Source: a bacterium HR28 (GTDB taxonomy: Bacteria > Chloroflexota > Chloroflexia > Thermomicrobiales > Thermomicrobiaceae). Taken from it: DNA of 64,000 nucleotides. The stretch covers positions 186,001 to 250,000 of the forward strand of contig BEIE01000004.1 of assembly GCA_002898255.1 (NCBI GenBank). Direction: 5' to 3'. Below the pieces are notes generated by a model, which was not told the origin of the DNA, searched no databases, and saw nothing but the letters and a program-made list of their open reading frames with translations. The position numbers and the translations under genes are program-made. Below, in pieces: positions 1-64,000 of this stretch (its first letter is position 1; every line of letters starts with the position of its first letter).

Positions 1-1698
1 TTGATCAAGGCACTCATGCGGCGACGTGTCATGGCGAGCATTAACCAGCAGATCGACTTTGAAACCGCCGCAGCGGTCGCCGCCGACTTCGGCGTCGAGC
101 TCGTTGAACGGACTCCCGAAGCCGTCCAACAGGAGAAGAGCTTGGCCGAGATCGTCCGGCTGAGCGCACAGGAGCCCGGCGCCGTGCCGCGTCCTCCTGT
201 TGTCACAATCATGGGGCACGTCGACCACGGGAAGACGAAGCTGCTCGACGCCATTCGGCACACAAATGTCGCCGAGGGTGAGGCCGGCGGGATCACTCAG
301 CACATTGGCGCGTACCAAGTCGAGGTCCAGGGCCGCAAGATTACTTTCCTCGACACCCCTGGCCACGAGGCTTTCACCGCCATGCGCGCCCGCGGTGCAC
401 AGGTCACGGACATCGCGGTCTTGGTCGTTGCAGCCGACGACGGGGTGATGCCGCAGACACGAGAAGCAGTCGCTCACGCCCGTGCGGCGAATGTGCCGAT
501 CATCGTCGCGATCAACAAGATCGATCTACCCACGGCCAACCCTGCCCGCGTCAAGCAGCAGCTGGCAGAAATCGGCGTCATCCCGGAGGAGTACGGCGGT
601 GACGTGCCTGTCGTCGAAGTGTCGGCGAAACAGCGACTTGGCATCGAGGATCTGCTGGAAATGATCTTGCTGGTCGCTGATTTGCACGAGCTCAAGGCTA
701 ACCCAAACCGACCAGCTATCGGCGTGATCATCGAGGCCAAGATCGATCAGAAGCGGGGTCCCGTCGCGACGGTCTTGGTCCAGACGGGTACCCTCAAGCT
801 CAACGATATCGTGGTCGCTGGTGCGACGTGGGGACGTGTCCGCGCCATGTTCGACGACCGCGGCCGAAAGGTACGTCGCGCCGAACCCTCCATGCCAGTC
901 GAGATTCTCGGCCTCGAGGAAGTGCCGGAGGCAGGCGACTACCTCCAGGTCGTCGAGGATGAGCGTACCGCCAAGGAAATCGCCGCGCAGCGCGCACTCA
1001 AGCGCCGTGCTGAGGCGTTTGCTGAGACGCGCGTCATCAAGCTCGACGAGTTCCACAAGGGGCTCCAGGTCGGCGAGACGCGCGAACTGCGCCTCATCCT
1101 GAAGGCGGACGTTCAGGGAAGCCTGGAGGCGATCCAAAACGCTCTGGCTAAGCTGAACGATGAGCTCGAAGGTGTCGGTATCACTGTTCTCCATGCCGCC
1201 ACCGGTGCCATCTCGGAGTCGGACGTCATGCTTGCCGCGACGACCGGCGCGATCGTCATTGGCTTCAACGTCCGTCCTGACGTTGCCGCCCGGCGTGCAG
1301 CGGAAGCGACCGGTGTAGACATTCGATACTACGATGTCATCTACCATCTACTAGAGGATGTTCGTGGTGCCGTCACCGGATTGCTCGCACCTGAAACGCG
1401 AGAAGTCGTTGACGGTGTCGCCGAAGTACGAGAAACGTTCCGCCTCCCGAACCGAGCGGTCGCAGCCGGTCTCTACGTTGTGAGTGGTAAGGCTGTACGC
1501 AATGCTCGCGTCCGGGTCATCCGGGACGGCAAGGTGATCCACGAGGGCACGGTCGCCTCGTTGCGCCGATTCAAAGAAGATGTCCGGGAAGTCGCCGCGG
1601 GCTACGAGTGTGGCTTGACCATTGACGGCTTCAACGATATCCGCGTCGGCGATCAGATCGAGTTCTATCACATCGAACAGGTCCCGCGCGGGCGCTGA
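1..1698 (+). CDS. infB: Translation initiation factor IF-2 (5' end truncated by window)
   Basis: GTPase that places initiator fMet-tRNA on the 30S subunit and promotes 50S joining. The visible 565 residues begin inside the IF2_N helical domain ([10 protein letters not shown]-type motif). They continue through the G domain, with P-loop GHVDHGKT at residues 72-79, DTPGH near 120 and NKID near 173, and then the beta-barrel and C-terminal domains. The frame is open to base 1 and the IF2_N motif is entered part-way, so the TTG at base 1 is almost certainly internal and the true start lies upstream. First gene of a ribosome/RNA-modification operon with rbfA and truB, a common bacterial order. Confidence 0.97.
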
Positions 1699-1741
1699 TG
1701 ACGCGCCCGCGCAACCGGCCGCGCGGAAGGGAGGGCAAGCG

Positions 1742-2131
1742 ATGCCCAGTTATCGCCAAGCGCGACTAGCAGAGTTCCTGCGTGACGAGATCAGTGCCAT
1801 CATCCAACGTGAACTCCGCGATCCCCGCCTCGGTTTCGTCAGCGTCACACGCGTCGAACTCAGCCCCGACCTCCGTCATGCGCGTGTTTTTGTCTCCGTG
1901 TACGGCAGTCACGAAGAACAAGAGGCGGCATTGCAGGCACTCCAGGGTGCCGCCGGCTTCATCCGTCGGTTGATCGCCCCTCATCTGCACACAAGACACA
2001 TTCCTGAACTGCATTTCAAGCTTGATCGGTCGCTCGAACACGCGGAGCAGGTCGCGCGCCTGCTGTATCAGATTCAGCGAGAACGACAAACTGACACGGC
2101 AGGAACGAGTAAAGACGATGACCACTCGTGA
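1742..2131 (+). CDS. rbfA: 30S ribosome-binding factor A
   Basis: Small KH-fold factor that matures the 17S rRNA 5' end and the 30S subunit. The start is the ATG at 1742, preceded by a GGGAGG ribosome site about 7 nt upstream, giving 129 aa (family usual 100-130). N-terminal RLAEFLRDEISAIIQRELRD and the DPRLGFVSVTRVELSPDLRHARVFVS stretch are typical RbfA sequence; the C-terminus is charged. It follows infB by 43 nt, and its last bases overlap the next start. The longer open frame reaching back into infB has no family sequence and was not used. Confidence 0.95.
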   Translation: MPSYRQARLAEFLRDEISAIIQRELRDPRLGFVSVTRVELSPDLRHARVFVSVYGSHEEQEAALQALQGAAGFIRRLIAPHLHTRHIPELHFKLDRSLEHAEQVARLLYQIQRERQTDTAGTSKDDDHS

Positions 2132-3149
2132 ACCGAACCACAGTACGGGCTTCGAGGGTCGCGCCGCCTGGCAACTGCTCGCCAGCGCGCGCACGGTGTT
2201 GATCGCCACGCACGCAAATCCCGATGCCGACGCGGTCGCATCGATTTTGGCTCTTCGTTTAGCCCTCGCTGAAGTGGTCTCTAATGTGATCTGTTTGACG
2301 GGAGATGGTCTAGTCCCCTCAAGCTTGACTTTTCTCCCAGCCGCCGACCTACTGATCCGTGACCCTGCAACGGTGCACGAGACACCCGACTGTATTGCGC
2401 TCCTCGATTGCGCTGATCCAAGTCGGCTCGGACCCTTCTTTCACTTGCATTCCAACTGGTTCGAGGGCCAAATACCAATGGTGAACATTGACCATCACAT
2501 TACGAATACGCGTTTCGGACACGTCGACCTCATCGATCCGAACGCGGCTTCAACGACCGAAATATTAGCGCAATGGTTCCTGACAGTTGGTGTCACCATC
2601 ACGCCCGATATTGCTACCTGCTTGCTTACGGGACTCTATGGGGACACGCTGAGTTTTCAGACGACAAGCACCAGCGTCCGCGCACTCGAACTCGCTGCTC
2701 TCCTTCTGCGCCTTGGCGCCCGTCATGAAGAGATTGTCAATAACCTCTTTCGGCGGAAACCGGTTTCCACGATCCGCTTGTGGGGCGCTGCATTGAGTCG
2801 AATCCGTGTCGAACCGCCGTTGATTTGGACCGAAATTACGCGGGACATGCTCCACGAGACTGGCGCGACGCCTGTTGAGGGAGAAGGAATCGTTAATTTT
2901 CTCAGCGGAGCTGAGGGCACAGTGGTGTCGCTGCTCTTTTACGAACAGCCCGAAGGTTGGCGGGTGAGTCTGCGCTCCGCTGACTCCTTGGTTGACGTTG
3001 CCCAACTGTGCCAGCGGTACGGTGGCGGTGGACATCCCCGTGCTGCTGGTTGTCGTTTGCCGCCTGGAGAAGCCGCTCGCCGCGCATTCCTCAACGACCT
3101 TCGTGCAATGGTCACGGAACTTCTGGCAACCCGGCCACACTCGAGGTAA
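2118..3149 (+). CDS. nrnA: DHH-family phosphoesterase (NrnA-type oligoribonuclease / pAp phosphatase)
   Basis: Predicted to degrade nanoRNAs or 3'-phosphoadenosine 5'-phosphate. The ATG at 2118 gives 343 aa and overlaps the end of rbfA by 14 nt, suggesting translational coupling. Visible motifs: HANPDADA near residues 32-39 (metal-binding Asp), DCADPSRLG near 97-105, the signature DHH at 125-127, and the C-terminal DHHA1 glycine motif GGGGHPRAAG. The position between rbfA and truB is a well-known location for this family. Whether the substrate is nanoRNA, pAp or a cyclic-dinucleotide product cannot be told from sequence; a c-di-AMP receptor is encoded elsewhere in the window. Confidence 0.9.
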   Translation: MTTREPNHSTGFEGRAAWQLLASARTVLIATHANPDADAVASILALRLALAEVVSNVICLTGDGLVPSSLTFLPAADLLIRDPATVHETPDCIALLDCADPSRLGPFFHLHSNWFEGQIPMVNIDHHITNTRFGHVDLIDPNAASTTEILAQWFLTVGVTITPDIATCLLTGLYGDTLSFQTTSTSVRALELAALLLRLGARHEEIVNNLFRRKPVSTIRLWGAALSRIRVEPPLIWTEITRDMLHETGATPVEGEGIVNFLSGAEGTVVSLLFYEQPEGWRVSLRSADSLVDVAQLCQRYGGGGHPRAAGCRLPPGEAARRAFLNDLRAMVTELLATRPHSR

Positions 3150-3155
3150 GGAGCA

Positions 3156-4049
3156 GTGCACGGTATTTTGCTCGTCGACAAGCCACGAGGTTGGACTTCA
3201 CACGACGTCGTAAACTGGGTTCGTAAGCGACTCCGTACCCGCTGGGTCGGTCATGGCGGAACGCTCGATCCTGCTGCCGAGGGACTCCTCCTTATCGCGG
3301 TTGGGATCGCGACGCGGCTCATCCAGTATGCGATCGACGCAGACAAGTCATATGTTGCCCATATTGTGCTCGGGGTTTCGACCACGACCGACGACCTGGA
3401 GGGCGAGCCATCTCAGGCCTCACCGGCGAGCCAACCGCCAAGTCTGGCTCAGCTCCATACTGCTCTTGAGCGGTTCCGGGGCTCGTTCGAGCAACGTCCC
3501 CCTTCCTATTCTGCGGTCAAGATCGGAGGCACCCCGGCATATCGTCGAGCTCGGGAACAGATACCCACCGAGCTCCGTCCCCGGACGGTCTTTGTCCGCG
3601 ACTTGCAATGCCTCCACTACGACTATCCGGACCTTATCGTCTCCATTGATTGCAGCAAGGGTTTTTACGTCCGTTCCTTGGCACGCGACCTGGGAGCACT
3701 CCTCGGCACGGGGGGATACCTGCACGGGCTCGTTCGAACGCGTATCGGCACGTTCACACTTAGTGAGGCCTGGTCGCTCCCGGAACTGGAGCGCTGCCTT
3801 ACTCGTGAAACATGGCCTCTCCTCGCACAACATCCCGACATGCTCGTCTCGTCTCTTCCGGTTCTGCTTATACCGGAGCAGCAAATAACGGCGTGGTATC
3901 ATGGCGCACCGGTGCGGTCTTCAGAGACCGCGCTCCCAGAGACCCTCGCACGGGCATATGCGCCCGACGGCACTTGGGTCGGAATCGCTCGGTACGACGC
4001 GAATCAGGCATGCTGGCGTCCCGTACTCGTTCATCACGAACGACGCTGA
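3156..4049 (+). CDS. truB: tRNA pseudouridine(55) synthase
   Basis: Isomerises U55 in the T-loop of tRNA. GTG start at 3156 with AAGGAG just upstream, 6 nt after nrnA; 297 aa. The N-terminus GILLVDKPRGWTSHD is characteristic. The catalytic Asp lies in GGTLDPAAEGLL (D38), and SAVKIGG, RRTVFVRDL and the C-terminal CSKGFYVRSLARDLG motif follow. A short C-terminal extension after residue 240 may be a PUA-like remnant. In the infB-rbfA-nrnA-truB-ribF string, which is conserved in many bacteria. Confidence 0.96.
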   Translation: MHGILLVDKPRGWTSHDVVNWVRKRLRTRWVGHGGTLDPAAEGLLLIAVGIATRLIQYAIDADKSYVAHIVLGVSTTTDDLEGEPSQASPASQPPSLAQLHTALERFRGSFEQRPPSYSAVKIGGTPAYRRAREQIPTELRPRTVFVRDLQCLHYDYPDLIVSIDCSKGFYVRSLARDLGALLGTGGYLHGLVRTRIGTFTLSEAWSLPELERCLTRETWPLLAQHPDMLVSSLPVLLIPEQQITAWYHGAPVRSSETALPETLARAYAPDGTWVGIARYDANQACWRPVLVHHERR

Positions 4050-4069
4050 CTGAGGAGACGAATCGCGCA

Positions 4070-5080
4070 ATGCGAATCGTTACTGACTGGGACGACGTCC
4101 CGTCTCAACCACATGTTGTGACAATTGGAAATTTCGATGGGGTTCACCGTGGACACCGTCATCTCCTTGAGACGGTTCGCAACCATGCCATCCATCATGG
4201 TGTCGCGAGTCTGGTCATCACCTTCGACCCGTTGCCAGCCGAGGTGCTTGCTCCTGATCACGCCCCGCTGCGACTGACGCTTACTGAACAACGTCTACGA
4301 CTCCTTCTGGCCTGCGGGATCGATCGGATCCTGCTGATTCGATTCGATCGCCAGTTCGCTTCTCTCACGCCTCGAGAGTTTATCGATTTGCTTGTCGCAG
4401 CGACCCATCCCACCGAAATCATTGTTGGTGACGACTTCCACTTTGGCCGTGGCCGGAGCGGAAATCCGAGCGTCCTCCGCGAACTCGCTTCCGAGTTCGG
4501 CTTCTCCGTGTCCGTCGTGACCAGAGTTGAAGACGGATCGACGCCAATCTCCTCCACACGCATCCGTCAAGCAATCACCGAAGGCAATGTGAGCCTGGCC
4601 GCAGAACTTTTGGGACGGCCACATGCCCTCGTTGGCGAGATCGTTGCTGGTTCTGGCCGGGGGTCACAGCTTGGGTTCCCAACAGCGAATCTCGCAGTGT
4701 TTGATCGTCTCCTCCCGCCAGCTCACGGCATCTACGCCGCTGTGGCCTGGACGCGTCAGACCTGGTATCCAGCACTGGCGTATATTGGAGATCGCCCGAC
4801 CTTTCCTGGCGCGGGCTACGCCGTAGAAACGTACTTGCTTGCGGAGTCAGTCCCGAATCTCCGCGGTGAAACGTTGACGATCTACTTTATTGATCGGTTG
4901 CGCCCGGATCGTGCCTTCACGAATGTCCAGGAACTGATCGATCAAATGCAACAGGATGAGCAGCAAGCTCGCCAGCGACTAGAATCGGTCATGTCGAGCT
5001 GGCCCCCGCCACTCGTCGCTGCTCTCCACGCACCCTTGGAAGGAGTTCACTTGACCCATGGTTCACCGGAGCGAGCGTGA
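4070..5080 (+). CDS. ribF: Bifunctional riboflavin kinase / FAD synthetase
   Basis: Makes FMN from riboflavin and then FAD from FMN. The ATG at 4070 gives 336 aa; the longer open frame into truB is not family-like. The N-terminal nucleotidyltransferase half has GNFDGVHRGH (HxGH-type motif) near residue 20 and the STRIRQAI motif. The C-terminal flavokinase half begins near residue 185 with GRGSQLGFPTANL. A GAGGAG lies upstream, at rather long spacing. The 3' end overlaps tyrS by 23 nt. Confidence 0.95.
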   Translation: MRIVTDWDDVPSQPHVVTIGNFDGVHRGHRHLLETVRNHAIHHGVASLVITFDPLPAEVLAPDHAPLRLTLTEQRLRLLLACGIDRILLIRFDRQFASLTPREFIDLLVAATHPTEIIVGDDFHFGRGRSGNPSVLRELASEFGFSVSVVTRVEDGSTPISSTRIRQAITEGNVSLAAELLGRPHALVGEIVAGSGRGSQLGFPTANLAVFDRLLPPAHGIYAAVAWTRQTWYPALAYIGDRPTFPGAGYAVETYLLAESVPNLRGETLTIYFIDRLRPDRAFTNVQELIDQMQQDEQQARQRLESVMSSWPPPLVAALHAPLEGVHLTHGSPERA

Positions 5081-6275
5081 GGTTCTGGTCGACCGTCTCC
5101 TCACACGTGGTACTGTCGATGTCGTCGTTCGCGAACGGCTCCGTGCCCGTCTGCTCGGTGATCGGCCGCTTCGCGTAAAGTTGGGCGTCGATCCCACACG
5201 CCCCGACATCCACCTCGGTCATTATGTCTGTTTCCGCAAGCTCCGAGAATTCCAGGCACTCGGCCACCAGGTCGTGGTCATTATTGGTGACTGGACTGCT
5301 CGCATTGGGGATCCTTCCGGCCGCTCGGCTCAGCGCCCGATGCTGACAGCGGAAGAGGTTGCTGCCAACGCACAGACGTATCTTGACCAATTCTTCAAGG
5401 TCGTCGACGTGAGCCGAGCCGAGATCGTTTGGCAAAGTACCTGGTTTGGGACATTCACGCTGGAGGACGTCATCCGACTGGCGAGCAAATACACGGTAGC
5501 CAAGCTTCTTACTCGAGAGGACTTCGCGCGACGCTATGAGCAGGGATCGCCAATCAGCATCACCGAGCTCCTATACCCGCTCCTGCAGGCCTACGACTCT
5601 GTTGCGATCCAAGCCGACGTCGAGATCGGTGGAACCGACCAGTTATTCAACCTCCTGGTCGGGCGTGACATTATGCGCGAATACGGGCTTGAGCCGCAGG
5701 ATGTGCTCACGGTTCCGCTGCTCGTCGGCACCGACGGTACCCTCAAGATGAGTAAGAGTTATGGAAATTATATCGCGGTCAATGAACCTCCCGAGGAGAT
5801 GTTCGGCAAAATCATGTCAATCCCCGATCACGTGCTCGGCGACTACCTCCGTCTCCTCACCGATCTCCCGGATGAGGAAATCGACGACATGCTCGCACGG
5901 ATGGCTGCCGGCACGCTGAATCCGCGTGACGTCAAAGAACGCCTCGCGACAATCATTGTCAGCGATCTGCACTCACCCGAAGCCGCTGCTCGTGCGCGCG
6001 ACTATTTCCATCGAGTACACCGACTCCGCGAACTTCCCGAGGAACTCCCAGAGATTGCGGTCCCAACGAGAGCTCGCGTCATCGACTACATCGTCCGCGC
6101 TGGCTTCGCGCGAACGAACAACGAAGCACGCCGCCTCGTCCTCCAAGGCGGCGTGCGTCTGGATGGACAACGGGTCGACGATCCCGAAGCGGTGCTCGAA
6201 CTGCATGAACCGATCGTACTCCAGGTGGGCAAGCGACGTTTTGCCCGCCTTGTACCCATGTTGCCGAAAGGTTGA
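5058..6275 (+). CDS. tyrS: Tyrosyl-tRNA synthetase
   Basis: Class I aminoacyl-tRNA synthetase charging tRNA-Tyr. The start ATG at 5058 overlaps ribF; 405 aa. The HIGH-like motif is IHLGH (about residues 51-55) and KMSKS is at 230-234. The Rossmann core contains the GDWTARIGDPSGRS and GGTDQLFNLLVGRD motifs of the TyrRS clade with HLGH, which is longer in the core than the E. coli type. The C-terminal S4 RNA-binding domain (about 340-402) carries NNEARRLVLQGGVRLDGQ. It ends 13 nt from the convergent alcohol dehydrogenase. Confidence 0.95.
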   Translation: MVHRSEREVLVDRLLTRGTVDVVVRERLRARLLGDRPLRVKLGVDPTRPDIHLGHYVCFRKLREFQALGHQVVVIIGDWTARIGDPSGRSAQRPMLTAEEVAANAQTYLDQFFKVVDVSRAEIVWQSTWFGTFTLEDVIRLASKYTVAKLLTREDFARRYEQGSPISITELLYPLLQAYDSVAIQADVEIGGTDQLFNLLVGRDIMREYGLEPQDVLTVPLLVGTDGTLKMSKSYGNYIAVNEPPEEMFGKIMSIPDHVLGDYLRLLTDLPDEEIDDMLARMAAGTLNPRDVKERLATIIVSDLHSPEAAARARDYFHRVHRLRELPEELPEIAVPTRARVIDYIVRAGFARTNNEARRLVLQGGVRLDGQRVDDPEAVLELHEPIVLQVGKRRFARLVPMLPKG

Positions 6276-6288
6276 ACAACCCTGCGAC

Positions 6289-7392
6289 TCAGAACACGAT
6301 GATGCTCCGGGCGACACTTCCAGCAAGCATCGCTTCGAATCCCTGATTGATCTCCTCAAGACGCAGGCGGCGTGAGATCAATTCATCCAGCTTGAGTCGC
6401 CCGAGCCGATACAGCTCTAATAGCCGCGGGATATCGCGCGGCAGGTTCGCTGTACCGTAAACGGTACCTTTAATCGTCTTTTCGGAGCGCAGCAGATCGA
6501 GCGGATCAAGAGGAATCGTCGTCCCCATAGGGGTCAGCCCGACAACGACCATCGTTCCGCCCTTGCGCGTCGCGGCATATGCTTGCTGAATCGTCTCTGC
6601 TCGACCAATGACCTCGAAAGCGTAATCCGCGCCGCGTCCCTCGGTCAGCGACCGCACAGCTTCGAGGAGATCTTGTTCCTTCGGATTCACCGTATGTGTC
6701 GCCCCGAGTTGGCGAGCCCATTCTAATTTCTGTGGCACGATATCGGCGGCGATGATTGGTCCAGCACCGACGAGTGCTGCCCCTTGGACGACGTTGAGCC
6801 CAACTCCTCCACAGCCGATGACCAGGACACTTTCTCCGGGCCGCACTCCAGCTGCAAACAGCACTGCCCCGACCCCAGTGGTTACACCACACCCCACCAA
6901 CGCGGCCCGATCAAGCGGAACATCGGCCGGCAACTTCAGGAGACCTTGCTCCGGTACGACCGTATACTCGGCGAAGCACGATACCCCGAGAATGTGATGA
7001 ACATCCTGCCCATCGCGATGGAACCGTGTTGTCCCATCGAACATACGACCAGTTCGCCGGATCGGATTACTGAAGTCGCAGAGGGCCGGACGACCGTTGA
7101 GACAGTAGAAACACTGCCCGCAGAAAGCGCGGAACACAAAGAGAACCGGATCGCCGGGTCGGAACCGCGTCACTCCTGGCCCAACTGCTTCAACGACGCC
7201 AGCTCCCTCATGCCCAGGCACCGCTGGAAGAACGGCTTCCAGATCACCCTGAATGTAGTGCAGGTCACTGTGGCAGACTCCCGCCGCTACCACGCGAACC
7301 AAGACTTCGCCTTCTTTAGGTGGATCAATGTCCACCTCCCAGATCTCTAGCGGCTTCTTTACTTCTGTCAGTACGGCAGCACGAGCGCGCAT
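6289..7392 (-). CDS. Zinc-dependent alcohol dehydrogenase, MDR family
   Basis: NAD(P)-dependent medium-chain dehydrogenase of 367 aa. The ATG at 7392 is chosen because GGAGGGAG lies about 9 nt upstream and the family N-terminus (RARAAVLTEVKKPLEIWEVD) starts there. The catalytic zinc region is VCHSD and GHEGAG; four structural-zinc cysteines lie in the CGQCFYCLNGRPALC lobe; the Rossmann glycines are GCGGVGLNV. It resembles class III and mycothiol/NDMA-type alcohol dehydrogenases, but the natural substrate is not evident. Monocistronic, with a sigma70-like promoter and an inverted repeat upstream. Confidence 0.9.
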   Translation of the reverse strand: MRARAAVLTEVKKPLEIWEVDIDPPKEGEVLVRVVAAGVCHSDLHYIQGDLEAVLPAVPGHEGAGVVEAVGPGVTRFRPGDPVLFVFRAFCGQCFYCLNGRPALCDFSNPIRRTGRMFDGTTRFHRDGQDVHHILGVSCFAEYTVVPEQGLLKLPADVPLDRAALVGCGVTTGVGAVLFAAGVRPGESVLVIGCGGVGLNVVQGAALVGAGPIIAADIVPQKLEWARQLGATHTVNPKEQDLLEAVRSLTEGRGADYAFEVIGRAETIQQAYAATRKGGTMVVVGLTPMGTTIPLDPLDLLRSEKTIKGTVYGTANLPRDIPRLLELYRLGRLKLDELISRRLRLEEINQGFEAMLAGSVARSIIVF

Positions 7393-7427
7393 AACGGTAC
7401 TCCCTCCGCGTATGATCCTGGTTTCGC

Positions 7428-7459
7428 AGTATCCCCCACATAGTGTTGAGGAGTCAACA
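7428..7459 (-). promoter_or_regulatory. Promoter of the alcohol dehydrogenase with inverted repeat over the -35
   Basis: On the minus strand TTGACT (7457-7452) is followed after 18 nt by GATACT (7433-7428). A perfect inverted repeat TGTTGA-GGAG-TCAACA occupies 7444-7459 and covers the -35, a plausible operator. No experimental evidence; arms of six bases alone could arise by chance. Confidence 0.5.
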
Positions 7460-7865
7460 GTGTCACGTGGAGGAGTACCAATTACGGCGCAAACCATTGT
7501 GAGGCCAGGATGGTGCCGCGCGCTCTGCCCAGTCGTACTCGCCTGGACTATGTGACGCGGGATTAAAGCCTCGTTTCGCACTAGATGCATCCGTACACCC
7601 GGCTATTCAGCACATTGCTGAGGCGAACTGGACACCAAAACCGTTGAGGGGGTTAATTTTCTTGAGACGACGTCCTGCTTGCCTCGGTGCCTTCCAATAG
7701 ACAAAGAGGTTTGATAAAAACAACACTTACAGATTCCAAAGTGCAGTAGCTTGGAGCTATTCGCTTCTTTGTCCGACGATCGAAAGGTCTCTTGATTAGA
7801 GAGCCGGTGAACGAATCCCAGACGTGGTCACCGCCAACTCTTTACGATTCCCGTGCAGAAACAAG
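7460..7865. other. Intergenic region, no gene recognised
   Basis: About 400 bases between the alcohol dehydrogenase promoter and the tRNA terminator. It is AT-richer than its surroundings around 7640-7760. No frame shows protein-like composition and no structured RNA was recognised. Confidence 0.5.
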
Positions 7866-7895
7866 CCCCCTGACCATCGAGGAGAGGTCAGGGGG
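7866..7895 (-). terminator. Hairpin terminator downstream of tRNA-Pro/tRNA-Gly
   Basis: Perfect 10-bp stem CCCCCTGACC (7866-7875) / GGTCAGGGGG (7886-7895) with a 10-nt loop. On the minus strand the stem is followed by CTTGTTTCTG, a weak U-rich tract. It lies about 50 nt beyond the tRNA-Gly 3' end. Confidence 0.65.
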
Positions 7896-7946
7896 GACAA
7901 GCGAAGAGCCGGATTCTTGGGGAAGATCCACACTGCAATAAAAAAG

Positions 7947-8019
7947 AGCGGGAGACGGGACTCGAACCCGCGACAACCGGCTTGGAAGGCCGGCACTCTA
8001 CCAACTGAGTTACTCCCGC
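7947..8019 (-). tRNA. tRNA-Gly (anticodon TCC)
   Basis: Full cloverleaf on the minus strand: acceptor GCGGGAG/CTCCCGC, D-arm with AGTTGG, anticodon stem GCCGG/CCGGT with loop CTTCCAA (anticodon TCC), and T-loop GTTCGAAC. Discriminator T. CCA is not encoded. It follows tRNA-Pro by 4 nt and is presumably co-transcribed. Confidence 0.96.
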
Positions 8020-8023
8020 ACGG

Positions 8024-8096
8024 TCGGGGTGAGAGGACTCGAACCTCCGGCCTCAGCGTCCCAAACGCCGCGCGCTACCAACTGCGCCACACCCCG
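8024..8096 (-). tRNA. tRNA-Pro (anticodon TGG)
   Basis: Minus-strand cloverleaf: acceptor CGGGGTG/CACCCCG, starting with C1 as usual for tRNA-Pro, anticodon loop TTTGGGA (anticodon TGG), T-loop GTTCGAGTC, discriminator A. CCA is not encoded (CCG follows). First gene of the Pro-Gly pair. Confidence 0.96.
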
Positions 8097-8114
8097 ATCC
8101 GTTTCCAGTGCCAT

Positions 8115-8120
8115 AGTATA
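8115..8120 (-). promoter_or_regulatory. Extended -10 promoter element for tRNA-Pro/tRNA-Gly
   Basis: On the minus strand TATACT is preceded by TGC, making a TGnTATACT extended -10 about 19 nt before the tRNA-Pro 5' end. A TGGACA lies 19 nt upstream of the -10, at poor spacing. The same TGCTATACT core precedes tRNA-Leu at 48212-48220. Confidence 0.55.
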
Positions 8121-8417
8121 GCACGATCACTTACCCCGCTGTCCACCTTTGTTTCCAGTGCCTCGCCCGTGACTCACCCGCTCCCCTCGACCAGTTCCTA
8201 GTGGCACAGCAAAGTCAAAACCGACTTCTCCCCAGTTCACGTCCACGATCGGTCCCCACGGTAACCACACCGCTCCCTGGCCTTTTCTTGAGTTCAATCT
8301 CCTATCGCGGATCCTCTCAAGGGAAGCCCTTCCACTGGTATCGGTCAATCTTCCATCGCTATCGCAGCCGCCGAAATGCCGAGACACCTACCAGACTCGA
8401 TCCCCACAAGGAAAGCG
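8121..8417. other. Intergenic region, no convincing gene
   Basis: About 300 bases between the tRNA promoter and the serine protease stop. Open frames exist on both strands but lack ribosome sites and family resemblance. The 12-base word GTTTCCAGTGCC occurs twice, near 8101 and 8150. Confidence 0.4.
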
Positions 8418-9269
8418 CTACCCGCGCCGCTGACCCCCATTCCGCGGTCGCGGCACTTCGTAGGGTACCGGAATGTATTGCACGGATGGTCGCCGCTGCA
8501 TCGCCTGGGGATATAGCTCCATCAGCTGATAGACCTCTTCCGGAATACCGACTCTTACCGGAAGGCCCAACTGCTGGGCTTCCTCCACATCGATAGGATA
8601 ATCGTGCGTCCATTGCCCGCACGTCAGAGCATCTGCAATTCGTTGTGCCTCCGTTTCTGGCATCCCGTTTGCCTTCAGAATGTTCCGTACCGTCGCGTTC
8701 ACTTGACGCATGGCCTTCTCGCTTATGTCGGCAAGGATAAGCGTTTCATCCTCGATTTCCGTGATCGGCTTCTCACGGATCACACGCAGCACCGATGCCG
8801 CTGGAAACTGGCCTATTTGCGGATCCACCGGGCCCAGCACTGCATTCTCGTCCATTACTATCTCGTCAGCCGCGAGAGCGATGAGCGTTCCACCCGACAT
8901 CGCATAGTGCGGGACGAACACCGTCACTTTCCCGCGATGGCGCACGAGTGCCGAGGCGATCTGCTCCGCGGCGAGCACTAGCCCTCCAGGGGTATGAATA
9001 ATAAAGTCGATCGGCATCTCATCCGGTGTCAGCCGAATAGCACGCAGGACTGCCTCTGCGTCATCGATATCGATGTAGCGAGCCAAAGGAATCCCCAGAA
9101 ACGACACCGCTTCTTGCCGGTGAATGAGCGTGATCACTCGTGTCCCACGACGCTGCTCAAGCTGATGGATCAGCCGCAAGCGATTCATCTCGAGCAGACG
9201 CCGTTGTAGCACCGGCGACAACACGGAAAACAGAAGAAAGATCCAAAACAACAAGCCCGTAAGATCCAT
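8418..9269 (-). CDS. Membrane-anchored SDH-type serine protease (ClpP/SppA-like fold)
   Basis: Serine dehydrogenase proteinase-family protein (PF01972-like). An N-terminal membrane segment (LTGLLFWIFLLFSVLSP) is followed by a ClpP-like crotonase domain. The nucleophile is Ser in HYAMSGGTLIAL (about residue 125), with IHTPGG forming the oxyanion strand and ADEIVMDENAVLGPVDPQ downstream. Two ATGs are possible. GAGGAG sits directly against the first (9275) but 6 nt before the second (9269), so 9269 is preferred (283 aa). It diverges from pspA with about 97 nt between starts, so both may respond to envelope conditions. Substrates are unknown. Confidence 0.85.
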   Translation of the reverse strand: MDLTGLLFWIFLLFSVLSPVLQRRLLEMNRLRLIHQLEQRRGTRVITLIHRQEAVSFLGIPLARYIDIDDAEAVLRAIRLTPDEMPIDFIIHTPGGLVLAAEQIASALVRHRGKVTVFVPHYAMSGGTLIALAADEIVMDENAVLGPVDPQIGQFPAASVLRVIREKPITEIEDETLILADISEKAMRQVNATVRNILKANGMPETEAQRIADALTCGQWTHDYPIDVEEAQQLGLPVRVGIPEEVYQLMELYPQAMQRRPSVQYIPVPYEVPRPRNGGQRRG

Positions 9270-9303
9270 CTCCATCTCCTCGTATTCTTGAACCGCTGCT
9301 CGA

Positions 9304-9332
9304 TTGCCCAGCTCCTGTCACGCACCTATACT
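9304..9332 (+). promoter_or_regulatory. Sigma70-like promoter of pspA
   Basis: TTGCCC (9304-9309), 17-nt spacer, TATACT (9327-9332), about 35 nt before the pspA ATG. There is no sigma54 -24/-12 signature, so control differs from the enterobacterial PspF/sigma54 arrangement. Confidence 0.6.
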
Positions 9333-9366
9333 AGCGGCAGGTACGCACCTCGGAAAGGAGCACGTG

Positions 9367-10107
9367 ATGGGCCTGATCTCCCGTATGACGACCTTCGTCA
9401 AAGTGAAGCTCAGTCGCCTCCTTGACCGTGCCGAGGACCCTCGCGAGACACTCGATTATGCCTACGAAAGGCAGCTCCAGCTCCTCCAAGAGGTTCGCCG
9501 CGGTATCGTCGATGTCACGACCTCCAAGCGTCGTCTGGAACTCCAACGTGCCAAGCTTCAGGAGTCGCTTGACCGCCTTACTGAGCAGGCACGGCAGGCC
9601 CTGAGCATGGGTCGCGAAGACCTGGCACGTCTCGCGTTGGAGCGCAAGGCGATCGCTCAACAGCAGGTCACCGATTTGGACCGACAGATCCAAACGCTTG
9701 AGCAAGAACAGGCCAAACTTGAACAGGCAGAGATGCGCCTCCGTGCTAAGGTGGAGGCTTTCCGAACACGGAAGGAAGTCATCAAAGCACAGTACTCCGC
9801 TGCTGAAGCTCAAGTCCGTATTAATGAAGCCATCACTGGTGTCTCAGAGGAGATGGCCGATGTTGGCCTGGCAATCGAACGAGCTGAGCAGAAGACCGAG
9901 CAGATGCAGGCACGGGCATCAGCAATCGACGAACTCCTCGCTTCAGGAGCCCTCGAGGATCTAACCGGAACTCGTCAGGACGTCGTCGAACGCGAGTTGG
10001 CCCGAATTAGTGTGACTGAGTCAGTTGAAGCGGAACTTGCCGCATTGCGCGCGCAGTTGGGACAGGGCGAGTCACCCAAGCAGCTGCCCGAGGGAGGACA
10101 GCAGTGA
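9367..10107 (+). CDS. pspA: PspA/IM30 family membrane-stress protein
   Basis: Coiled-coil ESCRT-III-like protein that binds stressed membranes. The ATG at 9367 has GGAG 6 nt upstream and gives 246 aa. The N-terminal amphipathic segment (LISRMTTFVKVKLSRLLDRAEDP) matches the PspA helix 0/1 region, and long heptad-rich helices span residues 25-200. The short C-terminus ends in SPKQLPEGGQQ. It overlaps pspAA by 4 nt (GTGA). With pspAB-htpX following on the opposite strand, this matches the Psp partner set described by comparative genomics in Chloroflexota, actinobacteria and haloarchaea. Confidence 0.92.
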   Translation: MGLISRMTTFVKVKLSRLLDRAEDPRETLDYAYERQLQLLQEVRRGIVDVTTSKRRLELQRAKLQESLDRLTEQARQALSMGREDLARLALERKAIAQQQVTDLDRQIQTLEQEQAKLEQAEMRLRAKVEAFRTRKEVIKAQYSAAEAQVRINEAITGVSEEMADVGLAIERAEQKTEQMQARASAIDELLASGALEDLTGTRQDVVERELARISVTESVEAELAALRAQLGQGESPKQLPEGGQQ

Positions 10108-10382
10108 TCGTGCGCATTCTCACCGAGGGACAATATCGGGTTGAGAGCAGCCTCTACGACCAGTTGAATGCACTCGATAACGCAATCGTCGAGGCCGTCG
10201 CGGCCGGTGACGAAGCCCGTTTCCAGTCGTTGCTGACAGAACTGCTCGATACGGTGCGCCGTCACGGCATTCCCGTGTCACCCGATGAATTTGTTGAGTC
10301 CGACGTTATCTTACCGCCCCCGGACACCACACTGGAAGAGGCCCGCCATCTCTTCGCTGGGGACGGTCTGCTACCAGGGTGA
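10104..10382 (+). CDS. pspAA: PspA-associated protein PspAA
   Basis: Small 92-aa protein directly coupled to pspA: its GTG start overlaps the pspA stop. The sequence MIVRILTEGQYRVESSLYDQLNALDNAIVEAV fits the PspAA family, a small alpha/beta domain that accompanies PspA outside the proteobacteria. The acidic C-terminal part (VESDVILPPPDTTLEEA) is also family-like. Function is not established biochemically; a PspA partner or adaptor role is inferred from the fixed neighbourhood. Confidence 0.8.
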   Translation: MIVRILTEGQYRVESSLYDQLNALDNAIVEAVAAGDEARFQSLLTELLDTVRRHGIPVSPDEFVESDVILPPPDTTLEEARHLFAGDGLLPG

Positions 10383-10593
10383 CCAAGACTCATTTGCAAA
10401 TAGTTAATGAAGGCAGGTTGTAGCGCTTGACTCATCTCGGTTTGTCGTGGCTCGACATTCGCATTGGTCACGGAGCTCGGGCTCTTTTACCAGAGCCGAC
10501 CGCGACCACTCCGTCGGCAGTCGCAGTTGGCGAGATTGGCGGATGAACGGGCATCGCCGCTCGGGGATCCATGCTCCCTCGTGCGGCGACCAT

Positions 10594-11169
10594 CTACACG
10601 GGAATATCCCAGAGCGCGTACCAGAGTTCTGGACGACGTTCCACCGGGAGCTCGCGTTCAAGCAGCGCGACGAGACGGAGTTCCTGCGTCTCGTCGCGCC
10701 GACGACCTTCTCGAGGGGCAAAGGGCGTAAACTTCCCGAGCTTGAACTGGTAGATCCAGTAGAATGGCTGTCCCTCGCGGTCATCAAAGCGGAACACTGC
10801 CGCCAGCAACTGCTCGCCGAAACCGTGCTCTGTCAGGATCTGGCTCGCCCCCTGGATTGTTGTCACAAGATCCTCGAAGTCGGGATCTTCAAGGATCACC
10901 CAGCGATACCGATAGGAGTCCGTCCAGATGCGATATCTACTGTTGGTTTCCTTTACAGCGATCTGGAGCACCCCGTCCAGTTCTTCTTGTGCCCGTTCAA
11001 AATAGACCGACTCCATCGGCTTGAAGACAAGGCCAGCAATCGGTCGCGGGACAAATCCCAGTTGCGCTTCCATCGTAATCGCAGCAGTACTGATGGCGAT
11101 AAGCCCCTCGACCCGCGGCGGCACCGGCCGAGCTGCCCGCCCGAACAGAATGTCAAACAGGCGCTTCAC
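10594..11169 (-). CDS. pspAB: PspA-associated protein PspAB
   Basis: 191-aa soluble protein with GTG start at 11169 overlapping the htpX stop (GTGA), so it is translated with htpX. No catalytic motif is recognised. Visible features are the N-terminus MKRLFDILFGRA, a central FERAQEELDGVLQIAVKET and a C-terminal WYALWDIPV. The pairing with an HtpX-type protease next to pspA-pspAA is the context in which PspAB has been named. The family assignment rests on this context plus remembered resemblance, not on a profile search. Confidence 0.7.
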   Translation of the reverse strand: MKRLFDILFGRAARPVPPRVEGLIAISTAAITMEAQLGFVPRPIAGLVFKPMESVYFERAQEELDGVLQIAVKETNSRYRIWTDSYRYRWVILEDPDFEDLVTTIQGASQILTEHGFGEQLLAAVFRFDDREGQPFYWIYQFKLGKFTPFAPREGRRRDETQELRLVALLERELPVERRPELWYALWDIPV

Positions 11170-12077
11170 GCAAGTCCCTCGAGTTGCCGTTGCAGTTGCT
11201 CCAGCCGACGCACACGCTCACTCACAGGAGGATGCGTTGAAAAGAGCGCGAGAAGACTCTCGGCCCGGAGCGGGGGAATAATGAAAAACGCCGCCATCTC
11301 CTGGACTTCTCGGAGATCACGACTTGGGATCCGACTGATCTGACCACTGATCTTCAACAGTGCCGAAGCGAGCGTCAGTGGTCGACCAGTGAGGATGCCA
11401 GCCATTCGATCTGCCACGAATTCCCGGTATCGGGAGAGCGCCAGCAACAAAAGCTGCCCAAGGATCCACACCAGCAGCGACACCATGAACGCGATTGCTA
11501 GCCCACTACCGCGACGGTTCCGGTCGGAGCTCCCTCCACCACTCCAGAAGAGCATGCGGAAAACAAGCTGGGCCACAACGACGAAAAAGCCCGCGATCGT
11601 CATCACGAGGACATCACGATTGCGTACATGCGCAATTTCATGGGCGATCACTGCCTCAAGCTCCTCGTCATCGAGGAGATCCAACAGGCCTCGCGTGACC
11701 ACCACAGTGGACGAGCGAAGTCCTTTTCCAATCGCGAATGCATTCGGCATCGGCGTCTCGATGATGCCGACGCGAATGCGCGGGATACCAGCCAAGGCCG
11801 CAACCCGTTCCACCATCTCCTGTAAGCGTGGTTGCTCCCCAGGCTTCAGAATCCGCGCTCCAACACTCGCCAGTGCTAACGGTTCGGACAGTACAACCTG
11901 AAGGAAGGCAAACACCGCGGCGAACACCAGGACCGCCACTGTATCGATACCACTAGCAATCAGTGCAGTGAGGAACAAAATGTACAGAAGCCCTAGTCCG
12001 AACAAAACGAGCACCATTCGAATGGTCAATTCCGGATCACGAGCCCAACGCTCGACTCGGCGCATGGAATACACCAC
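11166..12077 (-). CDS. htpX: M48-family membrane metalloprotease, HtpX-like
   Basis: Integral-membrane zinc protease expected to act on damaged membrane proteins. The start is taken as GTG 12077, which has AGGAGG 6 nt upstream (a further GTG and an ATG follow in frame); 303 aa. Two N-terminal membrane helices, then the zinc motif HEIAH (about 146-150) in AVIAHEIAHVRNRD, two more hydrophobic segments (VMTIAGFFVVVAQLVF and AIAFMVSLLVWILGQLLLLAL), the third-ligand region EFVADRMA, and the STHPPVSERV C-terminal motif. Operon with pspAB; convergent with pspAA and divergent from the UbiB-like kinase. Confidence 0.92.
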   Translation of the reverse strand: MVYSMRRVERWARDPELTIRMVLVLFGLGLLYILFLTALIASGIDTVAVLVFAAVFAFLQVVLSEPLALASVGARILKPGEQPRLQEMVERVAALAGIPRIRVGIIETPMPNAFAIGKGLRSSTVVVTRGLLDLLDDEELEAVIAHEIAHVRNRDVLVMTIAGFFVVVAQLVFRMLFWSGGGSSDRNRRGSGLAIAFMVSLLVWILGQLLLLALSRYREFVADRMAGILTGRPLTLASALLKISGQISRIPSRDLREVQEMAAFFIIPPLRAESLLALFSTHPPVSERVRRLEQLQRQLEGLA

Positions 12078-12169
12078 GACCCGCCTCCTGCCGGCCAACT
12101 CGCCGTGAAGATTATACTGCCGAGAAGCCGGACACCGGCTGAGTTTCTTGGTAACGGAGGAATGAGACG

Positions 12170-13840
12170 TTGGTCACACCACGGCTCTCTATTCCACGAC
12201 GTATCCTCGCCCATCGCCGGCGACTCACTGAAATCGCCAGTGTCCTGTCGAAACACGGGCTAGGCTGGATCCTTGACCAGCTCGGGGTTCCACTGCAGAC
12301 ACGCGTACGTCGCGCTGCTCTCGCTCATCCTGTTCCGCCACCGGTGCGACTGCGACGTGCGCTCGAGGAACTCGGGCCGACCTTCATCAAGATCGGACAA
12401 ATCCTTTCGACACGCGATGATCTCCTGCCTCCCGCTTACATCGAGCAACTGGCATTGCTCCGCGATCGCGTTCCTCCGGTTCCGGTCGAACAGATCATCG
12501 CGGAAATTGAGCGCAGTTTCGGGCGGCCACTCAATGAACTCTATGCATATTTCGACCCTGTGCCGATCGCCTCGGCTTCGATTGGTCAGGTACATGCTGC
12601 AACGCTCCCGACCGGCACCTCAGTGATCGTCAAGGTGCGCAAACCCGGTATCGCCGAACTCATTGAAGAAGATCTCGCGATCCTCCGAGATATCGCTGAG
12701 GTCGCAAGTCGACGCAGCCAGTTGGCCCGCCAGTACGACCTTGTCGGCCTCGTCGACGAGTTCGCGTGGACAATTCGCAGCGAGCTCGATTATCGCCGTG
12801 AGGGACGGAACGCCGATCGTTTTCGGATGCTGCTGCGCAATCAACCGGACATCGTTATCCCGCGTGTCTTCTGGCACCGCACGACCGAGACGGTGCTGAC
12901 AATGCGCCGCATCGACGGCATTCCGATCGACCATATCGAGGAACTGGATCGCGCTGGAATCGACCGATCCGCCCTCGCGGTTCGCGCAGCACGCTTCATC
13001 CTCGAGTGCGTGCTGGTTCACGGGTTCTTTCACGCTGATCCACATCCGGGAAATTTCGCTGTTCTCGCGGATGGTCGTCTAGTCGTGTACGACTTCGGCA
13101 TGGTCGGTCGCCTCGATCCAGCCTATCGCACAGAATTGCTCGATCTTCTTATCGCAGTCCTGCGTGGTGACCTTGATGCGGTCATCGATGCTCTTGGTCG
13201 ATTAGGAATTGTGCGCCACGAGACCGACCGCCCAGCTCTGCGCCGGGAACTTCAGCACCTCGTTGACCGCTACTTTGGCCTCTCGCTCGGCGAATATCGG
13301 TTCGGGGAAATCGTCGACGACTTCTACCGTTTCATGCGTCGCTGGCGTCTCACGCTTCCGCCAGAACTGAGTCTCCTTGCCAAGACGCTCTCAATGCATG
13401 AGGGCGTCGGCCAACGCCTCGATCCAAGCTTCCGCCCCTTTGAAATCGCCGAACCGTACGTACGCAGGCTTATCATCGAGCGCTATCTACCCGCTTCATG
13501 GCTCCCGCAAGTCGCCCGCATGCTTGAAGATGGCGCACGCCGGGCAGTTGAATTCCCCCGTCGCGTCGACCGACTCTTACGCCGGATTGAACAGGCTGAG
13601 CTCGAGGTCACGATGCATTTAGCAGAACTTCCTGATGTCACACATCGCTTGAGCGCGCTAGTGAATCGACTTATCGTCGCCATCCTCCTCGCAGCCGCAG
13701 CGATTAGTTTCAGCCTCCTCCTCAACGTCTGGCACCCCGACTGGTTCGTGCGCTGGGCAGGGCCGCTCCTCGCGTTCGGTTTGGTCGGCATCGTTATTGC
13801 AACTGTTATCCTTGCCTGGCAGTTCTGGCGTGGAGGTTAG
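12170..13840 (+). CDS. ABC1/ADCK/UbiB-family atypical protein kinase
   Basis: 556-aa membrane-linked kinase-like protein. The TTG at 12170 has GGAGG 9 nt upstream. Family motifs: KxGQ in GPTFIKIGQILSTRDDLLPP (about 70-88), ASASIGQVH, invariant Lys in VIVKVRKPG, catalytic-loop HADPHPGN and metal-binding DFGM. The C-terminus has two hydrophobic helices, forming a membrane hairpin. These proteins support quinone biosynthesis or lipid homeostasis. No ubi/men genes are nearby; the neighbours are envelope-stress genes, so a lipid or quinone maintenance role is inferred. Confidence 0.9.
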   Translation: MVTPRLSIPRRILAHRRRLTEIASVLSKHGLGWILDQLGVPLQTRVRRAALAHPVPPPVRLRRALEELGPTFIKIGQILSTRDDLLPPAYIEQLALLRDRVPPVPVEQIIAEIERSFGRPLNELYAYFDPVPIASASIGQVHAATLPTGTSVIVKVRKPGIAELIEEDLAILRDIAEVASRRSQLARQYDLVGLVDEFAWTIRSELDYRREGRNADRFRMLLRNQPDIVIPRVFWHRTTETVLTMRRIDGIPIDHIEELDRAGIDRSALAVRAARFILECVLVHGFFHADPHPGNFAVLADGRLVVYDFGMVGRLDPAYRTELLDLLIAVLRGDLDAVIDALGRLGIVRHETDRPALRRELQHLVDRYFGLSLGEYRFGEIVDDFYRFMRRWRLTLPPELSLLAKTLSMHEGVGQRLDPSFRPFEIAEPYVRRLIIERYLPASWLPQVARMLEDGARRAVEFPRRVDRLLRRIEQAELEVTMHLAELPDVTHRLSALVNRLIVAILLAAAAISFSLLLNVWHPDWFVRWAGPLLAFGLVGIVIATVILAWQFWRGG

Positions 13841-14316
13841 CTCTTTCCCGAGTCTGTTGACTCGTCAGGATACTCTTGCGAGTCTGTCTGGAGCGTTTCT
13901 TCTTCGAGCCGCTCCAAAACACGTTCAGGATCTTCGCCACGCTCGAGATCCTGGACTGCGCGCTCCAATGAAGGATCGAGCGGCTCGCCTGTCTGAACAC
14001 TCATCTCGCGCATCCAACGCGCAAGTTCCCGTGGGTCTTCTGTATCAGGAAAGTCCGGGACATCAGATTCGTCTTCGTCCTCCCACGTCTCTTCTGCGCT
14101 GTCAAACATGTCCTCCATGCCATTATCCCCATCGGCGATCTCGGACCGCGCTGGTTCCGTGACGGTTCGGTGCACGAAAACGCGCGAAAGCAGCCGTTCC
14201 ACGTCGCGCGCTCCGCAGTGCGGGCACGGTCCTGGATCGCGTACAGCCGAGATAGACCGGAAGAGCTTGGTGAAACGCCGACGGCAGGATCGACATCGGT
14301 ACTCGTACAGTGGCAT
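13837..14316 (-). CDS. FmdB-type zinc-ribbon protein with long acidic tail
   Basis: 159 aa from the ATG at 14316. The N-terminal 50 residues form a zinc ribbon of the FmdB/putative regulatory family: MPLYEYRCRSCRRRFTKLF with CxxC, then CPHCG. The rest is strongly acidic (EDMFDSAEETWEDEDESD and two ERVLERLEEE-like helices) and is not part of the FmdB domain. Role unknown; the family is called regulatory but lacks firm evidence. The stop overlaps the convergent UbiB-like gene by 4 nt. Confidence 0.8.
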   Translation of the reverse strand: MPLYEYRCRSCRRRFTKLFRSISAVRDPGPCPHCGARDVERLLSRVFVHRTVTEPARSEIADGDNGMEDMFDSAEETWEDEDESDVPDFPDTEDPRELARWMREMSVQTGEPLDPSLERAVQDLERGEDPERVLERLEEETLQTDSQEYPDESTDSGKS

Positions 14317-14356
14317 TGGCTCACCCCGCCATCCGCTTGCTCTACAATGCAAATTG

Positions 14357-15466
14357 TTATGATGGTTTCGCCTTCTCGTGACTCTGCTGCACTGTCGAAA
14401 GTGGTTTCAACCGTGCAAGCCAAGAGAGAACAACCAGTCCGGCGACCCCCGCGATCACCAATGTCACGAACTTGTAAACCGGGGCCGGCATCAATAAGGC
14501 CATTCCCCCGAATACTAAGGAAATAACAACGAACGCTACTGCGATCCGCTGCTGAGACCAACCAAGGTCAAGCAACCGGTGGTGCAAATGACCACGATCT
14601 GCCTCAAGAGGTGAGCGCCCATTCCACAGTCGGTAAACGATCAGCCATGCCACGTCGAGAATCGGAACCCACAGGACAAGGAGTGCCGTAGCGATCTTCG
14701 CCCCACCAATAATGCTCAAGATAGCGAGGGTATAGCCGAGGAGCATTGCACCAGAGTCACCCATCATAATCCGTGCCGGATGCCAGTTGAAGATGAGAAA
14801 CCCCAAAACACTACCCGCCAATGACGCCGCGAGAAGCGAGATCGTGAACTGTGGGTTCCCAGCGGGACGGAAAAAGGTATGCACGAACATAACGAGTGCA
14901 GCGATAACTGTCACAGATCCCGCCAGACCGTCTAACCCATCCAGAAAGTTGACAGTATTCATCATGCCCACGATCCAAAAAACCGTGAAGGGAATCGCGA
15001 TGGCAAGCGGTAGCACAACCACACCGCCAAACGGACTATTGAACTGTTCGATCACTAGACCATGCTCTGGTCCTCGCAGACGCGGCAGGATTGCGACGGC
15101 AGCTCCTGCGAGTTGCCAAGCAAGCTTTGCAAGTGGGGAAAGCCCCAGGAGATCGTCGTAGAGGTGTGCAGCGAGGATCAATGTCGCACCTAACACCAGG
15201 AGGAGAATTCGTTCGACCTCGATTGGGAAGCGTTCTACCGGAAGTACGAACGTTAAGGCAAGTCCGCTCAGAAACCCGATAAAAATCGCCACTCCCCCGA
15301 TTCGTGGGATCGGCTTCGTATGCACCCACCGCGCTTCGGTTGGATAGGCCAGCAGATCGAAATGCTGAGCCACGCGGATGACGCGCGGAATGATTGCGGC
15401 ACTAACTACCGCCGCAACGCCCGCCGTCATGACCGCGATGAGTGCTCGCTCAAAGGTCATCGTCAC
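14357..15466 (-). CDS. Undecaprenyl-phosphate N-acetylglucosaminyl-1-phosphate transferase (WecA/TagO/MraY family)
   Basis: Polytopic membrane enzyme that starts a cell-surface glycan by moving sugar-1-phosphate from a UDP-sugar to undecaprenyl phosphate. 369 aa, about 11 hydrophobic segments. Motifs: DDLLGLSPLAKL, the catalytic NFLDGLDGLAGS, MMGDSGAMLLG and the cytosolic loop HLHHRLLDLGWSQQR, which places it with WecA/TagO rather than MraY. GTG 15466 is the open-frame start; ATG 15460, with GAGGG just before, is an alternative. It follows glyA by about 20 nt in the same direction. Confidence 0.9.
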   Translation of the reverse strand: MTMTFERALIAVMTAGVAAVVSAAIIPRVIRVAQHFDLLAYPTEARWVHTKPIPRIGGVAIFIGFLSGLALTFVLPVERFPIEVERILLLVLGATLILAAHLYDDLLGLSPLAKLAWQLAGAAVAILPRLRGPEHGLVIEQFNSPFGGVVVLPLAIAIPFTVFWIVGMMNTVNFLDGLDGLAGSVTVIAALVMFVHTFFRPAGNPQFTISLLAASLAGSVLGFLIFNWHPARIMMGDSGAMLLGYTLAILSIIGGAKIATALLVLWVPILDVAWLIVYRLWNGRSPLEADRGHLHHRLLDLGWSQQRIAVAFVVISLVFGGMALLMPAPVYKFVTLVIAGVAGLVVLSWLARLKPLSTVQQSHEKAKPS

Positions 15467-15486
15467 CCTCAGTCACGGCCGGTTCC

Positions 15487-16767
15487 TCAACCGCCGGCTT
15501 CATCGATTGCTGATATCACCTCTATCGTAACGCCTGGGACCGGAAAATGCGCAACGAGCTCCGCAACCTGTGCTCGAACACGCGCCTTCACCTCATCATC
15601 GTCTGGAGCTCGAAGCACCTGCGCGATCAGTTGACCAGTCAAGCGCATCTCCTCCGGACCAAAGCCACGCGTGGTCATTGCCGGCGTCCCAATGCGGATA
15701 CCACTCGTCTGCGTCGGCGGCTTCGGGTCGTTGGGAATCGCGTTCTTATTCACTGTGATCCCCACTTCGTCCAGGGCTCGTTCCGCCTTACGGCCGCTGA
15801 TCCCCAATGGCCGCAAATCGACGAGCAGCAGATGATTGTCCGTTCCTCCCGAAACGAGTCGCAATCCCTCCTCCTGGAGCGTCTCTGCCAGGACCTGAGC
15901 GTTCTCTAGTACGCGCGTGATGTAGGCCCGAAAAGACGGTTTCAGCGCTTCTCCGAACGCGACAGCCTTTCCTGCGATCACATGCATCAATGGCCCGCCC
16001 TGCGTTCCGGGGAAAACCGCCTTGTCGATCGCCTCTGCCCAGTCTGCATCACACAGAATCATGCCGCCGCGGGGTCCGCGTAGCGTCTTGTGCGTCGTCG
16101 TCGTGACCACCTGGGCAGCCCCCACTGGCGTCGGATGCATTCCAACCGCCACCATCCCAGCGATATGGGCGATATCGGCCATCAAGACGGCCCCGACGTC
16201 GTCCGCGATCTCGCGGAAACGTGCGAAATCAATGATCCGTGGGTAAGCACTCGCCCCAGCAATAATCAGTCGTGGCTTCACTTCCTGGGCAATCCGCCAC
16301 ACGGCATCGTAGTCGATCCGTTCGGTATCGGGATTCACCCCGTAAAAGTACGCATCAAACCACTGCCCAGAAACGTTCACCTTCGCCCCGTGCGAAAGGT
16401 GTCCCCCGTGCTGCAAACTCATCCCGAGTATCCGATCACCGGGTCGTAGCACTGCGAACATCGCGGCCATATTGGCCTGCGCCCCTGAGTGTGGTTGGAC
16501 GTTCACGTGCTCGGCCCCGAAGAGCTGCTTCGCCCGCGCGATCGCCAGCTCCTCAACGCGATCGACGCACTCGCAACCACCGTAGTACCGCCGCCCGGGA
16601 TACCCCTCGGCATATTTGTTCGTGAGAACCGATCCAACAGCAGCCAGTACAGCTGGGCTCGTAAAGTTTTCGGACGCAATCAGCTCAATGGTTCGACTCT
16701 GCCGACGCTCCTCACAGGCGATCGCTTCTGCGACGTCCGGGTCCCACTCCCAGAGACGCTTGTCCAT
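15487..16767 (-). CDS. glyA: Serine hydroxymethyltransferase
   Basis: PLP enzyme converting serine and THF to glycine and 5,10-methylene-THF. The ATG at 16767 ([16 protein letters not shown]) gives 426 aa; the upstream extension is not family-like. PLP lysine K227 is in [17 protein letters not shown]-terminal [15 protein letters not shown] and [15 protein letters not shown] motifs are complete. Located just downstream of der and supplies glycine and C1 units used by the nearby purine operon. Confidence 0.97.
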
Positions 16768-16806
16768 TCCGGTTGCTCCCCCTTCCCGATCCTTCTCGCA
16801 AACCAT

Positions 16807-18183
16807 CTACCGGCGACTCGATCCGCCCCGTTCCCATGCTGGCGCTGATCGCTCGCGTGCTCGAAACACCAACTCAATCGGCGTCCCGAGGAAGCCATAC
16901 CGCTCCCGAATGCGGTTCTCCAGATACCGCTTGTAGGAGAAATGCACCAGCTGCGGGCGATTGCAGAAGAACACAAAGGTTGGCGGATTCACTGCCGCCT
17001 GTGTCACGTAGTAGAACTTGACCCACTTACCAGGCTTCGTCGGTGGCGGATGATGCGCTACTGCCTCACGGAGCAGTTGATTCAGTTCGGCAGTAGGAAT
17101 CCGCCGCGATCGCTCTGCCACAACAACAAGTGCTAAATCGACGACTTGCTCCACATTCTTCCCGGTGAGTGCAGAAACGAAGACCAGCGGTGCCCAGGGC
17201 ATAAAGTGAAAGACCGCACGCGCGTCCTCTTCGAACGCTTCCCGCGCACCCTCCATGTGCTCGAACAGATCCCACTTATTGACCGCAACGACGATCCCCT
17301 TTTTCGCGTCGATCACCTTTCCCGCGACCGCTTGATCCTGGTGCGTAAAAGGTTCAGTCGCATCGATCACGAGGACCGCGACGTCGGCCCGCTCGATCGC
17401 TCGTTCCGCACGCAAGACGCTGTACCGCTCGATACCGCGCTCAATACGACCTGGTCTCCGAATACCAGCCGTGTCGATCAGGACAATTGGTTGCCCCTTC
17501 CAGACGAGTTCCGTGTCAACCGTATCCCGCGTGGTTCCTGGGATCGGAGACACTATCTGTCGCGGCTGACCGAGGATCGCATTCAGGAGCGCCGATTTCC
17601 CAACGTTCGGCCGTCCAACAATAGCGATTTTCGGCGCTTCGGGCTCGAGTGTCTCCACTTCTTCTCTGCGTGGCAATCGCTCGGCAATAGCCTCAAGGAG
17701 ATCAGGAATCCCCTTCCCATGCAGCGCCGAGATTGGAATAGGCTCACCAAGGCCGAATTCATAGAACTGTAAAGCGTTGAGCTCACGCTCGCGTGATTCG
17801 GCTTTGTTCGCGGCCAGGACGATCGGTTTGTCTGTACGGCGAAGAAACTCAGCCACTTCCCAATCCCCCGCTGTTGGGCCAGCAGCAGCATCAACGACGA
17901 AAACGATGACGTCTGCCTCCCTGACCGCCATCTCTGCCTGGGCCTTGGTGGCCTCAAGGAGTTCACGCTCGCTCGAACGAGCGATCTCTTCATCGGTCAA
18001 CAAGCCGCCGGTATCGAAGAGCCCGAAACGTAGTCCGTTCCAATCAACAACACCGTAGATGCGATCACGTGTCGTGCCGGGCACCTCTTCAACGACGGCT
18101 CGCCGCTGCCGCAGCAGCCGGTTGAACAGCGTTGATTTGCCGACATTTGGACGACCGACAATTGCGACCTGGGGAAGTGCCAT
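16807..18183 (-). CDS. der: Ribosome biogenesis GTPase Der (EngA)
   Basis: Double-Era GTPase for 50S assembly. ATG at 18183 (MALPQVAIVGRPNVGKS), 458 aa. Two G domains, each with GRPNVGKS (about residues 9-16 and 180-187), DTGG/DTAG switch II, NKAE/NKWD specificity motifs, and a C-terminal KH-like domain (VKFYYVTQAAVNPPTFVFFCN). It sits downstream of a strong hairpin terminator and upstream of glyA. Confidence 0.96.
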   Translation of the reverse strand: MALPQVAIVGRPNVGKSTLFNRLLRQRRAVVEEVPGTTRDRIYGVVDWNGLRFGLFDTGGLLTDEEIARSSERELLEATKAQAEMAVREADVIVFVVDAAAGPTAGDWEVAEFLRRTDKPIVLAANKAESRERELNALQFYEFGLGEPIPISALHGKGIPDLLEAIAERLPRREEVETLEPEAPKIAIVGRPNVGKSALLNAILGQPRQIVSPIPGTTRDTVDTELVWKGQPIVLIDTAGIRRPGRIERGIERYSVLRAERAIERADVAVLVIDATEPFTHQDQAVAGKVIDAKKGIVVAVNKWDLFEHMEGAREAFEEDARAVFHFMPWAPLVFVSALTGKNVEQVVDLALVVVAERSRRIPTAELNQLLREAVAHHPPPTKPGKWVKFYYVTQAAVNPPTFVFFCNRPQLVHFSYKRYLENRIRERYGFLGTPIELVFRARERSAPAWERGGSSRR

Positions 18184-18206
18184 TGGAAGCTTTCTCCTGC
18201 ACGCAA

Positions 18207-18237
18207 AACCCGGATGCACCTCACTTGCATCCGGGTT
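18207..18237 (-). terminator. Rho-independent terminator after gcvPA
   Basis: Perfect 12-bp stem AACCCGGATGCA (18207-18218) / TGCATCCGGGTT (18226-18237) with a 7-nt loop. On the minus strand it is followed by TTTTGCG. It closes the gcvT-gcvH-gcvPA unit 33 nt after the gcvPA stop and just before der. Confidence 0.8.
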
Positions 18238-18270
18238 CCATTGTGCCCCAGCAGTGGGTTCCGTGCCGAC

Positions 18271-19617
18271 TCACCCGGTCAAGTCTCGCAGGGCTTCTAC
18301 AAGACGATCGATGTGTTCCTTGGTCGTGAGCTCCGTCGCACACAAGAGCATGAGGTCATCTTGTTCCGGAACCAACTCACCGACCGCCAGCCCACCTATG
18401 ATGCCTCGCTGCAACAGAAATTCATTGATTGCACGGGGATCTTGTGGACAGCGCACTACGAACTCGTTGAAGAAGGGTCCTTCACCGACCAGTGACCAAC
18501 CGGGCAACTCGGCGATCCGCTGAGCGAGATAATGCGCCTTGTGGTAGCACAGCTTAGCAATTTTCTGTAGCCCCTGCTTTCCGAGGGCCGAAAGATAAAC
18601 CGTGGCAGCAAGTGCCATCAGTCCCTGGTTCGTGCAGATATTCGAAGTCGCCTTCTCGCGGCGAATGTGCTGCTCCCGGGTCTGCAACACCATCACAAAG
18701 CCGCGTTTGCCCTCACGATCTACGGTGGCTCCAATGAGCCGACCGGGAAGATGTCGCACGAGCTCCATGCGCGCCGCGAGCAGTCCGAGTCCTGGCCCGC
18801 CGAACGACTGCGGAATCCCCAGGCATTGCCCCTCACCAGTCACGACATCGGCACCGAGTTCGCCAGGAGGCCGCAACAACCCCAACGCGATCGGATAGGT
18901 TGACACGACGAACCGCGCCCCGACGGCATGGGCTGTCTCGGCAAGTGCCGCCAGATCCTCGATGCGGCCGTAAAAATTCGGGTATTGTACGACGACACAG
19001 GCAGTCGATTCGTCTACGAAACGTTCCAGGTCCTGTGGCGTTGTCCGAAGCGAATCCGGGATAGGAACCTCCCGAACTTCGACCGGTAACCCTCGGGTGT
19101 ACGTCCTGAGAACGCCTCGGTAATACGGGTGCACCGTCCCCGCCACCACAATTGCCGTTCGTCCCCGAGGCGGAGAGACACAAAGTAAGGCCCCCTCCGC
19201 AAGTGCAGTGGCCCCGTCGTACATGGACGCGTTGGCGACATCCATTCCAGTCAGAAGGCACACCAGTGACTGGAACTCGTAGATTGACTGCAGCGTCCCT
19301 TGCGAGACTTCGGGTTGATACGGCGTATAGGCGGTATAAAACTCCCCTCGCCACAGAATCTGGTGGACGACTGCCGGAACGTAGTGGTTATAGGAGCCCG
19401 CACCGAGGAACGTTGGTGTTGCCACAGTCGACCAATTCCGAAGAGAAAGCTCCAGGAGTTCCCGAAAGATGTCCGCCTCTGCCACTGGCGGCGGCAATCG
19501 GAGCTCTGGGAAACGGTAAGACGCAGGAATACCCTCGAACAGTTCCTCGATCCGGTCCACCCCGATTGTCTGCAGCATAATTGCCCGGTCTTCGGGGGTG
19601 TGCGGCGAGAAAACCAT
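18271..19617 (-). CDS. gcvPA: Glycine dehydrogenase (decarboxylating) subunit 1
   Basis: N-terminal half of the split P-protein of the glycine cleavage system. The ATG at 19617 with GAGGAGG 8 nt upstream gives 448 aa, the usual length. Family sequence: ELLELSLRNWSTVATPTFLGAGSYNHYVPAVVHQIL, FYTAYTPYQPEVSQGTLQSIYEFQ, GEGQCLGIPQSFGGPGLGLLA. Subunit 1 does not carry the PLP lysine; that is in GcvPB, which normally follows immediately. Here a terminator and der follow instead, so gcvPB must be elsewhere or lost. Confidence 0.95.
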   Translation of the reverse strand: MVFSPHTPEDRAIMLQTIGVDRIEELFEGIPASYRFPELRLPPPVAEADIFRELLELSLRNWSTVATPTFLGAGSYNHYVPAVVHQILWRGEFYTAYTPYQPEVSQGTLQSIYEFQSLVCLLTGMDVANASMYDGATALAEGALLCVSPPRGRTAIVVAGTVHPYYRGVLRTYTRGLPVEVREVPIPDSLRTTPQDLERFVDESTACVVVQYPNFYGRIEDLAALAETAHAVGARFVVSTYPIALGLLRPPGELGADVVTGEGQCLGIPQSFGGPGLGLLAARMELVRHLPGRLIGATVDREGKRGFVMVLQTREQHIRREKATSNICTNQGLMALAATVYLSALGKQGLQKIAKLCYHKAHYLAQRIAELPGWSLVGEGPFFNEFVVRCPQDPRAINEFLLQRGIIGGLAVGELVPEQDDLMLLCATELTTKEHIDRLVEALRDLTG

Positions 19618-19647
19618 CCCCCGGCCCTCCTCACCGATCAGCACCAA

Positions 19648-20046
19648 TCACGCCGTCGCCGCAGTCTCCGCGAGATACTTCCGGTACTCCTCGGCGTCCA
19701 TCAGTTGATTGAGCTCATCGGGCGTGCTCATCCTGATCTTGACCAGCCATGCGTCGTCATACGGGCTTTTGTTGACCAACTCTGGTGTGTCGACCACTGC
19801 TTTGTTCGCTTCAACCACTTCGCCGGAGACCGGTGCATAGATATCGGACGCCGCTTTAACCGATTCGATCACACCCATCGAATCGCCCTGCTTCACCGTC
19901 GTGCCTGGCTCCGGCAACTCAAGATAGGTGATGTCTCCCAGTTCTGCTTGCGCAAAGTCGGTAACTCCGACTACCGCAATATCCCCTTCGACACGCACCC
20001 ACTCGTGCGTTCGCGTGTAACGGAGACCATCACGTACGTCCGCCAT
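19648..20046 (-). CDS. gcvH: Glycine cleavage system H protein
   Basis: Lipoyl carrier that shuttles the aminomethyl group among the P, T and L proteins. 132 aa, ATG at 20046. The lipoylated lysine is K64 in the ESVKAASDIYAPVSGEV motif; the N-terminus LRYTRTHEWVRVEG is typical. It lies 15 nt downstream of gcvT and 30 nt upstream of gcvPA in one operon. Confidence 0.97.
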   Translation of the reverse strand: MADVRDGLRYTRTHEWVRVEGDIAVVGVTDFAQAELGDITYLELPEPGTTVKQGDSMGVIESVKAASDIYAPVSGEVVEANKAVVDTPELVNKSPYDDAWLVKIRMSTPDELNQLMDAEEYRKYLAETAATA

Positions 20047-20061
20047 TGATCACCCCTTTCC

Positions 20062-21198
20062 CTAGGACCCAACCCCTTCGCCTATCCTCTGCCGTGGACG
20101 GCGATAGAACGGGGTCTTTACCTGAAGCGCACGCACCGGTTTACCCCTAATAACAACGTCGAACTCCCGGCCGATCCCTGCAGCAGAACTTTCGATCAGT
20201 GCTAAACCGATCGCCTTCCCGAGTGAGGGCGAGCTTGTTCCACTCGTGACAGTCCCAATCCGTCTGCCCGCAAGCTGAACCTCGTACCCATGCCGCGGAA
20301 TACCGCCGCGTTCGACAAGCTCGAACCCGACCAGCTTTCGCGGAACGCCTTCTTGCAGCTGCCTCTCCAGCGCCTCGCGTCCGATAAAGGCCCCCTTGTG
20401 GAGCTTGACGACCCAGCCGAGTTGTGCCTCAAGTGGTGTAATCTCGGGTGAGAGTTCGTTTCCGTATAGCGGCAGGCACGCCTCCAACCGAAGCGTGTCA
20501 CGAGCTCCTAAGCCGACCGGAACCAGGCCATCTGCTCGGCCGATCTCAAGCAGACGATCCCACAATCTCACGGTCGCTTCAATCGGGAAATACAGCTCAA
20601 AGCCGTCCTCACCGGTGTACCCGGTTCGCGCAACAAGCGCCGGCACACCAGCGACCTTCGTTTGAACAGCGTCGAACGGACGAACGGTCGACAGGTCACC
20701 CTCCGTGACACGCTGCAAAATCCGTTCAGCAAGCGGGCCTTGGATCGCTAACATACCCGTTGTGGCCGAAATATCCTCGACTTCGACAACCCACTCGGGA
20801 TGATCGGCACGCCGCTCGAGCAGCCACTGAAAGTCCTTGTCGGTATTTGCGGCGTTGACAACTACCAGATACTCTTCGCGATCTGGGCGCAAATAGATCA
20901 TGATGTCGTCGACCACGCCGCCATTCGGATACAGTAGCATCGAGTATTGAGCACGTCCCGGTTTTAAGGAGCCGACGTCGTTCGGGGTAACAAACTGGAG
21001 AAACGGGAGTGCATCACGCCCCCGAACCGCCAGCTGTCCCATGTGTCCCAGATCGAATAAACCAGCTCGACTCCGCACCGCGAGGTGCTCCGCCACGATC
21101 CCCTCGTATTGCACCGGCATCAGCCAACCAGCGAACTCGATAAATCGCGCACCGAGCGCTCGGTGCTGCTCGATCAGAGGGGTAACCTTCGGAGCCAC
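20062..21198 (-). CDS. gcvT: Glycine cleavage system T protein (aminomethyltransferase)
   Basis: Transfers the methylene group from the H protein to THF, releasing ammonia. GTG 21198 with AAGGGAG upstream gives 378 aa; the open frame continues antisense of purF but without family sequence. Motifs: FIEFAGWLMPVQYEGIVAEH, the folate-contact region FDLGHMGQ, NAANTDKDF, TGYTGEDGFELYFP and the C-terminal RRIGTVTSGTSSPSLGKAIGLALI. First gene of the gcv unit, with its own promoter 40-70 nt upstream. Confidence 0.96.
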   Translation of the reverse strand: MAPKVTPLIEQHRALGARFIEFAGWLMPVQYEGIVAEHLAVRSRAGLFDLGHMGQLAVRGRDALPFLQFVTPNDVGSLKPGRAQYSMLLYPNGGVVDDIMIYLRPDREEYLVVVNAANTDKDFQWLLERRADHPEWVVEVEDISATTGMLAIQGPLAERILQRVTEGDLSTVRPFDAVQTKVAGVPALVARTGYTGEDGFELYFPIEATVRLWDRLLEIGRADGLVPVGLGARDTLRLEACLPLYGNELSPEITPLEAQLGWVVKLHKGAFIGREALERQLQEGVPRKLVGFELVERGGIPRHGYEVQLAGRRIGTVTSGTSSPSLGKAIGLALIESSAAGIGREFDVVIRGKPVRALQVKTPFYRRPRQRIGEGVGS

Positions 21199-21236
21199 CG
21201 GCCCACAACTCCCTTCGCGTCGCGACCACAGCGCCG

Positions 21237-21266
21237 AGTGTATGGGTCCCACGCGAGCCGGGTCAA
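21237..21266 (-). promoter_or_regulatory. Promoter of the gcvT-gcvH-gcvPA operon
   Basis: Minus strand TTGACC (21266-21261), 18-nt spacer, TACACT (21242-21237). The predicted leader is only about 30 nt, leaving no room for a glycine riboswitch. Confidence 0.65.
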
Positions 21267-21298
21267 GCCCCTTCCACGTGCGTGTACGCCTCGAATTG

Positions 21299-22729
21299 TT
21301 ACGACCGTGCTCCGGCGAGCTCCTGCGTCCGGCTTCGCCGTCGCAACAGGCGTTCAGGAGGAACAGGTACCGGGTAGCGGCCGGTGAGGCAGGCAGCGCA
21401 GAATCGCTCGCGCGGGAGGCCAATTGCCCGGAAGAGCCCGTCCAGGGACAAGTAGCCGATCGAGTCGGCACCGATCGCCCGTCCGATCTCTTCCACTGAG
21501 AGGTGCGCAGCAATGAGTTCGTCCCGTGTCGCCATGTCCACTCCGAGGTAGCACGGCCAGCGAATGGGCGGAGAGTGCACACGCATATGCACCTCGCGTG
21601 CACCGTTCTGCCGGAGCAGTTCCACAATCGGTCGGCTCGTTGTCCCTCGCACAATCGTGTCGTCGATCAAGACGACGCGCTTGCCTTCCAGGACCTCCGG
21701 TAAGGCGTTGAACTTGAGCTTCACGCCCTGTTCGCGTAATCGCTGATCCGGCTGGATAAACGTACGCCCAATATACCGGTTCTTGATGAGGGCCTCCGCA
21801 TAGGGGATACCAGAAGCAAGCGAATACCCAATCGCCGCCGGAACCGCTGAATCGGGGAGCGGGACCACGAGGTCCGCATCCGCCGGATGCTCCCGCCACA
21901 GCTCCGCCCCCATGCGCTGACGAACGACATGCAGACGCTGCCCCATGATCGCGCTGTCCGGCCGTGCGAAGTAGATGAACTCGAAGACGCACATCGCTTG
22001 CTCAGCTTGCATAGCAGGGTCGGGATGAGCCGAGACCCCTCGCTCGTCAATCACCACTATCTCGCCCGGCTCGATCTCCCGCACGAACTCCGCCCCAATA
22101 GTCGCGAGCGCGCATGTCTCTGAGGCAATCACCCATCCTCCATCGAGTCGTCCAAGACAAAGTGGCCGAATCCCCAGCGGATCACGCACCGCGATCAAGG
22201 ACTCGCGGGTCAAAATGGCGAGGCTGTAAGCCCCCACCATCCGACTCATTGCACTCCGGATTCGCTCCACCCAATCACGACCAGGAGATCGCAGGATCAT
22301 CCATGCCAGTACTTCGGTGTCCGTGGTGCTTTCCAGCGGCACCCCGGCTGCCAAGAGTTCCTGCCGGAGCTCCTCGCCGTTGACAAGATTGCCGTTGTGC
22401 GAGACGGCAATTGCCTCGTCCCCTTGTCTCACCAAGAACGGACCCGCGTTCACCGGGACACTACTTCCCGTCGTCGAGTAGCGTGTGTGCCCGATCGCGA
22501 TATGTCCAGGCAGGCGCTGCAGGTCATCCTCGGTGAAGGCGCTACTGACCAACCCCATCCGGCGATGGATGGAGAGTGAACGCCCATCGCTGGTCGCGAT
22601 GCCAGCACTTTCCTGCCCGCGATGCTGCAACGCATACAAACCAAAAAAGGTTAGCCGAGCCACATCTTCGCCCGGTGCGAAGACACCGAACACTCCACAG
22701 GCTTCGCGTGGACCACCGATCTCACCCAC
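21299..22729 (-). CDS. purF: Amidophosphoribosyltransferase
   Basis: First committed step of purine synthesis: PRPP + Gln to phosphoribosylamine. GTG 22729 is preferred because it has GAGGT 5 nt upstream and leaves a 10-residue propeptide before the nucleophilic Cys (PREACGVFG), close to the B. subtilis enzyme; GTG 22741 is the alternative. The PRPP motif VVLIDDTIVRGTTS is present. Cysteines at the four B. subtilis Fe-S positions appear conserved (CVFEFIYF, WPCYLGVD and CAACLTGRYP), so a 4Fe-4S type is predicted. Last pur gene before the gcv promoter. Confidence 0.96.
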   Translation of the reverse strand: MGEIGGPREACGVFGVFAPGEDVARLTFFGLYALQHRGQESAGIATSDGRSLSIHRRMGLVSSAFTEDDLQRLPGHIAIGHTRYSTTGSSVPVNAGPFLVRQGDEAIAVSHNGNLVNGEELRQELLAAGVPLESTTDTEVLAWMILRSPGRDWVERIRSAMSRMVGAYSLAILTRESLIAVRDPLGIRPLCLGRLDGGWVIASETCALATIGAEFVREIEPGEIVVIDERGVSAHPDPAMQAEQAMCVFEFIYFARPDSAIMGQRLHVVRQRMGAELWREHPADADLVVPLPDSAVPAAIGYSLASGIPYAEALIKNRYIGRTFIQPDQRLREQGVKLKFNALPEVLEGKRVVLIDDTIVRGTTSRPIVELLRQNGAREVHMRVHSPPIRWPCYLGVDMATRDELIAAHLSVEEIGRAIGADSIGYLSLDGLFRAIGLPRERFCAACLTGRYPVPVPPERLLRRRSRTQELAGARS

Positions 22730-22799
22730 GCAGCACCTCACTGATCTCGAGCACTATTCACGTATGGAGTCTACCATGGAGGAGTACGGACGCTCCTCC

Positions 22800-24998
22800 T
22801 CATTCTCCACGCAGTCCATCCCTCCAGACCGCTGCCAAATCATCGAGGGTACAGTCCACAATCCCTTCCACGATGAACCGGTCACCTCCGGTATGCCCGA
22901 GTTCACAGACTGGCACGCCATAGGCGTGCGCCAACGTGAGTACCGCACCTTCTGCACCAGGAGCAACTTGGACGACGATCCGCGACCCTGCCTCCCCAAA
23001 GAGCGTCCGGTCGAGCCGTCCGTTTACCGCAACGAGCTCGTCCACCCTGAATCTGCCCCCGATCCCGCCTACTATGCAGCTTTCGGCCAGTGCCACCAGC
23101 AGACCACCCTCGCTGCAGTCGTGCGCCGCGAGTGCGATCCCGCGTTGAATCGCCTCTCGAATCAGCGCCTGAACACGCCGCTCGAGCTCCAAATCCAGGT
23201 TTGGTGGCGCGCCTGCAACGATTCCATGGAGCTGAGCAAGATACTCACTTGCCCCCAGCGTCGCACTCTGTGGTCCTAACAGGAAGACCTTTCCCTCTCC
23301 AGCGAAGCCCAGGCCGACATGCCGATGGACATCGCTCAGCTTCCCCACAACCCCGACAACCGGCGTCGGTGGGATAGAACGGCCCTCCGTCTCGTTGTAG
23401 AGGCTCACGTTCCCGCTCACCACCGGTACCCCGAGGACAGTACACGCCTCAGCCATACCCTCAATCGCCTGCACGAGCTGGTAATACACCTCCGGGCGTT
23501 CCGGATTGCCGAAATTTAGGCAATCCGTGATGGCAAGCGGTTCAGCACCGACGCAACTTACGTTGCGTGTTGCTTCCGCGACAGCATGCTGTGCGCCAAG
23601 CCGCGGCTCGAGCAGGCAATAGCGCGGGTTGCAATCGGTTTTGAGCGCGATCCCGAAGCGATGCCCTTTAACGCGCAACACCGCCGCGTCCCCCTGACCG
23701 GGCGGTAGCACGGTATTGGTCAGAATCGTATGGTCGTATGTTCGGTAGATTGGGCGACGAGAAGCGATGTTGGGTGAGCGGAGCAGGGCAAGCAATGCCC
23801 GCAGCACGTCGTTGGCAGAAAGATCCGGCAATGTATCTGGATCGAACGCTCGACGCGCGCGAATGGCCTCCGATTCATACGCCTCGCGGATATAGGTTGG
23901 ACAAGCCTCCGTCAACAGACGCACCGGAAGTTCAGCCACCGGGTTGCCTGCGTCCAATACACGAAGCATGCCGTCGTCGGTCACGCGCCCGATTACCACT
24001 GCATGCAGTTCCCAGTGTCGGAAGATCTCCAACACCCGCTCCAGCCCCTCAGGCCGGACCACCAGGAGCATCCGCTCTTGGCTCTCCGAGAGCATCACCT
24101 CGTACGGCGTCATCCCAGTCTCACGCCGCGGAACCGCCGCGACGTCGAGCTCGATGCCCGTACCACCACGCGCTGCGAGCTCGGCACTGGCGCTTGTGAG
24201 ACCGGCGGCCCCCAGATCCTGCATCGCCACGACAGCCCCGGTCTGCAACACTTCGAGGCACGCCTCAAGCAGAAGCTTTTCCAGAAACGGATTTCCTACC
24301 TGCACTACGCCCCGGTGTGAACGCTCGGGATCTTCAACCGAGGCGAATGCCGCCCCGTGAATGCCGTCTCGTCCAGTATCCGCCCCGACCAAGACAACCA
24401 GATTCCCCGGACCAGATGCCCGCGCCCGTACAAGCGCACTGCGTTCAGCGATTCCCACGCACATCGCGTTAACAAGAGGATTCTGACGGTATTCCGGCAT
24501 AAAAAAGACGTCCCCGGCGACGGTCGGGATGCCCAAGCAGTTCCCGTACCAGCCGATTCCCCCCACGACCCCGTGAAACAGATACTGCTGTCGTGATTCC
24601 TCGAGTGGGCCGAAACGGAGAGAATCAGCCAGTGCGATCGGCCTGGCCCCCATCGCGAAAATGTCCCGAACAATTCCGCCAACCCCTGTCGCGGCCCCTT
24701 GGAAGGGCTCTACCGCGCTCGGATGGTTATGGGACTCGATCTTCAGAACCACCACGAGCCCGTCACCGAGATCCACCGCACCTGCATTCTCCCCCGGTCC
24801 TTGCACAACCTGCGGCCCACTGGTTGGGAGCCGCCGCAAAAGCGGGCGGGAGTGCTTGTAGCCGCAGTGCTCGCTCCAGAGTGCGCCGATCATGCCGAGC
24901 TCGACGAGGTTCGGCTCTCGTCCGAGCAACTCGACAGCTCGTCGGTACTCGTCCTCGGTCAAGGCAACTTCGCGCAACAGTTCCGGTGTAACAGGCAT
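22800..24998 (-). CDS. purL: Phosphoribosylformylglycinamidine synthase subunit PurL
   Basis: Synthetase subunit converting FGAR to FGAM with ATP and ammonia supplied by PurQ. 732 aa, the small PurL type that needs separate PurS and PurQ, both encoded just upstream. Motifs: [61 protein letters not shown] and [19 protein letters not shown] at 24998, 20 nt after purQ. Confidence 0.97.
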
Positions 24999-25018
24999 CG
25001 TTTCCTACTGACCTCCTG

Positions 25019-25735
25019 TCAGTGTCCTCCTCGCCCCCGCACAACCTCGAGTCCTACGGCCAAGACCGAAGCGAGGATCTGCAGGCCATCGTCACCACCA
25101 ATCAAGCGGTCGAATGCTCGCTCGGGATGTGGCATCAGTCCTACCACGTTCCCGCGAACATTGCATACTCCTGCGATATTGGCAACTGAGCCGTTCGGAT
25201 TCGCCTCGGGCGTGGCGTTTCCCTTCGCATCGACATAGCGAAAGACGATCTGTCCGGCCCGCTCGAGTTCTGCGAGCGTCTTCTCGTCGACGTAGTACCG
25301 TCCTTCCCCATGCGCAATCGGGAGACGCAGGAGTGTTCCTGGCGCAAGCTGACTCGTCCAGGGGGTGCGCGTCTGCTCCACACGGACCCAAACCCAGTCG
25401 CAGACGAATTCCAGTGAGGCATTGCGCAACAGTGCTCCCGGCAGGAGATGCGCCTCAGTCAGAATCTGGAATCCGTTGCAAATGCCAAGCACTGGCTTAC
25501 CAGCTTCCGCTTCGCGCGCGACCGCTTGCATTACTGGCGCAAAGCGTGCGATCGCTCCAGCCCGTAAGTAGTCACCGTAAGAGAAGCCCCCAGGAATCAC
25601 AATGCAATCATAGTTTGAAAGATCAGTCTCGGTATGCCACACAAGCTCCGCCGGCTGCCCGAGCCCCAGTCGCACAGCCATAAGCGCATCATGGTCACCG
25701 TTGCTTCCAGGGAACGTTACGATGCCAAAGCGCAT
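25019..25735 (-). CDS. purQ: Phosphoribosylformylglycinamidine synthase, glutaminase subunit PurQ
   Basis: Class I glutamine amidotransferase feeding ammonia to PurL. 238 aa, ATG 25735. Nucleophile C86 in VLGICNGFQIL; the His/Glu pair in GLMPHPERAFD. The N-terminus MRFGIVTFPGSNGDHDA is typical. Between purS and purL in the purine operon. Confidence 0.97.
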   Translation of the reverse strand: MRFGIVTFPGSNGDHDALMAVRLGLGQPAELVWHTETDLSNYDCIVIPGGFSYGDYLRAGAIARFAPVMQAVAREAEAGKPVLGICNGFQILTEAHLLPGALLRNASLEFVCDWVWVRVEQTRTPWTSQLAPGTLLRLPIAHGEGRYYVDEKTLAELERAGQIVFRYVDAKGNATPEANPNGSVANIAGVCNVRGNVVGLMPHPERAFDRLIGGDDGLQILASVLAVGLEVVRGRGGH

Positions 25736-25756
25736 CCCGCTGCCTCCTCCGTGCGA

Positions 25757-26020
25757 CTAGGCCGGCTCAATAATGAAGCGATAGTGTTCAACGACCGGGT
25801 TCGCAAGTAGCTGCTCGCACATCGCCGCCACACGCCGCTCCGCAGTCTCAACATCTGGTGCTCGCAGCCAGACTTGGACGTACCGGCCCACGCGAACGTC
25901 TTCGACTTCCTCATAGCCAAGTCTGCGCAATCCATCACGAACCGCCAGTCCCTGAGGGTCATTGACGCCTGGTCGCAACGACACGAAGACCTCGGCTCGC
26001 CAACGCGCCGTCTCGCTCAC
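25757..26020 (-). CDS. purS: Phosphoribosylformylglycinamidine synthase subunit PurS
   Basis: Small bridging subunit of the PurLQS complex. GTG 26020, preceded by GAGGGGG, gives 87 aa, normal for PurS. Sequence: EVFVSLRPGVNDPQGLAVRDGLRRLGYEEVEDVRVGRYVQV, then the C-terminal LLANPVVEHYRFII. It starts 11 nt after purC; the longer open frame would run into purC. Confidence 0.93.
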   Translation of the reverse strand: MSETARWRAEVFVSLRPGVNDPQGLAVRDGLRRLGYEEVEDVRVGRYVQVWLRAPDVETAERRVAAMCEQLLANPVVEHYRFIIEPA

Positions 26021-26030
26021 CACATCCCCC

Positions 26031-26939
26031 TCATCGTTCCCATACGTCGAGATAGGGTACCGGCCGTCCTGTAAGTCGCCGATACGCCTCACGATACTTT
26101 TCCGCTGTCTTTTCCACTACGTCGGGCGGCAAGGCTGGCGCAGGAGGTTGCTTGTTCCAGCCACTCGCCAGGAGCCAGTCACGCACAAACTGTTTATCGA
26201 ACGATGGTTGTGGTCGACCCGGCTGGTACTGTTCTGCGTCCCAGAAACGCGAGCTGTCCGGTGTCAGGAGCTCGTCGATGACGGCAAGCTCACCGTCGAT
26301 CCAGCCGAATTCGAGCTTGGTGTCAGCAATGATCACGCCGCGCTCCCGCGCATACCGCTCGGCCGCAACGTAGATCTCCAGAGTTCGCTCCCTCAGTCGC
26401 TCTGCAAGTTCCTCCCCAACCCGCCTCACCAGCTCATCGAACGTGATGTTCTCATCGTGACCCGTGTCCGATTTGATTGCCGGAGTAAACAGCGGCTCAG
26501 GCAACCGCTCGCTTTCCCGCAGCCCACTCGGCAAACGAACACCGGCAACCATCCCGCTGGTTCGGTACTCCGCCCATGCCGAGCCAGCAAGATACCCGCG
26601 CGCCACGCATTCAACCGGTATCCGCTCCGCCTTGCGGACCAACATCGAACGGCCTTGGAGAATCCCACGGTACGCGGAAAACTGCTCCGGTAGTTCGGTC
26701 GTCAGGTAATGAGAGGGAACACGTTCAGCGAACCATTCGAACCAGAAGGCCGAGAGCTGTGTTAGCACGATCCCTTTTCCGGGAATCCCATTTGGGAGCA
26801 CAACGTCAAACGCAGAAAGACGATCAGTTGCGACCAGCAACAACTTATCACCCAGATCGAACAGCTCGCGCACCTTGCCCCGGCGGAAGAGCGGGATGCC
26901 TGGGAGTTCGACGCTCAAGACAACCGGCACCTCCATCAT
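26031..26939 (-). CDS. purC: Phosphoribosylaminoimidazole-succinocarboxamide synthase
   Basis: SAICAR synthetase. 302 aa, the long form common outside the enterobacteria. GKVRELFDLGDKLLLVATDRLSAFDVVLPNGIPGKG at the N-terminus, with ECVARGYLAGSAW, DTKLEFG and ELLTPDSSRFW downstream. Tandem ATGs at 26939 and 26936; the first overlaps the purB stop as ATGA, indicating coupling. Confidence 0.96.
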   Translation of the reverse strand: MMEVPVVLSVELPGIPLFRRGKVRELFDLGDKLLLVATDRLSAFDVVLPNGIPGKGIVLTQLSAFWFEWFAERVPSHYLTTELPEQFSAYRGILQGRSMLVRKAERIPVECVARGYLAGSAWAEYRTSGMVAGVRLPSGLRESERLPEPLFTPAIKSDTGHDENITFDELVRRVGEELAERLRERTLEIYVAAERYARERGVIIADTKLEFGWIDGELAVIDELLTPDSSRFWDAEQYQPGRPQPSFDKQFVRDWLLASGWNKQPPAPALPPDVVEKTAEKYREAYRRLTGRPVPYLDVWER

Positions 26940-28261
26940 GCTGTCTCTGCTCCCACCTTGTGCTCCACTGGCAACCCGACTCGCTGGAACGCCACGTCAA
27001 CATACCGCAGGTACGGCTCCAAGTTGAAGATTTCCTCGATGCGCGCCGGGGAAAGGAGCGCTTGCACCTCGGCATCAGCCAGAAGAAGTTCCCGGAGAGA
27101 GATCTCGCGCTCCCACGCTTCGCGTGCCAACCGCTGCACCAGGCGATATGCGCGCTGCCGATCCATCCCAGCCTGCACAAGTGCGAGCATCGCACGTTGC
27201 GAGAAGATCGCACCGTGCGTCGCATCCACATTCCTCCGCATTCGCTCTGGATACACAACCCAATCACGTACGATATGGGTCATCGAGGCCAACATAAAAT
27301 CTAGCACGATACAGGCGTCCGGCAGAATTACCCGCTCGACCGAGCTATGACTGATATCCCGCTCATGCCACAGCACAACATTTTCGAACGCCGCATGCAC
27401 GTAACTGCGCAACAACCGGGCCAGACCAGTCATCCGCTCGCTCTCGTGCGGGTTCCGCTTGTGCGGCATGGCTGAGGAGCCCATGTTGCTCGGATCAAAC
27501 GGCTCCTCGAGCTCCCGCACTTCAGTCCGCTGGAGGTGACGAATCTCCGTTGCAAACCGATCCAGTGTCGCCCCGATCCCCGCGAGCGTTGCCACGAATG
27601 CCGCGTGCCGATCCCGCCCTACAACCTGCGTCGATACAGGATCGACGCGAAGCCCGAGTCGGGCGAGTACTGCCTCCTCGACCTCGGGTGGAACGTGTGC
27701 ATGTGTGCCCACCGCACCGGAAATCTTTCCAACGCGCACTTCCTCACGCGCACGCTGCAACCGCTCGCGCTGTCGTTGCAGCTCGGCATACCATCCGGCG
27801 AGCTTGAATCCGAAGGTAATCGGCTCGGCATGGACGCCGTGCGTCCGCCCGATCATCACGGTCCGGCGATGCCGAACAGCCTGCTCACCGACGACCGCGA
27901 TAAGCTGGTCTAAATCTCTTAACAACAGATCGCTCGCTTCGACCAATTGCAGGGCCAGTGCAGTGTCGATCACGTCGGAACTGGTCAACCCGAGGTGGAA
28001 GTAGCGCCCTGCCTCTTCCCCAATCGACTCAACTGTCGCCCGAATGAAGGCGATGACATCGTGATCAACTTCCGCCTCGATCTCCCGCATGCGGGCCAAA
28101 TCACAGCGGGCGGTGCGGATGCGCTCCAGCATCTCCGGAGGAACAACACCGCGTTCGGCCCACGCCTCTGCCACCGCAATTTCGACCCGCAGCCACAGCT
28201 CGATCTTGTGCTCTTCACTCCAAATGCGACCCATCTCGGGTCGCGTGTATCGTGGAATCAT
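26936..28261 (-). CDS. purB: Adenylosuccinate lyase
   Basis: Cleaves SAICAR and adenylosuccinate. ATG 28261 (MIPRYTRPEMGRIWSEE) gives 441 aa. Signature loop GSSAMPHKRNPHESE; the THGVHAEP and GLTSSDVIDTALALQ motifs are intact. First gene of the pur operon. A minus-strand TATACT at 28382-28377 about 115 nt upstream is a possible -10 with no clear -35. Confidence 0.96.
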   Translation of the reverse strand: MIPRYTRPEMGRIWSEEHKIELWLRVEIAVAEAWAERGVVPPEMLERIRTARCDLARMREIEAEVDHDVIAFIRATVESIGEEAGRYFHLGLTSSDVIDTALALQLVEASDLLLRDLDQLIAVVGEQAVRHRRTVMIGRTHGVHAEPITFGFKLAGWYAELQRQRERLQRAREEVRVGKISGAVGTHAHVPPEVEEAVLARLGLRVDPVSTQVVGRDRHAAFVATLAGIGATLDRFATEIRHLQRTEVRELEEPFDPSNMGSSAMPHKRNPHESERMTGLARLLRSYVHAAFENVVLWHERDISHSSVERVILPDACIVLDFMLASMTHIVRDWVVYPERMRRNVDATHGAIFSQRAMLALVQAGMDRQRAYRLVQRLAREAWEREISLRELLLADAEVQALLSPARIEEIFNLEPYLRYVDVAFQRVGLPVEHKVGAETA

Positions 28262-28492
28262 CCTCTCGCTTCCCTGCTCGACCGCGGGAACACCCAAACA
28301 TGAGGTTTGAAACAGTATGAGGGTCCCAGTCCGGTCTTCGTACAGTCCGTAACGGGCCTCCACTCGCCCGATCGAAAGTATACCGCCGCACGCAGAAGGC
28401 CCGATTCGTGAGGTTTGCAGCGCGCCACTCCACTATGGTACAGTCGGCGCGTTCGGGAGGCGGAATGAGCGGGGTGTCGGTACGGATGAGTA
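28262..28492. other. Divergent regulatory region between purB and glmS
   Basis: No gene recognised. Contains a minus-strand TATACT (28377-28382) toward purB and a plus-strand TATGGT (28434-28439) that could be the -10 for the glmS transcript. Neither has a strong -35. Open frames here lack family resemblance. Confidence 0.4.
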
Positions 28493-28640
28493 GCGCCTGG
28501 ACTCGCTGGTGGAGGGAGCGAGTCGACGAGGTGGAGGCTCGATCGAAAGATTCGGCGGATGGCCTCCCGGCTGGCACGGTCGTCACGGTGAGAGCAAAAC
28601 CGGCGGGCGACTGCCGGGACAAAGGCTCACCGAGGTGCAC
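28493..28640 (+). ncRNA. glmS ribozyme (GlcN6P-activated self-cleaving riboswitch)
   Basis: The leader of glmS matches the conserved glmS ribozyme core in order: AGCGCC at the cleavage site (predicted between A28492 and G28493); P1 formed by GACTCGCT (28500-28507) and AGCGAGTC (28517-28524); GACGAGGTGGAGG; TTCGGCGGATGG and CCTCCCGG (28551-28570); and the 3' domain with GGTGAG (28587-28592) pairing CTCACC (28626-28631), a CCGGC/GCCGG hairpin and GGGACAAAGG. Glucosamine-6-phosphate would trigger self-cleavage and mRNA decay, so the product of GlmS shuts off its own message. The cleaved core ends about 140 nt before the glmS ATG. Confidence 0.92.
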
Positions 28641-28781
28641 CCGCTCGTAGACACCACTCATCGACAGCATATCCGCCTCACGAACGACAAGACGGTCGAG
28701 CGGATGCGGTGACCGAACCCGCACCCGCCCGCGATTGGTTGCGCTTTTCTCGGCGCACGTCCGAGGGAGGTCTTGCTGCGC

Positions 28782-30596
28782 ATGTGTGGGATCTTTGGCT
28801 TCGTCTCGACTCGCGAACTACCAGTAGCGCTGGTAGTCGACGCGTTGCGCACCCTGGAGTACCGCGGGTACGACTCTTGGGGCATCGCCTACGCGACGTC
28901 TGAACGAGGTGGCGAACGCCTCGCAGTCTTTAAGCAGGCAGGTCGTCTTCCGCAAACGCTACCACCACTGCCTACCTCACCTATTGCACTCGGTCATACA
29001 CGCTGGGCTACCCATGGCGGGGTCACAGACGAAAATGCACATCCACATCTCGATTGCAGCGCAACGCTGGCGATCGTTCACAACGGCATTATCGAGAACT
29101 ACCGACCGCTCCGCGAAGCACTTGAACAGGTCGGTCATCACTTTCGCAGTGGCACCGACAGTGAAATCTTCGCACACCTCTTAGAAGATTCACTGCAGCG
29201 CGCTCGCAGAGTGAGTGAGAGTACGTTCAGCGAACCGCCAGGTCTCTTGGTCGAAGCTGTTCGCCAGGCTTTCGCCCAAATTCGAGGATTGAATGCTTTT
29301 ATCGTCTTGCACCTCCCGTCTCGCCAACTTGTGGCGGTCAAATCCACGTCGCCGCTTGTCATCGGCATCGGCAGGGAGGGGGTCTTTGTCTCGTCGGACG
29401 CCGTGGCACTCGTCGGCCACGCTGAACAGATCTATTACCTGCGCGACGACGAAGTCGCACTGCTTTCCCCACAAGGACCTCGCTTGTTCGATCGGTGCAC
29501 CGGGGAATTGCGTCAACCGCAGTGGGAACCGCTCACGCTTCGACCCGCGGATACGTCATTGGGTGGGTTCCCACACTACCTAATCAAGGAGATCCATGAG
29601 CAACCGCATGTCATCGAGCGGATCCTACGCGAACGACTCGATGGTGCCCGTCAGCTCGCCGAGTTGATCCGGCGCTCATACGGAACCTTCCTCGTCGGCT
29701 GCGGCACCGCTGGGTATGCAGCACTGTGTGGAAGTTATCTCTTCTCCCGCATCGCTCGCCGCCACGTCAACGCAGTGATTGCTTCCGAGTTCAAGTACCA
29801 GGAGCATTTCCTCACCGACCGATCGCTTGTCATTGCGCTTACCCAAAGCGGAGAAACCGTAGACGTTATCGAGGCCGTTCAAGCAGCCAAGCGGCGCGGC
29901 GCAACAGTGGCTGCGCTGGTCAACGTCACCGGTTCCACTGTTGCCCGGCTTGCTGACTTCACGGTTCCACTCTCGGCTGGCCCTGAACAAAGCGTGCTCT
30001 CTACCAAGGCATATACCGCGAAGTTGGCGATCCTACTTCTCGTTGCCCACATCCTGAACGGAAGCGAACATGTTGGTATTGACGTGCTCTGGCGCGCCAT
30101 CGACGGTATGGAGCTCGCACTTGCTCCGGCAACCCTGGATCGTATCCGGGCAGTTGCTGAGCAGCTGGTCAATGCCGAACACTGTTATGTGATAGGGCGC
30201 GGCCTGTCGTACCCGACAGCCTTAGAGGCCGCACTGAAAATTAAAGAAGTGACGTATATTCACGCCGAAGGCTTCGCTGGTGGTGAGCTGAAGCACGGTG
30301 TCATCGCCCTGATCCAGGACGGGAGCCCATGCCTCGTTTTCTCACCACTGGATGAGACGAGACCGGACATCCTTTCGGGCGCAATGGAAGTCCGCAGCCG
30401 CGGCGGCTGGGTCGTCGGTATTTCGCCGGAACCCGACGAAGCATTTCACGTTCACATCCCAATCGCCGATGTCGGCGATGCCTCCCCCCTCGTCGCAATC
30501 GTCCCGGCACAACTCCTCGCCTACGAACTCGCTGTGCGACGTGGGCTGGATCCGGACAAGCCACGCAATCTCGCGAAAAGCGTCACCGTCAAGTGA
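28782..30596 (+). CDS. glmS: Glucosamine-fructose-6-phosphate aminotransferase (isomerising)
   Basis: Makes glucosamine-6-phosphate from fructose-6-P and glutamine. The ATG at 28782 is chosen because Cys2 of the processed enzyme must follow Met (MCGIFGFVS); 604 aa, normal length. Glutaminase domain 1-240 with RGYDSWG, GHTRWATHG and HNGIIENY; two SIS domains with GCGTAGYAAL, TQSGETVDV and STKAYTAKLA; C-terminal DKPRNLAKSVTVK. GGGAGG lies 11 nt upstream. Controlled by the ribozyme in its leader. First gene of a four-gene operon. Confidence 0.98.
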   Translation: MCGIFGFVSTRELPVALVVDALRTLEYRGYDSWGIAYATSERGGERLAVFKQAGRLPQTLPPLPTSPIALGHTRWATHGGVTDENAHPHLDCSATLAIVHNGIIENYRPLREALEQVGHHFRSGTDSEIFAHLLEDSLQRARRVSESTFSEPPGLLVEAVRQAFAQIRGLNAFIVLHLPSRQLVAVKSTSPLVIGIGREGVFVSSDAVALVGHAEQIYYLRDDEVALLSPQGPRLFDRCTGELRQPQWEPLTLRPADTSLGGFPHYLIKEIHEQPHVIERILRERLDGARQLAELIRRSYGTFLVGCGTAGYAALCGSYLFSRIARRHVNAVIASEFKYQEHFLTDRSLVIALTQSGETVDVIEAVQAAKRRGATVAALVNVTGSTVARLADFTVPLSAGPEQSVLSTKAYTAKLAILLLVAHILNGSEHVGIDVLWRAIDGMELALAPATLDRIRAVAEQLVNAEHCYVIGRGLSYPTALEAALKIKEVTYIHAEGFAGGELKHGVIALIQDGSPCLVFSPLDETRPDILSGAMEVRSRGGWVVGISPEPDEAFHVHIPIADVGDASPLVAIVPAQLLAYELAVRRGLDPDKPRNLAKSVTVK

Positions 30597-30604
30597 GGTG
30601 CAGC

Positions 30605-31447
30605 GTGCTCCTGGTCGACACGCACTGTCACCTCGATCTCCCCGTTTTCGACGACGATCGGGCAGCAGTACTCGAGCGCGCCCGTGCCGTTGGCGTTCAA
30701 GGCTTCGTCCTCATCGGCTTCTCACCTGCGTTTTGGGAACGCGCACTCGCGCTCGCCGAAACGACTCCTGGAATGGTCGTGGCACTCGGCGTTCACCCGA
30801 ACGAAGCTGATCAGTTCGACAACCATACGGAACAGCGCCTTCGCGCACTCGCCAGGCACCCACTCGTCCGTGCGATTGGTGAAATCGGTCTGGATTATTA
30901 TTGGAAGACGGTTGATCCTCAAATACAACAGCGCGCCTTCCGTCGCCAACTGGATCTGGCGCGCGAGCTGGAACTTCCTGTCATCTTGCATCAACGTGAG
31001 GCAGAACGTGAACTTCTCACTCTGTTAGAAGTCTCCGATCCGCCGCATAGTGGCGTCATGCATTGTTTCACCGGTGGGCCGGATTTGGCGCACGCCTTCG
31101 TGGCTCTCGGGTTCCACCTTGGTATCGGCGGTATCGTGACCTTTCGTAACGCACGCCCTCTCAGGCAAGCAGTCCGCGACATACCTCGCGAACGACTCCT
31201 GCTTGAAACCGATTCGCCCTACCTAGCGTCGGTTCCGCACCGTGGTCAGCGGAATGAACCAGCCTTTTTGCGTTACGTCTCATCAACCGTCGCCGCAGAA
31301 CGCGGCGAGAGCGAAGAAGACGTTGCAGCACAAACCACTCAGAACGCGCAGTACCTGTTTCGACTTTCGCTTCCGGGGTACTCGCATGACGCTGACACGA
31401 AGACCGCAAAAGCGTCTGAAGCCAGGTATGAGGAGAACCACCGATGA
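30605..31447 (+). CDS. tatD: TatD-family metal-dependent DNase
   Basis: TIM-barrel metallohydrolase with 3'-5' DNase or deacylase-like activity. GTG 30605 has GAGGT 5 nt upstream and starts VLLVDTHCHLD (280 aa); GTG 30593, overlapping the glmS stop, is an alternative without a ribosome site. Metal ligands: HCH near the N-terminus, Glu in AIGEIGLDYYW, His in LPVILHQREA, His in MHCFTG, Asp in LLLETDSPYL. The C-terminal tail after about 255 is divergent and polar. Confidence 0.92.
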   Translation: MLLVDTHCHLDLPVFDDDRAAVLERARAVGVQGFVLIGFSPAFWERALALAETTPGMVVALGVHPNEADQFDNHTEQRLRALARHPLVRAIGEIGLDYYWKTVDPQIQQRAFRRQLDLARELELPVILHQREAERELLTLLEVSDPPHSGVMHCFTGGPDLAHAFVALGFHLGIGGIVTFRNARPLRQAVRDIPRERLLLETDSPYLASVPHRGQRNEPAFLRYVSSTVAAERGESEEDVAAQTTQNAQYLFRLSLPGYSHDADTKTAKASEARYEENHR

Positions 31448-32082
31448 CGACTCACCGTATTGTGGTCGCGACTGCGAATCCTGGGAAACTGCGCGAGTTA
31501 CGGGCCCTGCTACCCCCATGCTTTGAGGCCGTCACCGCCGCAGAACTCGGAATTCGGCTACCGCCTGAGACGGGTGACACTTTCGCTGAAAATGCGCTCA
31601 TCAAGGCTCGGGCAGCCGCGCACGCGAGCGGGCTTGTCGCTCTGGCTGACGACTCCGGCCTGGAGGTCGATGCGCTCGGCGGTCGACCAGGAGTCCATTC
31701 AGCGCACTATGCCGGCGAAGGAGCCACTGATCGAGACAACATCCAACGGCTCTTGAGCGAGCTACGTGGAGTCCCGCGGGAACGACGTACCGCCCGCTTT
31801 CGCGCGGTCATTGCGTTGGTGGCGCCAGACGGCCGGGAAGCACTAGCTGAGGGTGTCGTCGAAGGTCATATCATCGAGGAGCCAAGGGGAGAATCCGGTT
31901 TCGGATACGATCCGATCTTCCAGCCTCTCGGCTCCGAGCACACCTTCGCCGAAATGTCTGCCGAAGAAAAGAACCGATGGAGCCATCGAGCCCAAGCCAT
32001 GCAACGAGCACTACTTATCCTACAGGACTGGTTCACGTGCTCTACCGAGAAATCGTCGATAAACGATGAAAGTAGGTCGTGA
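31444..32082 (+). CDS. rdgB: XTP/dITP diphosphatase (HAM1/RdgB)
   Basis: Removes non-canonical purine nucleoside triphosphates. 212 aa, ATG 31444 overlapping the tatD stop (ATGA) with GAGGAG upstream. Motifs: VVATANPGKLRELRALL, DTFAENALIKA, ADDSGLEVDALGG, GPGVHSA-type loop, GFGYDPIFQP and FAEMSAEEKNRWSHRAQA. The C-terminal 15 residues are non-conserved. Confidence 0.95.
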   Translation: MTTHRIVVATANPGKLRELRALLPPCFEAVTAAELGIRLPPETGDTFAENALIKARAAAHASGLVALADDSGLEVDALGGRPGVHSAHYAGEGATDRDNIQRLLSELRGVPRERRTARFRAVIALVAPDGREALAEGVVEGHIIEEPRGESGFGYDPIFQPLGSEHTFAEMSAEEKNRWSHRAQAMQRALLILQDWFTCSTEKSSINDESRS

Positions 32083-32100
32083 CGATCTGCGGGGCCCACA

Positions 32101-33417
32101 ATGAAGGACACAGGGAAACCAAACCACGGTCGTAGTCCACTCCCCCTCGTTGCCATCACGGGGACACGTGGCAAGTCCACGGTCGCCTGGCTGCTCTACC
32201 AAATGGCGCGAGCACGCCAACTCGCCACTGGTCTGTGGTGCACGAGTGGCGTATTCATGAACGGCCACCAACTCGAAGGAGAACTCCACCCATGGACAGC
32301 GATCGTGCGCGCCCTCGCGGCGGGTGAGCTCGATCTTGCGATTCAGGAACTGGAGGCACCGGTCGTCGCCTCGGTCGGACTGCCTGAGGCGAGCTACGGA
32401 TATGCGGCAATCACCACACTCTGTGGCAACGACGACGGTTGTCTCTTAGCGTCGGAGACGCGTTATGCCGCGCGCGCACACGAGATTGTGGCTCGAGCAG
32501 TGCACCCCATGGGCACCCTCGTCCTGAATGCTGACGACCCTGCAGTTCTCGAACTCGCGGAGCGCTCCGATGCCCGAATCGTCCTCTTTGGCCTTCATCC
32601 AGAAAACCCGGCGATTCGACGTTGTCGTGAGACTGGTGCCCCGGCCATCTGGTGCCGAGAGGGGGTCATTGTCGCCAATCGGGCGCTGTGGGAGATCGGT
32701 ACTCGTGCAGCTTTCCAGAGTTCACTTCGGAGCGAAAAGAGCATGTTATCGGTCGCAGCGAAGACGGCAGAAAACCATGGAGAAGCCCGGTCAGTTGACC
32801 CTCAGGAATGGGACAATGGCGCGGAAATTCCGCTTCTGGATGCTCGCGACGCACCCTGCACCTTGGGCGGTACGCTGACATTCCAGATTCAGAACGTCAT
32901 GTGCGCCGCTGCTCTCGCTCTTGCACTCGGCGTCCCCCTCACGACCATCCGTGCGGTGGCGCGTACCTTTCTCCCAAACCCAACCGTCTTACCCGGGGCA
33001 TGCAACCTCTTTACGTTGCAGGGACGAGACGTGCTCATCGACAGCGCACGCTACCCCTGGATGCTGCGTCCCCTCATTCGGGGCATTCGCCAGAGGAACC
33101 CCCGGAACACTTTCGTGATCGTTCATGACTTTCCCTGGCTGACCACTCAGGAGTTGCACGAGGTAGGTCGAATCCTCGGGAAGATCCGTGGCCTCATCAT
33201 CGTTTATGGCCCGGCATCTGAGGACCGCCTGCATGCGCTTCGCGAGGGAATTGTTCAGAACCCGATGCCGCCCGTCGTTGCCATGCAACCAAGCCTGGCT
33301 CACGCGCTTCGCTACGCGCTCAGTCTCTCGCGCAACGGTGATCTCTGCCTGATCCTCGCAGACAATGCTCTGGACGCAATTACGACACTTGAGCGATTCG
33401 AATTCGAGATCGCCTAA
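32101..33417 (+). CDS. Stand-alone Mur-ligase-like protein related to the C-terminal half of cyanophycin synthetase, apparently degenerate
   Basis: 438 aa from the ATG at 32101. The P-loop ITGTRGKSTVAWLL (residues about 19-32) is Mur-ligase/PgsB-like. Further sequence follows the CphA Mur half in order: VLNADDPAVLELAER, ENPAIRRCRETGAPAIWCREGVIV, LTFQIQNVMCAAALALALGVPL, GACNLFTLQGRDVLIDSARY, LCLILADN. Two motifs look broken: the DHLD/DHLG region reads GNDDG, and the DYAHNP motif reads DSARYP. The N-terminal ATP-grasp half of CphA is absent. An amide-ligase or ATPase role is possible, but the substrate is unknown. Last gene of the glmS operon. Confidence 0.65.
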   Translation: MKDTGKPNHGRSPLPLVAITGTRGKSTVAWLLYQMARARQLATGLWCTSGVFMNGHQLEGELHPWTAIVRALAAGELDLAIQELEAPVVASVGLPEASYGYAAITTLCGNDDGCLLASETRYAARAHEIVARAVHPMGTLVLNADDPAVLELAERSDARIVLFGLHPENPAIRRCRETGAPAIWCREGVIVANRALWEIGTRAAFQSSLRSEKSMLSVAAKTAENHGEARSVDPQEWDNGAEIPLLDARDAPCTLGGTLTFQIQNVMCAAALALALGVPLTTIRAVARTFLPNPTVLPGACNLFTLQGRDVLIDSARYPWMLRPLIRGIRQRNPRNTFVIVHDFPWLTTQELHEVGRILGKIRGLIIVYGPASEDRLHALREGIVQNPMPPVVAMQPSLAHALRYALSLSRNGDLCLILADNALDAITTLERFEFEIA

Positions 33418-33425
33418 CACAGAGC

Positions 33426-36400
33426 TCACGCCGCATCACGCAGTCGATTCCCGATCGTTTCCTCGATCCAGACTGCTCCCTGGCCTAACGCAGACTCGAG
33501 GACCCGCACAAAATCTTCGCACCAATCGACGCGGAGCCGTGTCGCCAGGACTACCTCGCGATTTCCCAATGGAAGATGAATCCGCAGCTCATCGTCACCT
33601 GGAAACTGAGCCAAAAGCTCGCGCAACTCGTGCATCCGCGCGATATCATGGTCCGCATTGGTACTTAGAGGAAATCGCAGATGGACAATCCGTGTCGGGC
33701 TGCTGATGGTCCGTAAGATCTCGCGGGGATCCTGGATGGCCTGAGCAACCAGTTGGAGCTCGTCGTTCCGTTCCTCGACCTTCGCCTGGATCGCCAGGAC
33801 AGCTTCATCTGAAATCAGGTCGCGATGCGCCTCGTACAAATCAGGGAATACAACGACCTCGATTGTGCCGGATCGATCCTCCACCTGCAGAACTGCCATG
33901 ATCCGCCCAGTGCGCGTCGGGAGTTTTCGGAAACTGCTGACCAGCACCAGCAGTTCCACAGTCTGCCCCACTGATTCTTCGTCGAGTTCCGCAATCTGCA
34001 CGATCCCCCGCTCGCGGACAAGCGGCATAAACTCGTCCAACGGGTGGGCACTCAAGTAGACCCCAAGGAGCTCCCGTTCCCATCCCAAGAGCGTCCGCTG
34101 GGGAATGTCCGGCGGCTCAACATCAGGTCGCGCGAACTGCAGCGGTGCTAGCTGCTCCGCCCCAACCACTGAGAACAGATCCATTTGTCCACGTTTGAGC
34201 GCCTTCTGCCGCGCCTGAGCAGCCTGTATCGCGCCGTCCAGCTGCGCAAGCAAAATTTTTCGGTCACCAAGACAGTCAAGAGCGCCACATTTGATCAGGC
34301 TTTCGACTGCTCGCCGATTCACCACCGACCAGTCAACAGTTTCACAGAAATGCTCAAAGCTCTGGAATCGTCGCTCGGGCTGCTGCGCTCGGGCGGCCAA
34401 GATGGCCTCGATTGCTGCCTCACCCACATGCTTCACCATGGCTAGCCCGAACCGGATTCCTCGGCGTCCATCTGCCAGGGTCTCAACGGTGAACGTCGCT
34501 TCGCTCTTGTTGATGTCTGGCGGAAGAACCGGGATCCCCAGTTTCTGACATTCTGCGAGTGCTGCGGCAATGCGCTTCACCGTGCCGGACGGATGACTGG
34601 GAGCGTTCCGCAAGACGGCGGTCATGTACTCCACTGGGTAATTTGCCTTCAAATACGCTGTCTGATAGGAGACGACCGCATAACAGGTAGCATGCGCCTT
34701 ATTGAAGGCGTACCCCGCAAAGGGCTCGATCAGGTTAAAGATCCGCTCAGCATCCTCTTCGCTGTACCCATTAGCTTTCGCTCCAGCGATAAAGCGCTCA
34801 CGCTCGGCACGCATCTTTTCGGGGATCTTCTTCCCCATCGCCTTCCGCATGATGTCCGCTTCACCGAGCGTGTAGCCAGCGAACTTGCGTGCGATCAGGA
34901 GCACTTGATCTTGGTAAACAATCACCCCGTAAGTCTCGTCCAAAATCTCCGCAAGGTCCGGATGTGGATACTGGATTGGCTCCAAACCATGCTTCGCCCG
35001 GCAGTACGTGGGGATATGTTGCATCGGGCCGGGACGATAGAGCGCGATCATCGCTGCAAGCTCGGCAACTGACGCTGGGCGCAATTCTCGGATGTAGCGC
35101 CGCATCCCGGCACTTTCCAACTGGAAGACGCCGAACGTCTGCCCTTCGCTCAGCAGCTGGAACGTTTTGGGATCGTCCATGGGAATCCGTTTCAGATCGA
35201 TGTTGATCCCCTGCGTCTGCCGAATCAGCTCGACCGCGTCTGCCAGAATCGTCAGGTTCGCCAGGCCGAGAAAATCCATCTTCAGGAGACCAATCTCAGC
35301 AACGGTCTCCATCGGAAACTGAGTCGTCGGTAGTGCCCCTTCCTCCGCACGAGCCGGTCGCTGTAACGGCACATGCTCAACGAGTGGCGACGCCGAGATG
35401 ACGACGCCAGCTGCATGCGTCCCAGCATGGCGCGCGATTCCTTCTAACTTGCGAGCGTTGTCGATCAGTTCCCGCGACCGTGCGTCGCTCTCGTAGAGTT
35501 GCCGGAGTTCGGGGTTCTCCTGCAGTGCCCGATCGAGGGTCATATTGACCCCATTCGGGATAAGGCGAGCAATCCGATCAACCTCGGCATGTGGCCAACC
35601 CATCGCACGTCCAACGTCGCGGATTGCCGCCTTCGCCCCCATCGTACCAAAGGTGATGATCTGCGCTACATGTTCAGGTCCGTACTTCCGGGCAACATAC
35701 TCGATCACCTCGTGGCGCCGATCGTCGGCGAAGTCCATATCGATGTCCGGCATCTCGCGCCGCTCCGGATTCAGGAACCGCTCGAACACCAGACGATTGG
35801 CGAGCGGATCGACGTCGGTGATGCCGAGTGCATACAGGACAATGCTCGCTGCAGCACTGCCACGAACCCCATAGAGGATGCCGCGCTGTTTGGCAAACTC
35901 CGCGAAGTCACGGACAATAAGCATGTAACTTGAGAATCCTGTTTGCCGGATGACATCCAGCTCATACTCGAGACGCCGCTGAATCTCCTCGGTCACGACC
36001 GGGTATCGCTGCCGGATTCCTTCCCAGCACAGCTTCGCGAGATATTCGTCCGCTGTCATCCCGTCAGGAATACCCGGATCCGGAAGATGGAGGCGCCCAA
36101 ACTCAAGTTCAACCTGGCAGCGTTCCGCAATGCGGACGGTATTCCAGAGCGCTTCCGGAACTTCTTCACCAAAAAGTTGCCACATCTCCTCGGCGCTCTT
36201 GAAGTAGAGCTGATCCGATTGCACACGCATCCGCTTCGGATCGCTCAAGGTCGAATTCGTCTGAATGCAGATAAGCAGATCCTGGATTGCCGCATCTTCT
36301 CGGTCGAGGTAATGCACATCATTCGTCACAACGAGGGGGAGCTCAAGTTCGCGAGCCAACTCGACAAGTTCGGCGTTGACGCGGCGCTGCTCTGGTAATC

Positions 36401-36926
36401 CGTGATCCTGAAGCTCAACAAAGAACCGGTCAGTCCCAAACAGATCGCGTAACCGATAGGCCCAGTCTCGTGCCGCGTCCCGGTCGCCGGCGAGAAGATT
36501 CTGTGCCAGTGGCCCACCCAGACAGGCGGAGGTGACGATCAACCCCTCTGCATGCTCGGCAAGCATCGCGAGATCGATCCGCGGCTTGTAATAGAAGCCC
36601 TCCAGGCTCGCGCGCGTCGCCAATTTCAAAAGGTTCTTGTATCCTCGGTCGTTTTCCGCGAGAAGCAACAAGTGGTAGATCGTCTTGTCACGATCCTGCA
36701 CCGTGCGTGGAGCCAGATAGGCCTCCATCCCAATGATCGGGTGAAGCCCCTCGGCCTTGGCTGCCTTGTACCAATCAATGATCCCGTAGAGTACGCCGTG
36801 ATCAGAAATAGCAATGTGTTCCATACCAAATTCGCGTGCACGCGCGACGTACTCCGGAATCCGTCCCAATCCGTCAAGCAACGAAAACTCTGTATGGAGG
36901 TGAAGATGCACGAACGGCCGTGACAC
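33426..36926 (-). CDS. dnaE: DNA polymerase III subunit alpha
   Basis: Replicative polymerase catalytic subunit. GTG 36926 with GAGGGGGG upstream starts the PHP domain directly (VSRPFVHLHLHTEFSLLDG); 1166 aa. PHP residues HLH and ISDHGVLYG are present. The palm has the catalytic PDIDMDFADDRR. The helix-hairpin-helix and beta-clamp region lies about 800-900, and an OB-fold (RTGRIMAVLQVEDRSGTIEVVVFPD) about 980-1050. Convergent with the CphA-like gene, 8 nt apart. Confidence 0.97.
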   Translation of the reverse strand: MSRPFVHLHLHTEFSLLDGLGRIPEYVARAREFGMEHIAISDHGVLYGIIDWYKAAKAEGLHPIIGMEAYLAPRTVQDRDKTIYHLLLLAENDRGYKNLLKLATRASLEGFYYKPRIDLAMLAEHAEGLIVTSACLGGPLAQNLLAGDRDAARDWAYRLRDLFGTDRFFVELQDHGLPEQRRVNAELVELARELELPLVVTNDVHYLDREDAAIQDLLICIQTNSTLSDPKRMRVQSDQLYFKSAEEMWQLFGEEVPEALWNTVRIAERCQVELEFGRLHLPDPGIPDGMTADEYLAKLCWEGIRQRYPVVTEEIQRRLEYELDVIRQTGFSSYMLIVRDFAEFAKQRGILYGVRGSAAASIVLYALGITDVDPLANRLVFERFLNPERREMPDIDMDFADDRRHEVIEYVARKYGPEHVAQIITFGTMGAKAAIRDVGRAMGWPHAEVDRIARLIPNGVNMTLDRALQENPELRQLYESDARSRELIDNARKLEGIARHAGTHAAGVVISASPLVEHVPLQRPARAEEGALPTTQFPMETVAEIGLLKMDFLGLANLTILADAVELIRQTQGINIDLKRIPMDDPKTFQLLSEGQTFGVFQLESAGMRRYIRELRPASVAELAAMIALYRPGPMQHIPTYCRAKHGLEPIQYPHPDLAEILDETYGVIVYQDQVLLIARKFAGYTLGEADIMRKAMGKKIPEKMRAERERFIAGAKANGYSEEDAERIFNLIEPFAGYAFNKAHATCYAVVSYQTAYLKANYPVEYMTAVLRNAPSHPSGTVKRIAAALAECQKLGIPVLPPDINKSEATFTVETLADGRRGIRFGLAMVKHVGEAAIEAILAARAQQPERRFQSFEHFCETVDWSVVNRRAVESLIKCGALDCLGDRKILLAQLDGAIQAAQARQKALKRGQMDLFSVVGAEQLAPLQFARPDVEPPDIPQRTLLGWERELLGVYLSAHPLDEFMPLVRERGIVQIAELDEESVGQTVELLVLVSSFRKLPTRTGRIMAVLQVEDRSGTIEVVVFPDLYEAHRDLISDEAVLAIQAKVEERNDELQLVAQAIQDPREILRTISSPTRIVHLRFPLSTNADHDIARMHELRELLAQFPGDDELRIHLPLGNREVVLATRLRVDWCEDFVRVLESALGQGAVWIEETIGNRLRDAA

Positions 36927-37066
36927 GCGCCCCCCTCGCCGGACTCTGTTGCCGGTACTCGTCTCGCCGATCACCGCCGCCGAGACCGTCCCGGGACGGT
37001 CCTTGTCTACCTTCAAGGGTACCCGACAGGGAACAGACTCGTTCTCTTACGCCCGATCCCCTTCTG

Positions 37067-37546
37067 TTACCAGGCACCACCTGGCGCAGTCTGCCCCGAC
37101 CACCGGGTGCCCCACCCTGTATCGCTCGGATACCCACTCGACACGTCCTGGTCAGATCCAATCCCAACCAACGCTCTCTTCACCTGCCGCACGACCAGCG
37201 CAAGCAACTGGCGAAGATCTTCCCGTATCGCGTCGGGCACGTCCTGACGCTGCAGCAGTTCCACCACCTCGCTCAAAACGGGTTCGTGCCCGAACAGATG
37301 CTCCGCTTGCTCAGGAAGAAAACCAGCAGCAGCGAGGAGAGAGTCACGATCAGCCGGCGAGAGTTCGAGCGCCTCCGCCAACCGCACGATCGCTTCTCGT
37401 GTCGGAGCACGCCGCCCGCTCTCCAAGCGCGAGACGTAGCTATGATCGAAGCCCGCGCGTTGCGCGAGGCGGCTCTGTGAGAGCCGTGCCGCCTCCCGGT
37501 ACCGCTTCAGTAACTGCCCAAAGAACGTCACCGGTTCGGTTGCCAT
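37067..37546 (-). CDS. XRE-family helix-turn-helix transcriptional regulator
   Basis: 159 aa, ATG 37546 with AAAGGTGG upstream. Residues 8-65 form a Cro/CI-type HTH: FGQLLKRYREAARLSQSRLAQRAGFDHSYVSRLESGRRAPTREAIVRLAEAL. The rest is a predicted helical region without a recognised ligand domain, and the last 25 residues are polar. It lies 140 nt upstream of dnaE on the same strand and divergent from the cyclodeaminase-family gene. Target genes are unknown; autoregulation is a guess. Confidence 0.85.
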   Translation of the reverse strand: MATEPVTFFGQLLKRYREAARLSQSRLAQRAGFDHSYVSRLESGRRAPTREAIVRLAEALELSPADRDSLLAAAGFLPEQAEHLFGHEPVLSEVVELLQRQDVPDAIREDLRQLLALVVRQVKRALVGIGSDQDVSSGYPSDTGWGTRWSGQTAPGGAW

Positions 37547-37610
37547 CGCACCCCACCTTTCTGCTCCGAGCGAATTCGCTGCCAGCGAACAATGCCTCTC
37601 AGACACCTCC

Positions 37611-37639
37611 ATCCTAGCGTAGCCGTGCCTCCTCGTCAA
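37611..37639 (-). promoter_or_regulatory. Promoter of the XRE regulator (possibly also dnaE)
   Basis: Minus strand TTGACG (37639-37634), 17-nt spacer, TAGGAT (37616-37611), about 65 nt before the start codon. The leader contains TCTGAGAGGCATTG-type sequence with no clear structure. Confidence 0.6.
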
Positions 37640-37816
37640 CCCCTTTCCACCTTGTCCACATGCCCGTGCCCATAAGGCACAACTGGGGTGGAGCGCTGGA
37701 ACGCGGCCCGCGGAAGTAACAGTGAAGCGACACCGAATCGACACAAACTTCATCGCTATACTCGCTGCGGTCAAGCGAACGGTGGTTGGCCACCGACACT
37801 CGGGAGGAGCGTGAGG

Positions 37817-38389
37817 ATGCTCGAAGTCGACGATCGAATCGCGAGCTGGAGCGTGCAGGAGCTCATCGACCGCATGCGTCGCCCACGCTATCGCTGTGGC
37901 GGAGGCGTGGCGGCGTGCGTTGCCCTGGCCCAGGCTGCGGCACTCGCAGACCTGGTACGGCGTGCGGTCCGTCGCTCTCTCGACAATGGACTAGAACAAG
38001 AGATGGCTCACGTTTTTGGTTCGATCGCAGAACGTGCGCTTGCCCGAGCCGACCTCGATCGTGCCGCGTTGCACGAGTTGCTTTCGACGCTGCGTTCAAA
38101 CCCGGCGAGCTCCGAATCTCAGCCGGTTATTGAGCACGCTACACTCGTCCCACTTGGGACAGCTGACCTCGGCCTCGAGCTCCTGGAGATGCTCGCACGC
38201 CTCGCACCGGCGGTCCCTGCCTTTGCCGCATCAGATCTTGAGGCAGCACGAGCACTGTGCCGCTCAGGCATCCAAGCCGCACTCGCAATGGCCCGCGCGA
38301 ATTTGCCCTTGCTCACCGCACCGCGCGCAGCGGAATTAGAACAGGAGATTGAGCGGCGAGCAGCTATTCTCCAAGAGTCAACTCGTTAA
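37817..38389 (+). CDS. Cyclodeaminase/cyclohydrolase family protein (FTCD-C / FchA-like)
   Basis: 190-aa all-helical protein; ATG 37817 with GGAGGAG 7 nt upstream. N-terminal SVQELIDRMRRPRYRCGGGVAACVALAQAAALADLVRRAV matches the PF04961 pattern (the family usually has PGGGSAAAL here; this copy reads CGGGVAACV). The family contains formimino-THF cyclodeaminase and the clostridial methenyl-THF cyclohydrolase FchA, which is of similar length. Its immediate neighbour is folD, 94 nt downstream on the same strand, so folate chemistry is likely. Which reaction it performs is inferred, not shown. Confidence 0.8.
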   Translation: MLEVDDRIASWSVQELIDRMRRPRYRCGGGVAACVALAQAAALADLVRRAVRRSLDNGLEQEMAHVFGSIAERALARADLDRAALHELLSTLRSNPASSESQPVIEHATLVPLGTADLGLELLEMLARLAPAVPAFAASDLEAARALCRSGIQAALAMARANLPLLTAPRAAELEQEIERRAAILQESTR

Positions 38390-38483
38390 AGTGCCCGCTC
38401 TCTTGACCAACTCCAATGAGCGAGAGCTGTGGAATGAACCACCTCCATTGGTGTGAGACGAGTAGAAATGCGAGGAGGCCCTT

Positions 38484-39338
38484 ATGCCTGCCCAACTGCT
38501 GACCGGCACACCCGTTGTCGAGCAACTGCATGCCCGGATCCGTTCCATCCTCCAAAATTTGCCGCTTGATGCTCCCCGCCCGACGCTGGCACTTCTTGTT
38601 CCACGCGACCCTTCCGCACAGGCCTACGCTCGTGCTATACGCAAGCAATTCTCCAATCTTCTCCTCGAGGTGCGTGCTTTTGCACTGGAGGATCAGCTGG
38701 AGGAATCCGATTTCCTCCGATTGCTCAAGCAACTCGACTCGGACACGAGCGTCACGGGTATCCTCGCCCTCCAACCACTGCCACCGCGCATTTCCAGAAG
38801 CACGCTCTCGCAAGCGATGCCTCCAGCCAAGGACGTCGATGGGGTGTCCTATGAGCAACAAGGACGGCTTGCCCTCGGAACCCCCACTATCGCGCCAAGC
38901 ACGCCGCTTGGAGGGATGCTCCTACTTCGGCACTACGGGATCACTGTAACGGGTCGCCACGCCGTCGTGATCGGTCGGAGCCCCATTGTTGGACGTCCGC
39001 TGGCACTCTTGCTCCTCATGGCAGATGCGACGGTCACGATCTGCCACACTCGTACCCTTGATCTCGCTAGATTCACGCGGCAAGCCGACCTCCTTTTCGC
39101 TGCGGCTGGACGCCCCGGTCTCGTCACTCCCGATATGGTGAAGCCAGGCGCCGTCGTTGTTGACTTTGGCGTGAGCGTTATCGACGGGCGCTTGGTCGGC
39201 GATGTCGACCCGGCAGTCGCCGAGGTCGCGAGTGCGCTCACCCCCGTGCCTGGAGGGACGGGCCCAGTGACCACAGCTGTCTTGGCCTGTAATCTCCTTC
39301 GCCTTGCTGGTCTCTGGCCAGAAGAACAGTTATTCTGA
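38484..39338 (+). CDS. folD: FolD-family methylene-THF dehydrogenase lacking the catalytic lysine
   Basis: 284 aa, ATG 38484 with GAGGAGG upstream. The fold and NADP-binding parts are intact: GRHAVVIGRSPIVGRPLALLLL, ADLLFAAAGRPGLVTPDMVKPGAVVVDFGV and TPVPGGTGPVTTAVLACNLL, plus KDVDG with the conserved Asp. In the YVxxKxK active-site motif this protein reads Y48-A-R-A-I52-R-K, so the lysine needed for cyclohydrolase activity (K54 in E. coli, K56 in human) is Ile. The VQLPLP motif reads ALQPLP, so the conserved Gln is also displaced. A dehydrogenase-only enzyme is the simplest reading. See the neighbouring FTCD-C/FchA-like gene. Confidence 0.9.
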   Translation: MPAQLLTGTPVVEQLHARIRSILQNLPLDAPRPTLALLVPRDPSAQAYARAIRKQFSNLLLEVRAFALEDQLEESDFLRLLKQLDSDTSVTGILALQPLPPRISRSTLSQAMPPAKDVDGVSYEQQGRLALGTPTIAPSTPLGGMLLLRHYGITVTGRHAVVIGRSPIVGRPLALLLLMADATVTICHTRTLDLARFTRQADLLFAAAGRPGLVTPDMVKPGAVVVDFGVSVIDGRLVGDVDPAVAEVASALTPVPGGTGPVTTAVLACNLLRLAGLWPEEQLF

Positions 39339-39718
39339 CCCGGGCCACTGGCACTCCACCCACGTAACACCGAGACTCGCCTTCGTCGAGTCTCGGCACT
39401 CTCCTTCCCAATCCGTCTGTCTTATCACCCGACACCGCACCGTATCGGGCCGCCTGGGGCAAAGGGTGGCGTGAAGATCACCTGCCCCGTTGCGCAAGCC
39501 AGTCTTGGTTGTTCCTCTCCATCACAAACGCGGTTCTACGGCGTGTCCATGTCTTGGAAAGCTGGATCTCCGCGGCGTCGCATTCCGCGCATAGGATTCG
39601 TATCCTGATTAACCAGGACTCTGCGCGAGCGCGGCCGCTTCGGTCATGGGATTCACACTATTCTTCGAGGAGCATCCGCACTGGCGAGAACGCAAGTCAA
39701 GGAACTGGACACCAAACC
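39339..39718. other. Intergenic region with hairpin, no gene recognised
   Basis: 380 bases. Contains the folD-proximal hairpin described separately. An open frame reads through from 39509 into the next gene, but its first 70 codons are not protein-like. Nothing else recognised. Confidence 0.4.
39370..39396 (+). terminator. Hairpin downstream of folD
   Basis: Perfect 10-bp stem CCGAGACTCG (39370-39379) / CGAGTCTCGG (39387-39396), 7-nt loop. The following sequence CACTCTCCTTCC is pyrimidine-rich without a true T-run, so termination strength is uncertain. Confidence 0.5.
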
Positions 39719-40054
39719 ATGGATGCGGCAACAGCGGAGGTGCTCAGAGCCTTTCTCCTTTGGCTTCCAGGTGGGACGTTTGCGCCCTTCCTTGTGAGCC
39801 GGTTGACCGGGGCTGACAACCGACTCGCTGTCATCGAAAGTGCGATCTTCGCACTCTGCGGCCTCCTCGTCTATCCGACACTCCTAGGGCTCCTGACCGC
39901 TCGCTTCGTGGCATGGGAAACGGGTGCTGCGTCGGTCGAACTTCTCTTTGCTGGAGGGTTTGTGCTTGCAGCACTCACTCTTGTCGCGATACGGCGAGCG
40001 ACACACCGGATCAAACGAGGCGCTCACACCCGCCGCTGGACACATTTCCGTTGA
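39719..40054 (+). CDS. Small hypothetical membrane protein
   Basis: 111 aa from the ATG at 39719. Two to three hydrophobic stretches are visible (FLLWLPGGTFAPFLVS, VIESAIFALCGLLVYPTLLGLLTARF and LLFAGGFVLAALTLVAI), followed by a basic tail (RRATHRIKRGAHTRRW), predicting a positive-inside C-terminus. No family recognised. Convergent with the c-di-AMP receptor gene, 11 nt apart. The weak ribosome site lowers confidence. Confidence 0.5.
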   Translation: MDAATAEVLRAFLLWLPGGTFAPFLVSRLTGADNRLAVIESAIFALCGLLVYPTLLGLLTARFVAWETGAASVELLFAGGFVLAALTLVAIRRATHRIKRGAHTRRWTHFR

Positions 40055-40065
40055 GCTGTGCGGGA

Positions 40066-40353
40066 TTACAAACGCTGGTAATCCTCGAGAGGAATCACGA
40101 ACACGGTGGCAGCCGCAGTCTGCACCTGACCCGCCGGGGATTCTTGCCGCACACGGGTCCGGGCATGCGCACGAATGACTTCCATGACGGCGTCAACATC
40201 CGCGTCATCAACACCGATAAGCAGCGTGGTATTTCCACGCCGCAGAAAACCACCCGTGCTTGCCAAGCGGGTGGCGCGGAACTGACGCTCCAACAGTGCC
40301 TCGATAATAGCATCCGCGTCTTCGTTCTGAACGACCGCAATGATCAGCTTCAT
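40066..40353 (-). CDS. Cyclic-di-AMP receptor (DarA/PstA-type PII-like protein)
   Basis: 95 aa, ATG 40353. PII-like ferredoxin fold of the CdAR family (PF06153-like): MKLIIAVVQNEDADAIIEALLERQFRATRLASTGGFLRRGNTTLLIGVDD. The T-loop region TGGFLRRGNTT is the characteristic ligand-contact signature. It signals intracellular c-di-AMP; partners are unknown. The window also encodes a KefB-type K+ antiporter, a transporter class often under c-di-AMP control. Preceded by a good promoter. Confidence 0.88.
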   Translation of the reverse strand: MKLIIAVVQNEDADAIIEALLERQFRATRLASTGGFLRRGNTTLLIGVDDADVDAVMEVIRAHARTRVRQESPAGQVQTAAATVFVIPLEDYQRL

Positions 40354-40394
40354 TCTGCTTACCGGCCTTCTTCCCGTATCACATAGTCGACGGC

Positions 40395-40423
40395 AGTATA
40401 ACGAGGACGCTCCCCAGTTTCAA
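40395..40423 (-). promoter_or_regulatory. Promoter of the c-di-AMP receptor gene
   Basis: Minus strand TTGAAA (40423-40418), 17-nt spacer, TATACT (40400-40395), giving a leader of roughly 35 nt. Confidence 0.7.
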
Positions 40424-40847
40424 TCAGGGCACCCCTCTAGCCTTAGCGCCGACCGCGCCGTCCTTAATTCAAGGACGATCTCCGGTGAGGCGATCACCCG
40501 AGATACCGAAAGATCGGTGCGTTCGTCCATATTCTTCGCTCTCGTCCCCGACGAACACGACGTTCCGCGATAACGAGGCAAAACGGTCGCAGTTCCTCCT
40601 ACCGCCGGGTGAACACTGGTGCTCGAGAGCCCCTTATGAGCCACGATGGCGTCTTCCTCGGGCAGCGATTCGCTTGACCACGCACAACTGCACCACAATG
40701 ACTGATCATCTCAGGCTCGCAGTAGCTCCCATTAGCGACACTCCAAGGATAGACATCGACTGTGAAACCTACTCGACCGTAATGTCGGTTTAGGCTCGAT
40801 TGCGCTTTTGTACCTTCACATGGAGCTGGAGTAGAGATCTAAGGGTG
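40424..40847. other. Intergenic region, no gene recognised
   Basis: About 420 bases between the c-di-AMP receptor promoter and the ruvX stop. Open frames on both strands are short and lack family sequence. A CGAAC-N5-GTTCC near 40552 has the wrong spacing for a LexA box. Confidence 0.4.
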
Positions 40848-41327
40848 TCAAGGCTCGTCGTCCGGCTGTCGCCGCGACTGCTTACGTGGGGGTTGCCCTG
40901 CCCGCTGTGCGTCGAGATAACTCTGCAGCATTAATGCTGCTGCGACCGCATCCACAAGCTGCCGCCGCCGACCGCGGCGCACTCCCGCTTCGGTCAGGAG
41001 ACGTTCGGCTGCTGAACTCGTCAGACGCTCGTCCCAGAACACAATTGGACACTGGACATGTGGCCGTAGTGATTCCACGAACCGGCGTGTCTCCGCAGCC
41101 TGCGTTCCCTCCTGCCCGCGCATCGTCACCGGCAAACCTACCACGATCACCGACGGAGCATATCGCTTGATGAGGGCAACCAGTCCCTCTAAACCCTCAC
41201 GGTCTAGGTCAATCGTCACCAGTGGGCTGGCGATGAGACCCAATTCATCGCTGATCGCGACGCCAACGCGACGTCCGCCAATATCGAGCCCAAGCGCGCG
41301 GCCTGGACGGCCGCTTGACTCACTCAC
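40848..41327 (-). CDS. ruvX: Putative pre-16S rRNA nuclease / Holliday junction resolvase-like protein YqgF
   Basis: RNase H-fold nuclease for 16S rRNA 5' maturation. GTG 41327, preceded by GAGGTGG and overlapping the upstream stop by 8 nt, gives 159 aa. Motifs: ALGLDIGGRRVGVAISDE, IVVGLPVTMRGQEGTQA, WDERLTSSAAERLL and DAVAAALMLQSYLD. The tail is basic and polar. Third gene of alaS-(baseplate-J-like)-ruvX; alaS-ruvX proximity is common in bacteria. Confidence 0.93.
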   Translation of the reverse strand: MSESSGRPGRALGLDIGGRRVGVAISDELGLIASPLVTIDLDREGLEGLVALIKRYAPSVIVVGLPVTMRGQEGTQAAETRRFVESLRPHVQCPIVFWDERLTSSAAERLLTEAGVRRGRRRQLVDAVAAALMLQSYLDAQRAGQPPRKQSRRQPDDEP

Positions 41328-42765
41328 GAAACACCACCTCAATCCGCGACGAGCGATCCGGCATGCGACTCGGCCACCAAGACGGTCGGAGTTCGATACT
41401 CACCGCAGCGACACCCGGTATCGCTCGTATTCGCGCAATAGCATCTTCGACACTCTTCCCAGTGAGTTCGTTCCGCACAGTCTCGAGCTCGCGCTCAGAG
41501 GGGACAATCCGTATCTTCGCCGTGGCTCTCACACGCCAACGATTGGAACCGAGTGACTCCGGTTCGCCAAAGGTCAACGTGTTCCCGAGAATCACATCAT
41601 CTGGGCTCGTCGCCTGCGCTAGCCGTCGTGCCGCCTCTTCTTGCGCTGCTTGGTGGACAGTCGCCGGATTATAGGCAAAGGCACTAACCCTCATACTCCC
41701 ACGTGCCGAAACGCGTTCGGTCTCTGCATTGACTTGATGGGAAAATTCCACTACTGGTGGGGCGCTTTGGATAGTTCCATCGACGAGCACCTCTCCCTCC
41801 TGCAATGCAGCGTGGAGCTCCTCGGGCACTTGACGGGCAAGTGATTGCTCGACAGCTGCGCGCAAGCGGGCCAGATCCTCCTCTGTCACGAAGTGCACAG
41901 TGCGCATCGTTCCACCGCTGATCGGCTCAACATTGCGATAGAGAAGTCCCGTCCCCAGCTGACCACTCACAACTCCTACTGCAGCATTCCCGTCAGGGCC
42001 CGGAGTAGTCGCGACGACCGGGAGATCAGCCACCCCGAAGGCTTGACTACCGAATGGATCGGCTGCGGGAACCGTGACATCCGTCGTAATTCGATAGCGA
42101 ATGCCATTTGTTCCTACGAGTTCAGTGCCAGCTGGTATTCGCACCGATTCGATTGCTGCATTGACGGCTCGCACCTTGCCACTCGCGAATCCCTCCGGCA
42201 CTTGCTTTTCGCCGCTCGCTGGCAATTCTGCCTCCGCTTGTACGACAACACTAACCGCCCGGGTCGGCGCGACCCAATCAACGCCGTCTCCAGCGATGAT
42301 CCCGTAGGTGAGCACCAAGCTGCGCTCTTCGATAACCGGCGCGATTCGGATCGTCGCCGAGGGCAGCGCAACCACAGCACCGGCAAGCGCGGCGATTGCC
42401 GCAAGAACCAGACTGGTCGCCACGACCAGCCAAAATGCGCGTCTTGAACCGTTAAATCGTGGTCTGCGCCGTCGAGAAAGGCGCACGTCGACCTGGGTCG
42501 AGGCACGGTCCTCCTGCGTCACTCCAGGCAGATGCTGTTGCCGCTCTCCCTGCGCTCGCGGCGATGCGATCCGCCGCAGGAGTTGCTGTGGCCTCCGAAC
42601 CACGTGCGAAGTCGGCGCGTACGTCGCAAGGTCAGCCGTCTGGTCGAAATGCCGCGTCGCTTCGCCCGACATGGATCCCAGGGACCCGTGCGCAGCTGCG
42701 GGCGTGCAACCCCGACGCATCTGCTCCACCTGCTCCCCACCTACTCCACCAGTCGGTCGCCACAC
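41320..42765 (-). CDS. Single-pass membrane protein with baseplate-J-like extracytoplasmic domain
   Basis: 481 aa, GTG 42765 with GGAGGTGA 5 nt upstream. Residues 1-105 are a polar, basic cytoplasmic segment ending in RLSRRRRPRF. One transmembrane helix follows (WLVVATSLVLAAIAALAGAVVAL). The outer part resembles the baseplate J/gp47 pattern: VPEGFASGKVRAVNAAIESVRIPAGTELVGTNGIRYRITTDVTVPA, then VVATTPGPDGNAAVGVV. No other phage or contractile-injection genes are near, so this is a chromosomal membrane protein reusing the fold. It sits between alaS and ruvX. Function unknown. Confidence 0.7.
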   Translation of the reverse strand: MWRPTGGVGGEQVEQMRRGCTPAAAHGSLGSMSGEATRHFDQTADLATYAPTSHVVRRPQQLLRRIASPRAQGERQQHLPGVTQEDRASTQVDVRLSRRRRPRFNGSRRAFWLVVATSLVLAAIAALAGAVVALPSATIRIAPVIEERSLVLTYGIIAGDGVDWVAPTRAVSVVVQAEAELPASGEKQVPEGFASGKVRAVNAAIESVRIPAGTELVGTNGIRYRITTDVTVPAADPFGSQAFGVADLPVVATTPGPDGNAAVGVVSGQLGTGLLYRNVEPISGGTMRTVHFVTEEDLARLRAAVEQSLARQVPEELHAALQEGEVLVDGTIQSAPPVVEFSHQVNAETERVSARGSMRVSAFAYNPATVHQAAQEEAARRLAQATSPDDVILGNTLTFGEPESLGSNRWRVRATAKIRIVPSERELETVRNELTGKSVEDAIARIRAIPGVAAVSIELRPSWWPSRMPDRSSRIEVVFRE

Positions 42766-42833
42766 CGTTTCACCTCCAGAGCCAAACCTGCTTTCTGAGG
42801 TGCGGCGAGCGACGGGCCGTTGGGGAGCCTCCG

Positions 42834-45473
42834 TCAGCTTGCCGCCTCGCCGCGGAGCTGTCGCTCGACCTCGGCACGAGCCGCTGCAAGTGCTTCGTCG
42901 AGGCGCGACGCGTCAGCTCCTCCGCCTTGTGCCATATCGGCGCGACCTCCGCCTCGACCGCCCAGAAGCGGAGCAACAACCTGTACGACGCGCCCTGCAT
43001 GGACACCACGCTGCACCGCGTCGCGTGTCGCCATCGCCAGAATGGTTGGTCGGTTATCGATCGCAGTGCCCAGAATGATCACGCCGGATCCGATACGCTC
43101 GCGCAATCGGTCGCCCAAGCGACGCAGCACATCGAGCGAAGGCACCTCAATCCGAGCGCTCACGACGCGAAAACCATCGACCCGATGGGCATGCTCGACG
43201 AGCGGGGCAGCTCGCTCCAGAGCCAGATCCGCAGACAACCGTGCTATCTCCCGTTCTTGGTCGCGAAGCTGCTGCTGCAGACGCTCGACCTGCTCCGGAA
43301 GACGCTCGACCGGAACATGAAGCAGCTGTGCGGTCTGGGACGCCACATCGACAATCTGCCGCGCAGCACGGACTGCGGCCGGCCCGGTGAGCGCTTCGAT
43401 GCGGCGAATACCGCTTGCCACGCTCGTCTCATCAGTAATGAGGAAATACCCGATTTCACCAGTGCGGCTCACATGGGTTCCCCCACAGAGCTCCTTGCTG
43501 AAGGCGTCGATCGACACCACACGGACGATCTCGCCGTACTTTTCACCGAAGAGCGCAATTGCCCCTTCTGAGAGTGCCTCTCGTAGCGGTTGGTACCGTA
43601 CCTCGACCGGCAAGTCCCGCACGATCTGTTCATTGACAAGTTCCTCAATCGTGCGGAGCTGGTCTGGCTGAACGGCCTCATGGTGTGCAAAGTCGAAGCG
43701 CAGTCGGTCGGGAGCCACAAGTGATCCTGCTTGCAGTGCATGCTCCCCAAGGACGCGGCGCAGCGCCGCGTGAAGCAGATGCGTAGCGGTGTGATTTCGC
43801 CGGATCGCCGCTCGCCGCTCTGCATCGACGAGAGCGACGACTCGCTGACCAACGCGGAGATAACCTTCTCGCACCTGCCCCCGGTGCACAATCAACTCGG
43901 GAGTTGGTCGTTGCGTATCCTCGACAACGAAAACGCCGGTATCGGTCCGAAGTTCGCCGGTATCACCGACCTGTCCTCCGGCCTCGCCGTAGAATGGGGT
44001 CCGATCGAGGACAATCTCGACCTGGTCACCCGCCTCTGCTTCCTCACGTGTCTGGTCGATTCCGATAATACCAACGACCGTCGCTTCGGCCTGAAGCTGC
44101 TCATAACCCAGAAACTCCGTTGGCCGCTCTGAGAAGCGCGCGTAGAGACCAGCACGCTGGCGCTGGGTATCCGCGAAGCGTCCCACGCTCGCCCGGCTCA
44201 GCTCTCGCTGGCGTTCGAGCGCTCGCTCGAACCCTGCACGGTCGACCTCCAAGCCCGCCTCCCGGGCCAGCTCCTCCGTTAACTCAAGCGGGAAGCCGTA
44301 GGTGTCGTACAAACGGAAGGCCTCGTCGCCCGGGATGACTCGCTCCCCTGAGCGCTGGAGTTGATCCACCAGTGCTTCAAAGCGAGCCAGGCCTGTAGCA
44401 AGAGTTCGCTGGAAGTGCTCCTCCTCGTGGTCAATCACCCGGTGAATACGCTCCCGCTGTTCGACTAGATTCGGATAGTACGGGGAGAACAGCTCGATAA
44501 CGATGTCGGCCAATTGACCAAGGAACGGGCGCTCGATCCCAAGGAGACGCCCATGGCGCACGGCTCGGCGCAGGACACGCCGCAGCACGTAACCGCGTCC
44601 CTCGTTACTCGGGAAAACTCCATCTCCAACGAGGAACGTCACCCCCCGCGCGTGATCAGCAATGACGCGCAACGATCGGTCAATTCGTGCATCTTCCTTG
44701 TATCGGACACCAGCGATCGTCGCTGCTTCGGTCAAGATCGGGTAGAAGAGGTCGGTCTCAAACACCGAACCGACACCCTGCATAATGAGCGAGATGCGCT
44801 CCAACCCCATCCCCGTGTCAATGTTCTTTCGTGGAAGCGGGCGTTGCGTTCCGTCGAGTTCCTTATAGAACTCCATGAACACGAGATTCCAGGTTTCCAA
44901 AAAACGCCCGCAGTCACATCCTGGACCACAAGTTGGCTTGCCACAGCCATACTCCGGTCCCCGGTCGTAATGGATCTCTGAATCGGGGCCGTTGGGTCCG
45001 GTCGCACCAACCGGCCCCCACCAGTTGTCCTCAAGCTTGAAAATCCGCTCCTCTGGCACGCCGATCTCGTCACGCCAGTATCGATACGAGAAGTCGTCGT
45101 CCGGATGGACGGTCGGATACCACCGCTCAGCTGGTACCCCGAGCCACTTCGTGAGGAACTCCCAAGCCCAGCTAATCGCCTCCGCTTTGAAGTAGTCCCC
45201 GATAGAAAAGTTGCCCAACATCTCGAAGAAAGTGAGATGACTCTCGTCGCCAACCTCATCGATGTCGACTGTCCGGAAACACTTCTGGATCGACGTCAAC
45301 CGGGTATGGGGGGGACGCTCCAGGCCCAAGAAGTACGGCACCATCTGTTGCATACCGGCGGTGGTCAGTAGCACCGTCGGGTCAGTTGGGATCAGCGAGG
45401 AGCTCGGAACTTGTACGTGTCCGCGCTCGGCAAAGAATTCGATGAACGCCCGGCGGATTTCGCTGCTCTTCAT
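42834..45473 (-). CDS. alaS: Alanyl-tRNA synthetase
   Basis: Class II synthetase. ATG 45473 (MKSSEIRRAFIEFFAERGH) with GGGAG upstream; 879 aa, normal length. Catalytic core with LTTAGMQQMVPYFLG, editing-domain HTATHLLHAALRR and the zinc ligands CGGTHVSRTGEIGYF; DHHA1-type C-terminal domain with ILGTAIDNRPTILAMATRDAV and GGRGGGRADMAQGGG. First gene of a three-gene operon with a strong promoter and a palindrome at the start point. Confidence 0.97.
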   Translation of the reverse strand: MKSSEIRRAFIEFFAERGHVQVPSSSLIPTDPTVLLTTAGMQQMVPYFLGLERPPHTRLTSIQKCFRTVDIDEVGDESHLTFFEMLGNFSIGDYFKAEAISWAWEFLTKWLGVPAERWYPTVHPDDDFSYRYWRDEIGVPEERIFKLEDNWWGPVGATGPNGPDSEIHYDRGPEYGCGKPTCGPGCDCGRFLETWNLVFMEFYKELDGTQRPLPRKNIDTGMGLERISLIMQGVGSVFETDLFYPILTEAATIAGVRYKEDARIDRSLRVIADHARGVTFLVGDGVFPSNEGRGYVLRRVLRRAVRHGRLLGIERPFLGQLADIVIELFSPYYPNLVEQRERIHRVIDHEEEHFQRTLATGLARFEALVDQLQRSGERVIPGDEAFRLYDTYGFPLELTEELAREAGLEVDRAGFERALERQRELSRASVGRFADTQRQRAGLYARFSERPTEFLGYEQLQAEATVVGIIGIDQTREEAEAGDQVEIVLDRTPFYGEAGGQVGDTGELRTDTGVFVVEDTQRPTPELIVHRGQVREGYLRVGQRVVALVDAERRAAIRRNHTATHLLHAALRRVLGEHALQAGSLVAPDRLRFDFAHHEAVQPDQLRTIEELVNEQIVRDLPVEVRYQPLREALSEGAIALFGEKYGEIVRVVSIDAFSKELCGGTHVSRTGEIGYFLITDETSVASGIRRIEALTGPAAVRAARQIVDVASQTAQLLHVPVERLPEQVERLQQQLRDQEREIARLSADLALERAAPLVEHAHRVDGFRVVSARIEVPSLDVLRRLGDRLRERIGSGVIILGTAIDNRPTILAMATRDAVQRGVHAGRVVQVVAPLLGGRGGGRADMAQGGGADASRLDEALAAARAEVERQLRGEAAS

Positions 45474-46153
45474 CTTGATCGAACTCCCTACCCTGCGGCT
45501 TCCTGTAAGCCGATTCTGTCGTCCTTGCCCCGATGCTCGCTCGAGCAACCCGATTCTACCGGAGAGCAGCGCCCGCCTCCATTCCCGAGTGTACGTACAC
45601 TAGTATGGTCCGTACACCAGGCAACGTCAAGACGCCGCTTCCTCTAAGTGACTGCTTCTCAGCTTGCCACTTTCTCACTATCCAGCCCACTGCTAGCCAG
45701 AGCGCAAAAGCTGGCACCGCTCCCCGACCATCGAGGCAATCTCGCTTTCGTACGGCCGCGAGTGTACTTTCGTTCTGCACCGGCGGCAGAAGTCCCCGAT
45801 CCGAGTATTCTCGGATGCACCGACTAAGCGACTGTTTCAAGCCTTTTTGCCCGCTCTCCTCAGGAACGAACTCCGCTCACTGCCCGGCCACAGTCGCCGG
45901 CCCATTCACTCTACCGTCACCCTGGCGGCCGAGTCACCTTACAAGCTGCTGTGGACAGCCTCGTCGCCCCGCTGGGCACGCGGTGGAGAGAGCAAGCGCT
46001 CAAAGCAGCCGTGTCGGGCCTTTTCCAGACAGCACTTTGGGGAAGGAGACGAGAGTTGCCTCTCTCCAATCGGGTCTGCGCACGGTACGCTGTTATCCGG
46101 CACGCGTAGGGTGCTCATGATATGGCAGAAGCAGGGCAAGGACGGACAAACAC
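45474..46153. other. Long intergenic region holding the alaS promoter
   Basis: 680 bases between divergent alaS and the antiporter gene. The alaS promoter and palindrome occupy 45588-45630. A 7-bp hairpin ATCCGAG-TATT-CTCGGAT lies near 45800. Open frames in the rest are not protein-like. No T-box, ydaO riboswitch or tRNA was recognised. Confidence 0.45.
45588..45630 (-). promoter_or_regulatory. alaS promoter with 14-bp palindromic operator candidate
   Basis: Minus strand TTGACG (45630-45625), 17-nt spacer, CATACT (45607-45602). Immediately downstream of the -10, covering the predicted start point, is the perfect palindrome AGTGTACGTACACT (45588-45601), placed where a repressor would block initiation. 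A related GTGTACGG half occurs inside the spacer. Confidence 0.65.
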
Positions 46154-47869
46154 GTGGAACGCGAGACGATTTTTCTGCTGTTTCTTGTCGTCGCCGGTAT
46201 TGCAATCGTTTTTGGCCTGGTGGCTGCGCGCTTTCGACAGCCGGTCGTCATGGGTTACCTCCTTGCCGGGCTTTTGATCGGTCGCTTTTCGCAGCACCTC
46301 GAGCCGAGTGTGTTGCAGGCCTTCGCCGATTTCGGCGTTACTTTCCTGATGTTCTCCTTGGGTATCCAGTTCTCCTTTCGCGAGCTGCTCGAAATGCGCC
46401 AAACTGTCTTACGCGGCGGGCTTCTCCAGATGGGCTTAACCCTTATCGTCGCCTTCCTTATCTATCGAGCGATCGGGCTCACGCCGGCACAGGCGTTCGT
46501 CCTCGCCGAGCTGTCAGCGATCTCGAGTTCCATCGTCGGGTTCACACTTATGGAACTCCGCGGCACCCTGGCACAGCCAGCAGCTCGGCCGACAGCAGCA
46601 ATCCTTCTTGCCCAAGACGTGGCAGTTGTTCCGCTTGTTGCAGTCATTCCTGCCCTTGCCGGCAGTGGTATCGCTGACATCCTCCCGTCGCTTGGACGAT
46701 CGCTTTTCCTCGCCGCTCTTGCACTCGTGGTCATTACGGTGCTTGGGATCCGTATTGTCCCGTGGATACTGTTCCAAATCGCACGAGTAGGAACGCGAGA
46801 GCTCTTTCTGCTAAGCGTGGTTCTCCTGGCAATCGGAACTGCTGTGGGCAGCGAATTGTCGGGCCTTTCTTTCGCCCTCGGCGCGTTCCTCGCCGGGATC
46901 GTCGTCTCCGAGTCGGAGTTTTCCTATCAGGTACTCGGCGGTGTGATGCCACTCCGGGACATCTTCGGCGTCATGTTCTTCGCCGGCCTTGGCCTTCTCG
47001 CCGATCCAGCGAAACTTTTGGACGCTTGGCCACTCGCGTTGGCAATCCTCCTCACCGTCACGGTGATCAAGGGCTTCCTTGCCGCACTCGTGGTGACGTT
47101 GCTCGGCTACGCGCCGAGCGTCGCGCTGCGCTCCGGGGTATTTCTAGCACAGATCGGAGAGTTTTCGTTCGTGCTCGGCCTGTTATCTCTGCAAGTTGGC
47201 ATTCTCGACGAGACGATCTACAACGCGGTGATCGGCGCTGCAATCGGTTCGCTCTTGTTCAACACGATCCTCTTAAGTCTCGCCGAGCGCGCACGGGGAG
47301 TACTTGAGGTACCGTTGCGTTTCGTTGCACGGCCACCAGCCTTACAGGAGGCCCAATCCGGCACGCCGAGCCAGACCCTCCGGGGGCACGTCGTCATCGC
47401 TGGTTACGGCAGGGCAGGTCGCGAAGTCGGTCGCGTACTCCAACGGCGTCGTTTCCGTTTCGTCGTGATCGAGCGTGACCCGGTTCTTGTGCGGGAACTC
47501 CGCCAGCGAGGTATCACGGCAATCTTCGGTGATGTGGCGAACGAACAGGTCCTTCTCGCTGCGAACATTCCCACCGCGCGCGTCTTCGTCGTCGCTGTGC
47601 CGGACGCCTTTGCTGCTGAAGCAGCCGTTCGACTCGCACGAGCTCTGAACCCGACACTCGATATTATTGCCCGAGCCGATCGGCGGGCCTTCGTCGCTCG
47701 GTTGGTCGAAGCGGGTGCGACGGAAGTTGTCCATCCGAGCTTTGAGGCAGGCCTCGAAATGGTTCGCCACACGCTACACCGCTTCGGTATGAGCATCCAG
47801 GAAATCCAAGCCATTATCGCAGCGCGCCGCGTGGACTACTACGAAGAACAAGCCCGCCTCGGTGAGTGA
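46154..47869 (+). CDS. CPA2-family K+/H+ antiporter with TrkA-N domain (KefB/RosB-like)
   Basis: 571 aa, GTG 46154. Residues 1-385 are about 12 transmembrane helices of a Na+/H+-exchanger fold: GLVAARFRQPVVMGYLLAGLLIG, ELSAISSSIVGFTLMEL, AQDVAVVPLVAVIPAL and FALGAFLAGIVVSESEF. From about 410 a cytoplasmic TrkA-N/RCK domain follows: HVVIAGYGRAGREVGRVLQ, FVVIERDP, FGDVANEQVL. No separate TrkA-C domain is visible. Predicted potassium efflux or pH homeostasis. Transcribed alone, divergent from alaS. Confidence 0.9.
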   Translation: MERETIFLLFLVVAGIAIVFGLVAARFRQPVVMGYLLAGLLIGRFSQHLEPSVLQAFADFGVTFLMFSLGIQFSFRELLEMRQTVLRGGLLQMGLTLIVAFLIYRAIGLTPAQAFVLAELSAISSSIVGFTLMELRGTLAQPAARPTAAILLAQDVAVVPLVAVIPALAGSGIADILPSLGRSLFLAALALVVITVLGIRIVPWILFQIARVGTRELFLLSVVLLAIGTAVGSELSGLSFALGAFLAGIVVSESEFSYQVLGGVMPLRDIFGVMFFAGLGLLADPAKLLDAWPLALAILLTVTVIKGFLAALVVTLLGYAPSVALRSGVFLAQIGEFSFVLGLLSLQVGILDETIYNAVIGAAIGSLLFNTILLSLAERARGVLEVPLRFVARPPALQEAQSGTPSQTLRGHVVIAGYGRAGREVGRVLQRRRFRFVVIERDPVLVRELRQRGITAIFGDVANEQVLLAANIPTARVFVVAVPDAFAAEAAVRLARALNPTLDIIARADRRAFVARLVEAGATEVVHPSFEAGLEMVRHTLHRFGMSIQEIQAIIAARRVDYYEEQARLGE

Positions 47870-48190
47870 ATCAGTGCCACTCCCAAGAAAGCTTGAGTGC
47901 ACACCGCAGGCAGAAAGACACTCCATACCGTCAGTTCATTTCCTCAGACGAGCAGAGCCCTGAACACCAAGAAAGCGGGGCGATTCTCCTTCTGGAACAG
48001 ACAAGATCAGAGACGAGCCCGTCGATTCAGGCGCATATAACGCTCCGCACTTGCACTACTAGAAGTCGCCCCTGCCGATAACCAGCGTATCGATTCGGCG
48101 TAGAGCCACCGACTGACCGCAGGCAAGGCCTCGGTTGTGCTACTCCCGCCGCTAAGAGGACACAACAGAAACGGGCGGGCCTCCCACCCC
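47870..48190. other. Intergenic region, no gene recognised
   Basis: About 320 bases after the antiporter stop. No protein-like frame and no obvious terminator; it leads into the tRNA-Leu promoter. Confidence 0.4.
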
Positions 48191-48220
48191 TTGCTGGTGT
48201 GGTCTGCGTCATGCTATACT
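48191..48220 (+). promoter_or_regulatory. Promoter of the tRNA-Leu / rnpB / tRNA-His unit
   Basis: TTGCTG (48191-48196), 18-nt spacer, TATACT (48215-48220) with TGC before it (extended -10). A 7-bp hairpin CGAGCGA-GGA-TCGCTCG (48229-48245) lies between the start point and tRNA-Leu. Confidence 0.6.
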
Positions 48221-48249
48221 GTCGGACGCGAGCGAGGATCGCTCGTCGG

Positions 48250-48333
<84 letters not shown>

Positions 48334-48365
48334 CCGCCGGTCCGGTGACGGGTGACCGTCACCGT

Positions 48366-48727
48366 GAGCGATGTCGGGCAGGGCGGTCGCTGGCGTCCGG
48401 AGAGACGCCAGAGGAAAGTCCGAGCTGCAGAGAGCAGGGTGCCTGGTGTCAAACCAGGGCAGCGGTGACCGGCGCCGCTGACAGTCCAGATCGGCACGTC
48501 GACGATTGGTCGACGTGAGAGCAACAGAGACGATGACCGGGTTTGTCCCGGGGTGAAAAGGGCAATCCTCCCCGCAGCAATCTCCGAACGGGCCGTTACC
48601 AGGTTGCTCGCCGAGGCCCGAGGTTGAGAGCAGTCGCGGAGGTGACGAAGCGACCGTCCGTGGTAATCCACGGGCGAGAGAGATGACCGCCAAGAACAGA
48701 ACTCGGCTTACTCGCCCGGCATCGCTC
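48366..48727 (+). ncRNA. rnpB: RNase P RNA, bacterial class A
   Basis: Catalytic RNA of RNase P. The conserved region CR-I GAGGAAAGTCCG is present near 48412, and the 3' core ACAGAACTCGGCTTAC near 48697. P1 is formed by a 14-bp pairing of 48366-48379 with 48714-48727 (one G-T pair), which fixes the ends. Length about 362 nt, typical of type A. It lies 32 nt after tRNA-Leu and 19 nt before tRNA-His. Confidence 0.95.
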
Positions 48728-48746
48728 ATTTCTCCATTTTTCTTGT

Positions 48747-48820
48747 GGTGCCTCTAGCTCAATTGGCAGAGCGCTGGACTGTGGATCCAGTGGTTACGGG
48801 TTCGAGCCCCGTGAGGCACC
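48747..48820 (+). tRNA. tRNA-His (anticodon GTG)
   Basis: Cloverleaf with acceptor GTGCCTC/GAGGCAC, an extra 5' G (48747) opposite C73 as expected for tRNA-His, anticodon loop CTGTGGA (anticodon GTG), T-loop GTTCGAGCC. CCA is not encoded. Confidence 0.96.
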
Positions 48821-48826
48821 CCCACT

Positions 48827-48850
48827 CCCCGGTCAACGACCGGGGTTTTT
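48827..48850 (+). terminator. Rho-independent terminator after tRNA-His
   Basis: CCCCGGTC (48827-48834), loop AAC, hm stem partner GACCGGGG (48838-48845), then TTTTT. Textbook intrinsic terminator for the tRNA-Leu/rnpB/tRNA-His transcript; the next gene starts 13 nt later. Confidence 0.93.
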
Positions 48851-48863
48851 CTTCGAGGGAGAT

Positions 48864-49415
48864 ATGAGGAACCGCACGAGGATTTCTCGGTGGTGGAGCC
48901 CGCTGCTTATTCTCAGCGTGCTGGTCGCCGCCACCGCAACCGTGTTTAGCCGCACTTGCGTCCTGTCAGGCGCTGAGAGCAACACGGTGGAGGCTGTCCC
49001 GGGACGCATTCCACTTGAGGCGGAACTGCACGCGACACTCACCGCCTCCCCAGACGACCGCACTGCGCTCCTCGCCCTTGCCGACCTCTATGCTCACACT
49101 GGTCGCCTTTCGGAGGCGATACCGCTCTTCCAACGCGTCGTCGCGGCTGCACCTGCCGATGTGACTGCTCGGCTGAGCTTCGCCCAGGCACTCCTCGCTG
49201 CTGGATATACCGCAGATGCAGCCGCTCAACTCCACGCTGCTCTCGCCTTCGCTCCGAACCATCCACAAATTCTGTTCCTGCTCGGCCAGGCAGCAGAACA
49301 AAGTACTCCTCCTGACTACGAGGCTGCTCGTGCGTGGTATGAGAAAGCCGCCGCCGGTGACGGTCCATACGCACGACTCGCTCGCGAGCGTTTATCCGCC
49401 CTGTCCAGTCCATAA
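48864..49415 (+). CDS. Membrane-anchored TPR-repeat protein
   Basis: 183 aa, ATG 48864 with GAGGGAG upstream. N-terminal signal anchor (WWSPLLILSVLVAATATVFS), then about three tetratricopeptide repeats between residues 55 and 165, e.g. RTALLALADLYAHTGRLSEAIPLFQRVVAAAP. No enzymatic motif. Likely an extracytoplasmic protein-interaction module; partner unknown. Confidence 0.75.
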   Translation: MRNRTRISRWWSPLLILSVLVAATATVFSRTCVLSGAESNTVEAVPGRIPLEAELHATLTASPDDRTALLALADLYAHTGRLSEAIPLFQRVVAAAPADVTARLSFAQALLAAGYTADAAAQLHAALAFAPNHPQILFLLGQAAEQSTPPDYEAARAWYEKAAAGDGPYARLARERLSALSSP

Positions 49416-49447
49416 GACTGGTAAGATCGTCGCCAGAAAGGAGTCGC

Positions 49448-49648
49448 ATGGCCTCAATGGTCGAGCAGCAACCGCTCATCGATCCTGAATTCCTCGAGAT
49501 TCTCGCCTGCCCGGCGTGCCATGCCAGCCTGGAACTCCATGGCGATCGTTTGATCTGCACTGGCTGTGGTCGCCGTTACCGAATCGAGGACGGTATTCCG
49601 ATCTTGCTCGTCGACGAAGCAGAACTGCCACCCGAGCCCGGTCGGTGA
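49448..49648 (+). CDS. Trm112-like small zinc-binding protein (UPF0434/YcaR family)
   Basis: 66 aa, ATG 49448 with AAGGAG upstream (an in-frame ATG at 49457 is also possible). Family motif: [44 protein letters not shown], with two CxxC pairs for zinc. In eukaryotes and archaea Trm112 activates methyltransferases; the bacterial role is unclear. Confidence 0.88.
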
Positions 49649-49649
49649 T

Positions 49650-49678
49650 GCGAACGCGTGTTCGCACTATGGTACACT
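49650..49678 (+). promoter_or_regulatory. LexA-type SOS box over the ruvB promoter
   Basis: GCGAAC-GCGT-GTTCGC (49650-49665) contains CGAAC-N4-GTTCG, the Gram-positive-type LexA/DinR box. It covers the -35 position for a TACACT -10 at 49673-49678, so LexA binding would block ruvB transcription until DNA damage. The arms are perfect six-base inverted repeats. Confidence 0.75.
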
Positions 49679-49700
49679 CTGTCCGGACGAGGTGGGTACG

Positions 49701-50768
49701 ATGAGCGAGCCGCGGATCGTTTCACCGCGACCGAACGCGAATGAGCAGCATCTTGAGGAGACGCTGCGACCGCGGCGTTTGGCCGAGTACATCGGCCAGG
49801 ATCGCGTAAAGGAAAGTCTCACGATCGCTATCCGCGCCGCGCAGGAGCGCGGTGAGCCGCTCGACCACTTACTCTTCTATGGTCCACCGGGTCTCGGGAA
49901 GACGACTCTCGCTGGCATCATTGCCGCGGAAATGGGCGTGAATCTCCGTATCACCAGTGGTCCAGCGATCGAGCGTCCGGGTGATCTCGTTTCCATCTTG
50001 ACGAACCTCCGTCCTGGAGACGTGTTGTTTATCGACGAAATCCACCGCCTGAATCGTCTCGTCGAGGAAGTGCTCTATCCGGCGATGGAAGACTTCGCAG
50101 TCGACTTGGTGATTGGAAAGGGTCCGGCCGCTCGTAGCGTCCGCCTCTCTCTCCCGCCGTTCACCCTTGTCGGTGCTACCACCCGCTTGGCGTTGCTGAC
50201 CTCACCGCTCCGCGACCGGTTTGGCGCTACGTATCGCCTTGATTTTTATGATCTCCCAGCCCTGCGTGCGATCGTCGAGCGAGCAGCACGTATCCTCCAT
50301 GTGCCCATCACACCGGACGGAGCAGCTGAAATCGCCCGACGCGGGCGAGGCACACCACGCATTGCGATCCGCCTCCTCAAGCGCGTTCGCGACTATGCGC
50401 AGGTGATGAGCGATGGAACCATCACGGCCGAACTCGCTCGACTGGCGCTGGACCGCATGGCGATTGATGAACTCGGACTCGACGATGTCGATCGGCTGCT
50501 TCTGAGAACGATTGTCGAAAAGTTCGATGGCGGGCCGGTTGGCATCCAAACGCTGGCAGCGGCAACGAGCGAGGAACCAGATACGATCGAAAGCGTCTAC
50601 GAACCGTATCTCATTCAACTCGGCTTCCTGCAGCGAACCGCACGGGGGCGGGTGGCGACGCGGCGCGCCTACGAACACCTCGGTGTGCCCTATCCCGCCG
50701 AACGAGCCATTCTGCAGGTGCCACTGCAGGGGCTGAACGATGGAGACCTCGTTGAGCCCGATGCCTGA
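49701..50768 (+). CDS. ruvB: Holliday junction branch-migration ATPase RuvB
   Basis: AAA+ motor driving RuvA-bound Holliday junctions. ATG 49701 (MSEPRIVSP), 355 aa. Walker [12 protein letters not shown], Walker [11 protein letters not shown], sensor 1 VGATTR, arginine-finger region [10 protein letters not shown], and the C-terminal winged helix ending near [15 protein letters not shown]. ruvA and ruvC are not in the window. queA follows with overlap, the frequent ruvB-queA order. Confidence 0.97.
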
Positions 50769-51819
50769 GGAGATTTCACTCTCACTCCACGAGTTCGATT
50801 ACGAACTTCCTGAAGAACTGATCGCGCAGGAACCGATCGAGCCACGCGATGCCGCACGGCTCATGGTCCTACGACGTGCGACTCGGACTATCGAGCATCG
50901 AATCTTTCGTGAACTACCGTCGCTACTCGATCCCGGTGACCTCTTAGTGGTAAATGACTCGCGGGTTCTACCAGCTCGTCTCTTCGGCCAACGGCGGACC
51001 GGAGGAAAAGTGGAAATCCTTCTCGTCCAGCCACTGGAAGGAACGACACTCTGGCTCGCGCTGGGCCGTCCCGCACGCAAGCTCCGACCAGGAGAAACCA
51101 TCCTTGTGTTACCGCATGAAGAATCCTTCGCACCGCAACCACTCCGGATCCTGGAGCGAAGGGCAAGAGGACAGGTTGTGGTGGAACTCAGCCCAGCAAT
51201 TGCCGAGCACCTTGAACTCTTCGGGCATGTGCCGCTTCCGCCATATATTCGGGCCCCGCTCCGCGATCCGGAACGCTATCAGACGGTCTACGCGACACAT
51301 CCAGGCTCGGTTGCAGCTCCGACTGCCGGTCTTCACTTCACCGAGCGCCTACTCACTGAATTACGCCAACGTGGAATCACTATCGCGCCACTTACTCTTC
51401 ACGTTGGCATCGGAACTTTTAAGCCGATCGAGGTCGAGGACGTTCGTCAGCACAAGATGCACGCTGAATGGTACCGCGTCCCGGCTGAGACCGTTGCACT
51501 TATTCAAGAAGCACGCCGAGCCGGTCGCCGGATAGTTGCGGTCGGCACCACCGCCGCTCGCACGTTGGAATCGATCGCGGACTCACTTGATCAGGGGGCG
51601 GTCAGCGAGCTCACCGGATGGACTGACTTGTATATCTATCCCGGCTACCGCTGGCGCGTCGTCAACGCGCTGATCACGAATTTCCATCTCCCCCGGAGTA
51701 CCTTGATCCTCCTAGTTGCGAGCTTTGCGGGCCGCGAATTTATACTCGAGGCCTACCGTGAAGCCGTTCGTCAGCGCTACCGCTTCTATAGCTTCGGCGA
51801 CGCGATGCTCATCCTGTGA
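50761..51819 (+). CDS. queA: S-adenosylmethionine:tRNA ribosyltransferase-isomerase
   Basis: Builds epoxyqueuosine on tRNA. 352 aa from ATG 50761; TTG 50752 with GGAG 6 nt upstream and ATG 50740 are in-frame alternatives, all overlapping ruvB. Motifs: [67 protein letters not shown] and [19 protein letters not shown]. Confidence 0.95.
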
Positions 51820-53000
51820 TCAGCGGTGATACCTGGCCAGCTCCTCAAGCGCCGAAACGAGTCTGTCCAGATCATCCTCCGAGGTGAAGTACGCACAGGA
51901 CACTCGGACGCCATTGGGAACCTGCACCCGTCTTTGCACGATTCGATACTCTTCCCAAAGCACACGACTCAAGCGCTCTCCGTTCCAGCCGGTGAGTCCG
52001 AGTGTCACCAGTCCGGAACCGTCCTCTTGGCTGGTCGCCGAATACCAACGAATTGAAGGATGATGTTCGAGACGCTCCCGGAGCGTAGCGACCAGGCGCG
52101 CCTGGTGCTGTGCAATTGCCTCCCAACCAAGGCCCGCAAGATACTCAATTGCGGCACCCAGCCCGATGACACGCGCCAAGTCACGTGTGCCATACTCGAA
52201 CCGACGAGCATCACCCCGAAGTACCAGTTGGTCCCGTCAAATTGGAACGAGTGACGGTCAAAAGGAGGAACAACCGCACCGTCGCCGACGAGTGGTGGCT
52301 CAAGAAGATCGAGGTTGTCTTGTCTGACGTACAGGAACCCCGTTCCCTGCGGGCCGTGGAGCCATTTGTGTCCGTTCCCCGCTGCGAAGTCGACTCCCAG
52401 ACCTGCTAGATTCACCGGAAACTGTCCGATTGACTGAGCCGTATCGAGCAAGACGCGCGCCCCCTCTGCTTGTGCCATCTGCGTCATGTCCTCGATCGGC
52501 AACCGCACACCTGTCTCGCAGGAAACATGGCTGACGACGACAAGACGCGGACGAGTGCGCATGAGCGCTGCGCCAAACGCTTCTTGTGTCTCCTCCTTCT
52601 CAGTGCCAACTCGAAACCGCTCGACAACGACGCCGCGACGCCGGCAGGCTAAAGTCAGGGGCAGGAGCACGGCCGGATGCTCCTGATCGCTCGTCAAGAT
52701 GCGGTCACCAGCTTCAAAGGGAAAACTCGCCAGCACAAGCGCGATGCCGTCTGTCGTGTTCCCCGTGAATGCAAGCTCCTCACTGCGCACACCGAGGAGT
52801 TCGGCGAGCTCTGAACGTACACCCTCGCTAGCCTCTTGAAACTCCTCAAGGACCAGATGACCGAAGCGCTGTGCACGCTCCACTGCCTCACGGTACCGCG
52901 CGAGAACCGGCTCCGCCATAAGCCCGAGCGTCCCTGTATTCAGGTATGTGAATGATCTCAATGTTGGAAGCTGGGCGCGAACGGACGCGAGGTCATACAT
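51820..53000 (-). pseudogene. Class V aminotransferase / cysteine desulfurase-like gene interrupted by a frameshift
   Basis: Two overlapping frames on the minus strand form one PLP enzyme. 53000 to about 52218 encodes the N-terminal two-thirds: SFTYLNTGTLGLMAEPV, TSDQEHPAVLLPL and the PLP lysine in AAGNGHKWLHGPQGTGFLYV. The downstream frame (to 51820) supplies DARRFEYGTRDLARVIGLGAAIEYL and the C-terminal domain. The break is at a run of four G (plus-strand CCCC 52214-52217); one more G would restore NWYFGGDARRFEYGTRD. Resembles isopenicillin-N-epimerase-like transferases. Either a recent pseudogene or a homopolymer sequencing error. Confidence 0.8.
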
Positions 53001-53030
53001 GTTGCATCCGATCCCCCACTCGGAACAGAA

Positions 53031-53056
53031 ACCCCTGGGCCACGTGGCCCAGGGGT
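53031..53056 (-). terminator. Perfect 26-nt palindrome, likely terminator
   Basis: Self-complementary over its whole length (arms ACCCCTGGGCCAC and complement), between the stop of the Rad52-like gene and the aminotransferase start. On the minus strand it is followed by TTTCTGTTCC. It could also act as a binding site. Confidence 0.6.
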
Positions 53057-53102
53057 AACGAAGCACGAGCCAGCCATTTCTGCAAGTGGTCTGCGTCGTG
53101 AC

Positions 53103-53699
53103 TTAGGCTGCTTCGTGAGCACTCCGGCGCTGACGCAGCGTTTCAATGAGCGCCGAGGCATCTTGCCGCGCGAGCTCCTCGAGTCCCGCCCCGAACTGTT
53201 CGCGAGCCTGCGCCTCAAGTTCCTCTTCCGTCATACCAAGACGCCGCGCCATATCACGCAGATACTCGAGCTGCCGAGGCGTAGCTCGTCCACCGAGTGC
53301 TCGGCGCCCACTCAAGCGCGCCGCATCGACTGGCGCGTCCACGACACGCTGCTCCACTGCACCAAACTCGAAGTCGGGGCAGAACTGCGTGCCATACCCC
53401 AACGCCGCCAGAGCTCGACCCAGCGCCTTCGTCTCGGCTTTCTCCAAATAATCTGCGAAATCCTCGGCCGACTCACTGCCCCACCCCGTGGCCGAACCGC
53501 CACCCGGCACCTTGACCCGGGCTCGGAAAACGGCGACGCCGTCACGATGCTCCACGAGTTCCGTCTCAATTTCTCCGTCGGGGTGGTCTGTTCGGAACCA
53601 CAACAATCGCCACTTGACCTCAAGGTAGTCGTTGCCGTTGACTTTCGTCAAGAACTTCGAGGGGTCGAATCCTTGTCGTTCGGTCCGTTCGCTGGCCAT
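53103..53699 (-). CDS. Rad52/ERF-like single-strand annealing protein (probable)
   Basis: 198 aa, ATG 53699 with GAGAGGA upstream. The core resembles the phage ERF/Rad52 annealase pattern: FLTKVNGNDYLEVKWRLLWFRTDHP, a beta-rich AVFRARVKVPGGGSATGWGSE, and the diagnostic EKAETKALGRALAALGYGTQF. The C-terminal half has a segment (RATPRQLEYLRDMARRLGMTEEELE) like those that follow DNA-binding annealase cores. No phage genes nearby; divergent from dnaN-recF. Family assignment is from pattern recall and needs a structure or profile search. Confidence 0.6.
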   Translation of the reverse strand: MASERTERQGFDPSKFLTKVNGNDYLEVKWRLLWFRTDHPDGEIETELVEHRDGVAVFRARVKVPGGGSATGWGSESAEDFADYLEKAETKALGRALAALGYGTQFCPDFEFGAVEQRVVDAPVDAARLSGRRALGGRATPRQLEYLRDMARRLGMTEEELEAQAREQFGAGLEELARQDASALIETLRQRRSAHEAA

Positions 53700-53721
53700 A
53701 ACTCGATCCTCTCCAGAAACA

Positions 53722-53765
53722 CGAACATCTGTGCTAATGCTACACCTACAGGATGCCGGTGTCAA
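53722..53765 (-). promoter_or_regulatory. Promoter of the Rad52-like gene with weak LexA-like box
   Basis: Minus strand TTGACA (53765-53760), 17-nt spacer, TAGCAT (53742-53737), a strong sigma70 match. Just downstream, plus-strand CGAACATCTGTGCT (53722-53735) matches the LexA consensus CGAACATATGTTCG at 11 of 14 bases. Confidence 0.6.
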
Positions 53766-54008
53766 ATACCGCGCCGTCCCTGGTTCGCTCCGTGTGCAAC
53801 GCACCTGGGCTGCCCACTCTGGCAAGTGAAAGGTCACAAGTTCTCTAACTAACCCACGATCGCTCTGCTCGGCACGAAAACGCTCCAACCACACCTGTTG
53901 TGGCAGTCGTGTTCCAAGCGCGGTGGACAACTCGAGCGATGCTAAGTCCACCAATGATACGATAAACGCAGGCCCTGCGAACCCTTGCTCTGGAAACGCC
54001 CGTCGCCC
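53766..54008. other. Divergent intergenic region between the Rad52-like gene and dnaN
   Basis: About 240 bases without a recognised gene. Open frames antisense to each other exist but are not protein-like. No cluster of DnaA boxes (TTATNCACA) is visible, so there is no sign of an origin here. Confidence 0.4.
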
Positions 54009-54017
54009 TGTTATAAT
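54009..54017 (+). promoter_or_regulatory. Extended -10 promoter of dnaN
   Basis: TGTTATAAT: a consensus TATAAT at 54012-54017 preceded by TGn (extended -10), 41 nt before the dnaN GTG. No -35 at standard spacing. Confidence 0.6.
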
Positions 54018-54058
54018 TGGCCCTGGCTGGTGTACGAACACCCGGGGAGGAGTCTTCC

Positions 54059-55201
54059 GTGCAGTTGAGGTGCCAGCAGGCCGAGCTCGAGCGAGCGTTG
54101 CATCAGGTCTCTCGTGCTGTCGCCCGCCGGTCGACGCTACCAGTACTGAGCAATGTCCTCCTCGTCGCAGATGAAGGAACTCTGCGGGTCACAGCGACTA
54201 ATCTCGAGATCGCCCTCAGTGTCACGCTACCCGCTGATGTGTTGGAACCCGGGCAACTGAGTGTGCGGGCGGACGTCTTCAGTGACTTTATCGGGAGCCT
54301 GCCGCGACAAGAGGTAACTCTCACGGTCTCTCCGGGCAATACCGATCTGCGTGTTACATGTGGCACATCGAAGGCTCGCATCCCTGGCATTCCGGCCGAG
54401 GACTTTCCGACCATTGCACGAATTGGCGAGCAGCCACCCACCGCCACAGTGAGCACCGAAGCACTCCGTGAGGCAATTGGTCAAGTGGTCTTCGCAGCAG
54501 CGACCGACGACAGTCGTCCTGTACTGGCCGGTGTTCTTCTCGAATTTCGGGGACAGGAGCTGACACTGGCTGCTGCTGATGGCTTCCGTCTCTCTGTGCG
54601 AACGCTTTCTCTCCCTCAACCAGCAGCGACTGATCTCGCCATCATCGTACCAGCGAAGGCACTCGGCGAACTTGCGCGAGTTGTGGCAGATGGAGAAGAG
54701 ATGGTTCACCTCCTTGTGACCCCAAATCGCAGCCAAGTCCTCGCCCGGAGCGGACGGCTCGAGTTCCTTTCCCGCTTAATCGACGGCAGCTTCCCCGAAT
54801 TCCGGCAGATCATCCCCAAACAGTGGCGGACACGTGTGACCGTGGATCGAGAGGCGTTCCTCGCTGCTGCTCGCCGGGCTAAGATCTTCGCCCAGTCAAA
54901 CAATGAGGTCGTCAAGCTTCAGTTCCTCCCCGGAGATTCTGAACTCGATCCCGGATCGATGGTCATCTCCGCTCAAGCGGCCGATGCCGGAGATACCGAG
55001 GACGTGCTTCCCGCCCGCGTCGATGGCCCGGAGGCGACCATCGCGTTCAACGGACGCTATCTGACCGACGTGTTGTCCGTGGCCAAATCAACGGAAATCG
55101 CGATCGAGATGACCTCACCCAACGCCGCAGGGGTCTTCCGGCCGGTAGGCGACGAGTCGTTCGTCCATGTTGTTATGCCTATGGTCATCGGTACCGCGTG
55201 A
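54059..55201 (+). CDS. dnaN: DNA polymerase III beta sliding clamp
   Basis: Ring clamp tethering DnaE. GTG 54059 with GGGAGG about 8 nt upstream; 380 aa. Three clamp domains: VQLRCQQAELERALHQVSRAVARRSTLPVLSNVLL, then STEALREAIGQVVFAAATDDSRPVLAGVLLEF, then the third domain with ATIAFNGRYLTDVLS. The C-terminus VFRPVGDESFVHVVMPMVI is typical. Followed by recF as in many chromosomes, but dnaA is not upstream in this window. Confidence 0.97.
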   Translation: MQLRCQQAELERALHQVSRAVARRSTLPVLSNVLLVADEGTLRVTATNLEIALSVTLPADVLEPGQLSVRADVFSDFIGSLPRQEVTLTVSPGNTDLRVTCGTSKARIPGIPAEDFPTIARIGEQPPTATVSTEALREAIGQVVFAAATDDSRPVLAGVLLEFRGQELTLAAADGFRLSVRTLSLPQPAATDLAIIVPAKALGELARVVADGEEMVHLLVTPNRSQVLARSGRLEFLSRLIDGSFPEFRQIIPKQWRTRVTVDREAFLAAARRAKIFAQSNNEVVKLQFLPGDSELDPGSMVISAQAADAGDTEDVLPARVDGPEATIAFNGRYLTDVLSVAKSTEIAIEMTSPNAAGVFRPVGDESFVHVVMPMVIGTA

Positions 55202-55274
55202 CGGCTGTATTGCTCCTGGACAGCCAATCCTTCGTTTCAACTCGCAGAAGCCGCTACCGGCGAGGTTGTAGGTT

Positions 55275-56492
55275 ATGCAGATAACGAAGCTGGAGCTGGA
55301 AGAGTTCCGTTGCTTCCGGCATCTAGAGCTCGCGTGGGTTCCAGCTGGTCTCCGTCTTGTTGGGGCAAACGGCACCGGAAAAACAAGCCTCGTCGAGGCA
55401 CTCTATCTACTGGCAACCACGAAGTCTTTTCGGGCTCCCGCCGACCGGTATCTGATTCACCGCGCGAGCGGTCAAGACCTCGGCGTTCCGCCGTATGCAC
55501 GTATCGCCGGTCATATAGAGACGCGGACGGGACGCCATACGCTGGAGATTGGGCTTCTCTTCGACGCAACCAACTCTACTGTCAGTAAGCGCTATCGCCG
55601 TGACGGCCGACCGGTTCGAGCAATGGATTTCGTTGGCACATTCCGCGTTGTTCTTTTCTCGCCAGAGGATATCGAACTCATCACCGGTAGTCCTCAGGTG
55701 CGCCGACGTTTCTTAGACATCGTGCTGTCAACGATCGACTCCACGTACCTCCGCGCGCTGGCGCAGTACACACGGATCCTCGAGCAACGCAACAGCCTGC
55801 TCAAGCAACTGAGCGGGCACGACGACCACACCATTGAGGAACAGCTCGCGTTTTGGGACGATCAACTTGTCACCTACGGAACCTATCTCATTGTCGCCCG
55901 CATCCGCTTCCTCTTTGGTTGGTCGAACGATCTCACCGAGAGTTTCGCTCGTCTCAGTGCTCGAACGCTCACCTTGACAACGCGATACGTGTCAACGATT
56001 CCACTACCCGACCCGATCGCCGACGAACTGTCGCAGCTCCCGCTTGCCGAGGCACAGGCATCAGTCAGCCTGCGCTATCGGCAGGTTCTGGCACGCAGTC
56101 GGAATGACGAACTCCGGCGCGGCAGTACGGTCTTCGGCCCGCACCGGGACGATGTCCAATGGATGCTCGACGGAGAGCTGCTCGCCGCCGTCGGCTCGCG
56201 TGGCATCCAACGACTCGCTGTTATCGCTGCGAAACTCGCTGAGATCGCCGCCATCTATCGAGCCACCGAGGACTGGCCCGTCCTCTTGCTCGACGACGCG
56301 CTCTCAGAACTTGATGGCCAGCATCGCAACCGGCTGCTGGCTGCCCTCGCCACGTTGCCAGCGCAAAAGGTTCTCACTGCAGCCGAGCCCTCCACCCTTC
56401 GACATCCAACGATTGACTCATTGCCGCTTGCCCGTCTCGTCGACGGTACGGTTGCCTTCGACGAGCCCGCTACAGACGAACGTCACGCCTGA
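55275..56492 (+). CDS. recF: DNA replication and repair protein RecF
   Basis: SMC-like ABC ATPase that loads RecA at gaps. 405 aa, ATG 55275. Walker A GANGTGKTSLVEAL (about 29-42), signature region near GSTVFGPHRDD, Walker B PVLLLDDALSELDGQ. The N-terminus MQITKLELEEFRCFRHLEL is typical. 73 nt downstream of dnaN, same strand. Confidence 0.96.
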   Translation: MQITKLELEEFRCFRHLELAWVPAGLRLVGANGTGKTSLVEALYLLATTKSFRAPADRYLIHRASGQDLGVPPYARIAGHIETRTGRHTLEIGLLFDATNSTVSKRYRRDGRPVRAMDFVGTFRVVLFSPEDIELITGSPQVRRRFLDIVLSTIDSTYLRALAQYTRILEQRNSLLKQLSGHDDHTIEEQLAFWDDQLVTYGTYLIVARIRFLFGWSNDLTESFARLSARTLTLTTRYVSTIPLPDPIADELSQLPLAEAQASVSLRYRQVLARSRNDELRRGSTVFGPHRDDVQWMLDGELLAAVGSRGIQRLAVIAAKLAEIAAIYRATEDWPVLLLDDALSELDGQHRNRLLAALATLPAQKVLTAAEPSTLRHPTIDSLPLARLVDGTVAFDEPATDERHA

Positions 56493-56493
56493 T

Positions 56494-57681
56494 TTAACCA
56501 GTGGTCGGCTGTTCCACGACCATTGCAATTCCCATTCCACCGCCAATACAGAGTGCTGCTGCGCCGAAGCGACCACCCGTCCGGCGGAGGGCATGTACAA
56601 GCGTGACGAGAATCCGTGCGCCACTCGCCCCGATCGGGTGACCCAGCGCGATAGCACCACCGTGGATGTTCAACTTCGCTGGATCGAGTCCGAGCTCTCG
56701 TTGAACAGCAAGCACCTGCACCGCGAACGCTTCGTTGATCTCGTACAGATCCAAATCACTAACGCGGAGATCCAGTCGAGCCAGTGCTCGGCGAAGGGCC
56801 GGGATTGGGCCGAGTCCCATGACCCGAGGAGGTACCCCCGCCCACGCCCAGGAGCGAATAATGGCAAGCGGCTGGAGACCACTCCTGCGTGCGCGCTCTT
56901 CCGACATCACGACAAGTGCCGCTGCACCATCATTGATTCCTGAGGCATTTCCCGCTGTTACGGTACCCTCGGGATCGAATGCTGGTCGCAACCGGGCAAG
57001 TGTCTCAAGCGTTGTATCCGGCCGGAGGTGTTCGTCGCGTTCGATCCGATCGATTCCCTGCTTGCTTTCCACCTCGACCGGAACCACCTCGTCAGCAAAA
57101 ACTCCAGTCTCCCACGCACGAGCAGCTCGCCGTTGGCTTTCTAGCGCAAAGCGATCCTGCTCCTCGCGGCCGATGCCATATTCCCGCGCGATGTTCTCTG
57201 CGGTGATCCCCATGTGGCAGTCGTGAAAGGCATCCGTTAAGCCGTCAGCGAGCATCGAGTCATAAAGTGTTCCGTGCCCAAGCCGATAGCCGAACCGGGC
57301 TCCAGTAAGGAGATACGGTGCTTGTGACATACTCTCCATTCCACCTGCGACCACCACTTCTGCTTCACCTAGTGCGATCGCTTGAGCTGCCATGGCGACT
57401 GCACGGAGCCCAGATCCGCAGACCATGTTGATGGTCATCGCTGGGACTGCATCCGGCAGCCCAGCCGTGATCGCTGCTCGCCGAGCCGGGTTCATTCCCT
57501 GCCCAGCTTGTAACACATTCCCCATGAGCACCTCGTCGACGGCTGATGGTTGGAGCGCCGCACGACGCACCGCCTCGGCGATGACGATTGCTCCAAGTCG
57601 CCAAGCAGGAACGTCTTTCAATCCTCCACCAAACCGCCCGATCGGCGTTCGCACTGCACTGACGATCACTGGGGTCGGCAT
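56494..57681 (-). CDS. Acetyl-CoA C-acetyltransferase (thiolase)
   Basis: Condenses two acetyl-CoA or cleaves 3-ketoacyl-CoA. 395 aa, ATG 57681. Nucleophile C88 in [17 protein letters not shown], His in [11 protein letters not shown] and HPIGASGAR, and second Cys in [11 protein letters not shown]. Whether biosynthetic or degradative cannot be told; it is adjacent to acs, which supplies acetyl-CoA. Convergent with recF, 2 nt apart. Confidence 0.95.
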
Positions 57682-57715
57682 CTTCCACCTCGCTTCCCGA
57701 GAGCGAAAACGATAG

Positions 57716-57741
57716 CGGCGGGGTCGAACGACCCCGCCGCA
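57716..57741 (-). terminator. Hairpin terminator between acs and the thiolase gene
   Basis: Perfect 11-bp stem GCGGCGGGGTC (57716-57726) / GACCCCGCCGC (57731-57741), 4-nt loop. On the minus strand it is followed by TATCGTTTTCG. It lies 24 nt after the acs stop and likely ends or attenuates the acs transcript before the thiolase. Confidence 0.7.
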
Positions 57742-57764
57742 ATTTTCTCATCCTGGTCAGGTCC

Positions 57765-59753
57765 CTACGCTTGCTCGCCGTGCTCGGCAATCCACGTCCG
57801 CTTGATTTCCTCGACCACCGCTGGGTCGGTCAGCGTTGTGGTGTCACCGAGCACACGCCCCTCGGCGATGTCACGCAAGAGTCGCCGCATGATCTTCGCA
57901 CTGCGCGTCTTGGGCAGATCCGCCACGAAGATCACGCGCTCTGGTCGGGCAATTGCACCGATCGTCTCGGCAACATGGCGTCGGAGCTCTTCAGCGAGCT
58001 CGTCACTTGGGGTGTACCCCGCACGCACGCTGACGAAGGCGACAGGAACCTGGCCTTTGATCTCATGACTCACACCGATCACCGCCGCCTCAGCGACAGC
58101 CGGGTGCGCGACAAGGGCACTCTCCAACTCCATCGTCCCCAGGCGATGACCAGCGACATTGAGCACATCGTCAACACGCCCAAGGATCCAGTAGTACCCG
58201 TCCTCGTCGCGCTTCGCTCCGTCTCCAGTCACGTAGATCGACGGCCCGTACTTCGAGAAGTAGGTGTTCACGTAGCGCTCGGGATCACCCCAAAGTGTGC
58301 GGGAAATGGCCGGCCAGGGTCGGCGGATGACCAGATACCCACCCTGCCCCGTTGGCACTGGATTCCCTGCGTCGTCAAGGATATCGGGTTCAATACCAGG
58401 GAATGGCAACGTCGCCGAGCCAGGCTTCGTCGTCGTCAGTCCGGGCAGCGGTGTGATGAGGATCATCCCCGTCTCGGTCTGCCACCACGTATCGACGATC
58501 GGGCAGCGCCCACCGCCGATATGTTCGTGGTACCACATCCAAGCCTCAGGGTTGATCGGCTCACCAACCGTCCCCAGCAAGCGCAGGCTGGAGAGATCGT
58601 GGCGTGCCGGATACTCCGGCCCCCAGCGCATGAACTGCCGGATTGCAGTCGGCGATGTGTAAAGAATGGTCACGTGCCGTCGCTCGACGATATCCCAGAA
58701 GCGATCCTTGTCCGGCCAGTCGGGAGACCCCTCGTACATGACGACCGTCGCACCGTTTGCGAGCGGACCGTAGACAATGTAGCTATGGCCGGTGACCCAC
58801 CCAATGTCAGCCGTGCACCAGTAAATGTCGTCGTCCTTGATATCGAAGATCCACTTTGTCGTAATGTAGACGCCCGTGAGGTAACCGCCAGTCGTGTGGA
58901 GTTGGCCCTTGGGCTTCCCTGTTGTCCCTGAGGTGTACAAGATGTAGAGTGGATGCTCGCTGTCCACGGACTCGGGGGGACAGTAGCGCTCCCGCACACC
59001 AGCCAGCACTTCATGCCACCACAGATCACGTCCAGGCTGCATCGAAACCGGCTGCGATTCGCCGATGCGCCGGACCACCAGCACCTTTTCGATGGAGGGG
59101 CAGCGCTCGAGAGCACGATCGGCTGTTTCCTTGAGCGGAACAACCCGCCCACGGCGGTAACCACCGTCAGCAGTGATCAAGAGCTTCGCCTGGCAGTCGT
59201 TGATGCGATCTGCGAGCGCTTCCGCACTGAATCCGGCAAACACCACCGAATGTGGCGCGCCGATACGGGCGCAGGCCAACATCGCGATCGGCAACTCCGG
59301 AATCATGGGCAGGTAGATGGCAACCCGATCACCCTTCTCAATTCCCAGGTGTCGCAGCGCCAGCGCTACCCGATTGACCTCGCGGTAGAGATCCTGATAT
59401 GTAAGGACACGTTCGTCGCCTGGCTCACCTTCCCAAATAATTGCCGCCTTGGTTCGTCGGCCCGCTGCTAAATGCCGATCCACGCAGTTCACTGAGGCAT
59501 TGAGACGACCGCCGACAAACCATTTGACCCACGGCGGATTCCATTCCATGACGGTGTGCCAAGGCTCGTCCCATTGGAGCTCCCGAGCGATCGAAGCCCA
59601 AAACCCTTCAGGATCGCGACGAGCACGTTCATACACGCTCGGATCCCGCATATTGGCCTGGGCGACAAACTCCGGAGGCGGAGGGAAACGCCGCGTCTCA
59701 ACCAACAAACCCTCGATGGCTCCAGCTGCCCTCATCCCAACTTCGTCCGGCAT
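57765..59753 (-). CDS. acs: Acetyl-CoA synthetase
   Basis: AMP-forming acetate:CoA ligase, 662 aa. ATG 59753 with AAGGAGG 6 nt upstream. Motifs: [11 protein letters not shown] (P-loop; the next residues read QLHTTGGY, usually VLHTTGGY), [41 protein letters not shown]. The lysine controlled by acetylation lies in [11 protein letters not shown], where the usual motif is PKTRSGK; this copy has Ala for Gly. Confidence 0.96.
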
Positions 59754-59816
59754 TTGCGCCTCCTTTCTTCGAGCCGCTCCAAGGAGCCACCGTGCTGCTC
59801 GCTGGGTTTACTCTCT

Positions 59817-59845
59817 AGTGTAATCAGCTGATCAGCAGTGAACAA
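59817..59845 (-). promoter_or_regulatory. Promoter of acs
   Basis: Minus strand TTGTTC (59845-59840), 17-nt spacer, TACACT (59822-59817), about 65 nt before the acs ATG. The spacer contains the palindrome CTGATCAG. Confidence 0.55.
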
Positions 59846-59850
59846 GCGTC

Positions 59851-59922
59851 TTGACGCCGCTCCATGGAACCGGTACCATCGAGCGCACGATCATTGAAGC
59901 TTGCGGGAACCGGTGCTATTCT
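59851..59922 (+). promoter_or_regulatory. Two tandem promoters for the cytochrome oxidase operon
   Basis: P1: TTGACG (59851-59856), 17 nt, TACCAT (59874-59879). P2: TTGAAG (59894-59899), 17 nt, TATTCT (59917-59922). In both the word GGAACCGGT lies in the spacer just before the -10, suggesting a shared activator or repressor site. The leader to ctaC is about 130 nt from P2. Confidence 0.6.
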
Positions 59923-60059
59923 GTCAGACAACGACATTCCGCGCGAAACGGGTCGCCAATGTTCGTGACACGTTTCACCAAGGTGAGTAGAATACCCGAG
60001 AGCTGTCGGCCCTCGGGCCGAGGTGTCGTGCGGTGTGCTGCGGGGAAGGGGCGGAACGA

Positions 60060-61157
60060 GTGAAGGACATGCGTCCGATCAGTGGCTGGCGACGGTGGAT
60101 GTCCGTCCTTCCGCTCGCCGGACTCGCTTGGCTCTCCAGCGGCTGCGGCGTTATCGGAGGCAAAATCGCCTCGACGTCGGATCCAGCTGGTGACCAAGCT
60201 CGCCACATATGGGACCTCTTCATGGTGCCAGTCTGGTGGCTGACCGTGGCCGTTTTCATTCTGGTAACCGGCTGGCTCCTGGTCAACATTTTCCGATTCC
60301 GTCGGAAGCCGGGAGACACTCGCATCCCACCCCAGGTACATGGTCACCCACGCCTCGAAATCGCCTGGACACTCATCCCGGCAGTTATCTTGGCCCTCAT
60401 TGCGATTCCTTCTACTCGACTCATTTTCCAACTGAACCGCAATCCCGGAGCTGACACTAACGCACTACGGGTGCAGGTGATCGGCCATCAGTGGTGGTGG
60501 GAGTTCCGCTATCCCGAATACGGCATTGTGACCGCGGGAGACTTGCATCTTGTCGTTGACCGCCCTGTCGTCCTCACGATCACGTCGCAGGATGTCATCC
60601 ATTCGTTCTGGCCGCCTCGCCTGGCGGGCAAGGTTGATGCAGTGCCTGGACGCGAGAACACAATGGTCTTCACTCCGGAGGAAACAGGAGTCTTTTACGG
60701 ACAGTGCGCAGAGCTCTGTGGCGCCCAGCACGCGCACATGCAGTTCCGTGTCGTCGTCCAGACCCAGCAAGAGTTCGATGCCTGGGTGCAAAAGCACCGC
60801 CAGCCAGCTCCGGATCCGGCTCCGGGGACACTCGCCGCCACCGGAAAGGAACTCTTTGAGGGCCCCGCCGGATGCGCTGGCTGCCACAGCGTGAACCCGA
60901 CGTACGACCCGTCTACCCCGATCAACAAGACTCTCATGGTTGGGCCGAACCTTGCCTACTTTGCTGAACGGCAGACGCTTGCCGCATTCCTCCCGAACAC
61001 GGTGGAGAATCTCCACCAGTGGATTGCCAATACGGAACAGGTCAAGCCGTACTCGATCATGGCGGAAAAGTGGTGGAAGATCCGCGCGCAACAAAATCAG
61101 TTGCTGACCGACGAGCAAGTGAACGCCATCGTCGAGTACCTGCGGTCCCAACAGTGA
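60060..61157 (+). CDS. ctaC: Cytochrome c oxidase subunit II with fused cytochrome c domain
   Basis: Electron-entry subunit of the aa3/caa3-type oxidase. GTG 60060, 365 aa. Lipoprotein-type signal peptide (PLAGLAWLSSGC), two transmembrane helices (WWLTVAVFILVTGWLLVNIF; IAWTLIPAVILALIAIPSTRLIF), the CuA domain with HQWWWEF, HSFWPP and CAELCGAQHAHM ligands, then a cytochrome c domain from about 275 with the heme motif CAGCHS and a later methionine (SIMAEKWW region). First gene of the operon. Confidence 0.95.
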   Translation: MKDMRPISGWRRWMSVLPLAGLAWLSSGCGVIGGKIASTSDPAGDQARHIWDLFMVPVWWLTVAVFILVTGWLLVNIFRFRRKPGDTRIPPQVHGHPRLEIAWTLIPAVILALIAIPSTRLIFQLNRNPGADTNALRVQVIGHQWWWEFRYPEYGIVTAGDLHLVVDRPVVLTITSQDVIHSFWPPRLAGKVDAVPGRENTMVFTPEETGVFYGQCAELCGAQHAHMQFRVVVQTQQEFDAWVQKHRQPAPDPAPGTLAATGKELFEGPAGCAGCHSVNPTYDPSTPINKTLMVGPNLAYFAERQTLAAFLPNTVENLHQWIANTEQVKPYSIMAEKWWKIRAQQNQLLTDEQVNAIVEYLRSQQ

Positions 61158-61280
61158 TGGGCACACAACAGTGTGCAGTGGCACGGGAAAAGCAGCAGTC
61201 GAGGGGCAAATTCGGCGAAGCAGTACACTTGACCTCAATCGGAAGCGAGCTGATAACCGAGACGGTGCAGGAGGACACCG

Positions 61281-63203
61281 ATGGCTGAGGCGGCGATTCG
61301 ACTGGAACAAGCAGGATACCGGCGCTCGGCACTTGTCGAGTGGTTAACGACCGTTGACCACAAGAAGATCGGCATTCTCTACTACTGGACGTCGATTGTC
61401 TACCTGTTACTCGCAGGCTTTCTTGCGCTCCTCATGCGTATTCAGCTCGCACAGCCAGATATGCACTTCCTTGGCCCCAAGACTTATAACGAAGTTATGA
61501 CTATGCATGGTACCATGATGATCTTCGCAGTGGCGATGCCACTTAACGCAGCCTTCTTCAATATCGCCGTCCCGTTAATGATTGGAGCACGTGACGTCGC
61601 GTTTCCCCGCCTCAACGCCTTCTCTTATTGGTCTTTCCTCTTCGGCTCGCTCCTGATGTGGTCGAGCTTCCTCTTCGGGCACGCCCCTGACGCTGGTTGG
61701 TTCGGGTATGCCAACCTCTCCAGCAGCCGCCTCTATTCAGCTGGACCGGGTCTTGACTTCTGGGATCTCGGTCTCCAGGTCTTGGGTATCAGCTCGATCG
61801 CGGGTGCACTCAACTTCTTCGTCACCATCGTGAACATGCGTGCACCCGGTATGTCGCTCATGCGCATGCCAGTTTACGTCTGGATGGTCCTCATCACTGC
61901 GATCCTCATTCTTCTAGCTTTCCCCTCCCTTACTGTTGGACTCTTCATGATCATGTTCGATCGCTACTTCAATACAAACTTCTTCAACCCGCTGCACGGC
62001 GGCGACCCGGTTATCTGGCAGCACCTCTTCTGGATCTTCGGACACCCTGAGGTCTACATCCTTGTCCTTCCGCCGATGGGCATTATCTCAGAGGTGCTTC
62101 CGACGTTCTCGCGCAAGCCTCTCTTCGGTGCACCCTTCGTCATCTTCGCTGGAATTGCCATCGCCTTCCTCAGCTTCTTCGTCTGGGCTCACCACATGTT
62201 CACCGTCGGGCTGGGCCCGGTGCCGAATGCGCTCTTCGCCGCTTCAACAATGCTCATTGGGATCCCCACAGGAGTGAAGGTGTTTAACTGGCTCGCCACC
62301 ATGTGGGGTGGTTCCCTCGACTTTAAGACGCCGATGAAGTTCGCCTCGGCCGCCGTCTGGATGCTCATGATGGGTGGGGTCACCGGCGTTATGCATGCGA
62401 CCGTCCCACTCGATTACCAGCAGCAAGACTCGTACTTCGTTGTGGCGCACTTCCACTATGTCATCTTCGGCGTCATCGTGAGTGGTTTGCTCGCCGGAAC
62501 CTATTACTGGTTCCCCAAGATGTACGGCCGTCTTCTCGACGAACGTCTCGGCACATGGCATTTCTGGCTTACCTTCATTGGCACCAATCTCACTTTCTTC
62601 CCGATGCACTTCGTTGGACTCGATGGAATGCCGCGTCGATACTTCACCTATTCCGCCGAAACGGGCTGGGGCACGTGGAATCTCGTCATCACGATCGGCG
62701 CGTTCATCTTGGGCTTGGCCCAAGTACTGCTCCTGATCAATGTCGTAAAGACCATGCGCCAGCCAGCTACGGCACCCGCCGATCCTTGGGACGGCCGAAC
62801 ATTAGAGTGGACGATCCCCTCACCGCCACCGGCCTATAACTTCGCGGTCATTCCGACGGTTCGTGGACGCGATGCGTACTGGATTGAAAAGTACGGCGAC
62901 GGTCACCACGTACCAGCCGCGACTGACACAACGCAACGTCGTGAGGTGCACGAGCCACGCCACGACAATCCGGGACACGGTCCATTGCCGCCCGGTGTGC
63001 ACCTGCCCAAGCCATCCTGGTGGCCGCTCATCGTCTCTGCTGGTTTGACGGCCATGGCGGCTGGGATGATCATGCACGGCACTGAAACGCTTGGGCCGCT
63101 TGGCTTTCCGATTGTCGGCCTCGGTGCATTCGTCGTCTTCTTCGGACTCCTTGGTTGGCACTTTGAGCCAGCGATCGAGCATGAAGAAGCGCATGTCGCC
63201 TGA
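61281..63203 (+). CDS. ctaD: Cytochrome c oxidase subunit I
   Basis: Catalytic heme-copper subunit. 640 aa, ATG 61281 with AGGAGG upstream. Heme a ligand in MTMHGTMM, CuB/Tyr motif WIFGHPEVYILVLPP (Glu present, so A1 type), WAHHMFTVG, and heme ligands in VAHFHYVIFG. Twelve helices are followed by a polar His/Pro-rich linker (about 500-570) and two further hydrophobic helices (WWPLIVSAGLTAMAAGMIMHG and LGAFVVFFGLLGW), a C-terminal extension like a fused subunit-IV segment. Confidence 0.97.
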   Translation: MAEAAIRLEQAGYRRSALVEWLTTVDHKKIGILYYWTSIVYLLLAGFLALLMRIQLAQPDMHFLGPKTYNEVMTMHGTMMIFAVAMPLNAAFFNIAVPLMIGARDVAFPRLNAFSYWSFLFGSLLMWSSFLFGHAPDAGWFGYANLSSSRLYSAGPGLDFWDLGLQVLGISSIAGALNFFVTIVNMRAPGMSLMRMPVYVWMVLITAILILLAFPSLTVGLFMIMFDRYFNTNFFNPLHGGDPVIWQHLFWIFGHPEVYILVLPPMGIISEVLPTFSRKPLFGAPFVIFAGIAIAFLSFFVWAHHMFTVGLGPVPNALFAASTMLIGIPTGVKVFNWLATMWGGSLDFKTPMKFASAAVWMLMMGGVTGVMHATVPLDYQQQDSYFVVAHFHYVIFGVIVSGLLAGTYYWFPKMYGRLLDERLGTWHFWLTFIGTNLTFFPMHFVGLDGMPRRYFTYSAETGWGTWNLVITIGAFILGLAQVLLLINVVKTMRQPATAPADPWDGRTLEWTIPSPPPAYNFAVIPTVRGRDAYWIEKYGDGHHVPAATDTTQRREVHEPRHDNPGHGPLPPGVHLPKPSWWPLIVSAGLTAMAAGMIMHGTETLGPLGFPIVGLGAFVVFFGLLGWHFEPAIEHEEAHVA

Positions 63204-63280
63204 TGCAAGAACGGAAGTCATCTGGGGCGGGAAGTGAACCCTTCCCGCCCAAACAAAGCTCGCAGCAGGAGGCGGTTGTC

Positions 63281-63310
63281 ATGAGCAGAAAGGAAGGGGT
63301 CACGGAGTGA
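63281..63310 (+). CDS. Nine-codon minicistron ahead of ctaE (candidate leader ORF)
   Basis: ATG 63281 encodes MSRKEGVTE and ends with TGA overlapping the ctaE GTG (GTGA). A consensus AGGAGG lies 8 nt before this ATG, better than any site in front of ctaE itself (AAGGAAGGGG). The arrangement suggests ctaE is translated by coupling to this minicistron. Alternatively the AGGAGG acts only as a standby site. No protein function is claimed. Confidence 0.4.
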   Translation: MSRKEGVTE

Positions 63311-63909
63311 GCCACGCAACTGGCCACACACTTCCGGCCGGAGAGCATACGGTTACCGGCATCTCCCATAACCGGTTGCTCATGTGGACCTTCCTCGCAA
63401 GCGACTGCATGTTCTTCGGGTCGCTCATCTGGGTCTACTTCGCCTATCGCGGGCGCTACTTTGAAGGACCGTACCCACGCGAAGTACTCGATATTCCGTA
63501 CACGTCGGTCTCCGCCGCTGTTCTCCTTCTCTCCAGCTTTGCGATCGTCATGGCGTTGACAGCACTTGAGCGGGCTGACATGCGGGGCTTCCGCGGTTGG
63601 CTACTGGGAACGATTCTCCTCGGCGCCCTCTTCCTCGGCGGACAGTATTACGAGTTCACCACGTTCTACCACGAAGGTCTTACCCTCACATCCAACCTCT
63701 TTGGCACAACGTTCTTCGTTCTCACCGGCTTTCACGGTACTCACGTATTCATTGGCATCGTCTGGCTCTTGGTTCAGTGGTTGCTCTCGCTTTTCGGAAA
63801 GTTAACACCGGCCCACGTTGAGCGTTTCTTCGTGACGACACTCTACTGGCACTTCGTCGACATCGTGTGGATTATCATCTTCATGCTCGTGTACCTTATG
63901 CCGTACTAG
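63307..63909 (+). CDS. ctaE: Cytochrome c oxidase subunit III
   Basis: 200 aa, GTG 63307. Five hydrophobic helices, the short bacterial type: LLMWTFLASDCMFFGSLIWVYFAY, VSAAVLLLSSFAIVMALTAL, LLGTILLGALFLGGQYYEF, GTTFFVLTGFHGTHVFIGIVWLLVQWL and YWHFVDIVWIIIFMLVYLMPY. The GFHGTHV and YWHFVD motifs are diagnostic. Operon position 3. Confidence 0.95.
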   Translation: MSHATGHTLPAGEHTVTGISHNRLLMWTFLASDCMFFGSLIWVYFAYRGRYFEGPYPREVLDIPYTSVSAAVLLLSSFAIVMALTALERADMRGFRGWLLGTILLGALFLGGQYYEFTTFYHEGLTLTSNLFGTTFFVLTGFHGTHVFIGIVWLLVQWLLSLFGKLTPAHVERFFVTTLYWHFVDIVWIIIFMLVYLMPY

Positions 63910-63962
63910 TTGCTTCTCGTTACGACTTGGTGAGGCGACCATACTGGTGAAAGGAGTAGGTG

Positions 63963-64000
63963 ATGCACGAACACCCGACTGCACACGCCCAACCCGGGCC
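63963..64000 (+). CDS. Start of next oxidase-operon gene, possibly subunit IV (truncated by window end)
   Basis: ATG 63963 with AAGGAG upstream, 50 nt after ctaE; only 12 codons are visible (MHEHPTAHAQPG). The position suggests the small oxidase subunit IV, but the visible residues cannot confirm it. Confidence 0.4.
   Translation, partial: MHEHPTAHAQPG

Follow-up and report, generated by a model that had tools for sequence, protein, structure and literature searches.

The window, a 64,000-nucleotide stretch of DNA from bacterium HR28, carries in the leader of its glmS gene an ordinary, well-conserved glmS ribozyme of the already known class, which is predicted from its sequence to be self-cleaving. 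We put at about 95% the reading that this element is a functional canonical ribozyme-riboswitch, through which glucosamine-6-phosphate (GlcN6P) would feed back on glmS by self-cleavage. The element very probably also belongs, as one branch, to a larger Chloroflexota family of glmS ribozymes that includes a separate, apparently undescribed subclass linked to nitrogen assimilation. In a cmscan of the window, Rfam RF00234 was matched over the full model (1–167) with 102 bits and an E value of 9.9e-23, against a gathering threshold of 37 bits. The covariance search called for by the first-pass annotation thus scored well above threshold, and its central claim, a glmS ribozyme ahead of glmS, was borne out by this match together with the TIGR01135 gene downstream (Table 1). 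A whole-genome search identified the match as the sole one to RF00234 in the 3.12 Mb genome. The gene opens with ATG TGT GGG at 28782; position 28781, where the element had been taken to end, is the last base before this ATG, and the ribozyme proper ends at approximately 28632–28642. The purB gene lies upstream of the leader in the opposite orientation.

The core motifs quoted in the first-pass annotation are all present on the plus strand in the right order: AGCGCC (28492–28497), GACGAGG (28525–28531), TTCGGCGGATGG (28551–28562), CCTCCCGG (28563–28570) and GGGACAAAGG (28616–28625). The predicted cut separates A-1 (28492) from G1 (28493), and the A/GCGCC site pairs with CGGCGG to form P2.2, leaving nucleotide 6 bulged (28492–28498 with 28554–28557; numbering and bulge from PMC7125110). 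P2 encloses the pseudoknot strands AUCGA (28542–28546) and CGGCGG (28553–28558) of P2.1 and P2.2, respectively. The GACGAGG strand, whose roles in P2.1 and as the source of the active-site G are taken from PMC11602151, and its AUCGA partner are invariant or nearly so in the order. The P3/P4 support domain (28568–28632), with a purine-rich internal loop and a GNRA loop, shows compensatory changes. The proposed 8-bp P1 was recovered, as was the GGTGAG/CTCACC pairing (28587–28592 with 28626–28631), which C28586–G28632 lengthens to a 7-bp helix. The sequence AGCGCCUGG at the cleavage site, singled out earlier as unusual, is not anomalous. The Rfam consensus at this site is AGCGCCuGaa, and the window ribozyme carries U6 and G8 in Tte numbering. 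In a quantitative map of the Tte core, A6U and A8G exhibited approximately 1.5-fold and 1.4-fold consensus activity, and both rescued other mutations (PMC7125110); AGCGCCUGG is a natural sequence with two individually favourable single changes.

Table 1. Coordinates of the glmS leader features and of related ribozymes (window positions unless a locus is named).
Feature	Position	Strand	Basis or remark
Possible promoter	28414..28444 (TTTGCA 28414–28419; extended -10 TGGTACAGT 28436–28444)	+	by eye, weak
P0 5' strand (proposed)	28450..28473	+	mostly invariant in six genus members; MFE fold; shuffle p 0.005
glmS ribozyme	28481..28642	+	full RF00234 match, cmscan; unique in genome
Predicted cleavage site A-1/G1	28492..28493	+	sequence, Rfam alignment; invariant in 32 order members
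P2.2 5' strand C2 G3 C4 C5, bulged U6 at 28498	28494..28498	+	pairs with 28554–28557
P1, 8 bp	28500..28524 (28500–28507 with 28517–28524)	+	sequence; compensatory changes, order alignment
GACGAGG core strand (P2.1 5' strand, active-site G)	28525..28531	+	invariant in 32 sequences
P2	28533..28567 (28533–28538 with 28562–28567)	+	Rfam alignment; compensatory changes
P3	28568..28582 (28568–28571 with 28579–28582)	+	consensus fold of the order alignment (A1)
P4	28586..28632 (28586–28592 with 28626–28632)	+	sequence; compensatory changes in nearly all pairs
P4.1	28600–28606 with 28611–28617	+	capped by GNRA loop GCGA 28607–28610
P0 3' strands (proposed)	28640..28686	+	mostly conserved islands in otherwise variable leader; shuffles; MFE fold
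glmS (glutamine--fructose-6-phosphate transaminase, 604 aa, starts MCGIFG)	28782..30596	+	TIGR01135 572.6 bits, cut-off 418
G/A4 glmS-class ribozymes ahead of glnA	L139:830–1047, L141:889–1108, L138:395–602, L213, L273, most of L343–L382		

The ribozyme is widely kept among relatives. RF00234 was found in 54 of the 61 genomes searched of the window's order; the 28 of these that are well assembled (completeness of 90% or more, contamination of 5% or less) all have it. For the phylum Chloroflexota as a whole, 99 of 301 genomes gave a match. Aligning 32 compact ribozymes from the order (A1) showed no variation at the cleavage site or at most core positions, and RNAalifold predicted 38 pairs, 26 of which show compensatory changes, in P1, P2, P3, P4 and P4.1. 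It is hardly credible that the element is an inactive remnant of a glmS ribozyme, since every core nucleotide is still present, each helix is whole and shows compensatory changes among members of the order, and all good genomes searched in the order retain it. The GlmS protein is 97% identical to that of its nearest named relative, Thermomicrobium sp. CFH 73360, and 82–93% identical to other Thermomicrobium entries. By this measure the host is a Thermomicrobium of the Chloroflexota, and it is probably thermophilic, judging from the genus. The earlier assignment to a probably thermophilic Chloroflexota lineage was therefore right; the emphasis on Firmicutes needs softening, as the class is present in most genomes searched of the order. 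Compared with the RF00234 ribozymes of B. subtilis, B. anthracis and T. tengcongensis, the window element has the same core motifs, P1–P4.1 helices, double pseudoknot, GNRA loop and place ahead of glmS; it differs in its 66% GC content and in a possible extra closing helix, P0, in Thermomicrobium. Elsewhere in the window, a bacterial RNase P class A RNA (48371–48820; 109 bits, threshold 100) has a tRNA gene close behind it, and a 438-aa protein (32101–33417) has sub-cut-off matches to Mur ligase and cyanophycin synthetase models.

We infer GlcN6P-dependent cleavage and mRNA decay from membership in the family. The leader would fold into a doubly pseudoknotted P1–P2 core supported by P3 and P4. 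Accumulating GlcN6P, the product of GlmS, would bind beside G1 and act as coenzyme for the cut between A28492 and G28493, and the downstream mRNA, bearing a 5'-hydroxyl end, would be degraded, leaving less GlmS. In Bacillus, RNase J degrades glmS mRNA after ribozyme cleavage; an RNase J gene is encoded in the present genome (526 bits). It is improbable that the RNA binds its ligand mainly to regulate translation or transcription, by way of the 140-nt stretch separating the ribozyme from the ATG, and that cleavage is of secondary importance. This stretch (28643–28781) is long, contains or adjoins two conserved islands that pair with upstream sequence, and is partly paired in the MFE fold, but ribozymes of this family act by cleavage, the leader yielded one weak stem and no convincing terminator, and conservation of the stretch is poor beyond the islands. 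For the favoured self-cleaving riboswitch, the transcript may start near 28451, a by-eye reading that a strict consensus scan, which found no promoter, did not back. The possible promoter in Table 1 is largely conserved in the genus alignment. A short upstream ORF (ATG at 28465, SD-like GGGAGG, extending across the ribozyme as far as a stop codon at 28648) was rejected, its ATG being AGG or ACG in two Thermomicrobiales loci (L006 and L004).

The feature new for the window is P0, in which the start of the leader can, by complementarity, pair with sequence just beyond the ribozyme. The inner pairing joins GAGCGGG (28467–28473) to CCCGCTC (28640–28646), the middle pairing GAGGCGGA (28457–28464) to TCCGCCTC (28672–28679), and the outer pairing CGTTCG (28450–28455) to CGAACG (28681–28686). 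The MFE fold of 28450–28800 contains P0. Total duplex energy of the flanks is uninformative in GC-rich sequence, and by it the window is not significant; we therefore used a gapped-helix score tested against shuffles. By this score the window reached p 0.005, and p 0.01 with dinucleotide shuffles. Five of seven members of the genus Thermomicrobium, which are related and hence non-independent samples, had p ≤0.04; the score was not significant in the members L004 and L015. In an alignment of the leader across the genus (A2), the paired strands stand out as largely conserved islands amid variable sequence. We lean towards a role for this pairing in Thermomicrobium. It is a tenable, if less favoured, alternative that P0 is a chance product of a GC-rich, purine-rich leader and has no role, as GC-rich flanks yield strong duplexes randomly and the signal is weak elsewhere in the order (Fisher p 0.006, from related samples). 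The shuffle results, the conservation of the paired islands amid variable surroundings and a separate upstream-strand helix with species-specific complementarity in relatives argue against chance. If the transcript starts near 28451, P0, which probably forms in the Thermomicrobium leader, would cover the 5' end of the uncut mRNA, and cleavage would part this end from the coding part.

The compact glmS ribozymes of other Thermomicrobiales (L002–L030) have the same architecture and gene context as the window element and different helix sequences; among them, P0 is clearly supported only in Thermomicrobium. Following up weak matches from the scan of the phylum revealed a long type, in which two additional hairpins stand between P2 and AUCGA. 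A model built from long-type ribozymes (R1) matched 180 of 298 genomes of the class of genome G348, with glmS downstream of 57 of 60 sampled matches. Second R1 matches in the same genomes are mostly not ahead of glmS, and in the family of G348 a match was observed in 53 of 61 genomes, most of which have two. With R1, neither the genome of the window nor its relatives gave a second ribozyme. In Deinococcus-Thermus, McCown and colleagues reportedly described glmS ribozymes with extra stems in the core in 2011; the Chloroflexota long type likewise has two extra hairpins at this place, whereas the window element is of the compact type and lacks them. In the long type (L138–L287), a helix joins bases at approximately -11 to -6, ahead of the cut, to sequence that follows P3. 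Across 71 thinned sequences, this helix scored 16.95 with its own partners and 13.40 ± 0.30 with permuted partners (p 0.0002), and 50 of the 71 scored at least 15, compared with 30% of mismatched partners. The compact window type uses a different pairing, P0. Two glmS-linked ribozymes in genomes of one genus (L138:2480–2648 and L143:2634–2784) apparently have no P4 domain. In L138, ribozyme, glnA, ribozyme and glmS also follow one another in tandem, and a T-box match (5155–5373) lies below threshold.

Many relatives precede nitrogen-assimilation genes. The ribozyme lies directly ahead of glutamine synthetase in L138, L139, L141, L213 and L273, the last being the only ribozyme match of its genome. 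In eight loci (L214, L215, L217–L220, L222 and L223) it is followed by an Ada/AraC-like gene, an EamA exporter and then glnA; L216 and L224 share the Ada/AraC-EamA context and end before glnA would be reached. Glutamate synthase genes are a rarer context (L291, L294 and L374). For 40 further matches, mostly second copies, the first recognised gene is glnA in 28, Ada/AraC in five, glutamate synthase in one and glmS in three, and the remaining three have none of the tested genes. Other contexts were also observed. In L293, a C4-type ribozyme lies ahead of an FAD/Fe-S oxidoreductase gene in a run ending with a glutamine synthetase-like gene (named by eye). Ribozymes of three genomes (L288, L289 and L290) precede a DegT/DnrJ/EryC1 aminotransferase and a Gfo/Idh-like dehydrogenase. 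A ribozyme-like RNA in L292 (748–3039) precedes a fusion of a YvcK/CofD-like domain with a phosphohexomutase, and the glnA-type ribozymes of L356 and L357, which have none of the tested genes downstream in their own orientation, may be stand-alone elements.

Gene context is mirrored at nucleotide 4. Among 221 distinct ribozymes, C4 copies precede glmS in 159 cases and nitrogen-assimilation query genes in three (L291, L293 and L294), and G/A4 copies precede nitrogen-assimilation genes in 47 cases and glmS in none, with three more lacking a gene assignment; because the sequences come mainly from two families, this split may reflect one old duplication kept since. Nucleotide 36 is not G in 23 nitrogen-linked copies, compared with one glmS-linked copy. 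A U-to-A change in CGGAUG was discarded as a mark of the glnA subclass, as many glmS-linked copies share it, and an unknown match at L026 in the typing looks like a parsing artefact. Nucleotides 4–6 and 53 covary, CCN occurring with G53 and CAU, GCU or ACU with A53, a pattern consistent with a GCU:AGC P2.2 in which the bulge lies instead at position 5 or 4. Such bulge shifts were proposed from mutant rescue, with the postulated structures stated as still to be verified (PMC7125110).

The G/A4 copies apparently constitute an undescribed sister group of the glmS ribozyme ahead of glutamine synthetase genes. The subclass includes the loci with an Ada/AraC-like regulator gene and an EamA exporter as well as those with glnA immediately downstream, and one case with glutamate synthase. 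All 50 nitrogen-linked copies keep A-1, GCG, ACGAGG, AUCG and GCGG, and the subclass is probably self-cleaving because its catalytic core is intact; it likely provides self-cleaving control of glutamine supply. The ligand would be GlcN6P or a related amine. GlcN6P, a classical feedback inhibitor of E. coli glutamine synthetase, is favoured because of this inhibition, which makes the same ligand sensible, and because the core is intact. A response of the glnA-linked relatives to a different amine would account for the clean split at nucleotide 4 and the partial split at nucleotide 36, the pattern expected for variants of altered specificity. This alternative is nonetheless the less likely one, given the motifs kept in every nitrogen-linked copy, the E. 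coli feedback, and the inference that a bulge-shifted P2.2 cleaves better with GlcN6P than a mismatched one in the Tte core (PMC7125110).

The window itself offers a GC-rich, probably heat-stable natural glmS ribozyme with U6 and G8 that could serve structural and stability studies, and its relatives supply natural sequences consistent with the bulge-shifted P2.2 proposed in PMC7125110. No paper linking a glmS ribozyme to glnA was found among the titles and abstracts searched; in the 2011 study of McCown and colleagues, all glmS ribozymes but two reportedly lie in glmS mRNAs. Glutamine synthetase supplies GlmS with its nitrogen donor, and the relatives suggest that control of this enzyme has been taken on by a ribozyme otherwise known almost exclusively from glmS mRNAs.
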